Below are positions 1 to 64,000 of a stretch of DNA of 64,000 nucleotides, piece after piece; within the stretch, counting starts at the first letter, position 1, and the number at the start of each line of letters is the position of its first letter. Origin of the DNA: Thermodesulfovibrionales bacterium (GTDB taxonomy: Bacteria > Nitrospirota > Thermodesulfovibrionia > Thermodesulfovibrionales > SM23-35); NCBI GenBank assembly GCA_031082155.1, contig JAVHLL010000001.1:89058-153057 (forward strand), given 5' to 3'. Made by a program: the position numbers and the translations under genes. Below the pieces are notes generated by a model. The model did no database searches. It saw only the letters and a list, made by a program, of their open reading frames with translations, and had not been told where the DNA came from.

Positions 1-765
1 GTATTCGAGGGGATAAGGATATATGAAGGCAGGGTTTTTAAACTGGAAGAACATGTCAGCAGGCTCTACGGGAGTGCACAGGCGATCCTCCTCAGAATCC
101 CCATGACACGTGCTGCCATGCGGAAAGCAGTCGAAGATACGATCAGGATCAACAAAAAAAAAGATGGCTATGTGCGCCTGGTTGTTACCAGAGGGCAGGG
201 CGCCCTCGGGATCGACCCATCTTCATGCCGTAAGGCGACAGTAATTATCATTGTGGATGATATCCAGTTGTACCCCCGGGGATACTATGAGAAAGGGATT
301 GGGATTATCACCTCTTCCTCAAGGAGGATGTCATCGGACTGCCTTGACCCGCGAATCAAATCCCTGAACTATCTGAATAACATTATGGCCAAACTCGAAG
401 CGCGTCAGGCCGGCTGCCTGGAAGCGGTCATGATGAACAGGGAAGGGTTCATCTCGGAGTGTACAGCCGACAATATATTTATTATGAAATCAAAGAGGCT
501 TTTTACCCCTGCGCCCTGTTACGGCGCCCTTGAAGGGATTACGAGAAATGTCATGATTGATCTTGCAGCGTCGCTCGGGATTGCACCGGAGGAGACCGCG
601 CTCACGCGCTATGACCTCTACACTGCTGATGAATGTTTTCTGACAGGCACCGGCGCGGAGATTGTCCCGGTTATCAGGATTGATGGACGGGTGATCGGGA
701 AGGGCAGTCCCGGGGAGGTGACAAAAAGGTTGATCAGAGCGTTTACAGAATATGTGAAAGGGTGA
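1..765 (+). CDS. ilvE: class IV PLP aminotransferase, branched-chain amino acid type (5' truncated)
   Basis: The reading frame is open from base 1, so the start codon lies outside the window; 254 codons are visible. It resembles branched-chain or D-amino-acid aminotransferases of fold type IV, which move an amino group between glutamate and branched-chain 2-oxo acids in the cytosol using PLP. The catalytic lysine is expected in DPRIKSLNYLNN, and the phosphate-binding part is seen in EGFISECTADNIF and the later LTGTGAEIVPV, both family hallmarks. Whether the substrate is branched-chain (IlvE), D-alanine (Dat) or aminodeoxychorismate (PabC) cannot be fixed from this part. The neighbouring gene is convergent, so no operon partner is visible. 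Confidence 0.85.
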   Translation, partial: VFEGIRIYEGRVFKLEEHVSRLYGSAQAILLRIPMTRAAMRKAVEDTIRINKKKDGYVRLVVTRGQGALGIDPSSCRKATVIIIVDDIQLYPRGYYEKGIGIITSSSRRMSSDCLDPRIKSLNYLNNIMAKLEARQAGCLEAVMMNREGFISECTADNIFIMKSKRLFTPAPCYGALEGITRNVMIDLAASLGIAPEETALTRYDLYTADECFLTGTGAEIVPVIRIDGRVIGKGSPGEVTKRLIRAFTEYVKG

Positions 766-865
766 CCAGGATTCGTGTCAATTTTGAAAAATAATAAGGC
801 CAATCTTTTTGAGGTGTGCGAAGACCCGGTAATGAGAGCAGATGCGGCATACCATGGAAAGGGTA

Positions 866-2392
866 CTATTGTATTCCCGAGGGGACTGAGAGCCCGTACT
901 TTTTCATTTTATATCCTATCTGCCTTGGGGTAATACCGATGAGCCGCGCTGCTTTTGCCTGAATCCAGCCGGTTTTCTCAAGCGCATCGAGGATGCTTGA
1001 TTTTTCAATATCCTGAATCCCGGCCTGCAGGGATTCTTTCTGCAGACTGTCGTTATGTGAAGGCATTTTCATATTCATCGGGAGATCGTCTGCATTGATA
1101 CTTTTCCTGCCGGACATTACCACAAGCCGCTCGATGGTATTTTCGAGTTCCCTGACATTGCCGGGCCAGTTGTAATCCGCTAATATTCTTAAGGCATCCG
1201 GTGTTATCGAAATGTTTTTATTGTTCTCTTTATTGAAACGTGTGAGGAAAAATTCTACGAGAAGGGGGATATCTTCCCTTCGCTCCCTCAGGGAAGGCAT
1301 GACTATGGGCACTACATTGAGCCGGTAAAATAAATCCTCCCTGAATTTCCCCTTCGAAACGAGTTCCTCGAGATTTCGGCTTGTTGCCGCAATAAGCCGA
1401 ACGTCTACTTTCATCGTCTTTTCTCCCCCAACCCGCTCGAATTCCCTCTCCTGGAGAATACGCAATATTTTGGGCTGAAGGTTCAACGGGAGGTCTCCCA
1501 CTTCGTCGAGCAGAAGTGTCCCGCCATGAGCAAGTTCGAATCTGCCCTTCCGTGCAGAGATGGCGCCGGTAAACGCGCCTTTCTCATGGCCGAAAAGTTC
1601 GGATTCAAGCAGGCCTTCCGGGATAGAGGCGCAGTTGAATTTTATGAACGGCAGTTTGACGCGGGGGCTCATGTAGTGTATGGCCTTTGCAATCAGTTCC
1701 TTCCCTGTACCGCTTTCACCGTAAAGAATTACTGTTGCTTTGGAATCGGCAACGCGGTGGATCGCTTCGAAGACTTCTTTCATTCTGTCGCAGACGCCTA
1801 TGATATTCGGCAGGCTGTACCGGCCTTTCAGTTCGAATTTCAGGTTTTCTCTTTCCTTCTCAGACTCCTGGTAATTTTTCCAGAGCATGACATACTGGGC
1901 AATGATGGAAGCAATGATTTCCAGAACCCTGATGTCCTCATCGATGGTTATGCCGGTATCTTTGAATATTCTGTCCACGCTGAGCACACCGATGGAATCT
2001 CCCTTGAATTTTATCGGGACGCAGAGGAACGATATCCCGTTTTTATCGATTCTCGACTCGGTCTTGTTCAGGAACAACGGTTCGTTCCTCAGGTTCGGGA
2101 TAATCAGCGGCGCGCCTTTTTCCATGACCCTTCCTACAATCCCTTCTCCCATGCGGTATTTGCCCCGGTTGATCTGTTCCCTGGTGAGCCCGTGGGCGGC
2201 AACTATTCTCAACTCCTTTGTATGTTCGTCGAGCAGAAATACGGACCCCCGCTCCATTTCGAGGAACTCTCCAAGGACACGCATGGTACGGGAGAGGTTC
2301 TTTTCGAGATCAAAAGAGGAGTTCAGAACCTTGCTCACTTCAAGGAGCGCAGAAAGAGTCCGGTTTTCTCTGAGTAATGATTGAGCCATCAC
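866..2392 (-). CDS. NifA-like sigma-54-dependent transcriptional activator (GAF-AAA+-Fis HTH)
   Basis: The 508-residue protein has an N-terminal GAF domain (about residues 15-170), a sigma-54-interacting AAA+ domain (about 195-430) with Walker A GESGTGKE and the sigma-54 contact loop GAFTGA, and a Fis-type helix-turn-helix at the C terminus (about 465-505). This order is that of NifA and related enhancer-binding activators. It lies 35 bp downstream of the glutamate synthase genes on the same strand, which suggests co-transcription and a role in nitrogen control, but no nif genes are in the window. The GAF domain lacks a recognisable cofactor motif, so the signal is unknown. FhlA- or NorR-like roles cannot be excluded. 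Confidence 0.85.
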   Translation of the reverse strand: MMAQSLLRENRTLSALLEVSKVLNSSFDLEKNLSRTMRVLGEFLEMERGSVFLLDEHTKELRIVAAHGLTREQINRGKYRMGEGIVGRVMEKGAPLIIPNLRNEPLFLNKTESRIDKNGISFLCVPIKFKGDSIGVLSVDRIFKDTGITIDEDIRVLEIIASIIAQYVMLWKNYQESEKERENLKFELKGRYSLPNIIGVCDRMKEVFEAIHRVADSKATVILYGESGTGKELIAKAIHYMSPRVKLPFIKFNCASIPEGLLESELFGHEKGAFTGAISARKGRFELAHGGTLLLDEVGDLPLNLQPKILRILQEREFERVGGEKTMKVDVRLIAATSRNLEELVSKGKFREDLFYRLNVVPIVMPSLRERREDIPLLVEFFLTRFNKENNKNISITPDALRILADYNWPGNVRELENTIERLVVMSGRKSINADDLPMNMKMPSHNDSLQKESLQAGIQDIEKSSILDALEKTGWIQAKAARLIGITPRQIGYKMKKYGLSVPSGIQ

Positions 2393-2427
2393 TGTAGAGT
2401 ATTACGAAGTAGTTTAATCATGGTTCC

Positions 2428-4797
2428 TTATACGTTTTCCACCATTTCCCATACACCGCACGGGCATATGCCGGCGCAGAAGCCGCAGCCGATGCACTTG
2501 TCGTCGTCCACCACATATTCATATGAACCGTCTTCTTTTTCGACCCTGCTGATCGCTCCCCAGTAGCAGGTGGCTTCACACATGTGGCAGTCACGGCATG
2601 TTGCACAGGACATGCACTTGTTCGCTTCCTGCTCCGGCGAGGTAAAATCACCACGGCAGACATCATAATATTCTGTTCTGATGCGCTCGTACGGAATAAC
2701 CTGTTGAACCTCAGGCGATCGCGGCGCATGCATGAGCTGATAATGAATTGTTTCAGCGGCAATTCTGCCCTGACCGATGGCATTGGTTACCAGCCCCGGA
2801 CGTGTCGCATCTCCGATTGCAAATACCTTCACATCTGATGTCTGACCGATCTCATTGACTGCCAGCCATCCCCTTTCCGTATGGACGCTCTGGGGTAAAA
2901 AGTCGAGAATCGGGACATCGCCGACAGACATGATCACTCTGTCTGCATCAAGAGAGGTGCCGTCCTTGAAATATAACGTCTTGCCCTCATGGTCGTACCG
3001 TTCCGATATCCTGGGCCAGATGATCTGTGTGCCTTTTGCAACAGCGGTTTCCATCTCTTGACCGAAGGCCGCCGGCTTCTGGATATCGACTGCTGTTACG
3101 GATTCCGCGCCGCAGTTGAATGCCTGCGAAGCTACGTCCATGCCGACATTCCCGGCCCCGATGATTACAACCTTTTTCCCTTTAAGGTCCGGTTCGTCGC
3201 CTGTATTCATGCCCCTGAGAAAATCATATGCCGATATGATATGCTCGGAGCCGGGGAACTGAATTATTCTCGGCTTGTGAGCGCCGCATGCGACGATAAC
3301 GACCTCATGGTTTTTGTAAATCTCCTGGAATTTATCGAGGTTGATCATCGTATTGAGGTGGACTGAAACGCCTATCTCCCTGAAGCGGGAAAGTTCTTTC
3401 TGGAGCACTTCCTGGGGAAGACGTTCCCGTGGTATACAGAGTTCGAGTTTGCCTCCGAGTTTGCCTGTTGCCTCATACAGATCGACAGCGTGACCTTTCA
3501 GGCCGAACTGCCATGCAGCACTGAGGCCTGCAGGACCTCCGCCTATGACTGCGATCGTGTGGCCGGTGGCCTCTGCCTTTGCCGGTGCGGGCAGATCGAG
3601 AGCAAGCCTTCCCAGTTTGTCGATCCCGAGCGGTTTGTCAAGTTTGCTCCGCGTACAACTCTGCATGCAGAGGTTCGGACAGATCTGTCCGCACACCGTA
3701 GCAGGCAGAGGGCTGTACTGGAGAACCAGTTCCAGCGCCTCATGCAGCTTCCCCTGGCGGATTAATGAAGCCCGCTTATGAGAGGGGATCTTTGTAGGAC
3801 AGTTGTATGCACAGGGCGGCAGATATTTTTCGTTTGCCCAGACAGGTTTGTTCCTCCTGTTCTCTCCCGTAGTGATATACGGCAGGATTGTGAGTTCATG
3901 ATTCATGAAGGGAGAAAAAATACCACCCTGGCCGACTTCTTTCTCCCAGAAGTTTTTTCTGAAATCAGAGGAGGATATCTTGAACCATCTCCTGGCCCTC
4001 TTCTCCTGAGGGGTATACGCGATGAGTTTTTTCCATTCGTCGCGTGAACGGGTAAGCTCCTTATAGAAAGACATCCTGTCGATGGCTTCAAGGTATGGTT
4101 TCATGTTTTCTGTGAGCCATTCCCAGTCCTGAGGGGTCAGCGCAAGAAGTTGCACATCCCGTTCGCTGTATTCTTTGCGAGGACCTCTGAAATAGATGGT
4201 CCCGCCGACCATTCCGACACAGGGACGATAGCCGAGAATGTTGTCCGGGTCCCGAGGATTCACTCCGCACACAACTGTGATTCCGCCAGCCTTGAACTCG
4301 GCGAAGGAATCACCCACATTCCTGAAATACCAGGACTGCGGAGGATCAAACCGGGGGTTATGCTTTGTCATGGTGTCGCACCGCGCCCCGCCGCTTCCCT
4401 GGACATAGAGAATGCCTTGTGCAGCGGCATTGAAAGCGCCATTCGTGACATCGCCCAGAACGGTTATCTTTGCCCCGCAGTTAATCCAGCCGACATCGTC
4501 AGACGCGCTGCCGTGCAGAATTATTTCTGTTCCCGGCATACCCATGCTTCCGAGTCTCTGTCCCACGGGACCGTCTATGGTGATTGTTACCGATTCGCCC
4601 CGGGGCCATATCCTTCCCCCGATTCCGTGCTGTCCGTCAGCATGAATAGTGAGTTCACGCACGCCATCTCTCACCGCCTGCTGTATCTGTTCTTCGAAGA
4701 TACGGGACGGTGTCCGTTTCCCCCTGACCATACCGTGAATGATTATAGCTTTGAGTTGTTTTTGTGCACTTGATCCTTTGCTCTTCTTAGCACGCAT
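2428..4797 (-). CDS. gltD: glutamate synthase GXGXG domain fused to GltD-like NADPH oxidoreductase and ferredoxin
   Basis: This 789-residue protein joins three modules. Residues about 15-240 form the GXGXG beta-helix (glycine-rich turns such as DGPVGQRLGSMGMPG) that is the C-terminal part of classical GltB. Residues about 325-700 are GltD-like: Cys-rich FeS segment (CAYNCPTKIP, CGQICPNLCMQSC), FAD fold IAVIGGGPAGLSAA and NADPH fold VVIIGAGNVGMDVA. The C terminus has two ferredoxin-type clusters (CATCRDCHMCEATC and CIGCGFCAGICPCG). It would feed electrons to the FMN subunit encoded just upstream, whose stop codon region overlaps this start by 11 bp. The fusion of GXGXG and GltD is unusual relative to proteobacterial GltBD but is seen in split, archaeal-type enzymes. 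Confidence 0.88.
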   Translation of the reverse strand: MRAKKSKGSSAQKQLKAIIIHGMVRGKRTPSRIFEEQIQQAVRDGVRELTIHADGQHGIGGRIWPRGESVTITIDGPVGQRLGSMGMPGTEIILHGSASDDVGWINCGAKITVLGDVTNGAFNAAAQGILYVQGSGGARCDTMTKHNPRFDPPQSWYFRNVGDSFAEFKAGGITVVCGVNPRDPDNILGYRPCVGMVGGTIYFRGPRKEYSERDVQLLALTPQDWEWLTENMKPYLEAIDRMSFYKELTRSRDEWKKLIAYTPQEKRARRWFKISSSDFRKNFWEKEVGQGGIFSPFMNHELTILPYITTGENRRNKPVWANEKYLPPCAYNCPTKIPSHKRASLIRQGKLHEALELVLQYSPLPATVCGQICPNLCMQSCTRSKLDKPLGIDKLGRLALDLPAPAKAEATGHTIAVIGGGPAGLSAAWQFGLKGHAVDLYEATGKLGGKLELCIPRERLPQEVLQKELSRFREIGVSVHLNTMINLDKFQEIYKNHEVVIVACGAHKPRIIQFPGSEHIISAYDFLRGMNTGDEPDLKGKKVVIIGAGNVGMDVASQAFNCGAESVTAVDIQKPAAFGQEMETAVAKGTQIIWPRISERYDHEGKTLYFKDGTSLDADRVIMSVGDVPILDFLPQSVHTERGWLAVNEIGQTSDVKVFAIGDATRPGLVTNAIGQGRIAAETIHYQLMHAPRSPEVQQVIPYERIRTEYYDVCRGDFTSPEQEANKCMSCATCRDCHMCEATCYWGAISRVEKEDGSYEYVVDDDKCIGCGFCAGICPCGVWEMVENV

Positions 4798-6448
4798 AGC
4801 TTATTTCCAATCTTTCCGCCATAGCCTTGTCATCGATACTTAATCCATCCGACATGCCGATAGGCAATTCTGTGCTCCTCCCCATCGGGGCAAATATTTT
4901 TTTCAATTCCACATTCGAAGACTTGAATACTTCAACGACGCGTTCCGCGACTTTATCGGAATCAAGCCGCCGGTAGAGTTTCGGGTCCTGGGTAGTAATC
5001 CCTCTTGGACACTTTCCTGTATTGCAGAGGTTGCAGCGGTTGAATTCATCGCCCAGGCAATTCGCCGTAGCCTGCATGATGTATTTTCCGATCGAGACTA
5101 CCGATGCCCCGAGCATGATCAGTGCAGCTGCGTTTGCCGCGAGATTCCCCTTCTTCCCAACACCTCCGGCCGCAATAAGGGGCAGTTCATTCTGTTTCCC
5201 CTGTTTCACAAGGTCAAGGTAGCATTCCCGGATATTCGATGCGATGGGATGCCCCATCTTGTCGAGGGATACATTGTATGCTGCGCCGGTGCCGCCGTCC
5301 TCACCGTCAATGGACAGGGCAGCGGCATAGGGATTTCGTGCAAGGTTATTCAGGACGGCACGCGCGGTTTTTGTCCCTGAAATCTTCGGATACACGGGCA
5401 CTCTAAAGCCCCATGCCATGGACATAGACTGAATCATCTTTGCAACCGCCTCTTCGATCGAGTATTTTGTCTGGTGAGTGGGGGGAGATGCGAGGTCTAC
5501 AAACTGCGGCACCCCGCGGATGCTTGCGATAAGCTTGAGGACCTTCTGCGCCATTAAGAGGCCGCCGTCCCCCGGTTTTGCCCCTTGGCCGTATTTGATC
5601 TCTATCGCAGCAGGGTCTTCAACCATGTGAGGGATTGAATGGATAATCTCATCCCATCCGAAATATCCTGACGCAATCTGCAGTATGAAATATTTTAAAT
5701 ATTTCGATTTCAGCAATCGTGGCGGAACACCGCCCTCACCTGTGGCCATAACCACTGGAAGTCCTTCCACTTCGTTGAGGTACGTAACGCCCATGGCAAG
5801 TCCTTCCCACATCGGAGGTGAGAGCGCGCCTATGGACATGCTCCCGATCATAATCGGGAATATTTCGCGGACAGGCGGAATGAACTTGCCGTTCTCATGG
5901 GTTACCACGAGATTGCCGTTCACTTTTTTCAGTGGCAGTTCGTCCGCAGGTAAAATCCTCCCGAGGAGCGTTCTTACCCGGAACTCGTGTCGCCCTGCAT
6001 CGAGGGCAGGGTCTGTCAGCATCGAGATCCTTGTAAATTTCAGTCTGTCAAGGGTCGATACAGACGGATCGTTTCTCCGTCCTCCGCGCTTGTATCCTTC
6101 GCCGCCCCTGTTCTTGAAATGCAGGAACTTGTTCTGCGGGTTATACTCGGGTTCAATCGCCTCGTTCGGACAGACCAGGGTGCAAGTGCCGCACCCCGTG
6201 CAATACCGCTCTATGTCCGTCACCTGTTCGACGACATGGACGATTTTTCTTGACGCCGTTGGTGTCGGGACAGGCCCTTCTGACTGTACGACCCGCTGTA
6301 CTTTCACCGCGGGTTCAATCGCTTTCACAGGGCATACCGCGGTGCAGCTTCCGCACCGCTTGCAGCGGTCGTCCCGCCAGCGGATTATATAGGGTAACTC
6401 CCTTAATGAGAGCTGATGATTATAATCTAATTGTGTAGCTGGTTCCAT
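4787..6448 (-). CDS. gltB: glutamate synthase FMN-binding domain subunit with N-terminal ferredoxin (archaeal type)
   Basis: The 553-residue protein is the central synthase domain that makes glutamate from 2-oxoglutarate and ammonia on FMN. The N terminus carries two 4Fe-4S motifs (CKRCGSCTAVCP near residue 31 and CTGCGTCTLVCP near 83). The FMN barrel shows DGEDGGTGAA and IAAGGVGKKGNLAANAAALIMLGA. The 3Fe-4S triad typical of genuine glutamate synthases is present as CNLCNTGKCPRGI. It overlaps the preceding glutaminase gene by 22 bp and the following gene by 11 bp, so the three subunits are translationally coupled. This is the only one of three FMN-GOGAT proteins in the window that keeps the 3Fe-4S cysteines. 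Confidence 0.92.
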   Translation of the reverse strand: MEPATQLDYNHQLSLRELPYIIRWRDDRCKRCGSCTAVCPVKAIEPAVKVQRVVQSEGPVPTPTASRKIVHVVEQVTDIERYCTGCGTCTLVCPNEAIEPEYNPQNKFLHFKNRGGEGYKRGGRRNDPSVSTLDRLKFTRISMLTDPALDAGRHEFRVRTLLGRILPADELPLKKVNGNLVVTHENGKFIPPVREIFPIMIGSMSIGALSPPMWEGLAMGVTYLNEVEGLPVVMATGEGGVPPRLLKSKYLKYFILQIASGYFGWDEIIHSIPHMVEDPAAIEIKYGQGAKPGDGGLLMAQKVLKLIASIRGVPQFVDLASPPTHQTKYSIEEAVAKMIQSMSMAWGFRVPVYPKISGTKTARAVLNNLARNPYAAALSIDGEDGGTGAAYNVSLDKMGHPIASNIRECYLDLVKQGKQNELPLIAAGGVGKKGNLAANAAALIMLGASVVSIGKYIMQATANCLGDEFNRCNLCNTGKCPRGITTQDPKLYRRLDSDKVAERVVEVFKSSNVELKKIFAPMGRSTELPIGMSDGLSIDDKAMAERLEISYAC

Positions 6449-7539
6449 ACCGTAACCTCCTCTGCTTTAGGCCTGATGATTACCATATCGTGCTTCATCG
6501 GAAATATATCCTGGGTTTTGTCCCGCTTCGGAATGGCGCTGTCAAGTCCGCATTCTTCTGACATTAACGCATACTTGCCCTTCAACCCGCCGACGACTCC
6601 CGGGCGGAGCTTCTTGGCGTCATGCACCATGAAACAGGTCCCGTCGGGCGTAAACCCAATGACAACATTCGGGCCGTCTATGCAAAGGGGACGCAGGGAC
6701 TGTTTGATCAGCTTCAGAGACTCCCTGTCCTCCCGCCCTTCGATCTCTGATTCCTTAAGCGGGGTGATGACATCCTTATAATAGGTGAGCGGAAACCCCA
6801 GCTGCCGGGAAGTATAGTGAAGGATATGGGTAAACACCTCGCTGTCGCTGTTGTACCCGATATAACCGGGGAAATGTCTTCCCGTTAAATACTCCCTGAT
6901 CGGCACGAATGCCGTATTCTCTCCGTTCGTCATCGAGCAGTAACCCTGAATGAAAAACGGATGGCATGCATACAGGTAAATCGCATAATTGGTGTTCTGT
7001 CGTCCCTGGGCGAATATTACCTTTGCTTTCAGCGTATCCTTGTCGAGCCCGAAAAATTCGGCAACCTGGAGGGGATCACCCACTTCTTTCAGGGTAAGGA
7101 CGTCGGGATAGAAAGAAAAGACAAAGATCGACTCGTCGGATTCTCCCATTTTCCTCAGCGCAATACGGATGTTCATGAGAAGATCGTCCCTCTCCCTGAC
7201 CGGCTTGTGTTTGTATGACGCGGGATAATCATAAACGCGCGCGAAATAGTGGTCACGGGCTGCAAGCATCCCCTTTACCGCTTTTATCTTCGGCGCCCAG
7301 ATGTCGATCAGCTTGAACCCTGCCTTTTCCATATAGTCATCCAGCATCTTAGCGCCTTTTTTCGAGCAGATCCCCGAGAGGACAGGGTATCCCTTCATCT
7401 TCTCGAAAGGGCCGCCGAGATCCTTGAGGGTCAGGCCGAGACCGGAACCGTCATGGCCTTCCTTCATGGTTTCGAGGGCAAGGATATTTTCCATAGGTGA
7501 AAAATAGTCATGTGATGTTATTGCGGCAAGTCTGCACAT
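6427..7539 (-). CDS. gltB: glutamate synthase glutaminase subunit (class II glutamine amidotransferase)
   Basis: The 370-residue protein begins MCRLAAITSHDY, placing the nucleophilic cysteine at position 2 as in Ntn-type class II amidotransferases, and continues with family motifs such as EGHDGSGLG and the NGENTAFVPIREYL region. It would release ammonia from glutamine for the FMN subunit encoded next, with which it overlaps by 22 bp. In classical GltB this is the N-terminal domain of one large chain; here it is a separate gene, the first of the operon. A purine-rich ribosome site (gaggaagag) precedes the ATG. Its promoter carries the conserved element described at 7588-7645. Confidence 0.9.
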   Translation of the reverse strand: MCRLAAITSHDYFSPMENILALETMKEGHDGSGLGLTLKDLGGPFEKMKGYPVLSGICSKKGAKMLDDYMEKAGFKLIDIWAPKIKAVKGMLAARDHYFARVYDYPASYKHKPVRERDDLLMNIRIALRKMGESDESIFVFSFYPDVLTLKEVGDPLQVAEFFGLDKDTLKAKVIFAQGRQNTNYAIYLYACHPFFIQGYCSMTNGENTAFVPIREYLTGRHFPGYIGYNSDSEVFTHILHYTSRQLGFPLTYYKDVITPLKESEIEGREDRESLKLIKQSLRPLCIDGPNVVIGFTPDGTCFMVHDAKKLRPGVVGGLKGKYALMSEECGLDSAIPKRDKTQDIFPMKHDMVIIRPKAEEVTVWNQLHN

Positions 7540-7587
7540 AAGTTCTCTTCCTCTCTTTTTTTAATGTTTGCACGACAATTACAATAA

Positions 7588-7645
7588 GCTCGGCAAACGG
7601 TTACCGTATGAATATACCTTAAAAAAAACGGAACAATTATGTCAA
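7588..7645 (-). promoter_or_regulatory. promoter with GGTAACCG downstream element, glutamate synthase operon
   Basis: Reading on the minus strand there is TTGACA (7640-7645), 17 bp, TTAAGG (7617-7622), then CGGTAACCGTTTGCCGAGC (7588-7606), which would lie at about +5 to +23. The same arrangement recurs at 19952-20010 and 24425-24485. The element CGGTAACCG is nearly palindromic, so a repressor operator is possible; a structured 5' leader is the alternative. Confidence 0.6.
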
Positions 7646-7770
7646 TAGAAAAACAATTTTGTCGTAAAAATAAGGTATTTCAGGCAAACTTGTCAACTCA
7701 AAACGTGGAGAGACGGCAAAAAATTGTGATAAGTGGACATCTGTATCATAAGATCATTCTATGCGCATTA

Positions 7771-7859
7771 TGTCATTCTGGCTTGTCCAGAATCTTTCTG
7801 CTCTTCTCTACTATGTCAATTTGTTTTGAAGAAGGATTCCCGACAGGCGGGAATGACAT
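7771..7859. repeat. dispersed TGTCATnCTGG...GGAATGACA inverted-repeat element
   Basis: The segment starts TGTCATTCTGGCTTGTCCAG and ends GGCGGGAATGACA, with two internal hairpins (attctgg/ccagaat at 7775-7793 and attcccg/cgggaat at 7836-7854). A related copy lies at 58501-58588 and a partial one near 38774. Such REP/MITE-like repeats are common between genes. The rest of the 367-bp gap 7540-7906 contains the promoter at 7588-7645 and a hairpin next to the ferredoxin gene; no gene is seen there. Confidence 0.6.
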
Positions 7860-7882
7860 CATGCGAGTTTTTAGACAGTCTC

Positions 7883-7910
7883 CTGAGTCCCGCTGTATAT
7901 CGGGACTCAG
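7883..7910 (-). terminator. hairpin at the 3' end of the ferredoxin-like gene
   Basis: A perfect 10-bp stem CTGAGTCCCG/CGGGACTCAG with an 8-base loop overlaps the stop codon of the minus-strand gene that ends at 7907. No long T run follows, so it may act as an RNA 3'-end stabiliser or weak terminator rather than a classical intrinsic terminator. Confidence 0.4.
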
Positions 7911-8671
7911 ACTCTCTGCCCCTGTATCCCTATCTTCACCTTAGCGGACGGGATATCTTTCCCCGACTCTTTTACTGCCTCATCAACAAGCCTGACCAGA
8001 CCCATGCAGCATGGCACTTCCATATAGGCAACGGTTACCGACCTGATATCGTTTTCTCTCAGGATCGTTGCGAGTTTTTCTTTGTATGCCCCTGCATTGT
8101 CGAGCTTCGGGCATCCTATCGCAAGTGTCTTGTCCTTGATAAAATCATTATGGAAACCGCCATAGGCAAACGCACAGCAATCCGCTGCGACGAGCAAATC
8201 CGCGCCCTGATAATAGGGAGCCTTCAGCGGCAGGAGCTGTATCTGAACAGGCCAGTTCCTCAGCTGAGACGCTGTCGTTTGATGCTGCGGTTTGCCCGGT
8301 TCCTGTATCCTGTGAATTGTCTGCGTCATGCTGCCGGGACATCCGCATGCCAGGGGTGCATGATCTGGCGCGGTCGGGGTTTCATGCTTATTCTGCGCTT
8401 CTTCCATCTTCCAGACTGCTTCTTTCCCTTTTGTTTTCAGGAGATACTCCTTTGTTGCCTCAATATCGAACGGGATCGATTCCCTTTCCTCTATAACGAG
8501 CGCGCCTGTCGGGCACTCGCCGATGCAATCGCCGAACCCGTCGCAATAATCCTCCTTGACCAGCTTCGCTTTTCCGTCAACAATCTGTAAGGCGCCTTCT
8601 GAGCAGGCACTTGCGCAGTTGCCGCACCCGTCACAGAGTTCTTCATTTATTGTGATGATTTTTCTTTTCAT
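7907..8671 (-). CDS. two-[4Fe-4S] ferredoxin-domain protein with Cys-containing C-terminal domain
   Basis: The 254-residue protein opens with two ferredoxin motifs (CDGCGNCASACSEGAL from residue about 13, and CDGFGDCIGECPTGAL from about 43; the second has F in place of the usual second Cys). The C-terminal half has conserved-looking cysteine pairs (LACGCPGS, ADCCAFAYGGF, IGCPKLDN, EVPCCMGL) that could bind a further cofactor. Similar ORFs are common in anaerobes as stand-alone 4Fe-4S proteins and no reaction is known to me. It is transcribed alone, between the integron and the glutamate synthase promoter. Confidence 0.75.
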   Translation of the reverse strand: MKRKIITINEELCDGCGNCASACSEGALQIVDGKAKLVKEDYCDGFGDCIGECPTGALVIEERESIPFDIEATKEYLLKTKGKEAVWKMEEAQNKHETPTAPDHAPLACGCPGSMTQTIHRIQEPGKPQHQTTASQLRNWPVQIQLLPLKAPYYQGADLLVAADCCAFAYGGFHNDFIKDKTLAIGCPKLDNAGAYKEKLATILRENDIRSVTVAYMEVPCCMGLVRLVDEAVKESGKDIPSAKVKIGIQGQRV

Positions 8672-8743
8672 AATGACCTCCTTTTCTGTCCTTGCTTATA
8701 GAATAGAACAGGAAAGGCCGAGAGTCTTTGACTTAAGTCAAGC

Positions 8744-9632
8744 TTACTTGTCCAAAGGGCTCCGGACGCCGAGGATATTCTTTGTTGCGACGTGAGTATA
8801 GATCATGGTCGTCTGAAGATTGGTGTGTCCCAAGAGTTCCTGAATCGTCCGGATGTCGTAGCCGTTTTCAAAAAGATGGGTAGCAAAACTATGCCTCAGC
8901 GTATGAACCGATGCCTGCTTTGTTATTCCAGCTTTCATTCCAGCGACCTTAAATGCCCTTTGTAAAGCATCATGGGGCCATTAACCGATTGATACCTGAC
9001 ATCCCTGAAACTATTCTGTCAACTTCCTTTACCGACAAAACAACAGGCAACCTCCGCTTCTGCTTTGCCCTAACTGCATTGATTTCACCTTCTATGTTTT
9101 TATCAAACACATGGCGGTAAAGAAAGACAATCGCGTTAAGCGCCTGGTTCTGGGTCGAGGCAGACACTTTTCTTTCAACAGCAAGATAACTGAGAAAATT
9201 CTGTAGATCCTTTCCATCTAAAGAATTGTGATGCTTCCCATCAAAGAAGCCCTGAAACTGACGGAGCCATAGAATATAGGTTTTTTCCGTGCTGTATGAT
9301 CTATGACGAAGCCTTAGCGCTTGTCGCATCTTCTCCTCAATTTCTTTCCAGTCACCCTGATTATCGACTGAAGGCTCACCTTCGCTTATTTGTTTACGGG
9401 TGAGAAAATAACCGTACAACCTCAATGCCCTGTCAGCCTGCTGAACCTGCCAGTCCTCATGCTTTTTTGTTAACCGGCTGAGAAATTCGGCGGTCTGCTC
9501 ATTTGTAAGCGACTGCGTTTCGGGTTTGTCGACAAATCGATAGCAGTCGGAGACCCATTTTACGTAATATGGGGCATTCTTTTTGGGAACTCCTTCCTTA
9601 TCCATTAAGAACTGTTCAAACGATTGCAGCAT
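8744..9632 (-). pseudogene. intI: integron integrase (IntI-type tyrosine recombinase), internally deleted
   Basis: Two fragments of one gene remain. The 5' part (8970-9632, 220 residues) has the SAM-like N-terminal domain (FEQFLMDKEGVPKKNAPYYV) and ends after the family motif LPVVLSVKEVDRIV at [13 protein letters not shown]. The 3' part (8744 to about 8974) keeps [25 protein letters not shown] and the tyrosine in TTMIYTHV plus GVRSPLD, an IntI-like tail. Aligned by eye to IntI1, about 130 residues between RLMA and [12 protein letters not shown] are missing, and the junction (about 8973-8979) also shifts the frame. The lost part includes the first catalytic arginine and the integron-specific patch. 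The protein should be inactive, so the array could move only with an integrase acting in trans. Confidence 0.85.
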
Positions 9633-9645
9633 AATTAATTTATAA

Positions 9646-9673
9646 ATTATAGCGCATGCTATATAATTATCAA
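9646..9673 (-). promoter_or_regulatory. candidate integrase promoter PintI
   Basis: On the minus strand TTGATA (9668-9673), 16 bp, TATAAT (9646-9651) lies just upstream of the integrase ATG at 9632. No LexA-type CTGT-N8-ACAG box is visible near it, so SOS control as in many integrons is not supported. Confidence 0.55.
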
Positions 9674-9731
9674 TAAGAAATTAATCTCTCTATTTTTCAA
9701 GAGGTTAAATCAGCACTCTCTACCATTATTC

Positions 9732-9760
9732 TTGATATATCTTTTGAATTCCCCTAAAAT
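9732..9760 (+). promoter_or_regulatory. candidate integron cassette promoter Pc
   Basis: TTGATA (9732-9737), 17 bp, TAAAAT (9755-9760) lies between the integrase start and the first cassette and points into the array, which is where a Pc is expected. Confidence 0.55.
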
Positions 9761-9789
9761 TATCACAAAAAGACGCATGCGACATAAAA

Positions 9790-9806
9790 AATAATGTTAT
9801 CACTAC
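9790..9806 (+). other. candidate attI site
   Basis: The core-like sequence GTTATCA (9796-9802) lies between the integrase start and the first cassette gene. It fits the relaxed integron core GTTRRRY only partly, so the exact crossover is uncertain. The cassette array begins immediately after it. Confidence 0.4.
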
Positions 9807-9830
9807 AAATAAAATAAGGAGAATAAGATA

Positions 9831-10310
9831 ATGGATGAACAGTCAATGTTTTTCACCTCGACCATTAAGATTATCGAACTTGCTAAATTGATATATAGCG
9901 GACACAAATCTGTTGAAATTAATAAGGAAATTGCCCCACTCCTTCAAATGATTCTCGCCATGGAGGAAAACATCCTGTCTGTAAAGTCTTATATTTCTAA
10001 ATTGGAGGAAGAAAATAAGACGAAAAGCCAAGAATTGGTGAAGTTTTTGAAGTGGGAGGAGACAGAAAAGCAGTATGAGTTGCAAGAGGTCGCTCCGGGT
10101 ATTCGACTTCAAGTCAAAAAAGAAGGCATTAAACCTGAAGAGACACCATATTGGGCCTGCCCCAAGTGCTGGTATGATTTTATAGCAGTTCCTCTCAATA
10201 AAGTACATGATGATTCTTACACGGTAGGTTATCAATGCCCACGTTGTGAGAAGCGTATTTCGTGGTTTACAGGGAAACCATTTCAATATCCTGATAGCGG
10301 AATTGTATAG
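9831..10310 (+). CDS. integron cassette 1: unknown protein with C-terminal zinc ribbon
   Basis: The 159-residue protein has an N-terminal helical part, a probable coiled coil (about residues 40-75, KSYISKLEEENKTKSQELVK) and a C-terminal zinc-ribbon pattern CPKCWYDF...CPRCEKR (about residues 114-143). I do not recognise a family. The ribosome site aaggag precedes the ATG. It is the first cassette, next to the candidate Pc promoter and attI, and is followed by a well-formed attC at 10322-10408. Similar zinc-ribbon unknowns are frequent cassette passengers. Confidence 0.75.
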   Translation: MDEQSMFFTSTIKIIELAKLIYSGHKSVEINKEIAPLLQMILAMEENILSVKSYISKLEEENKTKSQELVKFLKWEETEKQYELQEVAPGIRLQVKKEGIKPEETPYWACPKCWYDFIAVPLNKVHDDSYTVGYQCPRCEKRISWFTGKPFQYPDSGIV

Positions 10311-10321
10311 AGAAGAAACTG

Positions 10322-10408
10322 TGCTAACAAACGCATCCAGCCGAGTGGTAATTTGCCTGTGCCGACTATTCATCGTCTACCCCCCCCGGCTGATGCATGG
10401 CGTTAACC
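10322..10408 (+). repeat. attC site 1
   Basis: The R'' box tgctaac (10322-10328) and R' box gttaacc (10402-10408) bound an 87-bp imperfect palindrome. The arms GCATCcAGCCG and CGGCTGATGC pair perfectly except for one extra C on one side, the extrahelical base that integron integrases use for strand choice. Confidence 0.88.
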
Positions 10409-10430
10409 CGAAAATAATAGAAGACAATAA

Positions 10431-10814
10431 ATGGCAAAACAACCGCTCAGGTTGAAAGTTCGTCTGCCTAAATATGAGGCTCCTCAGAATGAATGGAGAA
10501 AGAAACTTCATGCCAGTATTATGACTGCAATAAAAGACAGTGGCATTGAATACACTACGGATCAAAAGCTGGAACTTCTTATCACGCTTTACCTTGAAGA
10601 TCCATACATAAGATTTCATGATGTGGACAATAGGCTGAAAGACATTATGGATTCCCTTCAGGGACGCATGGGAGGGAGCAAAAAAGAACAACAATTTGAA
10701 CGACTCATACCAAATGATAGTCAGATATACAAAGTCACAATTCGAAAAAAGAAGCCGCCAATTCAAAGCCACGGCTTAGGACACCTTGAAATCAGAAAAT
10801 ATAGAGAAGTATAG
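10431..10814 (+). CDS. integron cassette 2: RusA-like Holliday junction resolvase family protein
   Basis: The 127-residue protein has the RusA pattern DVDNRLKDIMDSLQG (about residues 64-78) followed by IPNDSQIYKV (about 93-102), matching the acidic DxDN...K...D and (D/N)DxQ positions of RusA endodeoxyribonucleases. RusA proteins cut Holliday junctions and usually come from phages. It starts 22 bp after attC1. No attC is visible between it and the toxin-antitoxin pair that follows, so it either shares their cassette or an attC has decayed. Confidence 0.7.
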   Translation: MAKQPLRLKVRLPKYEAPQNEWRKKLHASIMTAIKDSGIEYTTDQKLELLITLYLEDPYIRFHDVDNRLKDIMDSLQGRMGGSKKEQQFERLIPNDSQIYKVTIRKKKPPIQSHGLGHLEIRKYREV

Positions 10815-10870
10815 CCGCCGAAATAAAAATTTGTTAAAATAACATCAAGCGAAGAAAAGGAGTTATCAGG

Positions 10871-11071
10871 ATGAGTAAAATAGATCAAATTGAAAAAGAA
10901 GTTCAAGGATTAAAGCCTGATGAACTTCAGGCTTTTCGGAAATGGTTCTGGGATTTTGACGCAGAGGTGTGGGACCGCCAGTTTGAGAAAGATGCTATGA
11001 CGGGAAAACTTGACTCACTGGCCGAGGCAGCCCTCAAATCGTTTAAGTCCGGTCATTGCTCTGAAATTTGA
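10871..11071 (+). CDS. integron cassette 2: type II antitoxin of RelE/ParE-like module
   Basis: This 66-residue acidic protein (MSKIDQIEKEVQGLKPDEL...) precedes and overlaps a small RelE/ParE-like toxin gene, the usual antitoxin position. The ribosome site aaaggag is well placed before the ATG. The fold is not clear from sequence; similar short helical antitoxins accompany plasmid-stabilisation toxins. The stop TGA overlaps the TTG start of the toxin. Confidence 0.65.
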   Translation: MSKIDQIEKEVQGLKPDELQAFRKWFWDFDAEVWDRQFEKDAMTGKLDSLAEAALKSFKSGHCSEI

Positions 11072-11322
11072 AGCATTTTGCCTCGCCAGAGTTTTGGGGA
11101 CTCTATAGGTCACTTCCGCAGCCTATTCAAGACCTTGCAGATAGAAATTATTCGTTATTAAAAAACGACCCTCGACATCCCTCGCTACACCTGAAGAAGG
11201 CTGGCCGTTTCTGGTCTGTTCGTATCGGCTTACATTATCGTGCAGTTGCTGTTGAAGTTCCCGGTGGGCTGCTTTGGTTTTGGATCGGCAGCCATGAAGA
11301 CTACAATAAACTTATGGGTTAA
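11068..11322 (+). CDS. integron cassette 2: RelE/ParE superfamily toxin
   Basis: The 84-residue protein (FWGLYRSLPQPIQDLADRNY... HPSLHLKKAGRFWSVRIGLHYRAVAVEV... WIGSHEDYNKL) has the compact RelE/ParE pattern: basic middle, RxG-YR core and final W-x-GxHxxY segment, which is seen in mRNA interferases. It starts at TTG inside a TTGA overlap with the antitoxin stop, so translation is coupled. The R'' box of attC2 overlaps its stop codon. Confidence 0.75.
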   Translation: MKHFASPEFWGLYRSLPQPIQDLADRNYSLLKNDPRHPSLHLKKAGRFWSVRIGLHYRAVAVEVPGGLLWFWIGSHEDYNKLMG

Positions 11323-11404
11323 CAACAGCATCGAGCCGTCACGAGTTAAACGTGGTTAGTTTTGCATAGGCATTTCCCGTGCGGCTCATGCAGGACGTTA
11401 TGCC
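11317..11404 (+). repeat. attC site 2
   Basis: R'' ggttaac (11317-11323) and R' gttatgc (11397-11403) bound arms GCATcGAGCCG and CGGCTCATGC that pair with one extrahelical C. Its internal sequence, including GCATTTCCCGTGC, is shared with attC5, so the two sites are relatives. Confidence 0.87.
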
Positions 11405-11424
11405 CAAAATGATATTAATGCAAC

Positions 11425-11454
11425 TTGCTATAAACTACGCCATTGACGTATAAT
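11425..11454 (+). promoter_or_regulatory. promoter of the HigBA cassette
   Basis: TTGCTA (11425-11430), 18 bp, TATAAT (11449-11454). Transcription would start about at the higB ATG (11460), and no Shine-Dalgarno is present, so the message may be leaderless. Confidence 0.6.
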
Positions 11455-11459
11455 TAATT

Positions 11460-11777
11460 ATGGTCATTATCGAGACTCCAATATTCACAAAGCGAATTCA
11501 GGAATTAATACCCGATGACGAATATCGGCTTTTGCAAACTTATTTGGTCAATAGACCTGATGTCGGTAAAATAATACCAGGGAGCGGCGGCCTAAGAAAA
11601 CTACGCTGGTCTGGCGGAGGGCATGGAAAGAGAGGCGGAATCAGAAGTATTTATTATTGGTTCGTTTCTCAGAACATCATTCTTCTTCTTTATGCCTATC
11701 CAAAGAGTGAGCAGGACGATTTGACACAGGAACAACTTAAACAATTGAAAAAGATTGTTGAAAAGGAGTACACATGA
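11460..11777 (+). CDS. higB: integron cassette 3: HigB/RelE-type toxin
   Basis: The 105-residue protein (IFTKRIQELIPDDEYRLLQTYL... GSGGLRKLRWSGGGHGKRGGIR... YAYPKSEQDDLT) matches the RelE-like HigB family, ribosome-dependent mRNA interferases, in length and in the GLRKLRW, GKRGGxR and Y-x-K-x-x-x-D-L-T motifs. The toxin-first order and ATGA overlap with the downstream XRE protein are typical of higBA. The start lies at the expected transcription start, so leaderless translation is possible. Confidence 0.85.
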   Translation: MVIIETPIFTKRIQELIPDDEYRLLQTYLVNRPDVGKIIPGSGGLRKLRWSGGGHGKRGGIRSIYYWFVSQNIILLLYAYPKSEQDDLTQEQLKQLKKIVEKEYT

Positions 11778-12085
11778 AAAAGGAACTATTTGAAGAATTG
11801 CTGGAAAGTGTTAAGCAAGGTGCTGCCATAATAAAAGGCAGAATGAAACCTTTGCGCAGTGTTGAGTTCCCTGAATCCGAAGTTCAGAAGATACGGGAAC
11901 AATATGGTCTTTCTCAAGATAAATTTGCTTCTCTTATGGGAATTAGCGTAGCCACCCTACGCAACTGGGAGCAGGGACGGCGGAAGCCTGAAGGAGCAGC
12001 GCGTGTTTTATTGAGGGTTGCCGCAGCACATCCTGAAGCGATACTGGATATAACACGGCGTCAGAAAATGAGAAAACGGGCATAA
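11774..12085 (+). CDS. higA: integron cassette 3: HigA antitoxin (XRE family)
   Basis: The 103-residue protein has an N-terminal toxin-binding segment and a helix-turn-helix (about residues 43-95, REQYGLSQDKFASLMGISVA..LRNWEQGRRKPEG). It should neutralise HigB and repress the operon. The start overlaps the higB stop by 4 bp. The last codons overlap the R'' box of attC3. Confidence 0.87.
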   Translation: MKKELFEELLESVKQGAAIIKGRMKPLRSVEFPESEVQKIREQYGLSQDKFASLMGISVATLRNWEQGRRKPEGAARVLLRVAAAHPEAILDITRRQKMRKRA

Positions 12086-12168
12086 CAAACAAATTGAGGC
12101 GACAGGGAACAGCCACTGTAGTTTTTTCAAAGGTGGTTGCCCCCGCGCCTCATTTAATTCATTATGCC
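12080..12168 (+). repeat. attC site 3
   Basis: R'' gcataac (12080-12086) and R' attatgc (12161-12167) bound arms GGCATAAC..AAATtGAGGCG and CGCCTCATTT..TTATGCC, complementary except for one extrahelical T. The R' triplet is ATT rather than GTT, a departure that may lower its use. Confidence 0.8.
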
Positions 12169-12202
12169 AGCAATAAATAACAAAAATTGATAAAATTAAA
12201 CC

Positions 12203-12433
12203 ATGCATTTCAAAATAATCGGCGAGATCACAAATATCGAAACCATTGCCGCCGGTCATGGTATAAATAATCTGAAACGACTGAATAGAATTTACGGCAG
12301 CACAAATTGGAGAAAACTAAAGGGGATATGTCGTGTTAAGCTTAATGACGGTTCACTTTTGGATGCAGAGGTGCATTGGTACGAGGGACACGGCATAGGC
12401 AAAAAGGAAATTAAAATCAAGAAATATTTATAA
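12203..12433 (+). CDS. integron cassette 4: small unknown protein, first of a pair
   Basis: The 76-residue basic protein (MHFKIIGEITNIETIAAG... WRKLKGICRVKLNDGSLLDAE...HWYEGHGIGKKEIKIKKYL) is not one I can assign. The K-rich, beta-strand-rich form and the W-R-K-L-K-G core resemble small conserved unknowns I have seen paired with a second short ORF as here. It is followed 10 bp later by the next gene. A toxin-antitoxin role is possible because all other two-gene cassettes here are such modules, but nothing in the sequence proves it. Confidence 0.65.
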   Translation: MHFKIIGEITNIETIAAGHGINNLKRLNRIYGSTNWRKLKGICRVKLNDGSLLDAEVHWYEGHGIGKKEIKIKKYL

Positions 12434-12443
12434 CGGAGAAATT

Positions 12444-12665
12444 ATGAGAAAACATTATATGATTTGTGTCCATAATCGCGGCTATGAAGCATCTCTGGAA
12501 ATCAGGAAAGTATATGAAGTCGTACCGGACAAGAAAGCAGAACAACATCATCAACTCAGGGTTGTAGATGAATCTGGCGAGGATTATTTATTTCCCGAAG
12601 ACTACTTCGCCCCTGTTCGACTCCCTTCTGCAACAAAAGACAAATTAGAACTAACAACGGCATAA
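12444..12665 (+). CDS. integron cassette 4: small unknown protein, second of a pair
   Basis: The 73-residue protein (MRKHYMICVHNRGYEASLEIRKVYEVVPD... LRVVDESGEDYLFPEDYFAPVRLP) looks like a single small beta fold with a conserved-looking V-x-D-E-S-G-E-D-Y-L-(F/Y)-P core. The function is unknown. It is preceded by ggagaa and co-directional with the previous gene. The R'' box of attC4 overlaps its stop codon. Confidence 0.65.
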   Translation: MRKHYMICVHNRGYEASLEIRKVYEVVPDKKAEQHHQLRVVDESGEDYLFPEDYFAPVRLPSATKDKLELTTA

Positions 12666-12732
12666 CACAGCGCTCAACACCGATGCTCATTACGCTCCGC
12701 TTCATTCGCACGGGTTAGCTCAAGCGTTATCT
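12660..12732 (+). repeat. attC site 4
   Basis: R'' gcataac (12660-12666) and R' gttatct (12726-12732) bound arms GCTcAACaCCG and CGGGTTAGC that pair with an extrahelical C and one further mismatch. Length is 73 bp. Confidence 0.72.
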
Positions 12733-12818
12733 GACAAAATAACTTAAGGACACTTGATAAATACATATGATTGATGCATACTATTGCATATATAATATAT
12801 TCATGGAAGGGGAATTTT

Positions 12819-13016
12819 ATGAGGACTACACTCAACATAGAAGACGGATTACTCGACAAGGCAGCAAAGTTGACTGGTATTAAGGAAAAAACGTCCCTTG
12901 TCAGACTTGGGCTTGAAGCACTAATAGCAAAAGAAAGCAGTAAGAGGCTCGCAAACCTCGGAGGGACAGAGAAGAAATTAGAGATGATCCCTCGCAGAAG
13001 ATCAGCAGGCACGTAA
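12819..13016 (+). CDS. vapB: integron cassette 5: VapB antitoxin
   Basis: From the ATG at 12819 the product is 65 residues (MRTTLNIEDGLLDKAAKLTGIKEKT...), matching ribbon-helix-helix VapB antitoxins that start with RTTLNI-DxxL. The open frame extends upstream to 12771, but ggaagggg at 12805-12812 and the family start support 12819. It ends 1 bp before the vapC ATG, so the two are coupled. Confidence 0.86.
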   Translation: MRTTLNIEDGLLDKAAKLTGIKEKTSLVRLGLEALIAKESSKRLANLGGTEKKLEMIPRRRSAGT

Positions 13017-13017
13017 A

Positions 13018-13374
13018 ATGGTTCTTGTTGACACTTCGGTGTGGGTTGAACATCTTCGGTCCGGCAACGTCGGACTCGAAAATCTATTGAATGAAGGCCA
13101 TGTTGTTTGTCATCCGTTCATCGTTGGGGAACTCGCTTGCGGTAATCTCTCAAACAGGTCTGAAATCCTTTCTCTCTTGCAAGCCCTCCCTTTAGTGACC
13201 CATGCAGAACATGAAGAAGTGATGCATTTTATAGAAAATTATTCGCTTATGGGAAAAGGGTTAGGGTACATTGATATGCATCTGATTGTTTCGTCTTTAT
13301 TGACTAAAGTTCCAATTTGGACCCTCGATAAGAAACTCAAAGAGGTTTCTTCAAAGCTGGGGTTAGAGTACTAA
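13018..13374 (+). CDS. vapC: integron cassette 5: VapC toxin (PIN-domain RNase)
   Basis: The 118-residue PIN protein shows the acidic catalytic set: D5 in VLVDTSVW, E in IVGELACG (about residue 40), D in LGYIDMHLI (about 83) and the late D in WTLDKKL (about 104). VapC proteins cleave tRNA or rRNA. It is coupled to vapB and followed by attC5. Confidence 0.9.
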   Translation: MVLVDTSVWVEHLRSGNVGLENLLNEGHVVCHPFIVGELACGNLSNRSEILSLLQALPLVTHAEHEEVMHFIENYSLMGKGLGYIDMHLIVSSLLTKVPIWTLDKKLKEVSSKLGLEY

Positions 13375-13385
13375 TTATCGCGGGC

Positions 13386-13474
13386 AGATAACAACGGCAT
13401 CGACCTGACATGGTTTAAATATGGCTTGGTTTTGGCTAAGGCATTTCCCGTGCAGGTCATGCAAGGCGTTCGGC
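13386..13474 (+). repeat. attC site 5
   Basis: R'' agataac (13386-13392) and R' gttcggc (13468-13474) bound arms GCATcGACCTG and CAGGTCATGC, paired with one extrahelical C. The internal part resembles attC2, including GGCATTTCCCGTGC. Confidence 0.85.
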
Positions 13475-13499
13475 TGGCATTGATAAAGGAGGTATACGC

Positions 13500-14273
13500 A
13501 TGGACATGTGGAAGTTCTTTAACATCACACATCGGGAGCACATTCTCTGCAATCCAATGAGTCTTGAGAAACTTGAAGGGCTTATCACACTTCTGCCTCT
13601 GAAACTTGGGGCACGCGTGCTTGATATCGCCACTGGAAAGGGCGAGTTTCTCATCAGGCTTGCAGAGCGTTACCGACAAATGACAGGGACAGGAGTTGAT
13701 TTCTCTCCCTACTGCATTGCTGATGTCCACAAGAAGCATCAAGAACGTGTTCCGGATGCCCAACTCCATTTCTTGGAAATGGACGGGGCCAAGTATGAGC
13801 CAGAGACCTTAGAGAGCTTTGATCTGGTAGCCTGCATCGGTGCGAGTTGGGTTTATGGCGGGCATCGAGGGACGTTGAACGCGCTGCAGAAGATGGCAGC
13901 CCCAGAAAGTTGGATCGTTGTGGGAGAGCCGTACTGGCGGCATGAACCGGAAAGAGAGTATTTAGAAGCGATCGGAGTGACACGGAACGACTTTGGAACA
14001 CATTATCAGAATGTAGAGGTCGGGCGAGAGCACGGATTGGAAGCGGTCTACACACTCGTAAGCAGCCAGGATGACTGGGATAGATATGAAGGGTTACAGT
14101 GGTATGCTGCGGAAACCTGGGCGAGTGATCATCGGGATGATCCAGATGTGGAGACCGTGCTGAAGCGAGTGCGTGAGAGTAAGACAGCGTATCTGAGGTG
14201 GGGACGAGAAACGCTGGGGTGGGCGATTTATGTGTTCAAGAAAGGGGGGTATAGCACATTTCTAGTTGGCTAA
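13500..14273 (+). CDS. integron cassette 6: class I SAM-dependent methyltransferase
   Basis: The 257-residue protein has the SAM-binding motif VLDIATGKGEFLIRLAERY (motif I, about residues 40-58), an acidic motif II around GTGVDFSPYC and a motif near SFDLVACIGASWVYGG. The substrate is unknown; small-molecule methyltransferases are common cassette cargo. The ribosome site aaaggagg (13486-13493) sits 6 bp before the first ATG, which supports this start over the ATG two codons later. Confidence 0.82.
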   Translation: MDMWKFFNITHREHILCNPMSLEKLEGLITLLPLKLGARVLDIATGKGEFLIRLAERYRQMTGTGVDFSPYCIADVHKKHQERVPDAQLHFLEMDGAKYEPETLESFDLVACIGASWVYGGHRGTLNALQKMAAPESWIVVGEPYWRHEPEREYLEAIGVTRNDFGTHYQNVEVGREHGLEAVYTLVSSQDDWDRYEGLQWYAAETWASDHRDDPDVETVLKRVRESKTAYLRWGRETLGWAIYVFKKGGYSTFLVG

Positions 14274-14352
14274 CGCGCCTTATTGGGCATGCCCATGATG
14301 AGCCAGATGAGAAAAGAGGCATCACCGCCTCCCGGTGAACTTCTCGTTATGC
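14268..14352 (+). repeat. attC site 6 (degenerate)
   Basis: Core boxes ggctaac (14268-14274) and gttatgc (14346-14352) are in the right places and orientation, but the inner arms do not pair convincingly. It may be a hybrid left by deletion between two attC sites, or a decayed site. Confidence 0.45.
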
Positions 14353-14366
14353 CGTACAACAATCAA

Positions 14367-14395
14367 TTGACAGAAACACAAAACCACGGTATGAT
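14367..14395 (+). promoter_or_regulatory. promoter of the MazEF cassette
   Basis: TTGACA (14367-14372), exactly 17 bp, TATGAT (14390-14395) is a near-consensus sigma-70 promoter located inside the cassette, upstream of mazE at 14421. This toxin-antitoxin cassette need not depend on Pc. Confidence 0.75.
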
Positions 14396-14420
14396 ATAAA
14401 GTAATACCGGAGGTTCTTTT

Positions 14421-14663
14421 ATGGGCAAAACAAAAATTGCAATAACATTGGATGAACAGTACATTGATCAGCTGGACACATTTGTTAGTAAACATATTTT
14501 TCAAAATCGCAGCCAGGCTATTCAGGAAGCTGTAAAAGAAAAACTTGCACGGATAAAACGCACCCGTCTTGCAAAAGAATGCGCGAAGCTTGATCCGACC
14601 TTTGAAAAGGCAATTGCGGATGAAGGATTAACCGAGGATCTGAGCCAATGGCCCGAATACTAA
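14421..14663 (+). CDS. mazE: integron cassette 7: ribbon-helix-helix antitoxin (MazE-type)
   Basis: The 80-residue protein (KIAITLDEQYIDQLDTFVSKHIFQNRSQAIQEAVKEKL) has a CopG-like ribbon-helix-helix N terminus with the NRSQAIQEA helix, and an acidic C-terminal tail suited to toxin binding. The ribosome site ggagg is 7 bp upstream. It overlaps the MazF gene by 16 bp. Confidence 0.83.
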   Translation: MGKTKIAITLDEQYIDQLDTFVSKHIFQNRSQAIQEAVKEKLARIKRTRLAKECAKLDPTFEKAIADEGLTEDLSQWPEY

Positions 14664-14986
14664 GGGGTGACATTCGATGGGCCGATTTGAACCCTGTGCG
14701 GGGCCGTGAGCAAGCAGGCCTACGGCCTGTTTTGATTTTAAGCCAAGATATTTTCAATGAACGGTCGGGGACGGTTATTGCCGTGGCTCTAACCAGTCAG
14801 CCTCAAAAAGCAGGATTTCCTCTTACCCTTGAATTAAAAACCTCAAATTTACCCAAAGAGTCATGGGTAAAAATAAGCCAGATTCGGACGCTTTCCGTTG
14901 AGAGAATTGGAAAAATAATTGGAAGAGCTTCTCCTGAGGAAATAGAACAGGTCGTTGACGGACTGAATGAGATAATAGGCCCATAA
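14648..14986 (+). CDS. mazF: integron cassette 7: MazF/PemK mRNA interferase toxin
   Basis: The 112-residue protein shows the PemK/MazF pattern: GDIRWADLNPVRGREQAGLRPVLIL (residues about 7-31), the SGTVIAVALTSQ strand and the WVKISQIRTLSVERIGK segment. These toxins are sequence-specific endoribonucleases. The start lies inside the antitoxin gene. The R'' box of attC7 overlaps its stop. Confidence 0.9.
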   Translation: MARILRGDIRWADLNPVRGREQAGLRPVLILSQDIFNERSGTVIAVALTSQPQKAGFPLTLELKTSNLPKESWVKISQIRTLSVERIGKIIGRASPEEIEQVVDGLNEIIGP

Positions 14987-15040
14987 CAAATCACTCGTGC
15001 GGACTTTGTTTCACTACGCCGCACAGTTCAGTCGTTCGGT
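14981..15040 (+). repeat. attC site 7
   Basis: R'' ccataac (14981-14987) and R' gttcggt (15034-15040) bound a short 60-bp site. Arms ACTcGTGCGG and CCGCACAGT pair with one extrahelical C. Confidence 0.8.
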
Positions 15041-15048
15041 GACAAAAT

Positions 15049-16110
15049 ATGATGAAATTGAAAGATCTAGGTTTTGATCAATGGTTTGAAACACATTTTA
15101 ATACCTTGCGTCAAGATGGTCACGACATAGCGCGTGTATCAGCGGTTGATCGTGGTTCGTATCTTATCAAAAATGAACTCAAGGAGATTCCCGCTGAACT
15201 TGCAGGGAAATTTTATTTCCGGGTTGAATCCTTAGTTGACCTGCCATGTGTGGGCGATTGGGTTACTGTGCAATATCACAACGATGATACCGAGGCAATT
15301 ATTCATGGAGTTTTTCCAAGAAAAACATTTTTGCGCCGCAAATGCGCTGGTGAAAACGTGGATTTTCAGCTGATTGCAGCCAACATCGATATCGCTTTCA
15401 TTGTTCAATCGTGTCATTTTGACTTCAATATGAAAAGATTGGATCGGTATTTGGTAATGGCAGCTGACGGACATGTTGAGCCGATTGTCATTCTTGCCAA
15501 AACGGACTTGATCTCCCGCGATGAACTGCAACAGAAGCTTGCGGCTATCAGACAGGCTGGCATCACGACCAGGGTTATCGCACTCAGCAACAGAACCGGC
15601 TCCGGATTTGACGAATTCCACCAGGTATTAATACCGGGCCGAACATATTGCCTGCTTGGGTCATCCGGAGTCGGCAAGACTACACTGATCAATCGTCTGA
15701 TTGGACGGGATGATCTTGATACGAAAGCTGTCAGTGGAACGGGAGAAGGCACACACACAACGGCGCGTCGGCAGCTCATTGTTCTTGATAAAGGCGTTAT
15801 GTTCATTGATACACCTGGAATGAGAGAATTAGGCCTTCTGGGCGCCAGTGAAGGGGTAAACAAAGGGTTTGAAGATATTATTGAGCTTTCCATGGCTTGT
15901 CGCTATGCCGATTGCAGCCATACTCAGGAATCGGACTGCGCAGTTCGTACTGCAATTACAAACGGCGAGTTGAGTAAAGAGCGCTATTCCAGTTATTTGA
16001 AACTCAGGAAAGAGTCAGAGCACTATGAGATGTCGTACTTGGACAAACGTAAAAAGGACAGGGCATTCGGACGCTTCATTAAGACAGCAAAGAAGAATAT
16101 GAAAAGATGA
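15049..16110 (+). CDS. rsgA: integron cassette 8: circularly permuted GTPase RsgA
   Basis: The 353-residue protein has an OB-fold N terminus, then the permuted GTPase order: G4-like ILAKTDL (about residue 148), then G1 GSSGVGKTTLIN (about 204), G3 DTPGMRE (about 251), and a C-terminal zinc motif CRYADCSHTQESDC (about 283-296). RsgA helps mature the 30S ribosomal subunit. Its length matches the family. Its place between attC7 and a degenerate attC8 means it probably travelled as a cassette; whether the genome has another rsgA is not visible. Confidence 0.88.
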   Translation: MMKLKDLGFDQWFETHFNTLRQDGHDIARVSAVDRGSYLIKNELKEIPAELAGKFYFRVESLVDLPCVGDWVTVQYHNDDTEAIIHGVFPRKTFLRRKCAGENVDFQLIAANIDIAFIVQSCHFDFNMKRLDRYLVMAADGHVEPIVILAKTDLISRDELQQKLAAIRQAGITTRVIALSNRTGSGFDEFHQVLIPGRTYCLLGSSGVGKTTLINRLIGRDDLDTKAVSGTGEGTHTTARRQLIVLDKGVMFIDTPGMRELGLLGASEGVNKGFEDIIELSMACRYADCSHTQESDCAVRTAITNGELSKERYSSYLKLRKESEHYEMSYLDKRKKDRAFGRFIKTAKKNMKR

Positions 16111-16119
16111 ATGACCAGA

Positions 16120-16175
16120 ACCGAACGGCTCCAGTGAACGCGCTGACGCGCGCTGCTGACCCATGTACGTTAAGC
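16120..16175 (+). repeat. attC site 8 (degenerate, end of array)
   Basis: R''-like accgaac (16120-16126) and R' gttaagc (16169-16175) are 49 bp apart and lie just after the rsgA stop. The inner arms pair only in part. It marks the probable right end of the integron. Confidence 0.42.
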
Positions 16176-16216
16176 AATTCTTCAGGGATATAGCTCACCC
16201 ACCATACCAGCCAACT

Positions 16217-16885
16217 TCACTCGGCAAATGCCTTTAACTTCTCCGGGTCCGGAACAAGAATCATGTTCTCTTTCTCGATAATAAGCTTTTTCTGTTTCAG
16301 GAATGCGAGCGCCCGTGAGAGGGTTTCCGGGATGGTACCGAGAAGAGAGGCAAGCTCTTTTTTCGAATATCCGAGATGACAGACGGTTGCTCCTTTTTCG
16401 ACCGCGCTGTGCTCCAGAATGTATCCGGCAAGCCTTGCTTTGATGTCCTTCAGGGAAAGTTCTTCTATTTTTGCAACGAACTGCCTCAATCTCTTCGAAT
16501 ACCCGCTCATCATTTTTAACGAGAGTTCCGGATGGACCCTGATGAGATTCCGGAACCCTTCACCGGAGATGCGGACCAGGGTGGAATCCTCTAACGCGAC
16601 ACATGAGGCCGGATAGACCATAGCGTCAAAGATGGCTGCTTCCGCAACGAGGTCGCCGGTGCCATGAATGTGCAGCGTATGCTCTTTGCCGTCCGGGGAA
16701 AGTTTATAAATCTTGACCTTCCCATCGACTACAATAAAAAATGCAGTGGCTTCCATCCCTTCTGAAAATATCTGCTCCCCTTTCCGGATTTTTTTCAGAG
16801 CAGCTGATGTTTCCAGCAGGCCGACCTCTTTTTCCGAGAAGGAACTGAAGAGAAAAGTGTTCTGAAGAAATGTGTGAATGTTCAT
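16217..16885 (-). CDS. Crp/Fnr family transcriptional regulator
   Basis: The 222-residue protein has a cyclic-nucleotide-binding-like beta barrel (about 10-125, GDLVAEAAIFDAMVYPASCVAL) and a C-terminal Crp-type helix-turn-helix (about 170-215, LGYSKKELASLLGTIPETLSRALAFLKQKKLI). There is no N-terminal Fnr-type cysteine cluster, so it is not a classical FeS oxygen sensor; one Cys (VALEDS region, ASCVAL) remains. It borders the integron on the far side and is convergent with it. Confidence 0.88.
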   Translation of the reverse strand: MNIHTFLQNTFLFSSFSEKEVGLLETSAALKKIRKGEQIFSEGMEATAFFIVVDGKVKIYKLSPDGKEHTLHIHGTGDLVAEAAIFDAMVYPASCVALEDSTLVRISGEGFRNLIRVHPELSLKMMSGYSKRLRQFVAKIEELSLKDIKARLAGYILEHSAVEKGATVCHLGYSKKELASLLGTIPETLSRALAFLKQKKLIIEKENMILVPDPEKLKAFAE

Positions 16886-16977
16886 TATAATTCCTTCCTG
16901 TAAGGATATGCTTTGTTAAATTATACCTCCGGAATGCAAGGAAGAGATACTCATTGCAATCAAAAAATTCAGGTGCA

Positions 16978-17140
16978 GGGATACGGCCTGATTTCCGGAT
17001 CGAAATAAACTCCCTCTGTTTCTGAGCAAACGTTCATCTGATTTCAATGACATTGCAATATCGAAGACTGATACCTCCGCTTCGTCTCCGGTCTCATCGA
17101 CGTTACCCGTGATTTCGTTCCGGAAATCAGGCTGTATCCC
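16978..17140. repeat. 163-bp MITE-like element with 22-bp terminal inverted repeats
   Basis: The left end GGGATACGGCCTGATTTCCG (16978 on) and the right end (17119-17140) are inverted repeats matching at 21 of 22 positions. No transposase is encoded. The right 70 bp are related (about three quarters identical by eye) to 63254-63323. The element fills most of the 321-bp gap 16886-17206, where I see no gene. Confidence 0.7.
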
Positions 17141-17206
17141 TCTCGGTTCTTGCACGTTTCGGGCAAAATAATTGCTATTTCGATCCCTTACGAGTAACAA
17201 TATGCT

Positions 17207-18397
17207 ATGAATTTCAATGAAGTAAAAGCAATGAAGAAAGCCTTCAAAACAGTAAAGGACCGGCAGAGACTGCACCCTCCGCCGGATATTGATGAGAAAA
17301 TAAAGAGACTTAAAGCAGTCAGGGAAAACTCGGTCGGCAACAGTGAACTCCTTGCCCGGGCGGTAGAGAAGGTGCAGGAAAATGGCTTCAGGTTATTTAT
17401 GGCTGAAAGCAAAGACGAGGCTGCCGGAATAATACTCCGGGAGACAGGCGACGAGAAGCTGGTTGTGAAATCGAAATCGAATGTCACAAAGGAGATAGGG
17501 CTTACTTCAACGCTGGAGTCCCGGGGGATAACGGTCGTAGAGACTGATATAGGCGACAGGATACTGCAGGTTCTCCAAGCGGGACCTTCCCATCCGACAG
17601 GACCGGCGGCACATATTTCAGCAAAGGTTATTGCAGAGAAACTGACTGAATATCATCAGAAAAAGATTCGGCAAACTCCTGAAGAGATTGTCAGTTTTGT
17701 CAGGGACGAAATACGGGGCTACATGGAAGAAGCACAGGTAGGAATAACCGGTGCGAATGCCGTGACTGCGGAAGAGGGCTCGATTGTGCTTGCCCATAAT
17801 GAAGGGAATATCTTTGAAGTCATGCGGAAGAAGAAGCATATCGTTGTGACTGCAATCGACAAGATCTATCCTTCGGTGGAAGATGCGCTGAATATGCTCA
17901 AAGTCATCTGTTACAAAGCCACCGGCGCTCTTATCCCTTCTTTTATCGAGGTCATCAGCGGGGTAAGCAAAACAGCAGACGTCGAGAAGAAATTCTTCAA
18001 AGGAATCCATGCCCCTTCCGAGGTAGTAGTGATCCTCCTCGACAACAAAAGAACGGAGATGATCGAAAAGGGTTTCAGGGAGTTGCTTTATTGCATCGAC
18101 TGCGGGAATTGCCTCCTCCACTGCCCCATGTACAATACCGTGGGTAATTTTTTTGCCGAGGAAAAGTATCTTGGGGGGAAAGGTCTTGCATACAAGAGTC
18201 TTTCTGAGGAAGAAGTGAATAAAAAGCTCGAATTCTGCCTCACCTGCGGGCAGTGCAGAAAGAATTGCCCCCTCTCCATAGATGTACCCGGCATAATAAG
18301 AAGCATCAGAAGTGAAAGCCTCCCCGGGGAAATCTATTATTTTCTCAAATCACATCTTCTGTGGCTTTATTACATGACGAGACTGAAGCTGAGCTGA
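17207..18397 (+). CDS. LUD-domain protein with C-terminal two-[4Fe-4S] module (LutB-like)
   Basis: The 396-residue protein has a LUD/LutB-type domain (about 40-290, with ITGANAVTAEEGSIVLAHNEGN) followed by two CxxCxxCxxxCP ferredoxin-like motifs: CIDCGNCLLHCPMY (about 308) and CLTCGQCRKNCPLS (about 348). LutB proteins take part in lactate or other 2-hydroxyacid oxidation with LutA and LutC; neither partner is next to it, so the substrate is open. A downstream ATG at 17231 is an alternative start. Confidence 0.82.
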   Translation: MNFNEVKAMKKAFKTVKDRQRLHPPPDIDEKIKRLKAVRENSVGNSELLARAVEKVQENGFRLFMAESKDEAAGIILRETGDEKLVVKSKSNVTKEIGLTSTLESRGITVVETDIGDRILQVLQAGPSHPTGPAAHISAKVIAEKLTEYHQKKIRQTPEEIVSFVRDEIRGYMEEAQVGITGANAVTAEEGSIVLAHNEGNIFEVMRKKKHIVVTAIDKIYPSVEDALNMLKVICYKATGALIPSFIEVISGVSKTADVEKKFFKGIHAPSEVVVILLDNKRTEMIEKGFRELLYCIDCGNCLLHCPMYNTVGNFFAEEKYLGGKGLAYKSLSEEEVNKKLEFCLTCGQCRKNCPLSIDVPGIIRSIRSESLPGEIYYFLKSHLLWLYYMTRLKLS

Positions 18398-18451
18398 CAA
18401 TAAACTGGATAAGGAGTTCGTACGTAATGAAGATGGATGAGCATTTGCTCT

Positions 18452-19864
18452 TCAAAGGTTATCAGGAAATACAATGATCTGGTTGCGACCTTTATGCTTT
18501 GCCGCAAAGAGGGCCTGATCCGTCAAGGAAATAAGGTCGTCAGGGGTTTTTATCTGCTCGTCGGGAATACACGCAATACCCATGCTCACGGTGATTCTGT
18601 CATTGTCTTCCAGGCCCATAAAGCGATATTCTTCAACGACTTTTCTTAATTCTTCGGCTTTCATGACAGCTTCTTCTTTCTGTATCTCCGGAAGTATCAT
18701 GATAAATTCTTCGCCTCCGTATCTGGCAAAGATATCAGAGCGTCTTGTCCTCCCGCGAATGAGCTGCGCGAATTCTCTCAGCACAATATCTCCGATCCTG
18801 TGGCCATAGGTATCATTTATCCTTTTGAAATAGTCGAGATCGAACATAATGCATCCCATCGGTGTGTTATATCTCACCGACCTGCTGAATTCATCTTCAA
18901 GTCTCGAATAAAAATATCGGATATTATAAATCCCTGTCATATAATCTGTGATGGCAAGCCGTTCGAGTTGTATGTTTTCCCGTTCAACCTTCTCATGCAG
19001 GAAGGCATTGTAAAGGGCGTTTGCAGATGTATTCGCGATGGCAGAACAGAGATTCATTTCCCGTGCGGTAAAGGTGCGGCCTGTTTTTGATGCCCTCAGC
19101 AGCAGGATGCCGATGATCTCATCATGGAAGACCACAGGGAAAACCGCTATAGACCGGACCCCCAGCGGTTTAAGGATATCCACCACATCTTTCATGAGGG
19201 GGTCTTTGAGGGCATCTTTTACCAAGAGCGGCTTTTTGAGTAATATGGCCTGTTTTATTTCAGGGTGTTTTCCAAGGTCAAGCCTGGTGTTGGTGACTCC
19301 GGAATCTTTGTATGAGGAAACAACATATGCAGAGGTCTGATCTTCAGTGTCTATGCTGATTATGGAGCAGTGCGTACCACGGATAATTTCCGCAATCTTT
19401 TGTACGATGAGGTGCAGTGCTTCCCCAGGGTCCAGGGTGGCTGAGATCAGGCAGGTGAATTCCAGCAGTGATTCGAGATCTTTCTTTTTTGTGTCAAGGA
19501 GCTTAATCCAGTTTCTCCTCGCCATAGCAACCTTGAGTTTATAGTCAAGATCTTCCTGATAAAACGGGCTTATGAGATAAGAATCTACGGCTGTTTTGAG
19601 AACAGCACGGATACCGCTGGTGAGAAAGGCTGACGATATCAGGGCAATTACTGGGCATGGAATTTCCGAGGCGTCCAGATGTTTAAATCCGAAAGGGCTC
19701 TCAACAAGCAGGGCTGCAGGTTTTTTCTTAAGACAAGCGCTCTTAAGATGCATGATATCTTTTTTGAGAATAACCGGGGAGTACTTCGTATGGCTTTCGA
19801 AAAAGGACCTGAGGAAATTCAGGATAGGCAGGTCTTGTCCGTAAATGAAAATATTTTTTTCCAT
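18452..19864 (-). CDS. diguanylate cyclase (degenerate receiver-like, GAF, GGDEF)
   Basis: The 470-residue protein has an N-terminal receiver-like domain lacking a clear phospho-acceptor aspartate, a GAF domain (about 135-290) and a GGDEF domain (about 305-465). The active site reads RYGGEEFIM and the inhibitory I-site RRSD stands five residues before it, so c-di-GMP synthesis with product inhibition is expected. It is transcribed divergently from the KaiC/XRE/cupin gene. Confidence 0.9.
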   Translation of the reverse strand: MEKNIFIYGQDLPILNFLRSFFESHTKYSPVILKKDIMHLKSACLKKKPAALLVESPFGFKHLDASEIPCPVIALISSAFLTSGIRAVLKTAVDSYLISPFYQEDLDYKLKVAMARRNWIKLLDTKKKDLESLLEFTCLISATLDPGEALHLIVQKIAEIIRGTHCSIISIDTEDQTSAYVVSSYKDSGVTNTRLDLGKHPEIKQAILLKKPLLVKDALKDPLMKDVVDILKPLGVRSIAVFPVVFHDEIIGILLLRASKTGRTFTAREMNLCSAIANTSANALYNAFLHEKVERENIQLERLAITDYMTGIYNIRYFYSRLEDEFSRSVRYNTPMGCIMFDLDYFKRINDTYGHRIGDIVLREFAQLIRGRTRRSDIFARYGGEEFIMILPEIQKEEAVMKAEELRKVVEEYRFMGLEDNDRITVSMGIACIPDEQIKTPDDLISLTDQALFAAKHKGRNQIIVFPDNL

Positions 19865-19951
19865 TTTTCAAAATTGCGCTGAATGTCTCTTCATACCCTG
19901 TCTATATTATAGCAAATGCTAATTAATATATTCTCAAGTCGTTTGTTCTGC

Positions 19952-20010
19952 TTGACAAATCGTCCCGGTATTTCTTAAGGTTAATGACGAAAGGTAACCG
20001 TTAGCCGAGC
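19952..20010 (+). promoter_or_regulatory. promoter with GGTAACCG downstream element, KaiC/XRE/cupin gene
   Basis: TTGACA (19952-19957), 17 bp, TTAAGG (19975-19980), then AGGTAACCGTTAGCCGAGC (19992-20010). The -35, spacing and -10 are the same as at the glutamate synthase promoter and the 19-bp element differs at only two positions. The ATG follows 4 bp later and no Shine-Dalgarno is visible between, so the element covers the ribosome-binding region. Confidence 0.62.
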
Positions 20011-20014
20011 CTCG

Positions 20015-21286
20015 ATGAGCAAGATCTTTTCCGGAATCCGCGACCTTGATAACCTCATTGACTCACTCTATGTGGGAGATAATGTGGTATGGGAAATTGA
20101 GGCAGGGACCTCGCCCGAGGTCTTTGCGCTGAATTTCATCCACCAGTCATTTTCTGAAAATAAGCATGTAACTTATATTAGCTTCAACAAGTCTCCCCAA
20201 ACGATACTCCAGCAGATTGGTGAAATACCACGGCAGAAGTCCTTTACCCTGCTTGACTGTTTCACTTCCGGAAAAGGCAAAAACGATAAGGCATTTACGA
20301 AATTCTATGAAAATGCCGTTCATACAAATGTAAGAAAAATTGATGACCCGAAGAATATTGATCAGTTGACTTCGCTCCTCGCTTCTTTTGAGGACTCGTT
20401 TCCGTCGGGGGGCAGGTATGTTTTTGACAGCCTTACCGGGATGCAGGACCTTTGGGGGGATGAGCAGAGGACCTATAAATTTTTTACCTACTTGTGCCCC
20501 CTTCTCTATGATCTCGGTACGGTTGCGTACTGGCTGCTCGAAAAGGACGCGCACAGCCAGAAATTCAAGGCGAATCTCCGGCATATCACGCAGGTGGTGC
20601 TCGAACTGTATAAGAGAAAGGACAGGCTCTGGATAAAGGCGCTGAAACTCGAAGGACGTCCTAACAGGGAGGCTTTTAAGCCCCATTCCTATGAGATTTC
20701 CGGCAAGACAATATCTATTTCTTCAGTCAGGAAAGAACCTTCATTCGATCATGGCACACGGATCAAAGAATTGCGGACCAAGATCGGCATGAGCCAGAAA
20801 GAGCTCGCCGATAAAGTTGATCTCACACCGAGTTTCATTTCTCAAATGGAAAGCAATCAGATCACTCCCTCGCTCAATTCCTTCATGCAGATTTGCACTA
20901 CCCTTGGAGTGAGTGTATCAGACATGCTTGAGAAGAAACCGGAGGATGCTCCGTGGCTTATCAGGAAAGCGAAGGTTTTTGCGCAACCGACCTTTAAGAA
21001 CGGCGGCTCAAGCGGATTCAGTATTGTAAAAGACACCCATCTGTCAGGCTCGCTGATTGTGTTAGAGCCACATGCGAAAATGAAATCTGACCTGATGCCT
21101 CCGGCCGGATCCAGATTGCTGTATGTGATAAAAGGTGATATCTCTGTCATTGTCGATACACAGCAGGAAACGCTGCAACCGGGTGACTCCCTGTATCTCA
21201 TCAAAGGAGCGCCGGCGCAAATCAAGAATGAAGGAGGTGATTCCGCGGAGTTGTTATTCGTCAGTTTTCCAAGAGTGAACAAGTGA
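20015..21286 (+). CDS. fusion regulator: KaiC/RecA-like domain without Walker A, XRE HTH, cupin
   Basis: The 423-residue protein starts with a KaiC/RecA-like fold (about 1-235) whose expected P-loop reads WEIEAGTSPEV and so lacks GxxxxGK(T/S); a Walker-B-like YVFDSLTG remains. Residues about 247-305 are an XRE helix-turn-helix (RTKIGMSQKELADKVDLTPS) and about 325-420 a cupin barrel. It is therefore probably a DNA-binding ligand sensor with a non-hydrolysing ATPase-like domain. Its own promoter carries the element shared with the glutamate synthase operon, so it is a good candidate to read that site. Confidence 0.8.
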   Translation: MSKIFSGIRDLDNLIDSLYVGDNVVWEIEAGTSPEVFALNFIHQSFSENKHVTYISFNKSPQTILQQIGEIPRQKSFTLLDCFTSGKGKNDKAFTKFYENAVHTNVRKIDDPKNIDQLTSLLASFEDSFPSGGRYVFDSLTGMQDLWGDEQRTYKFFTYLCPLLYDLGTVAYWLLEKDAHSQKFKANLRHITQVVLELYKRKDRLWIKALKLEGRPNREAFKPHSYEISGKTISISSVRKEPSFDHGTRIKELRTKIGMSQKELADKVDLTPSFISQMESNQITPSLNSFMQICTTLGVSVSDMLEKKPEDAPWLIRKAKVFAQPTFKNGGSSGFSIVKDTHLSGSLIVLEPHAKMKSDLMPPAGSRLLYVIKGDISVIVDTQQETLQPGDSLYLIKGAPAQIKNEGGDSAELLFVSFPRVNK

Positions 21287-21352
21287 AAGGGAGAAAGGGA
21301 ACCCAGGGGTCACGGAATGATTTTTTTTGGTTTCAGAATTAATAAATAATGA

Positions 21353-21395
21353 ATATTGCAATATCTCGGTTTAGCAATACTGAAATATTGCAATA
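21353..21395 (+). promoter_or_regulatory. pair of TATTGCAATA palindromes upstream of FMN protein 1
   Basis: ATATTGCAATAT (21353-21364) and TATTGCAATA (21386-21395) are perfect palindromes whose centres are about 32 bp, three helical turns, apart, with a GCAATACT half site between. They lie in the 257-bp gap before the gene at 21544 and are a candidate operator pair. Confidence 0.5.
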
Positions 21396-21543
21396 AGATG
21401 CAAAGGGGGTGATAATACAAAGATATTTTATATTCACTCAATGAAATAGTGCAGCAAAGAACAATTTTTTTTGTCAGGATAGTTTAGTATTATTGAAGTT
21501 TATAGTCACAATATTTAAAAATACTTAATTATTGGAGAGGAAA

Positions 21544-23148
21544 ATGAACTACGGTAAACCGAATGCGAGTGCTGCAACAGGAACAAAAAACAGAGTGCAG
21601 GATGTTGCTCCCTATTCAGGCATATGTTCAGTATGTCTTGACGGCTGTCCGGGCATATGCGAGATCGGGAAGTCATCGTACAGAGGCAGAGAAGTTCTCT
21701 ATCCACAACCTTTTGGCAAGGTTACCGCCGGGGCTGTCAAGGAGTACCCTGTAGACTATTCCCATCTGAACATACAGGGCACATGCATAGGCGCAATGGG
21801 AATGGATGCGGATTCAGACAAGGCGCTTTTTACCAACGTTTCTACAGAAGTGACCCTTGGGAACAACCATAAAGTGAAGCTGAGGATCCCGATTTTTACA
21901 GGCGCTCTCGGCTCAACCAATATTGCAAAGGATAACTGGGAGGGGCTGGCGGTCGGCGCCGCGATTTCAGGGATCATGGTAGTGATCGGCGAGAATGTCG
22001 TAGGTATGGACCCTGAAGCCGAGATAAAAAAAGGCAGAGTGGTAAATTCCCCTGAACTGGCAAGAAGGGTGAAGACTTTTAATGAATGGAAAGACACCTA
22101 TGGTGCGATCATTCTTCAGCAGAATGTCGAGGATGCAAGACTCGGTTCCCCTGAATATGCGGTAGACAAACTCGGGGTTGAATGCCTCGAACTGAAATGG
22201 GGGCAGGGAGCAAAAAACATAGGTGGCGAAGTAAAACTGAAAACCCTTGACAGGGCGCTTGAACTGAAAAGAAGAGGATACGTTGTCCTTCCTGATCCGG
22301 AGGATAAAGTTGTTCAGAAGGCATTCAAGGAAGGGGCGTTCAGGGAATTCGAAAGGCATTCAAGGCTCGGAATGGTGGAATATGAAGGGTTTATGCGGAG
22401 CGTTGAGTATCTCAGGAAGATAGGAGCGAAATTCGTTTCACTCAAGACAGGAGCCTACAGGATTGCAGACCTCGCAAGAGCAATAAAGTTTGCCTCGGAT
22501 GCAGAGCTGGATCTCCTCACCATCGACGGTGCAGGCGGCGGCACCGGCATGAGCCCGTGGAGGATGATGAACGAATGGGGAATCCCGACTATCTATCTCG
22601 AGGCGCTCGCATATAAATTTGCCGAAGAACTCAGGGCAAGAGGCAAATATGTGCCGGACCTTGCCATTGCAGGAGGGTTCTCTCTCGAGGATCATGTCTT
22701 CAAAGCTATCGCAATGGGCGCACCGTTTGTAAAAGCGGTCTGCATGGGTAGAGCCACGATGGTGCCTGCCATGGTCGCAAAAAATATCGGGAGATGGATG
22801 CATGAAGACAAACTCCCTCCGGAAATAAAGAAGTATGGTGACTCAATGGAAAAGATATTCGTGACTGCTGAAACACTGAAGGCAAAGTACGGGAAAGCCT
22901 TCAAGAAGATTCCTGCGGGCGCTATTGGAATGTACACATTCTCTGACAGACTTCAGCTCGGCCTCCAGCAGTTTATGGCCGGTGCGAGGAAGTTCTCACT
23001 CCAGTACCTCGATAGGTCTGACCTCGTATCATTGACGAAAGAAGCATCAGAGGTGACAGGAATTCCCTATGTGATGGAATCCGATATGGAAGAGGCCGGC
23101 AGGATCCTTGCAGGCGCGGAAACCTCGGCAGCGGTCATCGCAAGTTAG
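21544..23148 (+). CDS. FMN-binding protein of the glutamate synthase superfamily, paralogue 1
   Basis: The 534-residue protein is related to the GltB FMN domain: DGAGGGTGMSPWRMMNEWGIPT aligns with the GltB DGxxGGTGA region, and AGGFSLEDHVFKAIAMGAP with the FMN phosphate site. It has an N-terminal Cys motif (CSVCLDGCPGICEIG) in place of ferredoxin repeats and lacks the C-x5-C-x4-C 3Fe-4S triad, keeping one Cys in KAVCMGRAT. It is probably an oxidoreductase other than glutamate synthase; the reaction is unknown. The ATG at 21544, after ggagagg, matches the start of paralogue 2; the upstream TTG at 21532 is less likely. Confidence 0.85.
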   Translation: MNYGKPNASAATGTKNRVQDVAPYSGICSVCLDGCPGICEIGKSSYRGREVLYPQPFGKVTAGAVKEYPVDYSHLNIQGTCIGAMGMDADSDKALFTNVSTEVTLGNNHKVKLRIPIFTGALGSTNIAKDNWEGLAVGAAISGIMVVIGENVVGMDPEAEIKKGRVVNSPELARRVKTFNEWKDTYGAIILQQNVEDARLGSPEYAVDKLGVECLELKWGQGAKNIGGEVKLKTLDRALELKRRGYVVLPDPEDKVVQKAFKEGAFREFERHSRLGMVEYEGFMRSVEYLRKIGAKFVSLKTGAYRIADLARAIKFASDAELDLLTIDGAGGGTGMSPWRMMNEWGIPTIYLEALAYKFAEELRARGKYVPDLAIAGGFSLEDHVFKAIAMGAPFVKAVCMGRATMVPAMVAKNIGRWMHEDKLPPEIKKYGDSMEKIFVTAETLKAKYGKAFKKIPAGAIGMYTFSDRLQLGLQQFMAGARKFSLQYLDRSDLVSLTKEASEVTGIPYVMESDMEEAGRILAGAETSAAVIAS

Positions 23149-23192
23149 TCAGCAGATGAACTTTCTGTTTTGAAGAAGCTATAGACTGACGC

Positions 23193-23225
23193 CCTGCATC
23201 CTCCCTCTGCGAGGGAGGATGCAGG
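23193..23225. terminator. perfect 15-bp stem-loop between FMN protein 1 and NrpR-like gene 1
   Basis: CCTGCATCCTCCCTC, loop TGC, GAGGGAGGATGCAGG forms a perfect hairpin 45 bp after the stop codon. It lacks a following T run, so it may be a stabiliser, a processing site or a palindromic repeat rather than an intrinsic terminator. Confidence 0.5.
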
Positions 23226-23286
23226 AAGCTGTCTTGACCTTGAGGAATGTGAAATTTCTGAAATACACGAAGAGAAAGAGTGTGCT

Positions 23287-24261
23287 ATGACAAAGACAAT
23301 GCTTGCAATACTGAAGGTGCTTGATACACAACCGGAGAAAATATGTGGTTCGAGGAATATATCGAAACATCTGAAAATACACGGCGTGGATCTCACCGAA
23401 CGAACGGTGAGATATCATCTCAGGATTCTTGACGAGAGAGGGTTTACGAAGGTATATGGCAGGGAGGGAAGACTCATTACCCAAAAGGGAAAAGTAGAAC
23501 TGTCCCAGGCATCCGTCTCGGATAAAATCGGGTTTATCATCAGCAAGATCGAGACCCTTTCCTATCTCACGAACCTTGACCTTGAGACTCACCAGGGGGA
23601 TATCATCCTGAATATTTCCTTTTTCCCGGAAGCAAAGCGCAAAGAGGCGTTCAAGGTGATGAAGCCGGTATTCTCCTCGCCTTATGTCATGTCTGACAGG
23701 ATTGTGCTGAAGAATAGCGGAGAAGCGATTGGTGATATAGTGGTACCGCATGGACAGATAGGGTTCGGCACAGTGTGTAGTGTGACCATCAACGGCATTT
23801 TTTTAAAAGCAGGCATCCCGATCACTTCAAAGTTTGGCGGTGTGCTCCAGATTCATGATGAACCGTTACGCTTTACCTCCCTGATCAGCTATGAAGGGTC
23901 TTCGCTGGACCCCCTCGAAATCTTCATCAGAAGCAGGATGACTGATATTGACGGCGTGATACGGAACAGAAGCGGAAAAATTCTCGCGAGTTTCAGGGAA
24001 ATCCCTGTCGTAAGTGTTGAGAAAGCAATGGAATTGAGAGAGAAGCTGAAAGAGAAGGGCATCGGAGGCATTCTTCTGATCGGAAACCCGAATCAGCCGC
24101 TGCTCGAAATACCGGTAAGTATGGATAAAGCCGGGATGGTAATCGTCGGCGGGCTGAACCCTGTTGCAGCCCTTGAAGAGGCGGGTATTCCGAATGTGAG
24201 CAAGGCAATGTCAACGCTCTACAAGTTTTCAGACCTTGTCCGCTTTACGGATATTATATAG
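23287..24261 (+). CDS. nrpR: NrpR-like transcriptional regulator 1 (winged helix + DUF128)
   Basis: The 324-residue protein has an N-terminal winged helix (about 1-70, HGVDLTERTVRYHLRILDERG) and a DUF128 effector domain (about 80-320), the architecture of NrpR, the 2-oxoglutarate-responsive repressor of nitrogen genes in methanogens. It follows an FMN-GOGAT-like gene, and a close paralogue ends the second such module at 31689. A GGAA-N6-TTCC operator of the methanogen type was not found nearby. Function in nitrogen control is inferred from family and context. Confidence 0.85.
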   Translation: MTKTMLAILKVLDTQPEKICGSRNISKHLKIHGVDLTERTVRYHLRILDERGFTKVYGREGRLITQKGKVELSQASVSDKIGFIISKIETLSYLTNLDLETHQGDIILNISFFPEAKRKEAFKVMKPVFSSPYVMSDRIVLKNSGEAIGDIVVPHGQIGFGTVCSVTINGIFLKAGIPITSKFGGVLQIHDEPLRFTSLISYEGSSLDPLEIFIRSRMTDIDGVIRNRSGKILASFREIPVVSVEKAMELREKLKEKGIGGILLIGNPNQPLLEIPVSMDKAGMVIVGGLNPVAALEEAGIPNVSKAMSTLYKFSDLVRFTDII

Positions 24262-24790
24262 AAGAATTTTTTGGCAGAAACATAAAAGTTCGGATACCCT
24301 TCCGGCACAGTCGCAGCATCTCCGAAAAGTAGTCAGAAATCTTATCCTCCTCAAACAATAGATTTATTTTTACCTTGAAAATGCCGCCATTGCCTGAAAA
24401 ATTGTCCTGCCCTGTAAATTGTTCTTGACAATTCATTCCTGTTTTCGTACTGTATGCGTAAGCAGTAGGTAACCGATTGCCGACGCCATGGACAGGGTAT
24501 CTTTCCTCATAAATGATTCCCCTTTTTTCCTTTTCTTCCCTTCTGTCTTCCCGCAACCAAACGCAGAACCAAACACCAGAAATATAATTTTTTCTTTAAA
24601 GATCAAACCACTATCCCGATCAAGAATAAAGGAGGTGAGGGGACAAAACCGCGCATATTGTGGGTGCGGAAGTTCGTCAGACAACCCATTACACCGGAGA
24701 TATTCAGGGGATTTTTTTGCCTTCAGAGATCAGCAATACTGTAATCCAGTATCTGCAGGGTAACAAATACTAAACAAGAAGGAGGAGAAG
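24262..24790 (+). other. 529-bp leader region before FMN protein 2
   Basis: No convincing gene is seen; short open frames on both strands lack ribosome sites and codon character. It holds the promoter at 24425-24485 and thus a transcribed leader of about 330 nt before the ATG at 24791. The leader contains runs of T and several short inverted repeats but no riboswitch class I recognise. Confidence 0.5.
24425..24485 (+). promoter_or_regulatory. promoter with GGTAACCG downstream element, FMN module 2
   Basis: TTGACA (24425-24430), 17 bp, TACTGT (24448-24453), then AGGTAACCGATTGCCGACG (24467-24485). This is the third copy of the arrangement seen at 7588-7645 and 19952-20010, with the element again beginning about 14 bp after the -10 hexamer. 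Confidence 0.58.
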
Positions 24791-26356
24791 ATGAGTCTCA
24801 GCAAACCGAATGCAAGTGCTGCTACGGTCACAACAACGAGAGTATCGCCGTCACCGATGTCAGGGCTCTGCGTCAACTGTGTTGACGGCTGTCCCGGTTA
24901 CTGCGAGGTGGGAAGGTCTGCCCTTCGCGGGAGGGAGATAATATATCCGCAGCCTTTTGGAAAAGTCATCTCCGGGTCAGAAAAGGACTACCCGGTTGAC
25001 TATTCTCATTTCAATATCCATGGAACCTGTGTCGGAGCAGTAGGGTGCGAGGCTGACCCCGATAAGGCGACATTTCCGAGTGTGAATGTCGAAGTAGAGA
25101 TTACAGGGGATGGCACAAAGATCCCGATGAGGGTGCCTTTCTTCACAGGCGCGCTCGGTTCAACCGAAATTGCGAGAGTGAACTGGGAAGGGACTGCGAT
25201 TGGAGCGGCCATAAGCGGATCAATCCTCGTATGCGGTGAGAATGTATGCGGCATGGACCCAAAGGCTGAAATCAAGAATGGCAAGATCGCACACTCGCCG
25301 GAACTCGCAAGACGGGTGAAGATATATAAGGACTGGTATGACGGCTACGGCACCATGCTTGTTCAGCTGAATGTTGAAGATACCCGTCTCGGGGTTGCCG
25401 AATATGCAGTGAATAAACTCGGGGTCGAAGGGATTGAGCTGAAATGGGGACAGGGTGCGAAGTGCATCGGCGGCGAGGTGAAACTGCCGACTCTCGATAG
25501 GGCAAAGCAGTTAAAACAGCGCGGCTATATAGTACAGCCGGACCCTGACAATAAGTCTGTCCAGGAAGCGCATAAACTCGGCGGAATTGCAGAATTTGAA
25601 AGACATTCCCGCCTCGGAATGGTTGAAGAAGAATCGTTCATGAAAGAAGCGGAACGGGTGAGAAAGATAGGGGCCAAATATGTGACCCTGAAGACAGGCG
25701 CCTACAGACCGGTAGATCTGGCCCGTGCGGTCAAGTACTCATCGATGGCAAAGATAGACCTCCTCACCGTCGACGGCGCCGGTGGCGGTACCGGAATGAG
25801 CCCCTGGCGGATGATGAATGAGTGGGGAATACCGACGGTGTATCTTGAATGTCTTCTTTATAAATATCTCAAGAGACTTAAGGAAAAAGGAGAATTCGTT
25901 CCGTGTGTGGCAATGGCAGGCGGAATCACTCTCGAGGACCATATTTTCAAGGCGATTGCCCTTGGTGCACCCTTTGTAAAGGCGATTTGCATGGGCCGCT
26001 CGACGCTCACCGCGGGCATGGTGGGGAAGACACAGGGCAATCTGATTGAAGAAGCGTATGGCAAGGGCAAAGAATATGAAGAGGCGCTCCTCCGCACATT
26101 CAACGGCGCCGGTGCGCTCAAGGAGAAATACGGGAAGGATATGAAGAAGATACCCCCATCAGCCATCGGCATCTGGACCTATTATGACAGGCTCGCGGTC
26201 GGATTAAGGCAGCTCATGGCGGGAGCCCGCAAATTCGCGCTGAAATATGTTGACAGGAATGACCTGATGTCCCTTACCCGGGAGGCTGCAGATGTGTCAG
26301 GAATCCCGTATCTCATGGATCAGGACATGAAAGAAGTCGATAACATCTTAGGATAG
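24791..26356 (+). CDS. FMN-binding protein of the glutamate synthase superfamily, paralogue 2
   Basis: The 521-residue protein closely resembles the product of 21544 along its whole length, with the same start (SLSKPNASAAT against NYGKPNASAAT), Cys motif CVNCVDGCPGYCEVG, FMN loop DGAGGGTGMSPWRMMNEWG and absent 3Fe-4S triad (KAICMGRST). The ribosome site aaggaggag is well placed. It heads a run of co-directional genes for ferredoxin, NuoE, NuoF, FdhA-like and NrpR-like proteins, which suggests the FMN protein exchanges electrons with NAD(P)H through them. The substrate is unknown. Confidence 0.85.
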   Translation: MSLSKPNASAATVTTTRVSPSPMSGLCVNCVDGCPGYCEVGRSALRGREIIYPQPFGKVISGSEKDYPVDYSHFNIHGTCVGAVGCEADPDKATFPSVNVEVEITGDGTKIPMRVPFFTGALGSTEIARVNWEGTAIGAAISGSILVCGENVCGMDPKAEIKNGKIAHSPELARRVKIYKDWYDGYGTMLVQLNVEDTRLGVAEYAVNKLGVEGIELKWGQGAKCIGGEVKLPTLDRAKQLKQRGYIVQPDPDNKSVQEAHKLGGIAEFERHSRLGMVEEESFMKEAERVRKIGAKYVTLKTGAYRPVDLARAVKYSSMAKIDLLTVDGAGGGTGMSPWRMMNEWGIPTVYLECLLYKYLKRLKEKGEFVPCVAMAGGITLEDHIFKAIALGAPFVKAICMGRSTLTAGMVGKTQGNLIEEAYGKGKEYEEALLRTFNGAGALKEKYGKDMKKIPPSAIGIWTYYDRLAVGLRQLMAGARKFALKYVDRNDLMSLTREAADVSGIPYLMDQDMKEVDNILG

Positions 26357-26382
26357 GGTCTACGACCTGGAAGGAGGAAAGA

Positions 26383-26604
26383 ATGCTTAATTTGATTTGC
26401 TATAAATACTGCGCTTCACCCTTCTGCATGGTGAGCTGCCCGGCAGGGGCAATCAGCGTCTCTGAAAAGGACAATAATGTCTATGCAGATACCAACAAGT
26501 GCAACAGATGCGGCATCTGCCGCGGAATGTGTTCCATCCTCAGTTTTGACAAGAACCTGAGGAGAAAAAGACCGTGGATGCGTGAGGATTTCGGGAAAAA
26601 ATAA
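26383..26604 (+). CDS. small ferredoxin-like protein
   Basis: The 73-residue protein has two partial 4Fe-4S motifs: CYKYCASPFCMVSCPAGAI (residues 6-24) and CNRCGICRGMC (about 45-55). The spacing in the first is unusual (CxxxCxxxxCxxxCP), as in HycB/CooF-type electron carriers. It lies 26 bp after FMN protein 2 with its own ggaggaaag site, so it is a likely redox partner of it. Confidence 0.82.
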   Translation: MLNLICYKYCASPFCMVSCPAGAISVSEKDNNVYADTNKCNRCGICRGMCSILSFDKNLRRKRPWMREDFGKK

Positions 26605-26616
26605 AAATTATAGTAG

Positions 26617-26694
26617 TTCACCCTCTCTTACACCCTCCCATCAAGGGAGGGAAATTTCCTCTCCCCTTGGAGGAGAGGGGTAGGGTGAGGGGGT
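26617..26694. repeat. CACCCTC...AGGGTGAG intergenic inverted-repeat element
   Basis: Outer arms TCACCCT (26618) and AGGGTGA (26681) enclose two GC-rich hairpins (CCCTCCC/GGGAGGG with loop atcaa, and CTCTCC/GGAGAG). It sits between the ferredoxin and NuoE-like genes. A related stretch, CCCTCCCTCATCAAGCAGGG, is inside the FdhA-like gene near 29759-29778. Confidence 0.55.
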
Positions 26695-26710
26695 TAAAGA
26701 GGGCATAGAA

Positions 26711-27190
26711 ATGGAAGATGAGCTTTTAGAACAGATATTCGCATCGTATGAGGGGACAAGAAATGAACTTGTCCCGATCCTGCAGGAGGTACAGGAAAAC
26801 CTCGGCTATCTGCCGGAAGAGGTGATGCAGGATATCGCGCGCTTCACCGGTGTCCCTGAAAGCCATGTGTATTCAGTAGCGTCGTTTTATGCGCAGTTCA
26901 GAACACTGCCTCTGGGCAAAAAGCGGGTTGCAGTCTGCAGGGGTACTGCCTGTCATATCCGTGGGGCGCCGCAAATTCTTCATGAAATTGAGGAGAGAAT
27001 ACACCTCAGGGAAGGCGAAACGTCTGAGGATCTTGAATATACCCTGGAAACGGTTGCCTGCATTGGCTGCTGTGCGCTCGCTCCTTGTATAAGAGTAAAT
27101 AAAGACGTTGCCGGCGAGATGACGCCGGAAAAGGCAAAGGGACTTTTTCACGGGGATGGAAACGGCAACGGAGGTGACCGTGCAGGATAA
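26711..27190 (+). CDS. nuoE: NuoE-like [2Fe-2S] subunit
   Basis: The 159-residue protein is a thioredoxin-like 2Fe-2S subunit of the 24-kDa NuoE/HndA/HoxE family. Cluster ligands are seen in VCRGTACHIRGAP (about residues 76-88) and VACIGCCALAPC (about 117-128). With NuoF encoded next it forms an NAD(P)H-oxidising module used by complex I, NAD-dependent formate dehydrogenases and electron-bifurcating enzymes. No membrane Nuo subunits are nearby. Confidence 0.9.
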   Translation: MEDELLEQIFASYEGTRNELVPILQEVQENLGYLPEEVMQDIARFTGVPESHVYSVASFYAQFRTLPLGKKRVAVCRGTACHIRGAPQILHEIEERIHLREGETSEDLEYTLETVACIGCCALAPCIRVNKDVAGEMTPEKAKGLFHGDGNGNGGDRAG

Positions 27191-28802
27191 ACGGCACACG
27201 GTCCTTGTGTGTCAGGGCACGGGCTGCGTTTCCGGAGGGTCTGAGCATATCTTTTCTGCCCTGAAAGACGAGGTGGAAAGCTCAGGGCGTGCGAAAGATA
27301 TTGTTGTCAAACGCACAGGCTGTCATGGTTTCTGCCAGCAGGGGCCTCTTCTTGTGATCGAGCCGGAGGGCATTTTCTACACAAAGGTAAAAACAGAAGA
27401 TATGCCGGAGATTGCCCGGTCTCTCCTGCCGGGCGGCAAACCATTGAAGCGACTCCTGTATCATGACCCTTGTACCGATAAACCGGTTCTCCACTACCAC
27501 GATATCCCATTCTACGGGAAACAGGAACGGACTATATTGCGATATTGCGGGAGCATCGACCCTGAGGAGATAGATGATTACACAGAGGTCGGAGGGTATA
27601 AGGCATTGCAGAAAGTAATCGCTGAAATAACTCCTGAAAAACTTATTTCAGTGATCAAGCGTTCAGGGCTCAGGGGGCTCGGCGGCGCAGGTTTCCCGAC
27701 TGGAAGGAAATGGGAGTCCTGCCGCAACGCAACCGGTGAGAAAAAGTATGTGATCTGCAATGCTGACGAGGGTGATCCCGGGGCATTTCAGGACCGTTCA
27801 GTTATGGAGGGGAATCCCCACTCGGTTATCGAGGGCATGATCATTGCTGCATATGCGATAGGTGCGCAGAAAGGATTCCTGTATGTGAGGGCGGAATATC
27901 CATTGGCTGTCAGTCGCCTGAAGGTTGCTATTGAACAGGCAAGGCAGGCAGGCTTTCTGGGAGATACTATTCTCGAAAGCGATTTCAGTTTCGATCTGGA
28001 GATATTTCAGGGGGCAGGAGCCTTTGTCTGCGGCGAGTCAACTGCACTGGTACGCTCAATCGAAGGAAAGAGAGGTATGCCGAAGGTAATGCCCCGCCCC
28101 AGAACGACTGAGGAAGGGCTATGGAATAAGCCGACTCTCCTGAATAATGTAAAGACGTTCGCAAATATTCCCTTGATCACCCTACATGGGCCGGAATGGT
28201 TTGCAAAGAGAGGGACAGAGGAAAGCAAGGGCACCGCGGTGTTTTCTCTCACAGGGAAGGTGATGAACTGTGGACTTATTGAGGTCCCTATGGGGGCGAC
28301 GCTGAGGCACATCATTTATGATATCGGTGGAGGGGTGGCTGGAGGGAAAGCATTCAAAGCAGTGCAGACCGGCGGGCCTTCAGGAGGTTGTCTTCCCGCG
28401 GATATGATTGATATGCCGGTGGATTTCGATTCCCTGACACAGGCCGGCTCGATCATGGGGTCCGGGGGGTTGGTAGTAATGGATGAGGAAACCTGCATGG
28501 TTGATGTTGCGCGGTATTTCCTTGATTTCAATCAGAGGGAATCCTGCGGCCAATGCATTCCGTGCAGGCTTGGAACACGGCAGATGTATGCTGTTCTGGA
28601 TGATATTACAAAAGGCCGTGGAAGATCCGGTGATATTGATCTTCTCATGGAATTAAGCGGTTCGCTCAGGTGCAGTTCGATCTGCGGTCTGGGGAAAACC
28701 GCTCCGAATCCTGTGCTTACGACCATCCGCTATTTTAGAGATGAATATGAAGCGCATATCACGGACAAAAGATGTCCTGCGGGGATATGCACCATGCAAT
28801 AA
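27180..28802 (+). CDS. nuoF: NuoF-like NADH-binding flavoprotein subunit with N-terminal [2Fe-2S] domain
   Basis: From GTG 27180 the product is 540 residues; gagg at 27171 fits this start better than the ATG at 27156. An N-terminal thioredoxin-like 2Fe-2S domain (CQGTGCVSGG, CHGFCQQGP) precedes the NADH site GLGGAGFPTGRKW, the FMN motif NADEGDPGAFQDR and a C-terminal 4Fe-4S motif ESCGQCIPCRLGTRQ. The extended N terminus is typical of HndC/HoxF-like and bifurcating subunits. It overlaps nuoE by 11 bp and is followed by the FdhA-like gene. Confidence 0.9.
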   Translation: MQDKRHTVLVCQGTGCVSGGSEHIFSALKDEVESSGRAKDIVVKRTGCHGFCQQGPLLVIEPEGIFYTKVKTEDMPEIARSLLPGGKPLKRLLYHDPCTDKPVLHYHDIPFYGKQERTILRYCGSIDPEEIDDYTEVGGYKALQKVIAEITPEKLISVIKRSGLRGLGGAGFPTGRKWESCRNATGEKKYVICNADEGDPGAFQDRSVMEGNPHSVIEGMIIAAYAIGAQKGFLYVRAEYPLAVSRLKVAIEQARQAGFLGDTILESDFSFDLEIFQGAGAFVCGESTALVRSIEGKRGMPKVMPRPRTTEEGLWNKPTLLNNVKTFANIPLITLHGPEWFAKRGTEESKGTAVFSLTGKVMNCGLIEVPMGATLRHIIYDIGGGVAGGKAFKAVQTGGPSGGCLPADMIDMPVDFDSLTQAGSIMGSGGLVVMDEETCMVDVARYFLDFNQRESCGQCIPCRLGTRQMYAVLDDITKGRGRSGDIDLLMELSGSLRCSSICGLGKTAPNPVLTTIRYFRDEYEAHITDKRCPAGICTMQ

Positions 28803-28875
28803 ATGTTCCCCTGGTGAATGAAAAAAATATCGGGCTTATGGCGGATGCAAAGCACTAAACTGAAAGGAGATAGCG

Positions 28876-31629
28876 ATGGGAAGAGTTGCTCTTACAATTG
28901 ATGGTCAAAAGATTCAAACATGGCAAGGCGCAACTATCCTTGAAACGGCGTTAGACAATAAAATCTATATTCCGCATCTCTGCTATCATCCTGATTTAAA
29001 GCCTGCCGGTTCCTGCCGTGTCTGCATGGTTAAACTGGGAAACGGGCAGTTGGCGGCTTCCTGCAGAACTCTCGTACAAGAGGGAATGGTTGTTGAGACG
29101 AAAAGTCCGGAGATTGACAGGGTGAGGCGCCCGATTATCGAGATGATTATTGCGAACCACCATATGGACTGCAGGAATTGCCTCAAGAAAGGGCAGTGCG
29201 AATTGCAGAGAATTATGGCGTATATGAAGATAGACAAGCAGAAAATCAGGCAGAATATGAGACTGCCGGTGACTGGGGTGCCTGTTGACGAAACAAACCC
29301 CTTTTTCATACGAGACCAGAACAAGTGTATTCTCTGCGGGATTTGTGTAAGGACCTGTCAGGAGATTGTGAAGGTCCATGCCATAGATTTTGCGGGAAGA
29401 GGCAATACTGCGAAAATCGCTGCTTTCGGTGACAAGGCAATCGCCAGATCGAAATGCGTCTCATGCGGAGAGTGTGTGATCCGCTGCCCTGTTGGTGCGC
29501 TTGCGTTGAGAAATCCGAAAAAACCTCTGCAGTATGTGAAGTCTGTCTGTCCATACTGTGGAGTCGGATGCGGGATACATCTCGGCATCAGAGAGAATGA
29601 AATAGTTCAGGTGAAGGCTGACACTGCAAGCCCGGTAAATTCCGGGCGTCTTTGTGTAAAAGGACGTTTCGGTACGGGCTTTGTGCATTCCCCCGACAGG
29701 TTGCAGGAACCACTCGTGAAACAAGGCAGAGGGAAGGGTAAAGATACCCCCCCTGATTCCCTCCCTCATCAAGCAGGGGAGCAAAAGATTAGTAGCCCTA
29801 ACTCTTCACGATTCACGATTCACGATTCACGATTCAGAGAGGCCTCCTGGGATGAGGCGCTGGAGTTTGTCGCTAAAAAATTAAAAAAATACAAAGGAGA
29901 GGAATTTGCCCTTATTGCATCAACACAATGCACCAATGAAGATAATTATATCGCACAGAAGTTCGCGCGGGTTGTCATGGGAAGCAATAACATCGACACC
30001 TCGGCAAGACTCTCCTACAGTCCTAATATCGCAGCATTCCGTCGCACCGGGAAATGTGTAGGGTTTGATTCTCCCGAACTGAGCGCCAGCTTTCCCGACT
30101 TGGCAAAACAGCGGCCGGATCAGATCGAACAGGCTGCCAGTATTCTTATTGCAGGTGCGGATATTACCCGGTCCCATCCTGTCCTTGGGCTGAGGATAAA
30201 GGAAGCCATAGAGAACTCTGCGAAGCTGATTGTCATAAGCCCGAATGAAACCGAGTTCTGCAGTTATGCCGAAAAATGGCTTAAGCCCTATCCGGGCACG
30301 GAACTCGCTCTTCTCATGGGCATGTGCTGTCTGCTCGTCGAAGAAGAACTGTTCGACGATGCGTTTACAAGGATGTATTGCAGTAATTTCGATGAATTCA
30401 GAGAAGCTCTCGACGATTTTTCCCCGGGAAGGGTTGAGAGGATAACGGGGGTCCCCCGTGACCTGATTGAAGAGGCTGCCCGTATTTATGCAGCGAGCAA
30501 GCCGGCTGCAATTTTCTGGGGTTCGGGAATCACTCAATATGCGCACGGGACAGACAATGTACATACACTCACAAACCTTGCAATCCTTACCGCAAACATT
30601 ACCCATCCCCTTGCACTCTGTCCTCTCTCGGAACAGAGCAACACCCTGGGGGCCTGTGATATGGGATGCCTCCCTGATTATTATCCCTGTTATCAGCCTG
30701 TCGGTTCCTCTGAGGTACGGGAGAGATTTGAATCACTATGGGCATGCAGACTGAATCCGGACCCCGGACTTGCCCTTACCGAAATAATAGACGCCACACT
30801 TGCAGGGAAAATCAAGGCGCTGTATATCATCGGGTCTGATCCGGCTTCGATGATTGCTCCACCCGGAAAAGTACAGGCGGCTTTGAAGAAGGCAGAATTT
30901 ATTGTCTTCCAGGACCTTTTTATGAACGAAACAGCGCGCTACGCGCAGGTGATCCTTCCCGCAGCGAGTTTTGCGGAAAAAGAGGGGACCCTGATCAATA
31001 CTGAAGGGAAGGTGCAGCGAATCGAACGGGCACTCGAACCTTTGGGAAATTCACGTCCTGACTGGGCGATATTGTGCAGCCTGGCGCAGAAATTAGAGAG
31101 AAAAGGTTTTGCATTTGAAAATGCTGATGATATCCTTTCAGAGGTCATGTCGGTCATTCAGCAATTTCCCGAAAAAATAGGCAGTTTCAAACTATTCCCA
31201 CTCCAATACACCCCTCCTGCAGAGACGACCGATATGGACTATCCACTTGTCCTGACTGCAGAGGGAGACCTCTACGGAGGCGGTATACTCTCTGAAAAAA
31301 CAGAAGGACTGAGGGCGCTGAGGCCGGAAAATCATATATATATCAACCCGAAAGATGCTGATGACTTTGAGATTGCAGACGGGGAAACAGTCAGGATTGT
31401 TTCGCGGCATGGTTCGCTCGATACCGATGTGCGCCTCGCACGCACGACTCCTGTTGGTCTTGCCGTGATGAATCAGGAGGGGGCAAAAATCAATCAACTG
31501 CTGAATCCGGCTCTCGATGTGATATCCAGGATACCCGAGATGAAGATGTGCGCGGTCAGGCTTGAGAAGATAAAGAAGAGAAGCAGGGCGAGAAAAAGCA
31601 GGGGAGAAGTCTTTGTTTCAAAAGAATAA
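28876..31629 (+). CDS. formate-dehydrogenase-like molybdopterin oxidoreductase lacking catalytic Cys/Sec
   Basis: The 917-residue protein has the FdhA/NuoG order: N-terminal 2Fe-2S (SCRVCMVKLG), NuoG-type cluster (HHMDCRNCLKKGQCELQ), two 4Fe-4S (CILCGICVRTCQ, CVSCGECVIRCPVGAL), then the molybdopterin domain with its 4Fe-4S (CPYCGVGCGIHLG). At the site where formate dehydrogenases have (U/C)H in ARV(U/C)HxP, this protein reads ARLSYSPN, so both the Mo ligand and the catalytic His are replaced. It is thus probably not a formate dehydrogenase. An in-frame insertion of about 35 residues (near 285-318) is made of intergenic-type repeat sequence. Together with NuoEF it may form an NAD(P)H-linked complex. 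Confidence 0.83.
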   Translation: MGRVALTIDGQKIQTWQGATILETALDNKIYIPHLCYHPDLKPAGSCRVCMVKLGNGQLAASCRTLVQEGMVVETKSPEIDRVRRPIIEMIIANHHMDCRNCLKKGQCELQRIMAYMKIDKQKIRQNMRLPVTGVPVDETNPFFIRDQNKCILCGICVRTCQEIVKVHAIDFAGRGNTAKIAAFGDKAIARSKCVSCGECVIRCPVGALALRNPKKPLQYVKSVCPYCGVGCGIHLGIRENEIVQVKADTASPVNSGRLCVKGRFGTGFVHSPDRLQEPLVKQGRGKGKDTPPDSLPHQAGEQKISSPNSSRFTIHDSRFREASWDEALEFVAKKLKKYKGEEFALIASTQCTNEDNYIAQKFARVVMGSNNIDTSARLSYSPNIAAFRRTGKCVGFDSPELSASFPDLAKQRPDQIEQAASILIAGADITRSHPVLGLRIKEAIENSAKLIVISPNETEFCSYAEKWLKPYPGTELALLMGMCCLLVEEELFDDAFTRMYCSNFDEFREALDDFSPGRVERITGVPRDLIEEAARIYAASKPAAIFWGSGITQYAHGTDNVHTLTNLAILTANITHPLALCPLSEQSNTLGACDMGCLPDYYPCYQPVGSSEVRERFESLWACRLNPDPGLALTEIIDATLAGKIKALYIIGSDPASMIAPPGKVQAALKKAEFIVFQDLFMNETARYAQVILPAASFAEKEGTLINTEGKVQRIERALEPLGNSRPDWAILCSLAQKLERKGFAFENADDILSEVMSVIQQFPEKIGSFKLFPLQYTPPAETTDMDYPLVLTAEGDLYGGGILSEKTEGLRALRPENHIYINPKDADDFEIADGETVRIVSRHGSLDTDVRLARTTPVGLAVMNQEGAKINQLLNPALDVISRIPEMKMCAVRLEKIKKRSRARKSRGEVFVSKE
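29805..29836 (+). repeat. 7-bp tandem repeat (TTCACGA)4 within the FdhA-like gene
   Basis: Four full copies of TTCACGA and a partial fifth occur in-frame in the FdhA-like coding sequence (SRFTIHDSRF). Because 7 is not a multiple of 3, a change in copy number by one would shift the frame. Confidence 0.85.
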
Positions 31630-31688
31630 TACAACTTCTTCCGAAAAATCCTGTGTGATGAGGGAGAAGAAATACAGGTAGCCGGGTT

Positions 31689-32663
31689 ATGAATAAGACA
31701 ATGATTGCAATCCTCGATGTGCTGAACAAGCACCCCGGCAGCGTTCTCGGCTCGCGGGAACTTTCAAGACAATTAAGACTCCACGGGATAGAGTTGACGG
31801 AAAGAACAGTGAGGTACCACCTCAGGATACTCGATGAACGGGCGTACACCAAGGTTTTTGGCAGGGAAGGGAGGATGATCACACAGAAAGGAAAGGAGGA
31901 GCTTGCACAGTCTCTTGTTTCTGAGAAGGTTGGGTTTGTGATCAGCAAGATTGAGACCCTGTCCTACCTTACGAACCTTGACCTTGCGAAAGAAGAAGGG
32001 GATATTATCCTGAATTTCAGCTATTTCCCTGAAGAGAGACTGCAGGAAGCCTTAAAAATTATGCAGCCGGTCTTCTCATCGCCTTATATCATGTCCGATA
32101 AAGTTGTCGTGCTGAGAGGCGGCGAAAAGATTGATGATATCATCATCCCTCACGGACAGGTCGGGTTCGGGACGGTCTGCAGTGTGACAATCAACGGCAT
32201 CTTCCTCAAGGCCGGAATCCCGGTCAACTCTAAATTTGGCGGTGTTCTTCAGATACATCAGGAGCCGGTGCGGTTTACCGCCCTCATCAGTTACGAAGGC
32301 TCCTCTCTCGATCCTCTGGAGATATTCATCAGGAGCAGAATGACGAATGTGTCCGGGGCAGTCAGCGAGGGTTCGGGTACGATACTCGCGAGCTTCAGAG
32401 AGATACCGGTGGTGAGCATCGAAAAAGCAGAAGAAATCGGCGCTCAGATGCAGGAGAAGGGGATTCGTGGCATCCTCCTGATCGGACATCCGAACCAGCC
32501 GTTGCTCGAAATGCCTGTCTCAAGGGATAAGGCCGGGATGATTATTGTCGGCGGGCTGAATCCTGTTGCTGCCCTGGAAGAGGCGGGCATCCCGACGGTA
32601 ACCAGGGCGATGTCGATACTCTATCCGTTTTCAGGCCTCGTGCGGTTCAGCGAAATTCTTTAA
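31689..32663 (+). CDS. nrpR: NrpR-like transcriptional regulator 2 (winged helix + DUF128)
   Basis: The 324-residue protein has the same length and architecture as the product of 23287 and is strongly similar along its whole length (HGIELTERTVRYHLRILDERA, SSPYIMSDKVV, NPNQPLLEMP-type segments). It lies 59 bp after the FdhA-like gene. Having one NrpR paralogue at the end of each FMN module suggests the pair arose with duplication of an FMN-nrpR unit, or that the two form a hetero-oligomer as NrpRI/NrpRII do in some archaea. Which genes they control is not visible. Confidence 0.85.
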   Translation: MNKTMIAILDVLNKHPGSVLGSRELSRQLRLHGIELTERTVRYHLRILDERAYTKVFGREGRMITQKGKEELAQSLVSEKVGFVISKIETLSYLTNLDLAKEEGDIILNFSYFPEERLQEALKIMQPVFSSPYIMSDKVVVLRGGEKIDDIIIPHGQVGFGTVCSVTINGIFLKAGIPVNSKFGGVLQIHQEPVRFTALISYEGSSLDPLEIFIRSRMTNVSGAVSEGSGTILASFREIPVVSIEKAEEIGAQMQEKGIRGILLIGHPNQPLLEMPVSRDKAGMIIVGGLNPVAALEEAGIPTVTRAMSILYPFSGLVRFSEIL

Positions 32664-32744
32664 ACTCTGCCAGGCATACCTCGGAATTTGCTTTTTTAGA
32701 GAGTTATTTTTTATTCTAAAATATTAAACTTTTGGAGGTGCTTT

Positions 32745-33095
32745 GTGCTCACAGTAACAGAAAAGGCTGCTGAAAAGGCAAAAACGATACTCACTGATGA
32801 AGGGAAGGCGCAGCATGGGCTAAGGATTTTTATTGCCGGTTCAGGCTGCTGCGGGCCTTCATACGGACTTAATATCGAAGAGGCCCATAAACCCGAGGAT
32901 GAAGTTATTGAGAAGGACGGGCTCAAAATCTTTCTCGATAAAGAGACATCAGTGACCCTCTCTGATAAACAGCTTGACTATTATGTCGGGACAGAGGGCG
33001 AAGGGTTCATCTTCAGCGGCGGGGCATCGACCTGCGGTTCCGAAGGCGGGGCGTCGGCATGCGGTTCCGGATGCAGCGGCGGATGCGGAGAGTAA
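32745..33095 (+). CDS. HesB/IscA-family iron-sulfur protein with Cys-rich tail
   Basis: The 116-residue protein starts at GTG after ggaggtg. It has the HesB/IscA fold with GSGCCGPSYGLNIEE at the first ligand site and a long C-terminal tail with glycine, serine and five cysteines (STCGSEGG, SACGSGCSGGCGE), more than the usual CxC. It is probably an FeS carrier or scaffold. hemB follows 34 bp later and may be co-transcribed. Confidence 0.82.
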   Translation: MLTVTEKAAEKAKTILTDEGKAQHGLRIFIAGSGCCGPSYGLNIEEAHKPEDEVIEKDGLKIFLDKETSVTLSDKQLDYYVGTEGEGFIFSGGASTCGSEGGASACGSGCSGGCGE

Positions 33096-33129
33096 GAACC
33101 TTTCCACAGAATGAGAGTATGGCAAAGGT

Positions 33130-34101
33130 ATGTTCCCAGTCCATAGACCGAGAAGGCTAAGGAAGAACGAAACGATCAGGAGAATGGTGAGGGAGACCTC
33201 ACTTTCTCCTGACAATTTCATTTATCCCCTCTTTGTAACCTTCGGCAAAGGGGTAAGGAAGGAAATTTCTTCAATGCCCGGCTGTTTTCAGGAATCTGTG
33301 GACAGGATAAAGAAGCATGCGAAAGAAGTCTATTCCTTGGGCATCCCGTCCATATTGCTCTTCGGGATACCTGAACAGAAAGACGAGATCGGGTCCGGGG
33401 CATACGATCCGCATGGAGTTGTTCAGCATGCAATAGAAGCGATCAAAGACAGCGTGCCCGGACTTTATGTAATCACCGACGTCTGCATGTGCGAATATAC
33501 CAGCCACGGCCATTGTGGGCTTATAAGAGACGGGGATGTTGACAATGATTCCACCCTGGAGCTTCTTGCGAAGGAGGCGGTTTCCCATGCCAAAGCCGGC
33601 GCTGACATGGTCGCCCCGTCAGACATGATGGACGGAAGGGTTGATGCGATCCGGTTTGTGCTTGACGAAGAAGGATTTGAAGAACTACCGATCATGTCCT
33701 ATGCAGCAAAATATGCCTCTGCTTTTTACGGGCCTTTCAGGGAAGCGGCAGAATCTGCTCCCCAGTTCGGCGACAGGCGTTCTTACCAGATGGACCCCGC
33801 GAACAGAAGGGAAGCATTGAGGGAAGTGGAACTCGATATAGAGGAAGGGGCCGACATCGTAATGATTAAACCGGCGCTCTCTTACCTCGATGTCATTTCC
33901 GACGTAAAAGATATGTTTGATGTCCCTGTGGCAGCGTATAATGTGAGCGGAGAATACTCACTTATCAAAGCCGCCGGTAAGCTCGGTTGGATCGATGAGC
34001 AGCGGGCCATGATGGAAGTCCTGACCTCAATCCGGCGTGCGGGCGCTGATCTTATCCTCACCTATTTTGCAAAAGATGCAGCAAAACTGCTCAACAAGTA
34101 A
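33130..34101 (+). CDS. hemB: delta-aminolevulinic acid dehydratase (porphobilinogen synthase)
   Basis: The 323-residue protein condenses two 5-aminolevulinate molecules to porphobilinogen in tetrapyrrole synthesis. The Schiff-base lysines are in [16 protein letters not shown] and [11 protein letters not shown]. The metal loop [14 protein letters not shown] has three cysteines, the zinc-type site. Length and motifs are normal for HemB. Its 3' end overlaps the convergent methyltransferase gene by 11 bp. Confidence 0.96.
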
Positions 34102-34732
34102 TTCCCTTGTAGACCGAAAGATAAATATCTTCATCTGCATGTGTCAGTGTTACCTTTGGCGAGAGTTCTGTGAGTGCAAACCGGAGCAACTCTTCCGGTT
34201 TTACGTAAAAGAGTTCCACGGTTCTCTGCGGAACATAATATGAAAGGGCGTTCATATGCAATGCGTCTGTGCAAACACTGAAAAGCATTTTCAGAATATT
34301 CTGCATGGTTTCCTGGATGCCGGCGACTCTGAGGCTGAAAACTCCGCATAGAATGATGTAGTCGAAATTTCTCTTCAGATCTGTCTTTTCTATGTCCATC
34401 GCAATAAATTCAGCCTCCGGATATTTGTCCCTGGCCAGCGAGATGAGATTTTCATTGATATCGATGCCGCAGTAGCGTACGGAGATGTTCTTCCCCCTCA
34501 GAAACCCGTAAAAATCTCCCTTGCCGCAGCCGAAGTCCAGGACAGTTTTACCGGAGAAATCGCCTGCAATCCGAAGGAGATTTTCATATCTCCGCAACTG
34601 ACCTTCAGGAGTCCAGCGCACCGCCTGAGGGGCGTCTCCGAAGTCTTTCAGGTGCCTGTTATAAAAAGAGAGCAGTTCTTTTTTGCCGAGCGGATCCATA
34701 TTTTCCTTTGCGGTATATATAGAGTACAACAT
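34091..34732 (-). CDS. class I SAM-dependent methyltransferase
   Basis: The 213-residue protein has motif [17 protein letters not shown] (about residues 63-78) and the acidic [11 protein letters not shown]. The substrate is unknown. A second in-frame ATG at residue 12 ([10 protein letters not shown]) is an alternative start that would avoid overlap with sequences upstream of the next gene. It is convergent with hemB. Confidence 0.8.
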
Positions 34733-34795
34733 ATTTATAGAATAAGCCTGTCCCCGTATGGTAAATTTAAACAGTACCGTTTAAAAAGGAGCTAC

Positions 34796-35149
34796 ATGGA
34801 AGATTTGCACTACAAGGAATATACTGAAGAGGAGAGCCAGATCTATAATAAAGCAATGGATGAGATCATTGCAGCGCTGGAAGGTGGCATGGATTTCCAT
34901 GCTGCATGCGATACCGTTTCAGTAGACGATACGGAACTGAAAAAGTTCATCGTCGATGATGCATTGAAGGTAATAATCGCGCATCTTCATTATAAAAACG
35001 GCCTTTCTTTGGAGGACGTCGCTGCAACACTCAAGGTATCGACCGAATTAGTTCATAAGGCAAACGGTGAAATGATCGAGGATATTTCACATACGGCGAG
35101 TGAAGTCTTCAAAACGACGAACCCGAACACACCTTTTGGCAACGCATAA
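34796..35149 (+). CDS. small alpha-helical protein of unknown function
   Basis: From the ATG at 34796, after aaaaaggag, the product is 117 residues, acidic and mainly helical. The second half (LSLEDVAATLKVSTELVHKANGEMIEDI) has a weak helix-turn-helix look, but I do not recognise a family. It is the first of a tight run with the glutaredoxin, FTR and glyS genes. Confidence 0.65.
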   Translation: MEDLHYKEYTEEESQIYNKAMDEIIAALEGGMDFHAACDTVSVDDTELKKFIVDDALKVIIAHLHYKNGLSLEDVAATLKVSTELVHKANGEMIEDISHTASEVFKTTNPNTPFGNA

Positions 35150-35213
35150 AGGCTTGTCAGAAAATGAATCATTTCGCCGGAGCATATTCTCGCCTGATCA
35201 GGGAGGTGCGGAG

Positions 35214-35474
35214 ATGGAAGGACAGAAGAAGAAAGTCAGATTGTATACATTGACTACGTGCCCTATATGCAACCAGGTGAAGAAGTTCCTCGATGAACGT
35301 AACATTTCCTATGATATGACGGAAGTGGACCTTCTTGACAGCGGGGAACAGTGGCTGACCTCAAAAGAGCTTAAGAAATATAATCCGGATGCCACGTATC
35401 CAACACTTATCGTTGAAGAGGTCATAAAAGGACTTGATGAAGATGCTATCAAAAAAGCACTGGAGTTGTCATGA
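35214..35474 (+). CDS. glutaredoxin-like protein
   Basis: From the ATG at 35214, after gggaggtg, the product is 86 residues with active site TTCPICNQVKKFL and the cis-proline loop ATYPTLIVEE, as in glutaredoxins/NrdH-like redoxins. Its stop overlaps the start of the FTR gene by 4 bp, so that reductase is the likely electron donor. Confidence 0.87.
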   Translation: MEGQKKKVRLYTLTTCPICNQVKKFLDERNISYDMTEVDLLDSGEQWLTSKELKKYNPDATYPTLIVEEVIKGLDEDAIKKALELS

Positions 35475-35797
35475 CAGCAGAGAGACTTTATGAAATCCTC
35501 ACAAAATACGCTGAGTCGCAGGGGATACAGCTTAACAGGGACAGAGAATATGTCCTCCAGATCCTGGAAGGACTTATGACCAATGAGTCCCGCTACGGAT
35601 ACCGTTCCTGCCCATGCCGCCTTGCTGCCGGCGTGAAGGAGGAGGATAAGGATATTATCTGCCCCTGTGTGTACCGGGACCCTGATATCAAGGACTATGG
35701 AAGCTGCTACTGCGGGTTATATGTCTCAAAGGAATGGAATGAAGAGAAGACCAAACATGTAAGGGTGCCTGAACGGAGGAAAAAGGAAAATTCATGA
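35471..35797 (+). CDS. ferredoxin:thioredoxin reductase catalytic subunit-like protein
   Basis: The 108-residue protein has the FTR-beta cysteine pattern SCPCRLA, CPCVYRD and CYCGLYV that holds a 4Fe-4S cluster beside the redox-active disulfide. Such stand-alone catalytic subunits occur in anaerobes without the plant-type variable subunit. It overlaps both the redoxin gene before and glyS after by 4 bp. Confidence 0.9.
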   Translation: MTAERLYEILTKYAESQGIQLNRDREYVLQILEGLMTNESRYGYRSCPCRLAAGVKEEDKDIICPCVYRDPDIKDYGSCYCGLYVSKEWNEEKTKHVRVPERRKKENS

Positions 35798-37878
35798 CTG
35801 AAAACGCACTCAACAATTCCTTATGTCTGCTCGAGATAGGTACGGAAGATCTGCCCGCGAGGTTCATCCCGCCTGCAATGAAACAGTTGAGAGAGAATGC
35901 AGAAAAGATATTCAGGGAAAATTATGTGCCGTTTGCCGGGATAAGGACCTACGGAACACCGAGAAGACTTGCGGTCATTGTGGACGGAATACCCCAAATG
36001 CAGGAGGACAGGGTCAAAGAGGTATTCGGACCTTCGAAAAAAGCTGCCTTTGATATACAGGGAAATCCGACAAAGGCGGCTCGTGGGTTTGCCGCTTCAC
36101 AGGGAGTCAGCGTCGAGAGACTGGTTATCATGCAGAAGGACAAGGGTGAATACGTTGTTGCGGTTATTGCAGAAAAAGGCGTCCATGTGACTGAGGTCCT
36201 GCCGGACATCCTGAAGAAACTTCTCTTTTCTCTCCATCTTCCGAAATCGATGAGGTGGGGTGATCGTACAATCCGGTTTGCAAGACCGATCCGCTGGTTG
36301 CTCGCGCTCTTCGGAAATACCGTGATCAGGTTCGAAGTTGATGGGATTCAGAGCGATATGGTCACAAAAGGCCACCGGTTCCTCTCGCCTGAAGCATTTC
36401 AAATTAAGGAAATATCAGAGTACAAGAACCTGCTTGCCAATCATTCTGTGATTGTCGATTCTCAGGAGAGGAAAAAGCTTATTATCGAGAGAACCGCAAA
36501 GCTTCTGGAACCTCTTGGAGAAAAAGTCATGCCTGACGAGGAGTTGCTTGATACTGTCGTAAACCTCGTGGAATATCCGGTGCCGGTCATTGCCCAGTTC
36601 TCTGAAGAGTATCTTGCCCTGCCCAGCGAATTGCTCATCACCGTCATGAAAGGACATCAGAAGTATTTTGCCGTTGAAAATAAAGCGGGTGAGCTGACAA
36701 ATCATTTTATAGTCATAAGCAATACGAGCGGGGAGAATGCAGATACCGTAAGGATCGGCGCCGAGCGTGTGATAAGGGCGCGCTTTGAGGATGCAAGATT
36801 CTACTATGAAGAAGACACGAAAAAGCCTCTTGTTGAACGGTTGGAGGAACTGAAAAAAGTCACGTTCCAGGAAAGCCTCGGAAGCGTCTATAAAAAAACA
36901 GAGCGGATCGTCTCGAATGCGGGGTTCCTTGCCGGGAGAATTGTCCCGTCAGGAAAGGAGAACGTCATCCGCGCTGCACAGCTTGTCAAAACAGACCTTG
37001 TCACAGGCGTGGTGAGAGAGTTTCCGGAACTCCAGGGGGTCATGGGAAGATACTATGCCCTTCACGACAGAGAGGAGGAAGTAGTTGCTCAGGCTATTCA
37101 GGAGCATTATCTGCCAACGCATTCAGGCGGGAAATTGCCGGAAACAGATACAGGCACCATTCTTAGCCTTGCAGACAAGATAGATACTATCGCGGCTTTT
37201 TTCTCGATCGGTCTTGTGCCCACCGGTTCTGAAGATCCCTTTGCCCTCAGGAGAGCAGCCCTGGGGATAATCACCATCCTTTTTGGGAAGGGCTATGATC
37301 TCACAATCCGGGAACTCGCTGAACAAGCGCTCTCGAATCTCCAGGAAGCCGGGAATATGCAGGAAACAGAAAACGCTATGCTGAAGTTTTTTGAAGGGAG
37401 GATTGAGACGGTGCTTTTGGATCAGGGCTACAGTCCTGATCTGGTGTCCTCAATCCTGCCCCTGTCAATGGTTCTCCGGTTACAAGAGGTCCGACACAGG
37501 CTTGATGCCCTCAGAGAGTTTAAGAAAAAAGAGGAGTACAACGATTTTCTTGCTGCCGTCAAGCGGGTGAACAACATAAAACCAAAGCAAGCACTTCCCG
37601 AAGTAACGTATCAACTCCTCAAAGAGGAGCAGGAGAAGCAGCTGAAAGAAAAACTTGATTCGATAAAACCCGCACTTGTCAAACATGTTAAAAATAATAC
37701 ATTCCAGGATGCGCTCATGCTGCTCTCCTCACTGACAGAGCCGATCAATCAGTTTTTTGATCATGTCCTTGTCATGGATAAAAGTGAAGAGATAAAACAG
37801 AACAGGCTCTCACTGCTTTTTGAGGTCTGGCAGACCGTATCGCACATAGCAGATTTTTCGAAACTCCAGACTAGTTAG
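35794..37878 (+). CDS. glyS: glycyl-tRNA synthetase beta subunit
   Basis: The 694-residue protein starts LLEIGTEDLPARFIPPA, the signature of GlyS, and continues with family segments such as TYGTPRRLAV, PKSMRWG and the C-terminal DALM anticodon-binding part (FFDHVLVMDKSEEIKQNRLSLL). It attaches glycine to tRNA as an alpha2beta2 enzyme; glyQ is not in the window. It is coupled to the FTR gene by an ATGA overlap. Confidence 0.96.
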   Translation: MTENALNNSLCLLEIGTEDLPARFIPPAMKQLRENAEKIFRENYVPFAGIRTYGTPRRLAVIVDGIPQMQEDRVKEVFGPSKKAAFDIQGNPTKAARGFAASQGVSVERLVIMQKDKGEYVVAVIAEKGVHVTEVLPDILKKLLFSLHLPKSMRWGDRTIRFARPIRWLLALFGNTVIRFEVDGIQSDMVTKGHRFLSPEAFQIKEISEYKNLLANHSVIVDSQERKKLIIERTAKLLEPLGEKVMPDEELLDTVVNLVEYPVPVIAQFSEEYLALPSELLITVMKGHQKYFAVENKAGELTNHFIVISNTSGENADTVRIGAERVIRARFEDARFYYEEDTKKPLVERLEELKKVTFQESLGSVYKKTERIVSNAGFLAGRIVPSGKENVIRAAQLVKTDLVTGVVREFPELQGVMGRYYALHDREEEVVAQAIQEHYLPTHSGGKLPETDTGTILSLADKIDTIAAFFSIGLVPTGSEDPFALRRAALGIITILFGKGYDLTIRELAEQALSNLQEAGNMQETENAMLKFFEGRIETVLLDQGYSPDLVSSILPLSMVLRLQEVRHRLDALREFKKKEEYNDFLAAVKRVNNIKPKQALPEVTYQLLKEEQEKQLKEKLDSIKPALVKHVKNNTFQDALMLLSSLTEPINQFFDHVLVMDKSEEIKQNRLSLLFEVWQTVSHIADFSKLQTS

Positions 37879-37941
37879 CGTTTGTCCATAAATGCGATTT
37901 TCTCACCGCAATTAAACAGAAAGGAGAGGCACCCAACACAA

Positions 37942-38709
37942 ATGAAAAGAAATATCGTTTTATCAATCCTGGCGATCGTTGTGCTGTTCTCTGTACAAAC
38001 CTGCTTTGCCCAGACCGCTGGAGAAATTGATGGCATGAAAAAAGACATCAATGCCCTGAAAGAAGGGCAGCAGGCGATGCAGAAGGAACTGGCGGAGATA
38101 AAGAGTCTTTTAAAGCAAAAAGCTGCTCCGGCTGAATTCAAAGAGATGATTATCAATGTCGGGGACGACCCTTCAAAAGGTGACAAAAAAGCTAAGCTTG
38201 TACTCATTGAATTTTCGGATTATCAATGACCCTTCTGTTCACGACACGTCCGTGAGACGGTCTCACAAATAAAGAAGGAATATATAGATACAGGCAAGAT
38301 CAGATATTATTTCCTCGATTTCCCCCTCAATTTCCACAAACTGGCCTTTAAGGCTGCAGAGGCTGCCGAATGCGCAGGTGAACAGGGAAAATTCTGGGAG
38401 ATGCACGAGAAACTTTTTGAAAACCAGAAAGCCCTGAACCCGGAAGATCTGGTGAAGTATGCAGAATCATTGAGCCTCAATATGGATGAATTCAAGAAAT
38501 GCCTGGACAGTGGAAAACATGCGGATGGGATAAAGAAAGACATAGCAGAAGGGCAAAAGTCTGGTGTTACCGGGACACCGAGTTCTCTCCTGGGCTGGAT
38601 TGAACCGGATGGCAAGACAGTCAAGGCAGTGAAGATCGTGAAGGGCGCTCAGCCATATCAGAAATTCAAGGAAGAGATAGAGGACCTTTTGTCCGGGAAG
38701 AAAAAATAG
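37942..38709 (+). CDS. secreted DsbA-family thiol oxidoreductase, probable selenoprotein (UPFC)
   Basis: Reading through an in-frame TGA at 38227-38229 gives one 255-residue protein: signal peptide (VLSILAIVVLFSVQTCFA), a coiled coil, then the thioredoxin fold FSDYQ-U-PFCSRHVRE, with the TGA exactly at the first Cys of the expected CPFC site (Sec96, Cys99), and the cis-Pro loop GVTGTPSS. No other stop interrupts the frame down to 38709. A hairpin candidate for SECIS lies at 38252-38266. DsbA-like selenoproteins are known in anaerobic bacteria. A pseudogene or sequencing error is less likely because the TGA is at the one position where Sec makes sense. Confidence 0.85.
38252..38266 (+). other. 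candidate bacterial SECIS stem-loop
   Basis: GTGAGA-CGG-TCTCAC forms a perfect 6-bp stem with a small G-containing loop, 22 bases after the TGA at 38227-38229. The distance and GG in the loop resemble the fdhF type, although a bulged U is not seen. Confidence 0.5.
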
Positions 38710-38770
38710 AATGCGCTATTTCCCTGTACACACAGAAGTTATGAATTATCCATAACGCCATAAATGTTAG

Positions 38771-38870
38771 CGCATGTCATTCCCGCAAGTGAAGCGCGCC
38801 TGGTACAAACAAAGATTTCCGGCGCTTTGTATAAGTGAGCGAGCAGCGGCAAGCGCTGCAAACATAGAAA
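38771..38870. repeat. repeat-like intergenic segment before the MFS gene
   Basis: The 186-bp gap includes TGTCATTCCCGCAAG, like the ends of the dispersed repeat at 7771 and 58501, and short inverted repeats (CAAAG/CTTTG, GCAGCG/CGCTGC). No gene is seen. Confidence 0.4.
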
Positions 38871-38895
38871 ACCGGCATATAGGGTACAATAAATA

Positions 38896-40131
38896 ATGGC
38901 CGGTTTCAGTGGATTTTCAGCATTACAGTTCAGGGACTTCAGGCTGTTCTGGTTCGGTCAACTGATCTCTCTCTCGGGCACCTGGATGCAGTCAGTTGCG
39001 CAAGGTTGGCTTGTCTACAGCCTCACAAAGTCACCTTTTTATCTGGGCCTGGTCGCTGCAGCCGGTTCATTCCCGATTCTCCTCTTCACTCTGGCAGGTG
39101 GTATTGCGGCGGACCGGTTCAGGAAAAGGAACCTGTTGCTGCTTACCCAGGCGTTGTCAATACTGCCGGCGCTTCTCCTCGGTATTCTTATCAACACGGA
39201 TAGAATCGCGGTATGGATGGTGATAGTCCTTGCGTTTCTCCTGGGCACGTTCAATGCATTTGATATCCCTGCCCGCCAGTCCTTTATAGGTGAACTCGTG
39301 GGAAGGAGCGCCCTTACCAATGCAATCGCATTGAACTCTGCTGCGTTTCACAGCGCCCGTATGATCGGACCTGTAATTGCGGGTGTTACCATCGCATATC
39401 TCGGACTCGCTGCATGTTTTTATCTGAATGCGCTGAGTTTTCTTGCCGTGCTCATCGCCCTTTCGATGATACAGGTGAAAGGAAAAATTCATAAAGATTC
39501 CCGTGGCATTCTTAAAAATTTGGTTGAAGGCATTCAGTTTATCAAAAGCAGGGATGATATTGTCCGGGTCATACTGCTCATTGCGGTATTCAGTCTCATC
39601 GGCATGCCGTTCATCACGCTTCTCCCTGTGTACGCAGGAGAAATATTCAAGGCAGGACCCAAAGGATACGGATTGCTTGTCGGGGCAACGGGGCTCGGGG
39701 CGCTGAGTGCTGCGCTGCTTCTTGCCTTTAAACGTGACAGAGAAAACAAAAGCAAATTTATGGCACTTTCGACCGTTTCTGTCTCCTTCGGCCTGTTTAT
39801 TTTCTCAATTTCACGGAATTTCAGCCTTTCCCTGCTCATGCTTGTCGTCACAGGCTGGGGGTTAGTCAGTTTTCTTGCTACCGCAAACAGTTTTATACAG
39901 CTTGCTGTTCCTGACAATATGCGGGGTAGGGCAATGAGCATTTATACCTTCGTATTTTTAGGCGCAGCACCCATAGGCAATTCAATTATGGGGGTGGTGG
40001 CTGATGTCATCGGTACACCCCGTGCGGTAACCTTGTCTGCGGTTCTCTGTATCGCTGCATCAATGGTTTTCACCATGAAAATATTCAGGGGAAGTGATAT
40101 AGTAAGTTCCTATGAAGTTCCTCGCACTTGA
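38896..40131 (+). CDS. major facilitator superfamily transporter (EntS/MFS_3-like)
   Basis: The 411-residue membrane protein begins FRDFRLFWFGQLISLSGTWMQ, typical of the EntS-like MFS group, and shows the loop motif GGIAADRFRKRNLL between helices 2 and 3. About 12 hydrophobic segments are visible. Members export siderophores or drugs; the substrate here is unknown. Its end overlaps tsaB by 20 bp. Confidence 0.88.
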   Translation: MAGFSGFSALQFRDFRLFWFGQLISLSGTWMQSVAQGWLVYSLTKSPFYLGLVAAAGSFPILLFTLAGGIAADRFRKRNLLLLTQALSILPALLLGILINTDRIAVWMVIVLAFLLGTFNAFDIPARQSFIGELVGRSALTNAIALNSAAFHSARMIGPVIAGVTIAYLGLAACFYLNALSFLAVLIALSMIQVKGKIHKDSRGILKNLVEGIQFIKSRDDIVRVILLIAVFSLIGMPFITLLPVYAGEIFKAGPKGYGLLVGATGLGALSAALLLAFKRDRENKSKFMALSTVSVSFGLFIFSISRNFSLSLLMLVVTGWGLVSFLATANSFIQLAVPDNMRGRAMSIYTFVFLGAAPIGNSIMGVVADVIGTPRAVTLSAVLCIAASMVFTMKIFRGSDIVSSYEVPRT

Positions 40132-40846
40132 GACCTCCACCCTGCTGGGTGGTATCGCTATCGCAGATGAATCAGAGGGACTTATTGCTGAATCCCGCCT
40201 CAGCATCAGGACAACTTTTTCAGAACGGCTGATGACCGAAATAGACCACGTGATGAAACAGGCCGGTATTGCTCTTGAGAATATCGATGTTTTCGCGGTA
40301 TCCATTGGACCGGGGTCTTTTACAGGATTAAGAATTGGGCTGAGCACGACAAAAGGGTTCGCTTTTGCAACCGGCAGGCCGGTTGTATCAGTTCCCTCAC
40401 TTGAGGCATTTGCCTGGAATTTCCCCTATTGCTGTTATCCTGTGTGTACGTTACTGGATGCAAGGAAAAAACAAGTATATGCAGCAGTGTTCTTATGGAA
40501 CGAGGATGGATTCATAAGGATTATCGAAGAAGTCCCGATCAGCATACAAAAGCTTATGGAAAACCTTGCCTCTCTTTCTCTCCCATTGAATGTCGGTGGG
40601 GAGAGAGGATTATCCGGCAAGAAAATACTCTTTGCCGGTGAGGGTGCAATCCTCTACAGGGATCAGATTACTGACTCTATGCGTGATAGGGCAGTCTTTG
40701 CGCCACCTGAAAAGATGGTGCCTTCTCCTGCAAATGTGGCATTGCTGGGCATGAAGAAGGCATCAAGAGGCGAATTTTCAGATCCGATCAGCCTAGTTCC
40801 CCTCTACATCCGGAGATCAGAAGCAGAAAACAAGAAACATGGATGA
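40112..40846 (+). CDS. tsaB: tRNA threonylcarbamoyladenosine biosynthesis protein TsaB
   Basis: The 244-residue protein begins KFLALETSTLLGGIA and has the signature SIGPGSFTGLRIGLSTTKG of TsaB, the partner of TsaD and TsaE in t6A37 modification of tRNA. It overlaps the following rimI gene by 8 bp, the usual tsaB-rimI pairing. Confidence 0.94.
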   Translation: MKFLALETSTLLGGIAIADESEGLIAESRLSIRTTFSERLMTEIDHVMKQAGIALENIDVFAVSIGPGSFTGLRIGLSTTKGFAFATGRPVVSVPSLEAFAWNFPYCCYPVCTLLDARKKQVYAAVFLWNEDGFIRIIEEVPISIQKLMENLASLSLPLNVGGERGLSGKKILFAGEGAILYRDQITDSMRDRAVFAPPEKMVPSPANVALLGMKKASRGEFSDPISLVPLYIRRSEAENKKHG

Positions 40847-41282
40847 GGGGACCATACGGGAACTGCGGGAAGACGATATCCGGCAGATAATGGATATCGA
40901 GAAAGAATCATTCTCCACTCCGTGGACTGAGGCAGCTTTTTTGGCCGAAATCTATAAATCCTATTCCCTGAGCCGGGTTCTCATGATCGGGAGCAGGCTT
41001 GTCGGGTATCTCTGTGTGAATTTGATTCTCGATGAAGGCCACATCCTGAACCTTGCGGTGCATCCTGATTTCAGGAGGAGAGGGCTGGCAACCCGGCTCA
41101 TACATGAGGCCTTTGCCGAACTGAAGAAGAAGGGGTGCAGGTTCATCTATCTCGAAGTGAGGGGTTCGAATACTGTGGCAAAGGAGTTCTATTTACAGTT
41201 CGGATTCAGTGATGCAGGACTGAGAAAAAAATATTATACCAACCCGGTTGAAGATGCAGTATTGATGATGCGACACCTCTAA
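40839..41282 (+). CDS. rimI: ribosomal protein alanine N-acetyltransferase RimI
   Basis: The 147-residue GNAT enzyme has the acetyl-CoA site VHPDFRRRGLATRLI and the RimI-typical ending EVRGSNTVAKEFYLQFGFSDAGLRKKYY. RimI acetylates the N terminus of ribosomal protein S18. The stop is adjacent to the convergent amrS-like gene. Confidence 0.92.
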   Translation: MDEGTIRELREDDIRQIMDIEKESFSTPWTEAAFLAEIYKSYSLSRVLMIGSRLVGYLCVNLILDEGHILNLAVHPDFRRRGLATRLIHEAFAELKKKGCRFIYLEVRGSNTVAKEFYLQFGFSDAGLRKKYYTNPVEDAVLMMRHL

Positions 41283-42290
41283 TTACTTCCACACCCCCGC
41301 TATTGCAAAATCACATGCAGGGCATCTGTCATCTTTCAGAATATTTTCGGATATCCTAAACCCGAAACGTTTGATAAGCAGTTTTTTGCACTGAGGACAA
41401 TAGGTGTTCTCCCCTCCTTCTCCGGGGACATTCCCTTCATACACATACAGAAGACCTGTTTCAAATCCGATTTCCCTTGCTCTGCGAAGCGTCTTCACCG
41501 CTGTCCTTGGTTTATTGGTCAGCCTATATGTCGGAGAGAACTGGGTCACATGCCACGGGATAGAAGGATCAACTGATCTGATGAATTCTGCGATATCCCG
41601 AAGCGATTTTTCAGAGTCATTGTGATCAGGGATGATCAATGTGGTAACCTCAACCCAGACCCCGAGTTCCTTCATGCGACGGATCGTATCTTTGACCGGT
41701 TCGAGCCTGGCGCCGCAGAGTTTTTTGTAGAATTCGTCATCCCCCTTGAGATCAATATTGTTCCCGTGGAGGAAAGGCGCAATCTCCCGCGTAGCCTCCG
41801 GACTTGTGTAGCCGTTGCTCACAAAAACGTTCCTGATGCCCCGATCCTGTGCAAGCCTGGCACAGTCATGGGCGAATTCAAAAAAAATGGTGGGTTCAGT
41901 ATAGGTATAGGAAATACTCTTGCAGCCATACCGTCCTGCAGCGTCAACTACTGCTTCGGGAGTGGCAGACTGTCCGATAATCTCAGGATGTTCCTTCGGA
42001 GACTGTGATATTTCGTAATTCTGACAATGGTCGCAATGGAAATTACATCCTGCCGTTGCGATCGAGAATGATGTGGACCCCGGAAGGAAGTGAAAAAGAG
42101 GCTTCTTCTCGATGGGATCGACATTCATCGAAACGAGTTTTCCGTAGACGAGAGAGTACAGTGTCCCCTCTCTGTTCTCGCGGACGGCGCAGATTCCTCT
42201 CTTCCCATCCTTTATGACACAATGGTGGGCACAGAGAAAGCACCGTACTTTGTTGTCGCCAAGCTTTTCGTAAAAGCGCGCTTCTTGCAT
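41283..42290 (-). CDS. amrS: AmmeMemoRadiSam-type radical SAM protein (PflA-like)
   Basis: The 335-residue protein has a Cys-rich N terminus (CFLCAHHCVIKDGKRGIC), the radical SAM cluster CNFHCDHC (about residue 82) and a C-terminal rubredoxin-like pair (CPQCKKL, CPACDF). It matches the AmrS family found with AmmeMemo partners, which are not in the window. The reaction is unknown. Confidence 0.9.
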   Translation of the reverse strand: MQEARFYEKLGDNKVRCFLCAHHCVIKDGKRGICAVRENREGTLYSLVYGKLVSMNVDPIEKKPLFHFLPGSTSFSIATAGCNFHCDHCQNYEISQSPKEHPEIIGQSATPEAVVDAAGRYGCKSISYTYTEPTIFFEFAHDCARLAQDRGIRNVFVSNGYTSPEATREIAPFLHGNNIDLKGDDEFYKKLCGARLEPVKDTIRRMKELGVWVEVTTLIIPDHNDSEKSLRDIAEFIRSVDPSIPWHVTQFSPTYRLTNKPRTAVKTLRRAREIGFETGLLYVYEGNVPGEGGENTYCPQCKKLLIKRFGFRISENILKDDRCPACDFAIAGVWK

Positions 42291-42366
42291 TCTCAGTATA
42301 TTGTCCCAGATATTCAGAGGTTTTGCAAAACGCTCTTAAAAAAAACTGGGAGATAAGCTACAATTA

Positions 42367-43107
42367 ATGAAAAGAAACATGTCGAAGACCGCGGGAATAA
42401 TAATCATCGGAGATGAAATCCTTACCGGAAAGGTGCAGGACGATAACGCCTATTTCATGGCAAAGGAACTTTTTGCCCATGGCTTGCATCTGCGCCGGAT
42501 TTCGGTCATAGCAGATGCAGTGCATGAGATAGCAGAGGAGGTGAAGATATTTTCGGACAGATATGATTATGTCTTTACTTCCGGAGGGATAGGACCGACA
42601 CACGACGATGTGACCATAGAGGGCATTGCAGCTGCCTTTCATGTCAAAACGGTGATCGATCCGATGCTACGGGGCATACTCGAGAAGAGACAGGGAACCC
42701 TGACCAAGGAGCAGTTAAAAATGGCTGAAGTACCGGAGGGGGCGGAGCTGTTCGCTGACGAAACCTTGTCGTTCCCGTTAATACGCTTCAGAAATGTGTA
42801 TATCTTCCCAGGCATCCCTCAGCTGTTAAGGAAGAAATTTGTTGCGCTCGAAAAATTATTCAATGAACCCGTAATACGGGTGAAGAAAATCTATCTGAAT
42901 GCCTCTGAGTCCAGCATCGCGCCGCTCCTGAACGAAGTGGTGAGCTGTCACAGGAATGTGAAGATCGGATCTTATCCTGTGCTCGACAACGACGAGTATG
43001 CGCTCATGATAACGATGGAATCTCTGAACGGTTCGGAGCTTGATACTGCGGTGCAGGGTCTTATCGAACGGGTACCGGGAGAAGCGCTTGTACGTGTTGA
43101 GGGTTGA
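42367..43107 (+). CDS. CinA-like molybdopterin-binding domain protein
   Basis: The 246-residue protein has the MoaB/Mog-like fold with GDEILTGKVQDDNAYFM and TSGGIGPTHDDVTIEG, as in the N-terminal half of CinA. The C-terminal deamidase domain of full CinA is absent. Proteins of this size hydrolyse ADP-ribose or FAD-like pyrophosphates in some cases; the role is unsettled. A second ATG at residue 5 (MSKTAG) is an alternative start. Confidence 0.88.
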   Translation: MKRNMSKTAGIIIIGDEILTGKVQDDNAYFMAKELFAHGLHLRRISVIADAVHEIAEEVKIFSDRYDYVFTSGGIGPTHDDVTIEGIAAAFHVKTVIDPMLRGILEKRQGTLTKEQLKMAEVPEGAELFADETLSFPLIRFRNVYIFPGIPQLLRKKFVALEKLFNEPVIRVKKIYLNASESSIAPLLNEVVSCHRNVKIGSYPVLDNDEYALMITMESLNGSELDTAVQGLIERVPGEALVRVEG

Positions 43108-43194
43108 GAAGTACCGTTCTACCCTTTCTATAGAATTGAAAAAGGTACCCTATAGGGATGCACGTGATCTTTACCGACGGAAAGGAGGCAGAAC

Positions 43195-43617
43195 ATGAAG
43201 AAAATGATGAGCATTGTATTTTTTCTGGCTGCGGTTGGGTTTTTATCCAGTGTCTGTATCGCGGGAGGTGCGAAAGAAGAAAAGGCTGTCAAAGCAGCGA
43301 ATGAATGGCTCAAGCTTGTTGATGGCGGAAAATATAATGAAAGCTGGGAAACGGCTGCTCAATATTTTAAGAATTCCCTTACCAGTGCCCAGTGGGAGCA
43401 GGCAGTATCTCCTGTAAGAAAACCGCTTGGTAACGTGCTGAAAAGGACGGTCAAATCAAAGGAATACAGGACAGCATTACCCGGAGCCCCCGACGGGGAA
43501 TATGTCGTCATCCAGTACGCTACATCGTTCGAGAACAAAAATTCTGCCGTTGAAACCGTAACCCCTGCGCTCGAGAGAGACGGAACGTGGAGGGTGTCGG
43601 GATACTATATCAAATAA
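43195..43617 (+). CDS. secreted DUF4019 protein
   Basis: The 140-residue protein has a signal peptide (MKKMMSIVFFLAAVGFLSSVCIA) and the DUF4019 pattern ANEWLKLVDGGKYNESWETAA...FKNSLTSAQWEQA...EYVVIQYATSFENK. Its function is unknown. The ribosome site aaaggaggc is well placed. It stands 15 bp before the Ste24-like protease gene. Confidence 0.85.
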   Translation: MKKMMSIVFFLAAVGFLSSVCIAGGAKEEKAVKAANEWLKLVDGGKYNESWETAAQYFKNSLTSAQWEQAVSPVRKPLGNVLKRTVKSKEYRTALPGAPDGEYVVIQYATSFENKNSAVETVTPALERDGTWRVSGYYIK

Positions 43618-43632
43618 AAGCGACGCCCGATA

Positions 43633-44880
43633 ATGAGTGCAGTCCTGATTAGTATCCTTTGTCTTTATCTCCTCAGGGAAGGGTTTGAATACGTCCTCCA
43701 GTATATAAACCTCGTTCATCTGAAAAAACACGGGATGTCGGTCCCTTCAGAATTGATGGGTACGATTGACGAAACGCTGTTGCAGAAAACCCGGGAATAT
43801 GAAGCTGAGAAAACCCGCTTCAGCTTTTTTTCTTCGATATTCGGGAATATCATCACCCTCGCCTTTTTCTTTGGAGGGATTCTGAATCTCTATAATTCGT
43901 GGATCGTCTCGTTCAATTTGTCGTTTGTTCTGAGCGGCCTTGTCTTTGCCCTGGTCCTCAGCTATGCGAATACTGTATTCTCAATACCGTTCAGCCTCTA
44001 CCGCACCTTCAGGATCGAAAACAAGTACGGATTCAACACCATGACACCGAAACTGTGGATTGTCGATCTTGCAAAATCACTCATCCTTTCGACCATTCTT
44101 ATGAGTCTTATCATCATAGTTGGTCTGTGGCTGATCGAGGCGAGCCCGAATTTCTGGTGGATATGGGTATGGGGATTCTTCCTGATCTTCAGTCTCTTCA
44201 TGATGTATATCGCACCCTACGTTATCGAACCGCTTTTCAATAAATTTACCCCGGTTGAAGAGCCCGGACTCGAAGAAAAGATCAAAGACCTGATGGGGAG
44301 AGTGGATATCAGGGTGAGCAGGGTTTTTAAAATGGATGCGTCAAGGCGGAGCACGCATACAAACGCATACTTCTCCGGCATCGGCAGGGTGAAGAGGATT
44401 ATTCTTTATGATACGCTGCTCAGGAGCATGGACCATACAGAGATCCTCGCAGTGCTTGCCCACGAGGCAGGACACTGGAAGAAGAAGCATATCCTGAAAA
44501 TGATTGTTGCTACCGAGATTTTTTCTTTTCTCGGCGTCTATATTTCCTTCAGAGCCCTCCAGTCCGATTTTCTCGCACAACTGTTCATGATCGAGCACGG
44601 GACTTTTTATGCAAAAGTACTGGTGCTCGGGTTGCTGGGAGGGATACTCTCGTTCCCCTTCATTCCGTTGAGCAGTTATATCTCGAGGCGGTTTGAACGC
44701 GAGGCGGACCAGTTTGCCTGTGAGCTGAGCAGCAACAGGGAAGCTATGATAAGTACGCTCATCAAACTGTCAAAGGACAACCTCTCGAACCTCCATCCCC
44801 ATCCTCTCTATGCTGCTTTCTACTATTCCCATCCCCCTGTGGTCGAACGGATAAGGCAGATCAAGAAGGGGTGCCGTTAA
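43633..44880 (+). CDS. M48-family membrane metallopeptidase (Ste24/CAAX protease-like)
   Basis: The 415-residue protein has several membrane helices and the zinc motif HEAGHWKKKH (about residue 277), with the third ligand expected in EREADQFACE (about 356). This is the arrangement of Ste24-type peptidases. In bacteria, which lack prenylated CAAX proteins, related enzymes take part in membrane protein quality control. The DUF4019 gene upstream may be co-transcribed. Confidence 0.9.
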   Translation: MSAVLISILCLYLLREGFEYVLQYINLVHLKKHGMSVPSELMGTIDETLLQKTREYEAEKTRFSFFSSIFGNIITLAFFFGGILNLYNSWIVSFNLSFVLSGLVFALVLSYANTVFSIPFSLYRTFRIENKYGFNTMTPKLWIVDLAKSLILSTILMSLIIIVGLWLIEASPNFWWIWVWGFFLIFSLFMMYIAPYVIEPLFNKFTPVEEPGLEEKIKDLMGRVDIRVSRVFKMDASRRSTHTNAYFSGIGRVKRIILYDTLLRSMDHTEILAVLAHEAGHWKKKHILKMIVATEIFSFLGVYISFRALQSDFLAQLFMIEHGTFYAKVLVLGLLGGILSFPFIPLSSYISRRFEREADQFACELSSNREAMISTLIKLSKDNLSNLHPHPLYAAFYYSHPPVVERIRQIKKGCR

Positions 44881-44904
44881 GGAGGGTACCCGGACACGGG
44901 AGAT

Positions 44905-45432
44905 TTAGACAAAGGCTTTTTTGATACGGCGCAGTAATCCCGCAAGCGCAGGGTGAGAGGCGATTTTTCCCTTTCCGAGGCTAACCAGGGCAAGGGAGAA
45001 ATTCATTGCTTTCCATATCGGCAGCTCCATGTCAAGATGTTTTTCCCTGTAATCTGCAATGGTCCTTTCTACCCTGCAGACCTTCCCGAGAATGTTATGT
45101 TCCGTGACAAGTTCATCCATCGTGGACACAGCATCTCCCTTTGTCCTGAAGAGACAGACATTGTCTCTTCCCCGTTTTTTCTCAATAATTCGATGCAGGA
45201 CAGGAAGCTCCTCCGGAGTCTTAAAAAAAATCAAATCTCCTATCCGTAAAGAACCCGGCAGAACTTTCCTGATTGTCAAAATTTCTCCGCTCCGAAGAAA
45301 GGGGGTCATACTGTTCCCTGTTACTTGTATCCGGATGCTGAGACCTTTTGCAAGGATATCTTCGAGCAAAGCTATCTTTTCAGTATCCAGAACCTTCGAT
45401 GACAAAGGCGTATTTGCGGATTTCTTTTTCAT
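44905..45432 (-). CDS. S24/S26 signal-peptidase-like protein of the RiPP-type cluster
   Basis: From the ATG at 45432 the product is 175 residues, with the S26/S24 catalytic region QVTGNSMTPFLRSGEILTIRKV (Ser at about residue 40) and DLIFFKTPEELPVLHRII and LFRTKGDAVST for the partner-residue region. The open frame extends upstream to 45561 but the ATG at 45432 is one base after the preceding gene's stop, which points to coupling. It is the last gene of the cluster and could remove a leader or signal sequence. Confidence 0.78.
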   Translation of the reverse strand: MKKKSANTPLSSKVLDTEKIALLEDILAKGLSIRIQVTGNSMTPFLRSGEILTIRKVLPGSLRIGDLIFFKTPEELPVLHRIIEKKRGRDNVCLFRTKGDAVSTMDELVTEHNILGKVCRVERTIADYREKHLDMELPIWKAMNFSLALVSLGKGKIASHPALAGLLRRIKKAFV

Positions 45433-45433
45433 C

Positions 45434-46308
45434 TCATGAAACGAATTTTTCCAGCATATCGACAACTTCGGAATCGGGTTTGAAATGCAGTATATGGGAG
45501 GGGATATGTGTAATAAGATCATCGCAGAATGCAAGGATATTGGACATCGGTTCAGGGGCATACCATGGGATGGAGGAAACCGGCAGAAGTTTTTCTATGG
45601 TAGTGACAGGGGAAATATCTTCTATCATATTTGTGTTGCTCTGAGCGAGAAAAAAGATACCGCCGAGAGGAACCCCGCGGTTTACGGCGAAACCGCCTTC
45701 GCCATACCAAGGGGTACCAAATGCAAGAAAATCACCATCGATTTTTCTGATAAAAACGCGATCATCGCTCAGAGGAGTTTCGGAATATTTTGTGATGAAC
45801 TGCCTTGACAGAGTTGTCTTCCCGGCGCCTGATCGTCCTGCAAAAAGATAGCTTTTTTTATTTATCTCGATCGCTGCTGCATGAATCAGGATTCCTCCCC
45901 TTGATGAAAGGTGAAAAACGAGCAGTATCTGGTCGAGAGGATAGTGAATAGGATTCGTGAGATTTCTTGTATTCCCATCCGGCTGTATCATGAGTTCACT
46001 GCAATAAACGTCTGCTTCAGAGAAATCGCTGTTCATTCTTGCCGTCCAGAAAGGCTTGTCAAAAGAAGGCGGGGAAAAGTTCACATAATAGTCGGTTCCA
46101 TCGCGGAACATCGACCAAGATTCTTCGGCGTCAAAAATTTTTTTAACCCGTTGATATTCGGTATATCCCCGAGATTGACTTCCACCTGAATATCGGGAGA
46201 GGATGCCTCTTTTTTGAAGAATTCCTCATAAGCCTTGTCCTGATGAGCAAGAAACAAAGGAATAGTGCTGACAACATGAATTTTTACCCCGGCAATCTCA
46301 ATAATCAT
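45434..46308 (-). CDS. HPr-kinase-like protein, interrupted by a -1 frameshift at an A7 run
   Basis: Two overlapping frames make one HprK-like protein of 291 residues: a start at 46308 (MIIEIAGVKIHVVST) and, after a shift, RDGTDYYVNFSPPSFDKPFW and the P-loop FAGRSGAGKTTLS. At 46138-46144 (minus strand A AAA AAA) a -1 slip turns LKKFLTP into LKKIFDAEESWSMFRDG, joining them smoothly. It may be programmed slippage, or an indel from sequencing or mutation. HprK-like kinases recur in peptide-modification clusters (for example near PqqD-like carriers); the substrate here is unknown. Confidence 0.75.
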
Positions 46309-46333
46309 ACTGCACGGAATAGAAGCGACGAAG

Positions 46334-46501
46334 TCAGGATTTTATAACCCCTGCACATTTGCGGACAGCACAAGTCGGTGTAGCAGGCCCACCTCCTGCA
46401 TGTGTTTTGCACCCGACGGCAAGGACTTCATCTGCGGTGAGATCTATTGCTCTCAGTTTAGGTTTTTCGTACTTTTGTCCATGTTTTTGGTTCTCTTTCA
46501 T
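46334..46501 (-). CDS. putative RiPP precursor peptide (55 residues)
   Basis: This short gene starts in an ATGA overlap with the radical SAM stop codon and was found by reading the gap between the radical SAM and kinase genes. The N-terminal part is charged (MKENQKHGQKYEKPKLR), followed by AIDLTADEVLAVGCK, which looks like a leader/recognition segment, and a Cys-Gly-rich core with cysteines at 31, 44 and 49 and the stretch HAGGGPATPTC. Position, size, overlap and composition all fit a precursor modified by the adjacent radical SAM enzyme. No PQQ, SCIFF or sactipeptide precursor is a close match by eye. Confidence 0.7.
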   Translation of the reverse strand: MKENQKHGQKYEKPKLRAIDLTADEVLAVGCKTHAGGGPATPTCAVRKCAGVIKS

Positions 46502-47601
46502 TGCAATACCCTCCTTGCTTGTCTGAACTGCTGAATCCTTTCGTAACGATATCCCCCCATTCTGCAGATATACTCAGAATACACTTCTGCAGAACCTTTT
46601 TCAAGCCTGAAGAATGGCGGACAATACCCGCAGACATTCCTGCTGAGGCAGTTTGTGCATGCAAAGTCAGGAGGAGGTTTCAGGTTAAAAATAAGGGGAA
46701 TGACACTGTTCCATCCTGTCAGGAAACTACCTTCTCGCAGGTTATATTTTACCTCTGTGGTCATAAGACAGGGGGTAAGATTCCCGTATGCATCGATATG
46801 GAAATGGGTAATACCTGCTCCACAATGATATATTGAATCCAATGGCTGAGGATCGGCATGGTTGAGGGAAAATATTTCCCATTCCCTGTATTGTTTAGGA
46901 TCAGAAAATTCTCGTTCTATCGCCTCTTCGGGTGACACGCGGAGTTTCAGGGGAGTCTTGTCACCATCTAAACGCGGGAAAATTGCTGCATCAAAACGAA
47001 ACCGGACGCCGAAATCCGCGGCTATTTTTTCAATTGCCTGGAATTCGTGGTTGTTGATGGTCATGAGCACTGTTTTCAGTCTGACACGGATATTCCTCCC
47101 GAGGAGTTTTTGTATCCCGCTCAGGCATTGCTGATATGATCCCCTGATGCCGGTGATTCGTTCATATGTTGCAGCGGTTGCACCGTACAGACTGATCTCG
47201 ACGGATTCAGGAGGGAGTTCTTCAAAAAGATCAAGGATATGCTCATTGATCAGTGTCCCGTTTGAAAAAACGATGGGGAGAATGCCGTTTTGCTTGATAT
47301 GTCTGTATATCTCATCGAAATCATTTCTCTTGAGTGGTTCGCCGCCGGTGATGAGGAGTTCAAGGCACCCGGCATCAGTGATCTCATCAATTATGGAGTG
47401 GACCATGCGGGTATCCATTTCCTGGGAGTGCGCCTTATGCCTGTCAGACGGTTGCCCGACATAACAGTGGACGCAGCGCAGGTTGCATGTATGGGTGAGA
47501 TTTATACTTCCTGATAAGGGAACCCTGAGCTGTTCGGCCTTCGCATTAAACTGCCGGAAGTATTCTTCCGTGCTTATTTGCCCGGTTCCTGTGCATTCCA
47601 T
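46498..47601 (-). CDS. radical SAM/SPASM peptide-modifying enzyme
   Basis: The 367-residue protein has the radical SAM cluster THTCNLRCVHCYVG (about residues 35-48), ITGGEPLKRNDF and a C-terminal SPASM-like Cys set (CGAGITHFHIDAYGNLTPC, then CTNCLSRNVCGYCPPF). This architecture modifies ribosomal peptides by thioether or C-C crosslinks. It is placed between PqqD-like and precursor genes, and overlaps the precursor gene by 4 bp. Confidence 0.9.
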   Translation of the reverse strand: MECTGTGQISTEEYFRQFNAKAEQLRVPLSGSINLTHTCNLRCVHCYVGQPSDRHKAHSQEMDTRMVHSIIDEITDAGCLELLITGGEPLKRNDFDEIYRHIKQNGILPIVFSNGTLINEHILDLFEELPPESVEISLYGATAATYERITGIRGSYQQCLSGIQKLLGRNIRVRLKTVLMTINNHEFQAIEKIAADFGVRFRFDAAIFPRLDGDKTPLKLRVSPEEAIEREFSDPKQYREWEIFSLNHADPQPLDSIYHCGAGITHFHIDAYGNLTPCLMTTEVKYNLREGSFLTGWNSVIPLIFNLKPPPDFACTNCLSRNVCGYCPPFFRLEKGSAEVYSEYICRMGGYRYERIQQFRQARRVLQ

Positions 47602-47605
47602 CTCC

Positions 47606-47908
47606 CTATACCTCAGTGATCAGGTCTTCCTTCAGTAGCTCTCTGATAAAATCCCGGATATCGGCATCAGCCTGTTCCCTATCAACTTCAAAGTTATTGA
47701 GGATTCCTTTACAAATATCATCGAGGCTTTTTGTTCCATCACAGTTTTTCCAGATGAACTCAGCAACGGGATTCAGGGTAAAGATCCTCTGCATATCCGC
47801 GAGCCTGCCCTTGATCGGGACCAGAATAGTTTCACCGGCGATTGAACGATTGACGATTTCATCTTTTTTCTTAAAGGTCTTTCCCCGGAATTCCTTCTGA
47901 TCGCTCAT
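47606..47908 (-). CDS. PqqD-family peptide chaperone
   Basis: The 100-residue protein has the PqqD/RRE fold pattern (VNRSIAGETILVPIKG... NPVAEFIWKNCDGTKSLDDICKGI... EVDREQADADIRDFIRELLKEDLI). PqqD-like domains bind precursor leaders and deliver them to radical SAM enzymes. The gene lies 4 bp before the radical SAM gene and 7 bp after the C25 peptidase gene. Confidence 0.87.
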   Translation of the reverse strand: MSDQKEFRGKTFKKKDEIVNRSIAGETILVPIKGRLADMQRIFTLNPVAEFIWKNCDGTKSLDDICKGILNNFEVDREQADADIRDFIRELLKEDLITEV

Positions 47909-47915
47909 ATCATCC

Positions 47916-50900
47916 TTATTTTACCAGAAGCGCAGGATCACCGAGCAAGATATATTGCTCAAGCAATGAACCCGAAATTCCGGACGTTTTGGCACGTTTC
48001 AATGCATTCAGAATTATGTCACCAAGCGTCTGTTTTTGCCTGTTCAGGAAGAAGGCATTGAATATTTCCCTGTCCAGGACTGCAGCCTCTGAATTTATTG
48101 ACAGGCTGGAAGGGGCAAATACTGCAATAACACCGCCGTTCTCTTTCAGGAGCATTTCCTCTCCCAGGGTATCATATCCGGGGAAAGAGAACAACCCGAT
48201 CATACAGGTCATGGCAGTTAAAACTGGGAGGTTCCCCCCATTCTTCATACTACTTACATCATCTGATACGATAAGCCCGTCCTGGGCGAGTCTGTCTAAT
48301 CCCGCATGGCCGATGAAATTCACCAGCAGCGCTCCCTGATTTATCCCGTCCATCACCAGTTTTCGTGCGTCTCCAATGGGGTGATTCGAGAGATAGATCT
48401 TTTTCTGAATATATGTTTGGGGCGTTTGGAAAGCAACCATATCACTGTCAGCAGGGAAATTACCCCCCGGTTCCGGATAATCAGCAAGAAGGAGGATATC
48501 TTTCGTCCAGCTACCGAAAGAGCTTTCGTATGCCTTGATTTTCTCTATGAGAAGCTGCAGTTCCTGGGGGGTTATGACCGGCAGTCTTCCGATGGCCATT
48601 TCGGGGATATGATCCCCGTTTGTATCTGCATAATAAGTATCTGATGGTGCAATGCCGTCAACAGTCCCGATCATGATCGGCGGCAGGAGGTTTTCGGCAA
48701 ACCCCTGAATATCTTTATAATCCTCTGTTCCGTGACCAACAAGGACTACAGCGCGGGATTTTTGGAACCGCGAGGATACGGAAAATGCAGTTGCGAGAAA
48801 ACGTTTAATAGCTTCAGGAGAGTATATCCCATAATTGAACTCGTCCATAATGTCTTCAAGTTCTACAACCATGGGCTTCAGCCCCCTGCTTTTCCGGTAT
48901 TCAGAGAGAGAGAGTGCCCCTTCTTTGAGTTCTTTCGGTGTTATTATCAGATAATCAATATAGGTAAGAGGTCTTGTTAACTGGGAAGCAGTATCTGTCA
49001 CTATGGAGATAGGGGCGCTCATTGCATTCCGATGAATTGCAAGATAATTGGTGTTTGGTGATGAAGGCACAAAACTTATGCGGTATGTAGCGTCATCAGT
49101 GGTGTCAATAGTGGCTGCTTTTACAAGTTTCGGAGCACGGGGGTTGGCTGTGTCAACTACCATTATCTCGGGTCCGCTGAAACCGGAGACGGTAACCACA
49201 GGGTTGTTGTCTCCTCTCAGGAACAGTTTATCATTTACTGCCTTATAAAAGCGGTGATATCCCATATCAAAAGAATCGACCAGGAAAACACTGTAAGGGA
49301 CCCCTGTATCAAGGATGCCGGTAACGGAGATATTGTTATTGCCTTCAGTAAGATATGAGTGACTGAAAGATACCGTGAACGTATGAGATTTTGTTCCATA
49401 CCATATACTTTCACCGACAGGTGTGCCATTGATACTGACTAAAACATGGTGGTCTGTTAACGTCGCCCCAAAGAGATTGACGGTGAGCGTTGCTTCCTGA
49501 GCTGAAGAGGCGATATCCCTAACCTCTGTCGGGAAATTTACAGTTCCGAACACCGGGTCATCTGCAAATACGTAATCCCAGAGCCAATAGTCGGAATCAG
49601 GATCTGTGAACAGTCCTGTCGCTGCCCACCAGTCTTCCTCATAATGGATTGTATCAAAGAACGTTTTGTTGTCTGCGGCAGGAACAGGGCCGGTACCGGA
49701 TATGATTGGCATCTGTGTCCCTGTCCTTTTTTCAAGCCAGTATACATTCTTATCCGTATAGACATTGTTCAACTCCTGTCCATAGAAGTATATGCCCGAT
49801 TTATCGTCTGCAATCAAATAGGGAACCTCCTGCCCCCCGGTTGTTATCTTTAATTGAGTGCTTCCGTACAGTTTCGCGATATCAGTCCCGAGGAATGAGA
49901 ATAATGTTGCAGAATCAATATAGTAAAGACCTTTCTCTCCGGTAGTTACCTTGGTCTTTGTCCCTGCTGTCACAGGGGGTGGTGCAGGATCCGAAGGAAC
50001 CGGCTGAGGACTTTCGGATGGCGGGCGTGAACCAAAGGCCTGCTTCTGTAACGCTGCTGTCAACCTGATTTTTTTCGAAGGTGAAATCTCATGTGCTTTT
50101 CTGCTGTAACCGGTTTTTGTAAAGACCGGGTCTGCAGAGGCTGTTTTTTGCTCGTTTGTATTCACATGGTAGGGACCATAGGTGTGACGTTTGCCGCTCG
50201 ATTCGATTTCAGTCAGAAGATAGGTATATACAAGCCCTGGTATTGCGCTCTCATCGATAAAGCGGTATTCACCGCCCCGCCGGGATGTAAGGATGCCGGG
50301 TATGAGTTTCTGATTTAACTGAAGATAATCGCCGGTTATTTCGTCCTTGCGATACAGATAAAATCCGACAGTGCCTGTTTCTGAATCGGTATCCCATTCA
50401 ACTACTACTTTACCGTTTTCCGTATGGCCTGAAAAGGATGATACGACTACACGGGTGATGATTAATTCGCAACTCTCAGCAGCGGCAGCATAGGTCCAAT
50501 CACCTGGAGTATTACTGTCGTATCCTGAAGTACTTCTTATGAGCGCCTGGCCTGGTGCTATAACACCGACATTCACGAATGCGTCGTCCTGCCAGACTTT
50601 GGCTGTCACTGCAGGCGAATCGTCTCCGAGAAAATCTATATTCGGATTGAGCGTAGAACTCCATCCGACATAATCGATGAGTTTTCCGTTTCCATCGAAC
50701 AGCAAAATCTGATCTGAAGGTTCAGCATCGAGAGGGTCGGCGAATTCAATCGATGGGGACGAGATGCAGGTGTTTGTACCACCACAGTTGCTATCCAGAG
50801 AGCAGGGGATATTCTGGTCATTTGAACAGTATTTCCTTCTTACGTCTGCGAATAAATAATATGCGTTATTGGCTCCGTCGTATCTGTCTACAGGAACGAC

Positions 50901-53342
50901 TGTGAAAAGACTGAAATCAAAAAGCGAAATATAGATCCTTTCTCCCGGTAGTAAATTAATCTCCTGGCTGCCGTTCAACAGCGGAATTGTATAGGTAAAT
51001 GAGTCACCGTCGGATATCGTATATTCGTTCACATTCACTGTAAACGGTGTGCTGTTATAAAGCTGAACATATTCCAGCGGGCATGAGATTTCTAACTCAC
51101 CTCCAAACAGAGGATAGAAATATGCCTCGTTGATGACGAGAGAGGGAGCATTATAGGTTGCAATGTCGGTCTTGTAATTATTCGTCGAATCATTGTCACC
51201 ATCATTACAATCACGGTAGGTAACTGTAAGAGTGTCGCCATTTTTTGCATAGAGAATATGATCGCCATCGGTGGAAGCGCTTTCGCCTGTCAATATTTGA
51301 AGACTATCACCTGTGTTCATATAAACAGATGAGGAAATCGAAGCAATAGTTATTGTCTCAGAATCTACCGAACTTGAAATTATTACGCTATTGGGAGGCG
51401 ACATGCACGCGGATGAGTAGTTCGTATCCACTATTTTTACATACACCGACTGCCCTGGGCCATAAAGTTCGATGTCCTGTGTGCCGGTCACATTCGTGAA
51501 ATCCACTCTGCCACCCAACGAGGTCGAGAAAAGGGATGAGGTTGTGGTTTCGGTGCCTCCACAGGCCTTGGTGTATGTTCCCGTGACACTTCCTCCGTCG
51601 CTTGATTCCCAGAGACCGTCATTTGCGACAATGGGCAGGACAGCAATTTGTGTATTCAGCCCTGTAGTATTGCGGAAGACGCCCGTATTATTCCCGGTTT
51701 CTGTCAAGGTAAGTGTCTGTGTGTCACCGCCGGTGCCGCCGCTAAGATTCACTGAAATAGTCTGTACAGTATTTGGATTGGTATTTGCTGCAAAATCAGT
51801 GATTGTCACGTAAAGCTTGTCGCTTGTATTCACGTTGTTTGTGAGAATGAAATAATCGGCAGGCAAGCCGTTTGCACGGGTGAATTCTATCAATACATCA
51901 CATGTGTCGAGTACAACCGCGCTATCTGTGACCGTGTAAGCATTGGTATTTGTATATGAAACATATAACGTATCTTTTGACACTACTTCAAGTGAACCAC
52001 TGTTGTCACTGTCATTAGGAGTTCCAACTGAAAGGGTAGTGGGAAGCCCCAAAATACATGTTTGTCCTGATGGACAACCTCCATCTGATGTGCAGGAGGT
52101 AGTTATTGCGATTGAACAGTACCCTGAATAAGTTGTGAATATCCCTGTGCTTGGTCCAGTCTCTCTTAGGGGAATGACCTCATCATCTCCGGTATTTGGG
52201 TTGGTGACGGTAACCTGAATATAGTCTATTAATCCACTATTTACATTTGCAAAGCGGTCGCTGACATAAAGAAAGATATGATCGGGGTCAGGTGAGGAGT
52301 TTGTATCAGGGGTTGTATAGATACTGACAAAATTGAAGGCACTGTTGGCGAATTCGATGATCGGTGTGCCCTGCGGGATAATGATATCTCCGAAGGTTAT
52401 CGGGTCGGCGTTAGAAATCCAGTTCAGGTCCATCATCCAGTCCTTCTGCAGAGGGTCCTGATTTGAGGTGCCGGTTGAGTATACAAAGGCAACAGGGGAA
52501 TCGGGATAGAGCAACTGGTTCCCGTAGCTGTCGACAAAAGCTGTCATCGGAACCTGTATTTCTATATAGTAATCGCCTGAGGTGTCGGCTGGATCAAGCG
52601 CGGTAACCGGGAGTCCCCGCGTATGGGATGATAAAGCAGAAACGCACAGAGGATCAGGATTACTTATTGTTGGTGTATATTCTGCCGTGAAATAATTGAC
52701 TCTTACGCCAGGAGCATCAGGGTCGAGAGTCTGGTCATTTCTATTATCATAGAGGATATTGAGACGATCATAATCTTTTGTTGCGTAGCTTCCTTCAAGG
52801 TCAATCCAGTACTCCTTATATCCGTCCGCATCGACGTCTAAAAGAATATTCCAGTGATACTGGTTAAAATTGTTGCCGTTTTTTTCAGGGCTGCCTGATA
52901 TGCGCATGCGGAAAAAGATATAGTCATCTTCCATAGAAGAAGGGTCTAACGGTACATAGGGAGTTCCCCCGTTATAGTATCCGAAATAAGGGGTGGTTTC
53001 CATGCCCGGATTGATGCTTGATGTCGCTGCTGAGGCAAGGTCCGTTTCTTCAGGTGGAACGTTCGCCTGTCCATGAGAAGGATCACCGGAACCAGTGGCT
53101 TCATGGTCCTTTATCGCTTGCCCTTTATAGGTATAATCAGCAATAAAGCCAGGGTCATTGGTAAAATTGTTCCAGTCAGTTGCGCAGTCGTTGAAACCGG
53201 CAAAGGCCGGTGAGATGAACGCAAGCAAAGCAAACAGCAGGAAAAGGATTTGAACAGGCGCTTGCTCTCCGAGTTTTTTCGAAATATTTTTTAGATGCAT
53301 ATGTTCCCCCATATGTAGTGACTGTTTTTTCATGTCAGACAA
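47916..53342 (-). CDS. large secreted C25 (gingipain-type) peptidase with lamin-tail-like and FN3-like domains
   Basis: The 1808-residue protein has a signal peptide (ILFLLFALLAFISPAFA), a long beta-rich N-terminal region with two C-x7-C-x5-C-x5-C clusters (about residues 410-430 and 838-858), a lamin-tail-like segment (about 745-930), an FN3-like segment (about 965-1075), and a C-terminal C25 domain (about 1460-1808). Catalytic candidates are His in NFIGHAGLDRL and Cys in LTAMTCMIGLFS. The ATG at 53300 (MHLKN, after gggggaac) is an alternative start. It heads the cluster with PqqD, radical SAM and precursor genes, so it may be co-regulated with, process, or itself be matured by that system. 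Confidence 0.85.
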   Translation of the reverse strand: MSDMKKQSLHMGEHMHLKNISKKLGEQAPVQILFLLFALLAFISPAFAGFNDCATDWNNFTNDPGFIADYTYKGQAIKDHEATGSGDPSHGQANVPPEETDLASAATSSINPGMETTPYFGYYNGGTPYVPLDPSSMEDDYIFFRMRISGSPEKNGNNFNQYHWNILLDVDADGYKEYWIDLEGSYATKDYDRLNILYDNRNDQTLDPDAPGVRVNYFTAEYTPTISNPDPLCVSALSSHTRGLPVTALDPADTSGDYYIEIQVPMTAFVDSYGNQLLYPDSPVAFVYSTGTSNQDPLQKDWMMDLNWISNADPITFGDIIIPQGTPIIEFANSAFNFVSIYTTPDTNSSPDPDHIFLYVSDRFANVNSGLIDYIQVTVTNPNTGDDEVIPLRETGPSTGIFTTYSGYCSIAITTSCTSDGGCPSGQTCILGLPTTLSVGTPNDSDNSGSLEVVSKDTLYVSYTNTNAYTVTDSAVVLDTCDVLIEFTRANGLPADYFILTNNVNTSDKLYVTITDFAANTNPNTVQTISVNLSGGTGGDTQTLTLTETGNNTGVFRNTTGLNTQIAVLPIVANDGLWESSDGGSVTGTYTKACGGTETTTSSLFSTSLGGRVDFTNVTGTQDIELYGPGQSVYVKIVDTNYSSACMSPPNSVIISSSVDSETITIASISSSVYMNTGDSLQILTGESASTDGDHILYAKNGDTLTVTYRDCNDGDNDSTNNYKTDIATYNAPSLVINEAYFYPLFGGELEISCPLEYVQLYNSTPFTVNVNEYTISDGDSFTYTIPLLNGSQEINLLPGERIYISLFDFSLFTVVPVDRYDGANNAYYLFADVRRKYCSNDQNIPCSLDSNCGGTNTCISSPSIEFADPLDAEPSDQILLFDGNGKLIDYVGWSSTLNPNIDFLGDDSPAVTAKVWQDDAFVNVGVIAPGQALIRSTSGYDSNTPGDWTYAAAAESCELIITRVVVSSFSGHTENGKVVVEWDTDSETGTVGFYLYRKDEITGDYLQLNQKLIPGILTSRRGGEYRFIDESAIPGLVYTYLLTEIESSGKRHTYGPYHVNTNEQKTASADPVFTKTGYSRKAHEISPSKKIRLTAALQKQAFGSRPPSESPQPVPSDPAPPPVTAGTKTKVTTGEKGLYYIDSATLFSFLGTDIAKLYGSTQLKITTGGQEVPYLIADDKSGIYFYGQELNNVYTDKNVYWLEKRTGTQMPIISGTGPVPAADNKTFFDTIHYEEDWWAATGLFTDPDSDYWLWDYVFADDPVFGTVNFPTEVRDIASSAQEATLTVNLFGATLTDHHVLVSINGTPVGESIWYGTKSHTFTVSFSHSYLTEGNNNISVTGILDTGVPYSVFLVDSFDMGYHRFYKAVNDKLFLRGDNNPVVTVSGFSGPEIMVVDTANPRAPKLVKAATIDTTDDATYRISFVPSSPNTNYLAIHRNAMSAPISIVTDTASQLTRPLTYIDYLIITPKELKEGALSLSEYRKSRGLKPMVVELEDIMDEFNYGIYSPEAIKRFLATAFSVSSRFQKSRAVVLVGHGTEDYKDIQGFAENLLPPIMIGTVDGIAPSDTYYADTNGDHIPEMAIGRLPVITPQELQLLIEKIKAYESSFGSWTKDILLLADYPEPGGNFPADSDMVAFQTPQTYIQKKIYLSNHPIGDARKLVMDGINQGALLVNFIGHAGLDRLAQDGLIVSDDVSSMKNGGNLPVLTAMTCMIGLFSFPGYDTLGEEMLLKENGGVIAVFAPSSLSINSEAAVLDREIFNAFFLNRQKQTLGDIILNALKRAKTSGISGSLLEQYILLGDPALLVK

Positions 53343-53859
53343 ATTTTACCCCAATTTCTCCAAATTTATAAACAAAATTCTCTAAAAAACATGCAAATAG
53401 TATACCTGTCTCCAGAATAGTGCCGACAGGATGCTGATTATTGAGGAATTCAACATGGTACTGTTTCCGGATGAAAAGTGATTATTACAAAAAATTCTCA
53501 AAAAAAACAATATGTTGACTGGAAAATATCCATGAACAACGGAAGATATTTCCCTGCCGTGCATGACAAAAATTGTGCATTCGGGTATGCGTGCATTCTT
53601 ACCCTAATTATGAAATATCTATGTCTTAAATATTATAAGCATGTTACATATATTGTTAGTGGCAGGTGACATTAATTGTCATGCGCGGCGTGTTTGTCCT
53701 ATTGAATGTCCGCCGCTGACCAGCTATCGGAAGAGAGAAAGGTATGATGTTCCGGAAAAACCCCTGAAGTCCACATTCATCAAAAAGAGAAGGCATTCCT
53801 TTCATTCTCATCGGTATTTCTGATCTGATATACTGTATAAGCATGAAGGGGGTAGTTGG
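53343..53859. other. 517-bp AT-rich intergenic region
   Basis: The region separates the divergent peptidase and TraB/GumN genes. The short frames within it lack ribosome sites and conserved motifs. It should hold the promoter of the minus-strand cluster, but no near-consensus pair stands out. Confidence 0.4.
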
Positions 53860-54762
53860 GTGGTAAACAAAAGGATAAAAATTGCATTGGGTTGCTGGAT
53901 TCTTCTTTTCAGCATACTGTTTTGCAGCACCGATGGTTTTTCGCAGAACAATAAGAATTTTCTCTGGAAGGTCACGTCAGGGAGAAATACCGTCTCTATC
54001 CTGGGTTCGCTCCATTTTATGAAAAAGGAGGCATACCCTCTGGACAGGAAGATAGAAGAGGTGTTTGATGCTTCTGATGTGGTAGTGGTGGAAGCGAACC
54101 TCAATGATATTGCAAGAATTGATGTGCAGAAACTGATTGATACTGCATTCTATACAGGGGATGAAACCCTTGAAAGCCATGTATCCGCAGAAACTTATTC
54201 GCTGGTGAAAAAGCAGTATGAGAAACTCGGCATCCCGCTTTGGCTTGTATCAAGACAGAAACCGTGGTTCCTTGCCCTGACTATTACCTCGTTCGAGCTT
54301 GCGAAACTGGGCTTTGATCCGAATTACGGTATCGAGATGCATTTTACCTCGAAGGCATCGGGCAAAAAAAGGATTGAGGAACTCGAAAGCTTTGAATACC
54401 AGATCAACCTTTTGTCAGGGTTTTCCGACCGCGAACAGGAGATATTTTTACTGGAAACCCTGAAGGATGTGCAGGCCTACGAAGCCGAAGCCGAGGCTGA
54501 TGCACTGCTTCGCGCCTGGCAGACAGGCGATATCAAGCGTCTTGAGTCAATCGTGATGAAAAACGTTTCGGACGACGAAAGATTGTCCCTGGTCTATGAG
54601 AAGCTCATGTATCAGAGAAACAGGAATATGACATCGAAAATCGAGGAGTATCTGAAAAAGAGAGAAACCTACTTTGTTATTGTCGGCGCCGGGCATCTTG
54701 TAGGAGACCGGGGCATCCTGGAATTGCTGAAAAGCAAAGGATATACCATAGAACAACTCTGA
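53860..54762 (+). CDS. TraB/GumN family protein
   Basis: The 300-residue protein has a signal peptide or anchor (ALGCWILLFSILFCSTDG) and the TraB/GumN marks ILGSLHFMKKEAYPL near the N terminus, VVVEANL, and the C-terminal FVIVGAGHLVGDRGILELLKSKGY. The family has a metal-dependent protease-like fold (Tiki/TraB), but bacterial substrates are unclear. It starts at GTG after aagggggtag. Confidence 0.86.
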   Translation: MVNKRIKIALGCWILLFSILFCSTDGFSQNNKNFLWKVTSGRNTVSILGSLHFMKKEAYPLDRKIEEVFDASDVVVVEANLNDIARIDVQKLIDTAFYTGDETLESHVSAETYSLVKKQYEKLGIPLWLVSRQKPWFLALTITSFELAKLGFDPNYGIEMHFTSKASGKKRIEELESFEYQINLLSGFSDREQEIFLLETLKDVQAYEAEAEADALLRAWQTGDIKRLESIVMKNVSDDERLSLVYEKLMYQRNRNMTSKIEEYLKKRETYFVIVGAGHLVGDRGILELLKSKGYTIEQL

Positions 54763-54781
54763 TGATCCAAGGAGGCGCGCT

Positions 54782-55270
54782 ATCTCTGCCCTTATTTTGG
54801 ACGGATATAACCTTATCGGCATCTCTCACCGTGACCTGAAAAAAAAGAGAGATGCCCTCATTGATGCGCTCATCGAATACGGGAAGACAAGAGGTCATGA
54901 TATTACCGTTGTGTTCGACGGATGGAAGACAGGGGAGGCGCAGGAGCAGAAGTTAGTTGTCGGAGGGGTAAAAATTATCTATTCCCGCATCGGTGACAAG
55001 GCGGATGCTGTTATTAAGCGTCTTCTCTCCTCGCACCGACGCGAATGGATTGTGGTCACTTCGGACAGGGCTATCGCCGACCATGCATGGTCCACGGGTT
55101 CCATCCCCATCTCGTCAGAGGATTTTCTCAATGCTATTGAGCGGTATGCACTGTTTCTTTCTGATGGGAAAGAAGAGGAGAATGAGTATTATGATCACCG
55201 GAGAAAGGGAAACCCCCGACAGCTTTCCAGAAAGGAAAAAGCGGTGAGAAGGGCTTTGCAGAAGCTCTGA
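54782..55270 (+). CDS. YacP/Rae1-like NYN-domain ribonuclease
   Basis: The protein has the NYN (PIN-like) pattern LILDGYNLIG at the start, VVFDGWKTGEAQE and VTSDRAIADHAWSTG, with the acidic residues of a metal-dependent RNase as in YacP/Rae1. The first beta strand demands codons before the TTG at 54797. Upstream in frame there is no ATG, GTG or TTG; an ATC at 54782 stands 6 bp after GGAGG (54771-54775), so an ATC start (162 residues) is likely. Start at TTG 54797 would lose the strand. Confidence 0.8.
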   Translation: MSALILDGYNLIGISHRDLKKKRDALIDALIEYGKTRGHDITVVFDGWKTGEAQEQKLVVGGVKIIYSRIGDKADAVIKRLLSSHRREWIVVTSDRAIADHAWSTGSIPISSEDFLNAIERYALFLSDGKEEENEYYDHRRKGNPRQLSRKEKAVRRALQKL

Positions 55271-56163
55271 TGGGATGGATAACGCAAAAACTTCTTCAGC
55301 AGAGGCCTGCGGATACAGTCACGATAACCTTTCTGGCATTCCTCGCAGCGTTAACCGTATTTTTTTATCAGAGTGTCCCGAAAGCGCCGGTACTCGTAAC
55401 GCTGTATTTATCACTCATTCTCATCCAGATGATTCTCATCAGGTTCAACCACAAGGGGAAGTCCCTCTGTCTCGTCTATGACCTTGTCTTCCCGACACTC
55501 TGCGTGCTCGTAATCTTCGACAGCCTCGAGTGGTTAGTCCATTATGTGAACCCCCGGGACATTGATCCGCTTTTGATATGGATCGATTATCTGATTTTCG
55601 GCGGCCATCCAACGGTGATACTCGAAAATTTCATGACCCCGATTCTTACAGATTTTCTCCAATTAGCATATTCGACCTATTATTTTATTCCTGTGAGCTA
55701 TGGGGTGATTCTTCTGCTGAATCGTCAGCACGAAGAGTTCAATATATCACTGTTTCTGATCCTGCTCTGTTTTTATCTCTCGTATCTCGGTTATATCCTC
55801 TTCCCCGCACTCGGCCCCCGGTTTTATCTCGATTATCTCCAGACAACCGAACTGCGGGGGTACCTCGTTGCAGAGCCTCTCATGAACCTTCTGAACAGGC
55901 TTGAAGGGATAAAAAGAGACGCCTTCCCGAGCGGCCATACCGCAATAACGCTCATCGTGCTGTACCTTTCCTATAAATTCAAACGGGTGCTCTTCTGGAT
56001 ATATCTGCCGATCGTGGCCGCGCTCATATTCTCAGCCGTCTACTGCAGATATCATTACGTCATAGATATCATCGCAGGAGTCGGATTGACCATGGTTACT
56101 ATCGTAATAGGAGAATGGTACTATAGATGGTGGGAAGGAAAGCGTGGCGTTAAATATCTGTGA
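55270..56163 (+). CDS. PAP2-superfamily membrane phosphatase-like protein
   Basis: The 297-residue protein has about six membrane helices and the PAP2 motifs FPSGHTA (about residue 217) and YCRYHYVIDIIAG (about 257-269). The first PAP2 motif is less clear, as in inositol-phosphorylceramide-synthase-like members. It likely acts on a phospholipid or prenyl phosphate. It overlaps the NYN gene by 1 bp. Confidence 0.85.
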   Translation: MGWITQKLLQQRPADTVTITFLAFLAALTVFFYQSVPKAPVLVTLYLSLILIQMILIRFNHKGKSLCLVYDLVFPTLCVLVIFDSLEWLVHYVNPRDIDPLLIWIDYLIFGGHPTVILENFMTPILTDFLQLAYSTYYFIPVSYGVILLLNRQHEEFNISLFLILLCFYLSYLGYILFPALGPRFYLDYLQTTELRGYLVAEPLMNLLNRLEGIKRDAFPSGHTAITLIVLYLSYKFKRVLFWIYLPIVAALIFSAVYCRYHYVIDIIAGVGLTMVTIVIGEWYYRWWEGKRGVKYL

Positions 56164-56176
56164 AAAGGGTACTTCC

Positions 56177-56587
56177 ATGAAAACACTTTTATTCATCAGC
56201 CTCATCGCAGGATTGATAGTTTTATCCCTTATGCCTGGGGACGTTCTCTCATCGGGCCTTGAAGAACGCCCCCCGGTTGTTGTCAGGACTGTCCCTGAAT
56301 CAGGTGCAAAAGATATAGATCCGTTGCTCTCCGAAATCCGGGTTACTTTCAGCAGGGAGATGATGGATAAAAGCTGGTCCTGGGTGCAGATAGCGCCGGA
56401 GAACTTTCCGGAGATGGCCGGAGATCCAAGGTACCTTGAGGATAAAATGACCTGTGTTCTGGACGTCAAACTCAAACCGGGGACAACCTATATCATATGG
56501 CTGAATACGCAGAAATTCAGTAATTTCAAGGATAAAGAAGGCCGGTCTGCACAGCCCTATCTGCTTATGTTCGAAACAGGGCAATGA
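56177..56587 (+). CDS. secreted Ig-like (Big_5/SbsA-type) domain protein
   Basis: From the ATG at 56177 the product is 136 residues with a signal peptide (MKTLLFISLIAGLIVLSLMPG) and one bacterial Ig-like domain (PPVVVRTVPESGAKDIDP... ITFSREMMDKSW-like...). The open frame extends to 56144, but the signal peptide begins here. The function is unknown. Its stop overlaps the next gene by 4 bp. Confidence 0.78.
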   Translation: MKTLLFISLIAGLIVLSLMPGDVLSSGLEERPPVVVRTVPESGAKDIDPLLSEIRVTFSREMMDKSWSWVQIAPENFPEMAGDPRYLEDKMTCVLDVKLKPGTTYIIWLNTQKFSNFKDKEGRSAQPYLLMFETGQ

Positions 56588-57006
56588 TCGTATGGCAAAT
56601 AGGGATATGGCACAATTTCCGAACCGGAATAAACTTCCTCTGGTTCCTTTTACTCTACCTGTGCATGTCTACCAGCCCTGTTTTTGCCTCGGATTGCGAG
56701 ATTCTTGAGGCGCAGTTCTTCAGGAAACAGCAGGATGTGATTGTGACTGACTGGCGTTTTGGGGCTCCCTACCTGAGGCTGAAAACGGAGATATACCCTT
56801 GTGCCGGTATCCGGGTTAAGAATACCTTCTGGCAGGCCCTGAAATCTGAAGATATTGAGGTTACCGCCACCTTTACTGATGAGAGCACGAAAGCAAAAAA
56901 ACTTGGATGCGAAGAGAGGATTCTCGAACCAGGGGAGGAGTTCTCCTGCTCTGTCTGCTTCGAATCTGATCTTCCGGTCTCCCGGCTGGAATGCAGATTC
57001 AGATAG
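56584..57006 (+). CDS. secreted protein of unknown function
   Basis: The 140-residue protein has an N-terminal hydrophobic signal (LWFLLLYLCMSTSPVFA) and several cysteines (SDCEIL, YPCAGI, LGCEER, SCSVCFE, LECRF), which suggests disulfides after export. No family is recognised. It overlaps the Ig-like gene by 4 bp and probably shares its message. Confidence 0.65.
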   Translation: MIVWQIGIWHNFRTGINFLWFLLLYLCMSTSPVFASDCEILEAQFFRKQQDVIVTDWRFGAPYLRLKTEIYPCAGIRVKNTFWQALKSEDIEVTATFTDESTKAKKLGCEERILEPGEEFSCSVCFESDLPVSRLECRFR

Positions 57007-57067
57007 GAATAATTGTTCACTCACCCAGAAGGTTCCCTCGTATGTTTTTTTTGCTTACGTCATTATT

Positions 57068-57099
57068 TTGTAGAAAAGAAATGCATTCATTGATATAAT
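57068..57099 (+). promoter_or_regulatory. candidate promoter of the HU gene
   Basis: An extended -10 TGATATAAT (TATAAT 57094-57099) lies about 36 bp before the HU ATG. The -35 is weak (TTGTAG at 57068, 20-bp spacer). Confidence 0.5.
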
Positions 57100-57135
57100 C
57101 GAAGCAATCAAGTTTATAAGGAGGGGGTATATTTT

Positions 57136-57408
57136 ATGACAAAGGCTGATCTTATCGACAAAATGGCAAAGGATGCAGGTATCTCGAAGGCTGCTGCAGG
57201 AAAGGCACTCGATGCCCTGCTTGAAGGAGTAGTGAAAACAGTCAAAAAAGGCGGGAAGGTTGCGCTCGTCGGGTTCGGCACTTTTTCTTTAGGGAAAAGG
57301 AAGGCAAGGACGGGAAGGAATCCCCAGACCGGTGCAGCAATCAAAATACCTGCCAGGAAAGTTCCTAAGTTCTCATCCGGCAAGTCTTTCAAAGACGCGG
57401 TAAAATAG
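57136..57408 (+). CDS. hup: HU-family DNA-binding protein
   Basis: The 90-residue protein is a complete HU/IHF-like chain: [41 protein letters not shown] and [22 protein letters not shown]. The GRNPQTG arm intercalates at DNA bends. The ribosome site aaggaggggg precedes the ATG. An intrinsic terminator follows. Confidence 0.95.
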
Positions 57409-57432
57409 TTCCTTCATAGGGAGGATCGACTG

Positions 57433-57470
57433 AAAAAGGGACACGGGAATACTGTGTCCCTTTGTTTTTT
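57433..57470 (+). terminator. intrinsic terminator after HU
   Basis: Stem AAAGGGACAC/GTGTCCCTTT with a 9-base loop is followed by GTTTTTT. It is the clearest rho-independent terminator in the window. Confidence 0.85.
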
Positions 57471-57673
57471 GTGACAACTGAAAATACCCGTCAGGACACA
57501 ATGAGAACAGTTCATTCCTGGGCGTGAACGGAGGAGAATGCGGAGGTGTTGGATGCACTTGCGAATAATGCCATCTGTGTTTAGCCATGAGAGCAAAACC
57601 TTTTCAACAAGAACAGCGAACAGGAAATGTCTGTTATAATAATTCAGTAGAGATACAACCCGAGAGGAGTAAC

Positions 57674-57907
57674 ATGAACGATACTCAAAACATGCCGCTG
57701 AAAATTTACCAAGCCTTTGAGGACCTCTATTTTGAAAAAGACAAGGGGAAAATATTTGATGATATTTTTACGAAATACTTTACTCCGTTAGACATTGACC
57801 GCCATATGGACCTCTATGATGTATTGGTTCTGATATGCGAAAAGCATCCCGAACAATTCGACGAAATGGTAAAAGATTTCAGGGCACATTCGATTATCAT
57901 CGAATGA
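57674..57907 (+). CDS. small protein of unknown function
   Basis: From the ATG at 57674, after gaggagt, the product is 77 residues, acidic and helical (LKIYQAFEDLYFEKDKGKIFDDIF... HMDLYDVLVLICEKHPEQFDEMVKDF). No family is recognised. A TATAAT at 57635-57640 may be its -10. The longer frame from 57587 has no ribosome site. Confidence 0.62.
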   Translation: MNDTQNMPLKIYQAFEDLYFEKDKGKIFDDIFTKYFTPLDIDRHMDLYDVLVLICEKHPEQFDEMVKDFRAHSIIIE

Positions 57908-57940
57908 TTTCCTGTTTTTCCGGGATATCCCTACTGCAGA

Positions 57941-58330
57941 TTAGATGATCTCATATTTCAGCGGCTGGATACCGAAATTGACTGCCTCAGAGTAATCAAC
58001 CATATAGATGTCGAACTTATCACATCCATACCGGTCGTGCATCCGGTCCTGAACTTCATAAATTGTTCCGTTTACCTTTATTTTCGTTCCAAAAGGCAGA
58101 CAATTGTTCGCGACAAATCCTGTCTTTACTCTCTGATTGCTTGCGGTTATCGTCGGGGTGCTGTCAGTTTGGGCAACCTCTGCGGTATACGCGGTGAAAA
58201 CCCCTGTTTTTTTGTCCGGGCTTGAATCTGCCAATGCGGTAGAGGTTGTTCTGACATGCACAAGGCCGACTATCACAAGCGCAACAGTCATGTACATGAA
58301 AATTAATCCTATATGTCCTTTTATTTTCAT
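57941..58330 (-). CDS. 3D-domain (double-psi beta-barrel) secreted protein
   Basis: From the ATG at 58330 the product is 129 residues with a membrane anchor or signal (IGLIFMYMTVALVIVGLVHV) and a 3D domain with VANNCLPFGTKIKVNG and DRMHDRYGCDKFDIYM, which hold the acidic residues of the MltA/RlpA-like barrel. Such proteins act on or bind peptidoglycan. The frame extends to 58408 but the hydrophobic start supports 58330. Confidence 0.82.
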   Translation of the reverse strand: MKIKGHIGLIFMYMTVALVIVGLVHVRTTSTALADSSPDKKTGVFTAYTAEVAQTDSTPTITASNQRVKTGFVANNCLPFGTKIKVNGTIYEVQDRMHDRYGCDKFDIYMVDYSEAVNFGIQPLKYEII

Positions 58331-58500
58331 TCTGGGTAATTGATGGAAAAATATTGACGAAAATATCTGGCAGTTATGTCGAAATCTTAATAATCTAACA
58401 CATATCAATGAGATATGTCAATAAAAGAATGAAACCTGTGCCATCTACGAATTAAAAGTGAACACCGGTGATTATGAAATCATATATCTCACGCGTAGTT

Positions 58501-58588
58501 TGTCATGCTGGCTTGTTCAGAATCCTTCCGGTGGCTTCCAGGAGGTATTTCCGACTCCCGAAAGCTTTCAGGATTGCAGGAATGACAG
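58501..58588. repeat. dispersed TGTCATnCTGG...GGAATGACA element, copy 2
   Basis: The segment starts TGTCATGCTGGCTTGTTCAG and ends TTGCAGGAATGACA, matching both ends of the copy at 7771-7859, with a different middle. It lies between the 3D-domain and PilZ genes. Confidence 0.6.
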
Positions 58589-58622
58589 TTTATTGATCTT
58601 CTTGATAGTGCATAAACAGACC

Positions 58623-59357
58623 CTAACTATTATGGTTGCTGGGGGCAATACAACACATGGTTTCGAGCAGGCACATAAGCTCTCTCAACAGTTCTTTGTC
58701 TTTCCCTGACATTTTTTTGAATGCTATCCCTATGTCATAATGTTGACTGTCATTCTCTTTTACCTCTATACACGAGGTCACTTTCCCCAGCACATTTATC
58801 GTATTGGTCCTGGAACGGAATATTTTCAATAACAGTCTTTCCCCGATCTCCAGTGGATCGTCGCTTTCTGTGAGCATACCGCCGAGACTGAGGTTTTTTA
58901 TTCTGAACCCGTCATGGAAAATCAGCATTATATTTGCAGGAGCCTGAAGCTGGACCCTGACATTCATCCTGTAGCCGCTGAGTTTGTTTTGTTGAACTTC
59001 TTGTTTGTTGATCGTCTGTGCATGGTTTTCAATAAAACGAGAAATTTTTTTCGTTGTTGCTCTGGAAACGGCTGTGAATTTCAACCCGGTTTTGTATGGG
59101 GGGACCAAATCACTGCCGGAGGCCTCCGGATTTTCGTGCAGGGCAGACCATACCACAACGCTTTCCAGATCAAGAGCGCTCTCTTCTTCTTGTACCCTCA
59201 GGATGCATTTCTTCCCTTTGTTCAGTTCCGTGTCTGTATTCACCATGACGCCGCCGAGACTCATATCGAGTATCCGCGCCACTTTGGCAAACACGCTCCT
59301 GCCATGCATATCCAGCACATCAGCGGTGAATCTTTGAAACTGCCGTCTGTCTTTCAA
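58623..59357 (-). CDS. protein with two PilZ-like domains
   Basis: The 244-residue protein begins KDRRQFQRFTADVLDM and has ARILDMSLGGVMVNTD, the RxxR...DxSxGG pattern of c-di-GMP-binding PilZ domains (about 4-95), and a second PilZ-like half (about 120-235) with RMNVRVQL and IKNLSLGGML. c-di-GMP binding is likely at least in the first half. The diguanylate cyclase at 18452 could supply the ligand but is far away. Confidence 0.82.
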   Translation of the reverse strand: MKDRRQFQRFTADVLDMHGRSVFAKVARILDMSLGGVMVNTDTELNKGKKCILRVQEEESALDLESVVVWSALHENPEASGSDLVPPYKTGLKFTAVSRATTKKISRFIENHAQTINKQEVQQNKLSGYRMNVRVQLQAPANIMLIFHDGFRIKNLSLGGMLTESDDPLEIGERLLLKIFRSRTNTINVLGKVTSCIEVKENDSQHYDIGIAFKKMSGKDKELLRELMCLLETMCCIAPSNHNS

Positions 59358-59632
59358 GGTATCCTTTTCATGAATTCTCTTCGTATCATTCTAAGACACT
59401 CTGATGCAACAGTCAATACTCCCTGACAGTTGATTGACGCTCAACACAGGCCCCGGATGCAGTCCTATGATTCACGACAGGGAAGAGGAAAATAAACGTC
59501 TGCAGAAGAATAAACCGTTTTTTTAATTTTTGTGAGCGATATCACATCGAATTTTCTTTCTTTTGTAATAACGTGTAAGCATGACGCTGTTCAGGCTTAT
59601 TGATATTCCGGTGAGATCAACGGACGCACGGC

Positions 59633-61036
59633 ATGAGAAAAGCGGATAAGTTCAGAGAGCGCAGGTATCCGGGAGAAGCGCATGGGGTCCTTTGTGAAGA
59701 GACCTGTGAGGCGATTCCTTTTGCTGATCTCTCTTGCCATTCACCGGAAGAGTGCTCCGGTATTTTCCCGTACATGGACAGTAATTTTGTGGATTTCGCG
59801 GACAAGAACAGGGAAGACGAACAGCTCATCAGGGAAGTGAAGCAAGAGAAGTATGAAGAAACAGAGAATACTGTGCAGGCATATTTCCGCTCAATGGGCG
59901 ATATCCCCTTGCTTACGAGAGAGGAGGAACTTGCCCTGTCAATGAGGATACAGGAAGGGAAGAGGCTTCTTCTGGAACTCATCAAAGAAATTCCTTTCAC
60001 CGGCGCAGTTGAAGCGATGGACCCTCCGGATGGAGATGCATCAGATGACTGCCAGGAGAAATGTCTGGAAAAGCTTGATTCCCTTATGTGTCGCATACGT
60101 AGTGCTGAACGAATGCAGCAACGCTCTGTCACGGTCAGGAACAAAAGAGAGAGAGAGAATGGGAGCGTAGCGCACAGGGCTGAGAATGCGAAACATTGTG
60201 CCAGTCAGGAAAAGGTACGGGATGAGTATCAGCGCATTGAACGTGAAGCGGGAATCGCTATTGAGGAATTCCGGATATTGTATAAGAAAATCAACGTGTT
60301 ACGAAAGTATATTGCCGAGGCCAGGAATGAATTCATAACGCGCAACCTGAGGCTGGTTATTAATATTGCAAAGCATTATATCGGGAGAGGGCTCTCGTTT
60401 CTCGACCTGATCCAGGAAGGCAATATCGGGCTTATGAGGGCGGTACGCAAGTTCGATCATACCAGGGGAGTGAAGTTCGCTTCTTATGCGTCGCTCTGGA
60501 TAAAGCAGTTTATTGTGCGGGCGCTTATGGATCAGGTAAAAACGATCAGGGTGCCTTCGAATATCATGGTGGAGCATAATACGCTTCTTAGGATCTCCGG
60601 TGAGCTGAGGGCTGTCCTCAAGAGAGAACCCGATCCTGATGAAATTGCAGCCAGGCTGGATATTCCTGCAGAAAGAGTCGAGAGTATCTTCCAGACAGTC
60701 CTGGATACCGTATCGCTGCAGACTCCTGTCGGAGAAGATGAGGACACCCTTGAACAGTGTATCGGTGACAGTAACGGTATTTCTCCATTTGATATTCTCG
60801 AAAACACACTCCTCTCCGAACAGACCGGAAAGACCCTAAGGGCACTTGCTCCCCGGCAAGAAAAAATAATAAGGATGAGATTTGGGATAGGCCTGGAGCG
60901 GAACTATACCCTGGACGAAATAGGGAGATATTTCTCTCTCACCCGTGAGAGAGTGAGGCAGATAGAATTAAGTGCCCTGAAAAAGCTGAAACATCAGAAA
61001 ATACTCAGGGAATTTACCGCCTGGGATGCAACGTGA
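59633..61036 (+). CDS. RNA polymerase sigma-70 family factor (RpoD/RpoS-like)
   Basis: The 467-residue protein has region 1.2 ([20 protein letters not shown]), region 2 ([53 protein letters not shown]), region 3 (IRVPSNIM) and region 4 ([21 protein letters not shown]). An N-terminal stretch of about 80 residues and a charged insert (about 150-200) are unlike E. coli RpoD, and region 1.1 is not evident, so it may be a second, RpoS/SigA2-like primary-type factor. Confidence 0.9.
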
Positions 61037-61321
61037 GAACCACGCACCTCCGGTACCAGTGAGGTGAGAATCCGGACCCCTGCTTTCCCCTTAATGGAAA
61101 GAGATGTTCCAGGATGTTTGTACCACAATGACTGGCTGGATTCTATGCAGTATCTGAAAAAAACTGCCTGTATTTATTCTCTCTTGCCATGAGGATAACC
61201 CCCTTTGATGTACGGGCCTACCCGATCGTGAGGGAATAGCCTCTCAAATCTTTAAGATCTTCCCAAAACCTCTCAATGTTTCATATCATGAAATTTTCTG
61301 AAAAGAGGATTATTATGATAC

Positions 61322-63226
61322 ATGAGTCAAAATGATAGCGATACCATAAATTCAACCCTGGCGGAGGAATCAAAATCTTTCCTGGTTGTGAACGTCAGCA
61401 AAGCGTTGGAGAATTACGAGATAAGGCCTTCCCAGCTCAGCATGATAAATGCCTGTTCAAGGAATATCAGGAATGAAGGTGCTCTGCTGGCAGAGGCCGG
61501 AACAGGCACCGGCAAGACCTTTGCCTATCTCATCCCCGCTATCCTTTCCGGGAAAAAGACATTGGTGTCAACCCGCACAATTAACCTGCAGGAGCAGCTT
61601 GCATCGAAAGATCTTAAGTTTCTGGCATCGTTGAAAGAATTCGTTTATGCAATTGCTAAGGGAAGGGGGCATTATCTTTGCAAGAGGAGGCTCAACGCCT
61701 TCAAGCCGGCTGATGGAGACGAATTCGATAACCACCAGAATATACTCGAATGGCTCATGGAGACTGACACGGGGGATATCGAAGAATACAGTTGCCGCAG
61801 GCAACCTGTCTTGTGGGACAGGATTTGTTCCGATGCGGATGCCTGCAAGGGAAAGAATTGCCAGTATTACAGTGACTGCTATTACTTTATGGCACGCCGG
61901 AGATGGTCGAAGGCACAGGTGCTGGTGACAAACCATGCCCTTCTGGCAATCAACTGTATGATGCAGGATGATTCCAGGATACTCCCCGAAGCGGATATCC
62001 TGGTGGTTGACGAGGCCCATGCCCTTGACACAGTCTTTTCGGATCAAATCGGGATCAGGATTTCCAATCGCGGCGTCGAAAATATGTTCAACAGGCTGCT
62101 CAAGACCGATGAAAGAGGCCATAACAGGGGAATTCTTGCAAAATTTCCAGCGCTTTTTACCCTTGTTCAGTCATTAAGAATGGAGACAGCACTTTTCTGG
62201 GAACAAGTCGGTAAGGAAATGAACAGCAGGAGGATCATTAGAGGGTCTTTCTCCCTCAAGTATGTTCTTATGGCGCTTGTTGAATCGATCGATACGTTAA
62301 TCGAAAATATAAAAACATCTGCCAAGGGCCTCTTTGAGGAGGATGAAGAGATAGAGCTCAAAGCTGCAATAGTCAAATTGCTGGCCCTCTCTGCGGATAT
62401 GGAGACTTTCTGTGAGGAAGCGTCAGGGTTCGTCAGGTGGGTAGAGAGCGAAGAAAACAAGAGAGCGCTCCGGATGTGTCCCATTTATCCGTCGGAATTT
62501 ATACGCAACACTCTTCTTCCGGAATACGAGTCCGTTATACTTACGTCAGCCACTCTTTCCGTTTCCGGAGACTTCAGCCTTCTCGAGAAAACTCTTGGCA
62601 TCGATGCTTCAGACAGGCTCTCTGTGCCATCGCCTTTTGATATGCGAAAACAGGTTGCGGTTGAGATAAAGAGAGGCATTGATCTGAGGAATGAGGACAG
62701 CATTGCACCTCTCTCTCGAGTTGTTATCGAGGAGGCGGCAAAGGAAGAGGGGGGCACTCTCGTCCTTTTCACTTCAAGGGATATTATGAAAAAAACCTGG
62801 GAATTGACTGCGGGTGAATTAAGAACTGCCGGTCTCAATCCCATGGTGCAGGGAGAAGCTTCAAACAGGAAAATGCTCGAAACGATGAGGAAGAGCAGAA
62901 ACTCCGTCATATTCGGCCTCGATTCTTTCTGGGAGGGGATTGATGTCCGTGGAGATGCCCTTAAATGCCTCATTATTACGAAATTGCCATTTGAAGTGCC
63001 GACAGAACCAATAGTGAAGGCAAGGACCGAGAGGATAGAGAGGGAAGGCGGAAATGCGTTCTATGAATATTCGCTCCCGCGTGCTGTCCTGAAATTCAAA
63101 CAGGGATTCGGACGGTTAATACGGACTAAAGTGGACACCGGAAGAATTATTGTCTGCGACGAACGGATACTGACGAAAGGTTACGGCAAAAGTTTTCTGG
63201 AAAACATTGAGTTGAATACCCCCTGA
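61322..63226 (+). CDS. dinG: DinG/XPD-family ATP-dependent DNA helicase
   Basis: The 634-residue protein has Walker A AEAGTGTGKTFAYLIP, the four FeS-cluster cysteines (HYLCKRR, DACKGKNC, SDCYYF), DEAH box VVDEAHAL, and C-terminal motif V/VI (SFWEGIDVRGD, QGFGRLIRTKVD). It unwinds DNA with 5'-3' polarity, as DinG and XPD do. There is no exonuclease N terminus. Length is normal for this group. Confidence 0.93.
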   Translation: MSQNDSDTINSTLAEESKSFLVVNVSKALENYEIRPSQLSMINACSRNIRNEGALLAEAGTGTGKTFAYLIPAILSGKKTLVSTRTINLQEQLASKDLKFLASLKEFVYAIAKGRGHYLCKRRLNAFKPADGDEFDNHQNILEWLMETDTGDIEEYSCRRQPVLWDRICSDADACKGKNCQYYSDCYYFMARRRWSKAQVLVTNHALLAINCMMQDDSRILPEADILVVDEAHALDTVFSDQIGIRISNRGVENMFNRLLKTDERGHNRGILAKFPALFTLVQSLRMETALFWEQVGKEMNSRRIIRGSFSLKYVLMALVESIDTLIENIKTSAKGLFEEDEEIELKAAIVKLLALSADMETFCEEASGFVRWVESEENKRALRMCPIYPSEFIRNTLLPEYESVILTSATLSVSGDFSLLEKTLGIDASDRLSVPSPFDMRKQVAVEIKRGIDLRNEDSIAPLSRVVIEEAAKEEGGTLVLFTSRDIMKKTWELTAGELRTAGLNPMVQGEASNRKMLETMRKSRNSVIFGLDSFWEGIDVRGDALKCLIITKLPFEVPTEPIVKARTERIEREGGNAFYEYSLPRAVLKFKQGFGRLIRTKVDTGRIIVCDERILTKGYGKSFLENIELNTP

Positions 63227-63253
63227 TTTATCGTGGTCTTCACCTTTGTGTCA

Positions 63254-63323
63254 GGTATTCCTCTTCGTCTTCGGTCTCATCAGGATTACCCGTGATTTTT
63301 ATTCGGAAATTGAGCGGTATCCC
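63254..63323. repeat. truncated copy of the MITE-like element
   Basis: This stretch (…CTTCGTCTTCGGTCTCATC… TTACCCGTGATTT …GTATCCCT) resembles the right part of the element at 16978-17140. The left terminal repeat is absent. Confidence 0.55.
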
Positions 63324-63420
63324 TAAGACCTGGCGGAGAGTCCGGAGACCTTTATCTCAGGGTGAAAATTCATGTTCCGTTGCTGAAGAAGATAAAAGGG
63401 TTTTTTAGAAAATAACGAAA

Positions 63421-63454
63421 GAGGCTGTCAGCGTAGTAAGTTGCTGGCAGCCTC
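63421..63454 (-). terminator. hairpin downstream of the tRNA gene
   Basis: GAGGCTGTCAGC/GCTGGCAGCCTC pairs at 11 of 12 positions with a 10-base loop. It lies 29 bp beyond the 3' end of the minus-strand tRNA, with T residues on the minus strand side (CTTTCGTTATTTTC), and may be its terminator. Confidence 0.5.
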
Positions 63455-63482
63455 TTATCTATTGAAAAATCTCTTATTTTAC

Positions 63483-63559
<77 letters not shown>

Positions 63560-63649
63560 ATTGATCTATTTACAATACCGTATCACCATTTTTTTGTCAA
63601 ACGAATGCGTACGGGACCGTTATGTATGGTATGATAATACAGTCCGGAA

Positions 63650-64000
63650 ATGATCGAATTCCTTATGCAACTCAGATGGCAGGACCTGGTGGACATTACT
63701 GTCATGTCCTTCATCCTGTATCGCCTTCTCCTGATCATCAAGGGGACAAAAGCTGCACATATGCTCATAGGACTCGGTCTTCTCCTCGTTGCCTCCTTCC
63801 TTACACGGTATTTCGGACTCTATACGGTAGACTGGCTCATCCAAAGCTTCTGGGGACAGATCGTCATTGCAATTATCATTCTTTTCCAGCCGGAGATACG
63901 GAGGGCACTCGCACAGATGGGAGAGACGCGGTTTCTCAGGACCCTTACTTCGGCGGAAGAACTCAAGTCTCTCGACGAGATCGTGAGGGCAACAGTCGCG
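63650..64000 (+). CDS. cdaA: diadenylate cyclase CdaA (3' truncated by the window end)
   Basis: From the ATG at 63650, 117 codons are open to the end. Three hydrophobic helices (about 15-35, 42-60 and 70-85) and the following IIILFQPEIRRALAQMGETRF are the start of CdaA-type membrane diadenylate cyclases, which make c-di-AMP. The catalytic DGA and RHR motifs would be beyond the window. Confidence 0.85.
   Translation, partial: MIEFLMQLRWQDLVDITVMSFILYRLLLIIKGTKAAHMLIGLGLLLVASFLTRYFGLYTVDWLIQSFWGQIVIAIIILFQPEIRRALAQMGETRFLRTLTSAEELKSLDEIVRATVA

Follow-up and report, generated by a model that had tools for sequence, protein, structure and literature searches.

DsbA-like proteins with selenocysteine (Sec) at the first position of the active-site motif, i.e., UxxC, were reported in 2005 from nine Sargasso Sea sequences (PMC1088965) and in 2006 from bacteria including Anaeromyxobacter, Desulfovibrio and Desulfotomaculum (PMC1794560). 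A 2026 review lists such a family as “DsbA-like protein form 1”, with the domain PF01323, and, in its passage on function, describes it together with many others as largely uncharacterised with respect to biological function (PMC13188914). As far as these accounts describe it, the known family shares with the protein considered here the DSBA domain, Sec at position one of UxxC and widespread Cys homologues, while the latter differs by its UPFC motif combined with a predicted N-terminal helical stalk, by its occurrence in the order Thermodesulfovibrionales, and by its placement in a phylogenetic tree among Cys proteins, apart from the common UPHC selenoproteins of that order. It is a fresh addition to an established family, found in a lineage rich in such genes. 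In the literature searched, one paper linking Thermodesulfovibrio with selenoproteins was found, which deals with prokaryotes of Mount Everest and the Mariana Trench; searches on DsbA-like selenoproteins and on Nitrospirae yielded mostly general accounts of selenoproteomes.

With regard to structure, the AlphaFold2 model of the protein is of the DsbA type (mean pLDDT of 93.7), its best solved neighbours being Wolbachia DsbA1, Corynebacterium DsbA/TsdA and Bacillus BdbD, with ScsC also matched. BdbD of Bacillus subtilis and DsbA/TsdA of Corynebacterium diphtheriae are among the best profile matches to solved structures (4pwo, 4.9e-41; 3eu3, 1.3e-38), and BdbD superposes on the model at an rmsd of 2.1, but both possess a Cys active site where Sec is predicted here. 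The partner of BdbD, namely BdbC, is a homologue of DsbB, and a DsbB-type partner of this kind is absent from the source genome by HMM search. The ScsC-type isomerases (from Proteus mirabilis and Caulobacter, as well as BcfH of Salmonella) are matched by Foldseek at E-values of about 1e-8 to 1e-10 and, as they are described, have an N-terminal helical stalk ahead of the DsbA-like domain, as is predicted here; they nonetheless carry Cys and not Sec, their full-chain superposition is poor (rmsd above 10) and, unlike in ScsC systems, no ScsB-type partner lies beside the gene. Proteins of the ScsC type are reported to be trimers that isomerise disulfides (PMC5524982, PMC8900818), and so is Wolbachia DsbA2 (PMC6450060). 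Among NCBIfam models, the best match is NF041057 (Rcas_1661 thioredoxin-like (seleno)lipoprotein, a UxxC family; E-value of 1e-34, residues 78-247), which the 2026 review names “DsbG-like” where it treats it (PMC13188914); at 120.2 bits against a cut-off of 190, the protein is no member of this family by that model.

Gene architecture across the in-frame TGA

The gene lies in a window of 64,000 nucleotides, i.e., the whole stretch of DNA that was analysed, and its features are as follows.

37922..37929, + strand: putative ribosome-binding site, AGGAGAGG, 12 bases upstream of the ATG, recognised from the sequence.
37942..38709, + strand: DsbA-like selenoprotein gene, 255 aa followed by TAG, with one TGA read through and translated as U.
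37942..38010, + strand: signal-peptide-like residues 1-23, a hydrophobic sequence by inspection, with cleavage guessed after CFA; helix 2-19 in the model.
38014..38115, + strand: long helix of residues 25-58, a probable coiled-coil stalk (DSSP of the model, heptads by eye).
38164..38679, + strand: domain of DSBA/thioredoxin fold, residues 75-246 (Pfam; Foldseek matches to BdbD, Wolbachia DsbA1 and Corynebacterium DsbA/TsdA).
38227..38229, + strand: in-frame TGA, selenocysteine 96 at position one of UPFC; invariant alignment column 96.
38236..38238, + strand: Cys99, the resolving Cys of UxxC, without variation across all 40 alignment rows.
38243..38262, + strand: candidate SECIS hairpin from RNA folding, identical in sequence in the congener, weak by itself.
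38575..38580, + strand: Thr212-Pro213, cis-Pro loop opposite the active site, with P213 invariant and T212 in at least 90% of rows; cis geometry inferred from the family.

The frame opens with ATG at 37942, passes the TGA at 38227-38229 as residue 96 and closes with TAG at 38707-38709. A mechanical listing of open reading frames splits it into pieces of 115 aa (up to the TGA) and 102 aa (from 38401), as a preliminary description of the locus had expected of a standard annotation, which would thus give fragments of 95 to 115 aa and of 102 aa and miss the whole redox protein. That the two halves form one DsbA-like protein, likewise proposed there, is borne out by two Pfam matches spanning the TGA, namely PF13462 (Thioredoxin_4; residues 75-215, E-value of 3.7e-30) and PF01323 (DSBA; residues 88-246, E-value of 2e-16, 60.8 bits against a cut-off of 25.6), by the signal-peptide-like N-terminus and by the invariant P213; the 159 sense codons downstream of the TGA are homologous along their full length. 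In an alignment of 40 rows, hand-picked from the homologues used for the tree and also serving as the basis of the AlphaFold2 model, column 96 holds Cys throughout the 40 relatives, TGA being counted as Cys, and Pro97, Cys99, His155 and Pro213 are invariant besides. The TGA, correctly placed by the preliminary description at the first Cys of the expected CPFC and in frame, coincides with a column that otherwise never departs from Cys, and is hence not there by chance. The gene is very probably an intact selenoprotein gene rather than a broken one, and we hold with high confidence that it encodes an exported DsbA-like selenoprotein; this confidence applies to the selenoprotein claim, the reductase or isomerase role considered below being an evenly balanced matter.

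Scanning the window for frames joined across a TGA, with a length filter, returned 12 candidates, of which the frame at 37942-38709 alone was convincing, the other 11 being judged by eye alone. TGA is an ordinary stop as well, ending 19 of the 41 long non-overlapping open reading frames of the window; an alternative code with TGA as a sense codon throughout was rejected on that count.

The N-terminal stalk is a candidate suggested by helix 25-58 of the monomer model and by heptads identified by eye, where hydrophobic positions are three or four residues apart (I29, M32, I36, L39, Q43, M46, L50, I53 and L57); within the 40-row alignment, a heptad-like pattern is similar in L078 and L041. The order of the neighbourhood, namely glyS, the DsbA-like gene and then an MFS, a tsaB-like and a radical SAM gene (names given by our reading of the proteins), is kept in the congener G001. 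Among the neighbouring open reading frames, no dedicated partner gene was found adjoining the DsbA-like gene.

Redox direction and candidate partners

In the mechanism proposed here, the ribosome would decode the UGA at 38227 as Sec with tRNA-Sec(UCA), SelA, SelD and probably the selA-linked SelB, insertion being guided by the hairpin just 3' of the UGA. The mature protein would consist of an N-terminal coiled-coil helix and a DSBA domain, with the redox centre Sec96-Pro-Phe-Cys99 near cis-Pro213; outside the cytoplasm, Sec96 would attack disulfides or sulfenic acids of its substrates, leaving Cys99 to resolve the mixed selenylsulfide. In this scheme, we infer Sec insertion, the SelB that serves it, export, the oligomer, the reducing direction and the partner.

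As for the direction, the chances appear about even that the protein acts as an exported coiled-coil selenol reductase or isomerase rather than forming disulfides as an oxidase. This role is favoured because the genome is without recognisable DsbB or VKOR but with carriers of the CcdA/DsbD type. HMM searches of the source genome (G000) gave no match to DsbB (PF02600) or VKOR (PF07884), models which match 6 and 3, respectively, of 14 control genomes, and neither protein was found by HMM in any of the three genomes of the subfamily, i.e., G000, G001 and G008. Two DsbD_TM proteins are present in the source genome, one of the size of CcdA and the other a rhodanese-DsbD fusion with two TGA codons, belonging to the TsoB selenoprotein family (826 bits against a cut-off of 805).

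The TsoB gene is located at L106:958-2790, - strand (G000:C52), with its TGA codons at UDGLTU, and would be split by automated annotation. TsoB was considered as a dedicated partner of the DsbA-like protein, a proposal weakened by its distribution; at a threshold of 1e-100, it is present in 11 of the 176 genomes of the order, including G000, and was not found in G001 (91% complete) or G008, so that it is not a fixed partner.

Somewhat unlikely, in our view, is a Sec-containing classical oxidase of the DsbA type, reoxidised by an oxidase that the HMMs miss, which would rival the selenoprotein reading in direction only. The nearest solved folds are indeed DsbA and BdbD, and several proteins of the DsbA/BdbD type are oxidases. 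Within the order, VKOR is above the cut-off in 17 of 176 genomes, i.e., in 15 of the 59 that encode a DsbA homologue versus 2 of the 117 that do not (DsbB above the cut-off in 3 of 176), a concentration suggesting that the UPHC relatives may be oxidases. Against the oxidase direction stand the lack of DsbB and VKOR by HMM in the three genomes of the subfamily and the chemistry of Sec, which normally makes redox centres more reducing. The same applies to the solved relatives ScsC and Wolbachia DsbA2, described as trimeric isomerases (PMC5524982, PMC8900818, PMC6450060). As such, “DsbA-like”, the term chosen in the preliminary description, is apt as a family name, but a function as DsbA-type oxidase is unsupported, no DsbB or VKOR having been found in the genome by HMM search.

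Returning to the reductase or isomerase role, a more specific proposal, unlikely as a whole, is that of a selenium version of the ScsC-type stalked isomerase, which, in an anaerobe lacking DsbB and VKOR, would be oligomeric and extracytoplasmic and would be recharged by carriers of the CcdA/DsbD type including the double-Sec TsoB, with Sec gained within a Cys clade (or lost in G008) independently of the UPHC selenoproteins. In any event, G000 and G001 on the one hand and G008 on the other hand provide a clean Sec/Cys pair within one bacterial family, on which the benefit of Sec to an exported thiol protein could be studied where no oxidase that forms disulfides is known.

Distribution of TGA and Cys codons at the site

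The closest named relative of the protein comes from a Thermodesulfovibrionales bacterium (73%), and the stretch recurs in a genome of the same genus, G001, so that the lineage very probably belongs to Thermodesulfovibrionales of the Nitrospirota. G001, a genome of the same genus and the one congener carrying the gene (loci L077 and L040), has kept TGA at the equivalent codon. The two proteins share 188 of 255 residues (26% differ) and, among 184 degenerate codons for identical residues, 66 differ synonymously (64% unchanged); from the TGA onward, however, 39 of 39 bases are identical, a run unmatched in length elsewhere in the gene, and all 12 codons following the TGA are unchanged (hypergeometric P of 0.004). 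The region of the candidate hairpin is thereby identical in G001, and constraint at the RNA level after the TGA is better argued from this identity than from the hairpin itself.

The UPFC Sec form was seen in two genomes of one genus only, and G008, a relative from the same family with 63% identity, has TGT at the site (CPFC). A scan of public genome contigs retrieved 37 relative loci, of which 36 have TGT or TGC and one, the congener locus L040, has TGA; the Cys homologues that the preliminary description had advised seeking do exist. Across the order, a homologue at an E-value of 1e-20 is found in 59 of 176 genomes, corresponding to 62 rows, 60 of them containing a TGA; where the locus was read out (30 of the 62 rows), TGA stands exactly at the site in 28 cases and TGT in two. 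These 28 loci belong mostly to a separate UPHC clade.

It is highly improbable that the gene is a pseudogene or that TGA stands there in place of TGC or TGT through a fault in sequencing or assembly. A single base separates TGA from either Cys codon, and an extra TGA in the congener, at the position equivalent to Trp219, resembles a gene in decay; yet the congener preserves this TGA, along with all of the 39 bases counted from it, despite 66 synonymous codon differences, the 159 downstream codons are open and conserved, TGA recurs at the site in 28 of the 30 loci read in the order, and the Sec machinery is present.

This second in-frame TGA of the congener gene (L077, L040) stands where the window has TGG, and the sequence downstream of it is conserved up to the same TAG. 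It could stem from decay of that gene or from misassembly, or could mark a further recoded site, for Sec or otherwise.

For the selenoprotein, the origin of Sec was considered in a tree of 53 rows. Thirteen of 66 homologues were dropped from it as short, multi-domain or distant (L056, L057, L062, L063, L065-L068, L071 and L073-L076), and L040 was left out, its compared stretch being identical to that of L077. The window gene and that of G001 group first with the Cys protein of G008 (100/98) and next with further Cys proteins, with the common UPHC/UPYC selenoproteins of the order forming groups apart. The notion that the Sec DsbAs of the order all belong to a single family was rejected by this tree. 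The Sec label requires three changes, and not one of 200 bootstrap trees unites it in a single clade (the bootstrap being unsettled); by starred branches, the state at the site changed at least twice. Either Sec was gained at the catalytic Cys in the window clade or it was lost in G008; the latter would fit with G008 still folding a hairpin at the same place. The second and commoner type of DsbA-like selenoprotein, of about 200 aa and with UPHC, is widespread in the order (e.g., L083-L105).

Candidate decoding signal and selenocysteine machinery

The best hairpin after the UGA spans nucleotides 17-36, counted from the U of UGA, with 7 bp, a bulge and -6.4 kcal/mol. It is made up of GAC, a bulged A, CGUC, the loop CGUGA, GACG and GUC (3 bp plus 4 bp), with the loop starting at base 25 and G at loop position two. 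With its bulge in the stem and GU in the loop, it resembles the element of Escherichia coli fdhF. The SECIS-like hairpin announced in the preliminary description corresponds to this bulged hairpin of 7 bp, but an equally good one occurs at 9.1% of 1500 in-frame coding sites sampled in the window, and no match to a SECIS family of Rfam was found in 38180-38330 at E-values up to 10 (chance matches to plastid psbA and osmY were returned). The initial fold of nucleotides 1-54 is within chance (z of -1.0), and synonymous variants are as stable in 3.6% of cases for nucleotides 13-39 and in 22% for nucleotides 4-42. In G008, the Cys relative, the hairpin lies in the same place and folds as well, and within the source genome selD1 and the second UGA of TsoB show stronger hairpins than the DsbA-like gene. 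Judged from sequence folding, the candidate SECIS is plausibly compatible with Sec insertion and weak by itself.

Among the UPHC relatives, a helix of 6 bp (nucleotides 17-22 with 26-31, loop GUC) is supported in a test on 19 of 26 TGA loci, seven close copies being left out. In this helix, 83% of the cells are paired, a value as high in none of 500 shuffles, and the covariation score is reached by one of 500 shuffles, while the number of pairs changed on both sides is reached by 105 of 500 and is not significant; rows L079 and L080 fold differently from the others. The helix is not directly transferable to the window gene, the loop of which begins two bases later.

The machinery for Sec, which the preliminary description had named as a check, is complete with respect to selA, selB, selD and tRNA-Sec(UCA) in the source genome (2.65 Mb in 56 contigs, 100% complete by tool estimate). 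It includes (i) selA at C36:20930-22279 (608 bits), (ii) two SelB genes above the cut-off, at C36:16343-18187 and C35:116653-118506, (iii) a tRNA-Sec with anticodon UCA at C42:13867-13960 (73.4 bits), and (iv) two selD genes above the cut-off, each with one in-frame TGA in a GUASK or GUAAK motif. The SelB of C35 is 62% identical to the selA-linked SelB of C36.

Least probable of all is a reading of the UGA other than as Sec, e.g., as Cys via the second SelB (62% identical to the first) and the SelC-shaped tRNA of Cys-type features that immediately precedes it on C35. selC* tRNA-Cys genes, some with UCA, are known in Nitrospirae (PMC7609411), but the anticodon of the C35 tRNA is GCA, which pairs with UGC and UGU and not with UGA, and UCA belongs to the canonical tRNA-Sec of C42.

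That SelC-shaped tRNA, at L024:6050-6142, - strand (G000:C35), has a Cys-like 3' end and directly precedes the second SelB (L024:4100-6091, - strand). Weaker SelC-like loci, as read in this genome and its relatives, number 11 (L024, L029, L030 and L032-L039), with GCA in 10 (in L038 by eye) and UCA in L029 alone, and adjoin SelB in several genomes (G012, G014, G018 and G005). By analogy, the SelC-like tRNA with GCA and the second SelB would fit a selC* tRNA-Cys with selB*; such tRNA genes, some with a UCA anticodon, are described for Nitrospirae (PMC7609411). Beside the second SelB, an apparent selenium gene cluster extends over L024:6360-11516 (G000:C35), comprising a 2-hydroxyacyl-CoA dehydratase-like gene with its activator, a Sec-containing selD, a SirA/YedF-like gene and a cysteine desulfurase-like gene (names by reading).

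In the congener, the short contig G001:C279 carries, at L029:1785-3832, the last part of an fdhA-like gene together with an fdhB-like one, a tRNA-Sec with anticodon UCA and SelB (names by reading). This SelB is only 32% identical to the other SelBs, and the contig is either foreign to the bin or represents a Sec cassette acquired by transfer.

Follow-up and report, generated by a model that had tools for sequence, protein, structure and literature searches.

The minus strand of the window, by which we mean the whole 64,000-nucleotide stretch of DNA analysed here, carries a compact group of six genes at positions 44905-53342. In order, these encode a C25 peptidase, a PqqD-type RiPP recognition element (RRE), a radical SAM enzyme, a small precursor peptide, an HprK-like kinase and an S26 peptidase. 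The C25 and RRE genes are separated by 7 nt and the RRE and radical SAM genes by 4 nt; the radical SAM and precursor genes overlap by 4 nt; the precursor and kinase genes lie 25 nt apart; and the kinase and S26 genes are almost in contact. Because the spacing is so compact, the six likely form a single operon. The initial annotation listed the same six minus-strand genes in this order, and all are present, with two amendments: the HprK-like gene occupies two reading frames, not one, and the likely start of the S26 gene is 45432 instead of 45561. Scans for repeats, promoters and terminators, and a search of Rfam, returned nothing relevant. A further radical SAM gene (41283-42290, minus strand; PF04055, 82 bits) lies outside the cassette, and by eye resembles those of AmmeMemoRadiSam systems.

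The first gene (47916-53342, minus strand) encodes a secreted, gingipain/PorU-like peptidase of 1808 aa, much as the initial annotation described it: it carries a signal peptide, scores 257 bits against PF01364, above the cut-off, and has the catalytic His and Cys of peptidase family C25. The annotated start codon is TTG, and the true start is uncertain by a few codons. Matches in the PDB are to PorU and the gingipains, which share its catalytic domain, its His/Cys pair and its secretion. It differs from them in belonging to a RiPP operon, and in the placement of the catalytic domain at the very C-terminus (approximately residues 1464-1805), after a large variable region. The His and Cys are invariant in 20 of 20 relatives. 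These, too, have signal peptides and large, variable N-terminal regions, which in some members include SdrD_B, DUF11 or LTD domains. Identity with the type IX secretion sortase PorU is rejected, since the NF033707 model requires 420 bits and the protein scores 228.

Next come the RRE (47606-47908, minus strand; 100 aa; PF05402, 68 bits), whose best match among solved structures is TbiB1, the RRE of a lasso system (E 4.7e-5), and a radical SAM/SPASM maturase of 367 aa (46498-47601, minus strand; PF04055, 77 bits), both proteins scoring above the Pfam cut-offs. The maturase has the CxxxCxxC motif and seven cysteines in its SPASM region. Its score against the SPASM model is under the cut-off, although these cysteines are present and invariant: Cys 39, 43, 46, 260, 278, 315, 318, 324, 327 and 346 are conserved throughout 13 relatives. 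Sactipeptide and ranthipeptide maturases (e.g. SkfB, CteB and PapB) have the same SPASM architecture and also act on Cys-containing cores, but the window enzyme reaches the cut-off of no named maturase model in NCBIfam, matching the mycofactocin and PqqE models in part. No plasmid-borne relatives were found at E 1e-40.

The kinase gene comprises an N-terminal part in a first frame (46081-46308, minus strand), which aligns with the N-termini of the intact kinases of relatives, and a catalytic part (45434-46111, minus strand; P0006) with H77, GRSGAGKT, SDD and GTPW motifs. These motif columns are conserved in some 40 relatives, with the same residue types as in lasso kinases, and the H, Walker A and DD motifs that characterize the kinases of linear polyphosphorylated peptides (LPP) are all present, spread in the window over two frames. 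By its sequence, the protein appears weakly HprK-like: a phmmer search of the PDB gave no match, and a profile search gave weak HPrK and PEPCK matches among chance matches to Walker A proteins. A predicted structure (pLDDT 36) was discarded. The last gene (44905-45432, minus strand; likely start, the ATG at 45432) encodes an archaeal/SipW-type S26 peptidase (TIGR02228, 64 bits; cut-off 51.85), the predicted leader peptidase. Its Ser, His and Asp are invariant in 39 of 39 proteins.

The precursor (46334-46501, minus strand) is 55 aa long, with the leader YEKPKLRAIDL, a Cys at Y+20 (counting from the leader Tyr), three cysteines in all, and a C-terminal Ser. It matches nothing in Pfam or NCBIfam. 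Its family is real and sharply delimited, and a leader-only profile found 49 matches. Among 35 non-redundant members, whose leaders carry [Y/W]xxP, Pro occurs at Y+3 in all 35 and Cys at exactly Y+20 in 33. Position Y+8 is V or I, Y+10 is L or M, and Y+13 and Y+14 are mostly E, D or Q. The core varies freely, but usually contains three cysteines (CK..C....C) and usually ends in Ser.

The same gene set is found elsewhere. A first search found the radical SAM enzyme in 15 of 61 genomes, and an alignment search in 39 of the 176 genomes of the order; scanning genome contigs with the single protein added only one locus. In profile searches of 42 loci (the regions fetched around radical SAM matches, the window counted), the RRE, radical SAM enzyme, kinase and S26 peptidase occur together unless the contig ends too soon, and precursors of the family are present in nearly all cassettes. 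The full order, C25-RRE-rSAM-precursor-kinase-S26, reappears in many of the 42. A Verrucomicrobia bin (L019) has it too, on a single low-coverage contig whose assignment to the bin is insecure. This recurrence, in the same order and in divergent genomes, is not due to chance. The initial annotation had read the locus as a RiPP-type cluster and had pointed out its precursor; the co-conservation of precursor, RRE and radical SAM enzyme supports this, and the lack of co-occurrence that it named as contrary evidence does not arise, since the radical SAM and PqqD genes accompany the precursor in nearly every locus examined.

More distant loci, at the level of the class and in family f29, which we take to be Nitrospira-like, contain the RRE, one to three radical SAM enzymes, the precursor, the kinase and the S26 peptidase without C25. 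Those of f29 (L091-L097, several from single-contig genomes) have two or three radical SAM genes, and larger precursors ending in RPS or RAS. One genome region, L077 (3559-7876), holds a second, distant cassette of two radical SAM genes, RRE, S26 and kinase, with a Gly/Cys-rich candidate precursor. Precursor-like ORFs with YQKP or YRKP leaders adjoin distant radical SAM/RRE/kinase/S26 sets, in or near polysaccharide loci, at L031:1369-1545 and L032:2946-3119, and end in Thr and Ser. In seven other cases (L021, L028, L062, L064, L066, L074 and L076) the cassette adjoins apparent exopolysaccharide genes for Wzc-like and export-like proteins, joined in L064 by a beta-barrel porin.

The closest described counterpart is LPP (lppA/K/B/S/D/N), published in May 2026, whose core consists of an RRE, a YxxP leader, an HprK-like kinase and an archaeal-type peptidase (PMC13381572). 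The window operon shares all four—a discrete RRE, the YxxP leader, the HprK-like kinase and the SipW-like S26 leader peptidase—and some of its relatives share the polysaccharide-gene neighbourhood that is frequent among LPP clusters, which have been reported only from Bacillota (PMC13381572). Since four of its six parts are already known as the LPP core, there is nothing odd about the kinase or the signal-peptidase-like protein; the initial annotation was right that both are there, but not in treating them as unusual additions. The differences are equally plain. The operon adds the C25 protease, a core with three cysteines and a radical SAM/SPASM enzyme, and its host, probably a member of the Nitrospirota, does not belong to the Bacillota. 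LPP is phosphorylated at core Ser3, while in the window it is the C-terminal Ser that is conserved and predicted to be the phosphosite. The window precursor does not conform to the LPP motif YxxPxVLxHQxIxFETxxS, with its Ser at about Y+18. The NTP-transferase and MsbA-like exporter of LPP are absent from the window cassette; the genome has one of each, on other contigs. In one relative, L030 (5562-11426), a nucleotidyltransferase-like protein and an MsbA-like ABC transporter are both encoded beside the kinase, radical SAM enzyme, RRE and S26, and from its gene content this hybrid cluster appears to bridge LPP and the window cassette.

Paeninodin-type and Bsf lasso systems share the RRE-read YxxPxL leader and the HprK-like kinase, and the paeninodin type shares the C-terminal Ser, a phosphosite there and a predicted one here. 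They lack the radical SAM enzyme, however, and the window product is not a lasso peptide: none of the six genes identified encodes a lasso cyclase, and the genome contains no B2-type leader peptidase (PF13471). SynChlorMet cassettes (TIGR04248-TIGR04251) resemble the operon in combining a PqqD-like protein (ScmD), an HprK-like protein (ScmC) and radical SAM/SPASM enzymes, but have two of the last where the operon has one, and no S26 or C25 peptidase. Against the ScmC, ScmD, ScmE and ScmF models the scores stay well short of the curated values (ScmD, 41.7 of 100; ScmC, 37.6 of 125; ScmF, 82.8 of 400), which removes this identification, and curated cut-offs likewise reject membership of the GeoRSP, PQQ and mycofactocin systems. 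In NCBIfam and the literature searched, no described class combines all six parts, as the initial annotation claimed. The RiPP core of RRE, YxxP precursor, HprK-like kinase and SipW-like peptidase is already known, from LPP; the radical SAM enzyme, the C-terminal Ser rule, the host range and the link to C25 we did not find described in that literature. The operon is best read as a branch of the phosphorylated RiPPs that uses radical SAM chemistry, a previously unrecorded relative of LPP.

More specifically, we think it probable that the operon makes a phosphorylated, radical-SAM-modified RiPP related to LPP and to paeninodin-type lasso peptides, with the phosphate on its C-terminal Ser and with C25 cooperating. 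The RRE would bind the YxxPxL leader of the precursor, an interaction known in lasso and LPP systems. The radical SAM/SPASM enzyme would then modify the core, most likely at the CK..C....C cysteines, forming, for example, thioethers. The kinase would phosphorylate the C-terminal Ser, in the manner of paeninodin, and the S26 peptidase, like LppS, would cleave the leader from the RRE-presented precursor near Y+15 to Y+17. In the window's subfamily, finally, the co-transcribed C25 protease might have the mature peptide as its substrate or partner at the cell surface, trimming it, releasing it or attaching it in a sortase-like way. Binding by the RRE, phosphorylation of the C-terminus and removal of the leader can be inferred on good grounds from the paeninodin, BsfK and LppS precedents, the conserved S26 residues and the match to TbiB1. 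BsfK, which has conserved H/G/K/S/D/D residues, is stimulated by its RRE, the precursor here too having a leader of the YxxPxL type (PMC10368454). LppS, an archaeal-type signal peptidase, depends on the RRE for removing the leader, and on its own Ser, His and Asp (PMC13381572). The reaction at the cysteines is probable on weaker grounds, and the C25 step, which is based on the dedicated linkage of its gene, is the weakest of the five. Two further points count against the pathway: the radical SAM enzyme reaches no named maturase cut-off, and the window's cassette contains no exporter gene.

The predicted phosphosite is suggested by the conservation of the terminal residue, a feature beyond the initial annotation, as are the kinase frameshift and the optional nature of C25 across the family. 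In paeninodin-type lasso clusters, it is the precursor's C-terminal Ser that the HprK homologs phosphorylate (PMC8498205). Ser or Thr ends 34 of the 35 non-redundant precursors (97%); the next-best hydroxyl column reaches 46%. To avoid circularity in this count, the leader alone was used as the profile: the last residue of its 49 matches is Ser in 46, Thr in 2 and Gly in 1, so that 48 of 49 are S/T, compared with 11% (Ser 7%, Thr 4%) of the other proteins of the same loci. The precursors are related, and the counts not independent, but circularity and chance can be rejected as the source of the terminal Ser, which is kept while the rest of the core diverges. The sole Gly-ending precursor comes from L086, which has a second that ends in Ser. 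The candidate in the distant L077 cassette ends in Asp, and so the rule may not cover all relatives. It is also conceivable that the Ser serves as a recognition element for the radical SAM enzyme or the S26 peptidase, and that the kinase targets another residue, such as a core Ser3, or another substrate. BsfK (PMC10368454) and LppK (PMC13381572) both act on core Ser3, which counts against a C-terminal site, and the window kinase bears only a weak similarity to known kinases. We consider this unlikely: the LPP-Ser3-equivalent position (about Y+18) is S/T in 26% of the non-redundant precursors, and the window precursor has Val there; the last residue is far more constant.

A second explanation, to which we would give about the same limited credence, is that the peptide exists to serve C25, the operon making, activating, inhibiting or decorating the surface protease, with the peptide bound or attached to it. 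The operon opens with C25, immediately ahead of the RRE gene, and the linkage extends well beyond the window. The order has 23 C25 genes in 21 genomes, and the radical SAM enzyme is present in all 21 (hypergeometric 8e-17, relatedness ignored). All but two of these genes are tied to the cassette: 19 lie inside it, and 2 in cassettes that are broken by contig ends or are remnants. C25 has joined the cassette in two positions, in two groups of the radical SAM tree: a large group of 18 loci together with L075 (its contig stops just past the RRE gene), and a second, small group in which C25 lies between the kinase and S26. In L022, two near-identical precursors (8773-8973 and 19285-19467) lie some 10 kb apart on either side of a giant C25 gene, as if one had been duplicated to its far side. 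About half of the cassettes, however, the Nitrospira-type ones included, lack C25, from which it follows that the protease is dispensable for the core pathway and that the peptide has a purpose apart from it. C25 is a dedicated accessory of part of the cassette family.

Somewhat less likely again is that the cassette is decaying in the window genome, and that the phosphorylated product is no longer made there. The kinase gene is the reason for raising this, and its two frames and weak similarity to HprK count against the pathway proposed above. In relatives, one uninterrupted frame spans the region (e.g. '..IFDSEQAWAMFRDG..' in L020), whereas the window kinase returns to their register only via a -1 shift in TTA AAA AAA TTT TTG, within an A7T5 run located by sequence and alignment (46133-46144, minus strand). 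Decayed copies do exist in the order: in L086, the radical SAM and kinase frames are both broken. Against this, the catalytic part of the window kinase is open from its own ATG, the remaining five genes are undamaged and keep their catalytic residues, and the break sits in a homopolymer, a frequent place for assembly error or slippage; it may represent programmed slippage, recent mutation or assembly error. Least likely by some distance is a small redox cofactor cut by peptidases from a degraded, modified peptide: a PqqD protein, a SPASM enzyme with partial matches to mycofactocin and PqqE models, and peptidases do follow the logic of PQQ and mycofactocin, but the core is hypervariable between genomes, unlike a universal cofactor, contains no dedicated Glu-Tyr or Val-Tyr type sequence, and leaves the kinase and the terminal Ser unexplained.

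The preferred reading of a phosphorylated, radical-SAM-modified RiPP places the RRE, HprK kinase and SipW-like peptidase in a second phylum-wide setting, joined to radical SAM chemistry. It makes a specific prediction, namely, a phosphate at the conserved C-terminal Ser, and the precursor family, with its fixed 20-residue Tyr-to-Cys ruler, should be useful in genome mining and engineering. The C25 peptidase gains a likely peptide partner, of which we found no report in the literature searched. Tentatively, and with rather less confidence than we place in the pathway, we suggest a new RiPP class of Nitrospirota-type bacteria in which a Cys peptide, modified by a radical SAM enzyme, bears a C-terminal (poly)phosphoserine as a tag for export or attachment and is finished or anchored by a dedicated giant C25 protease at the surface. 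If true, this would be a RiPP coupled to a gingipain-like protease.
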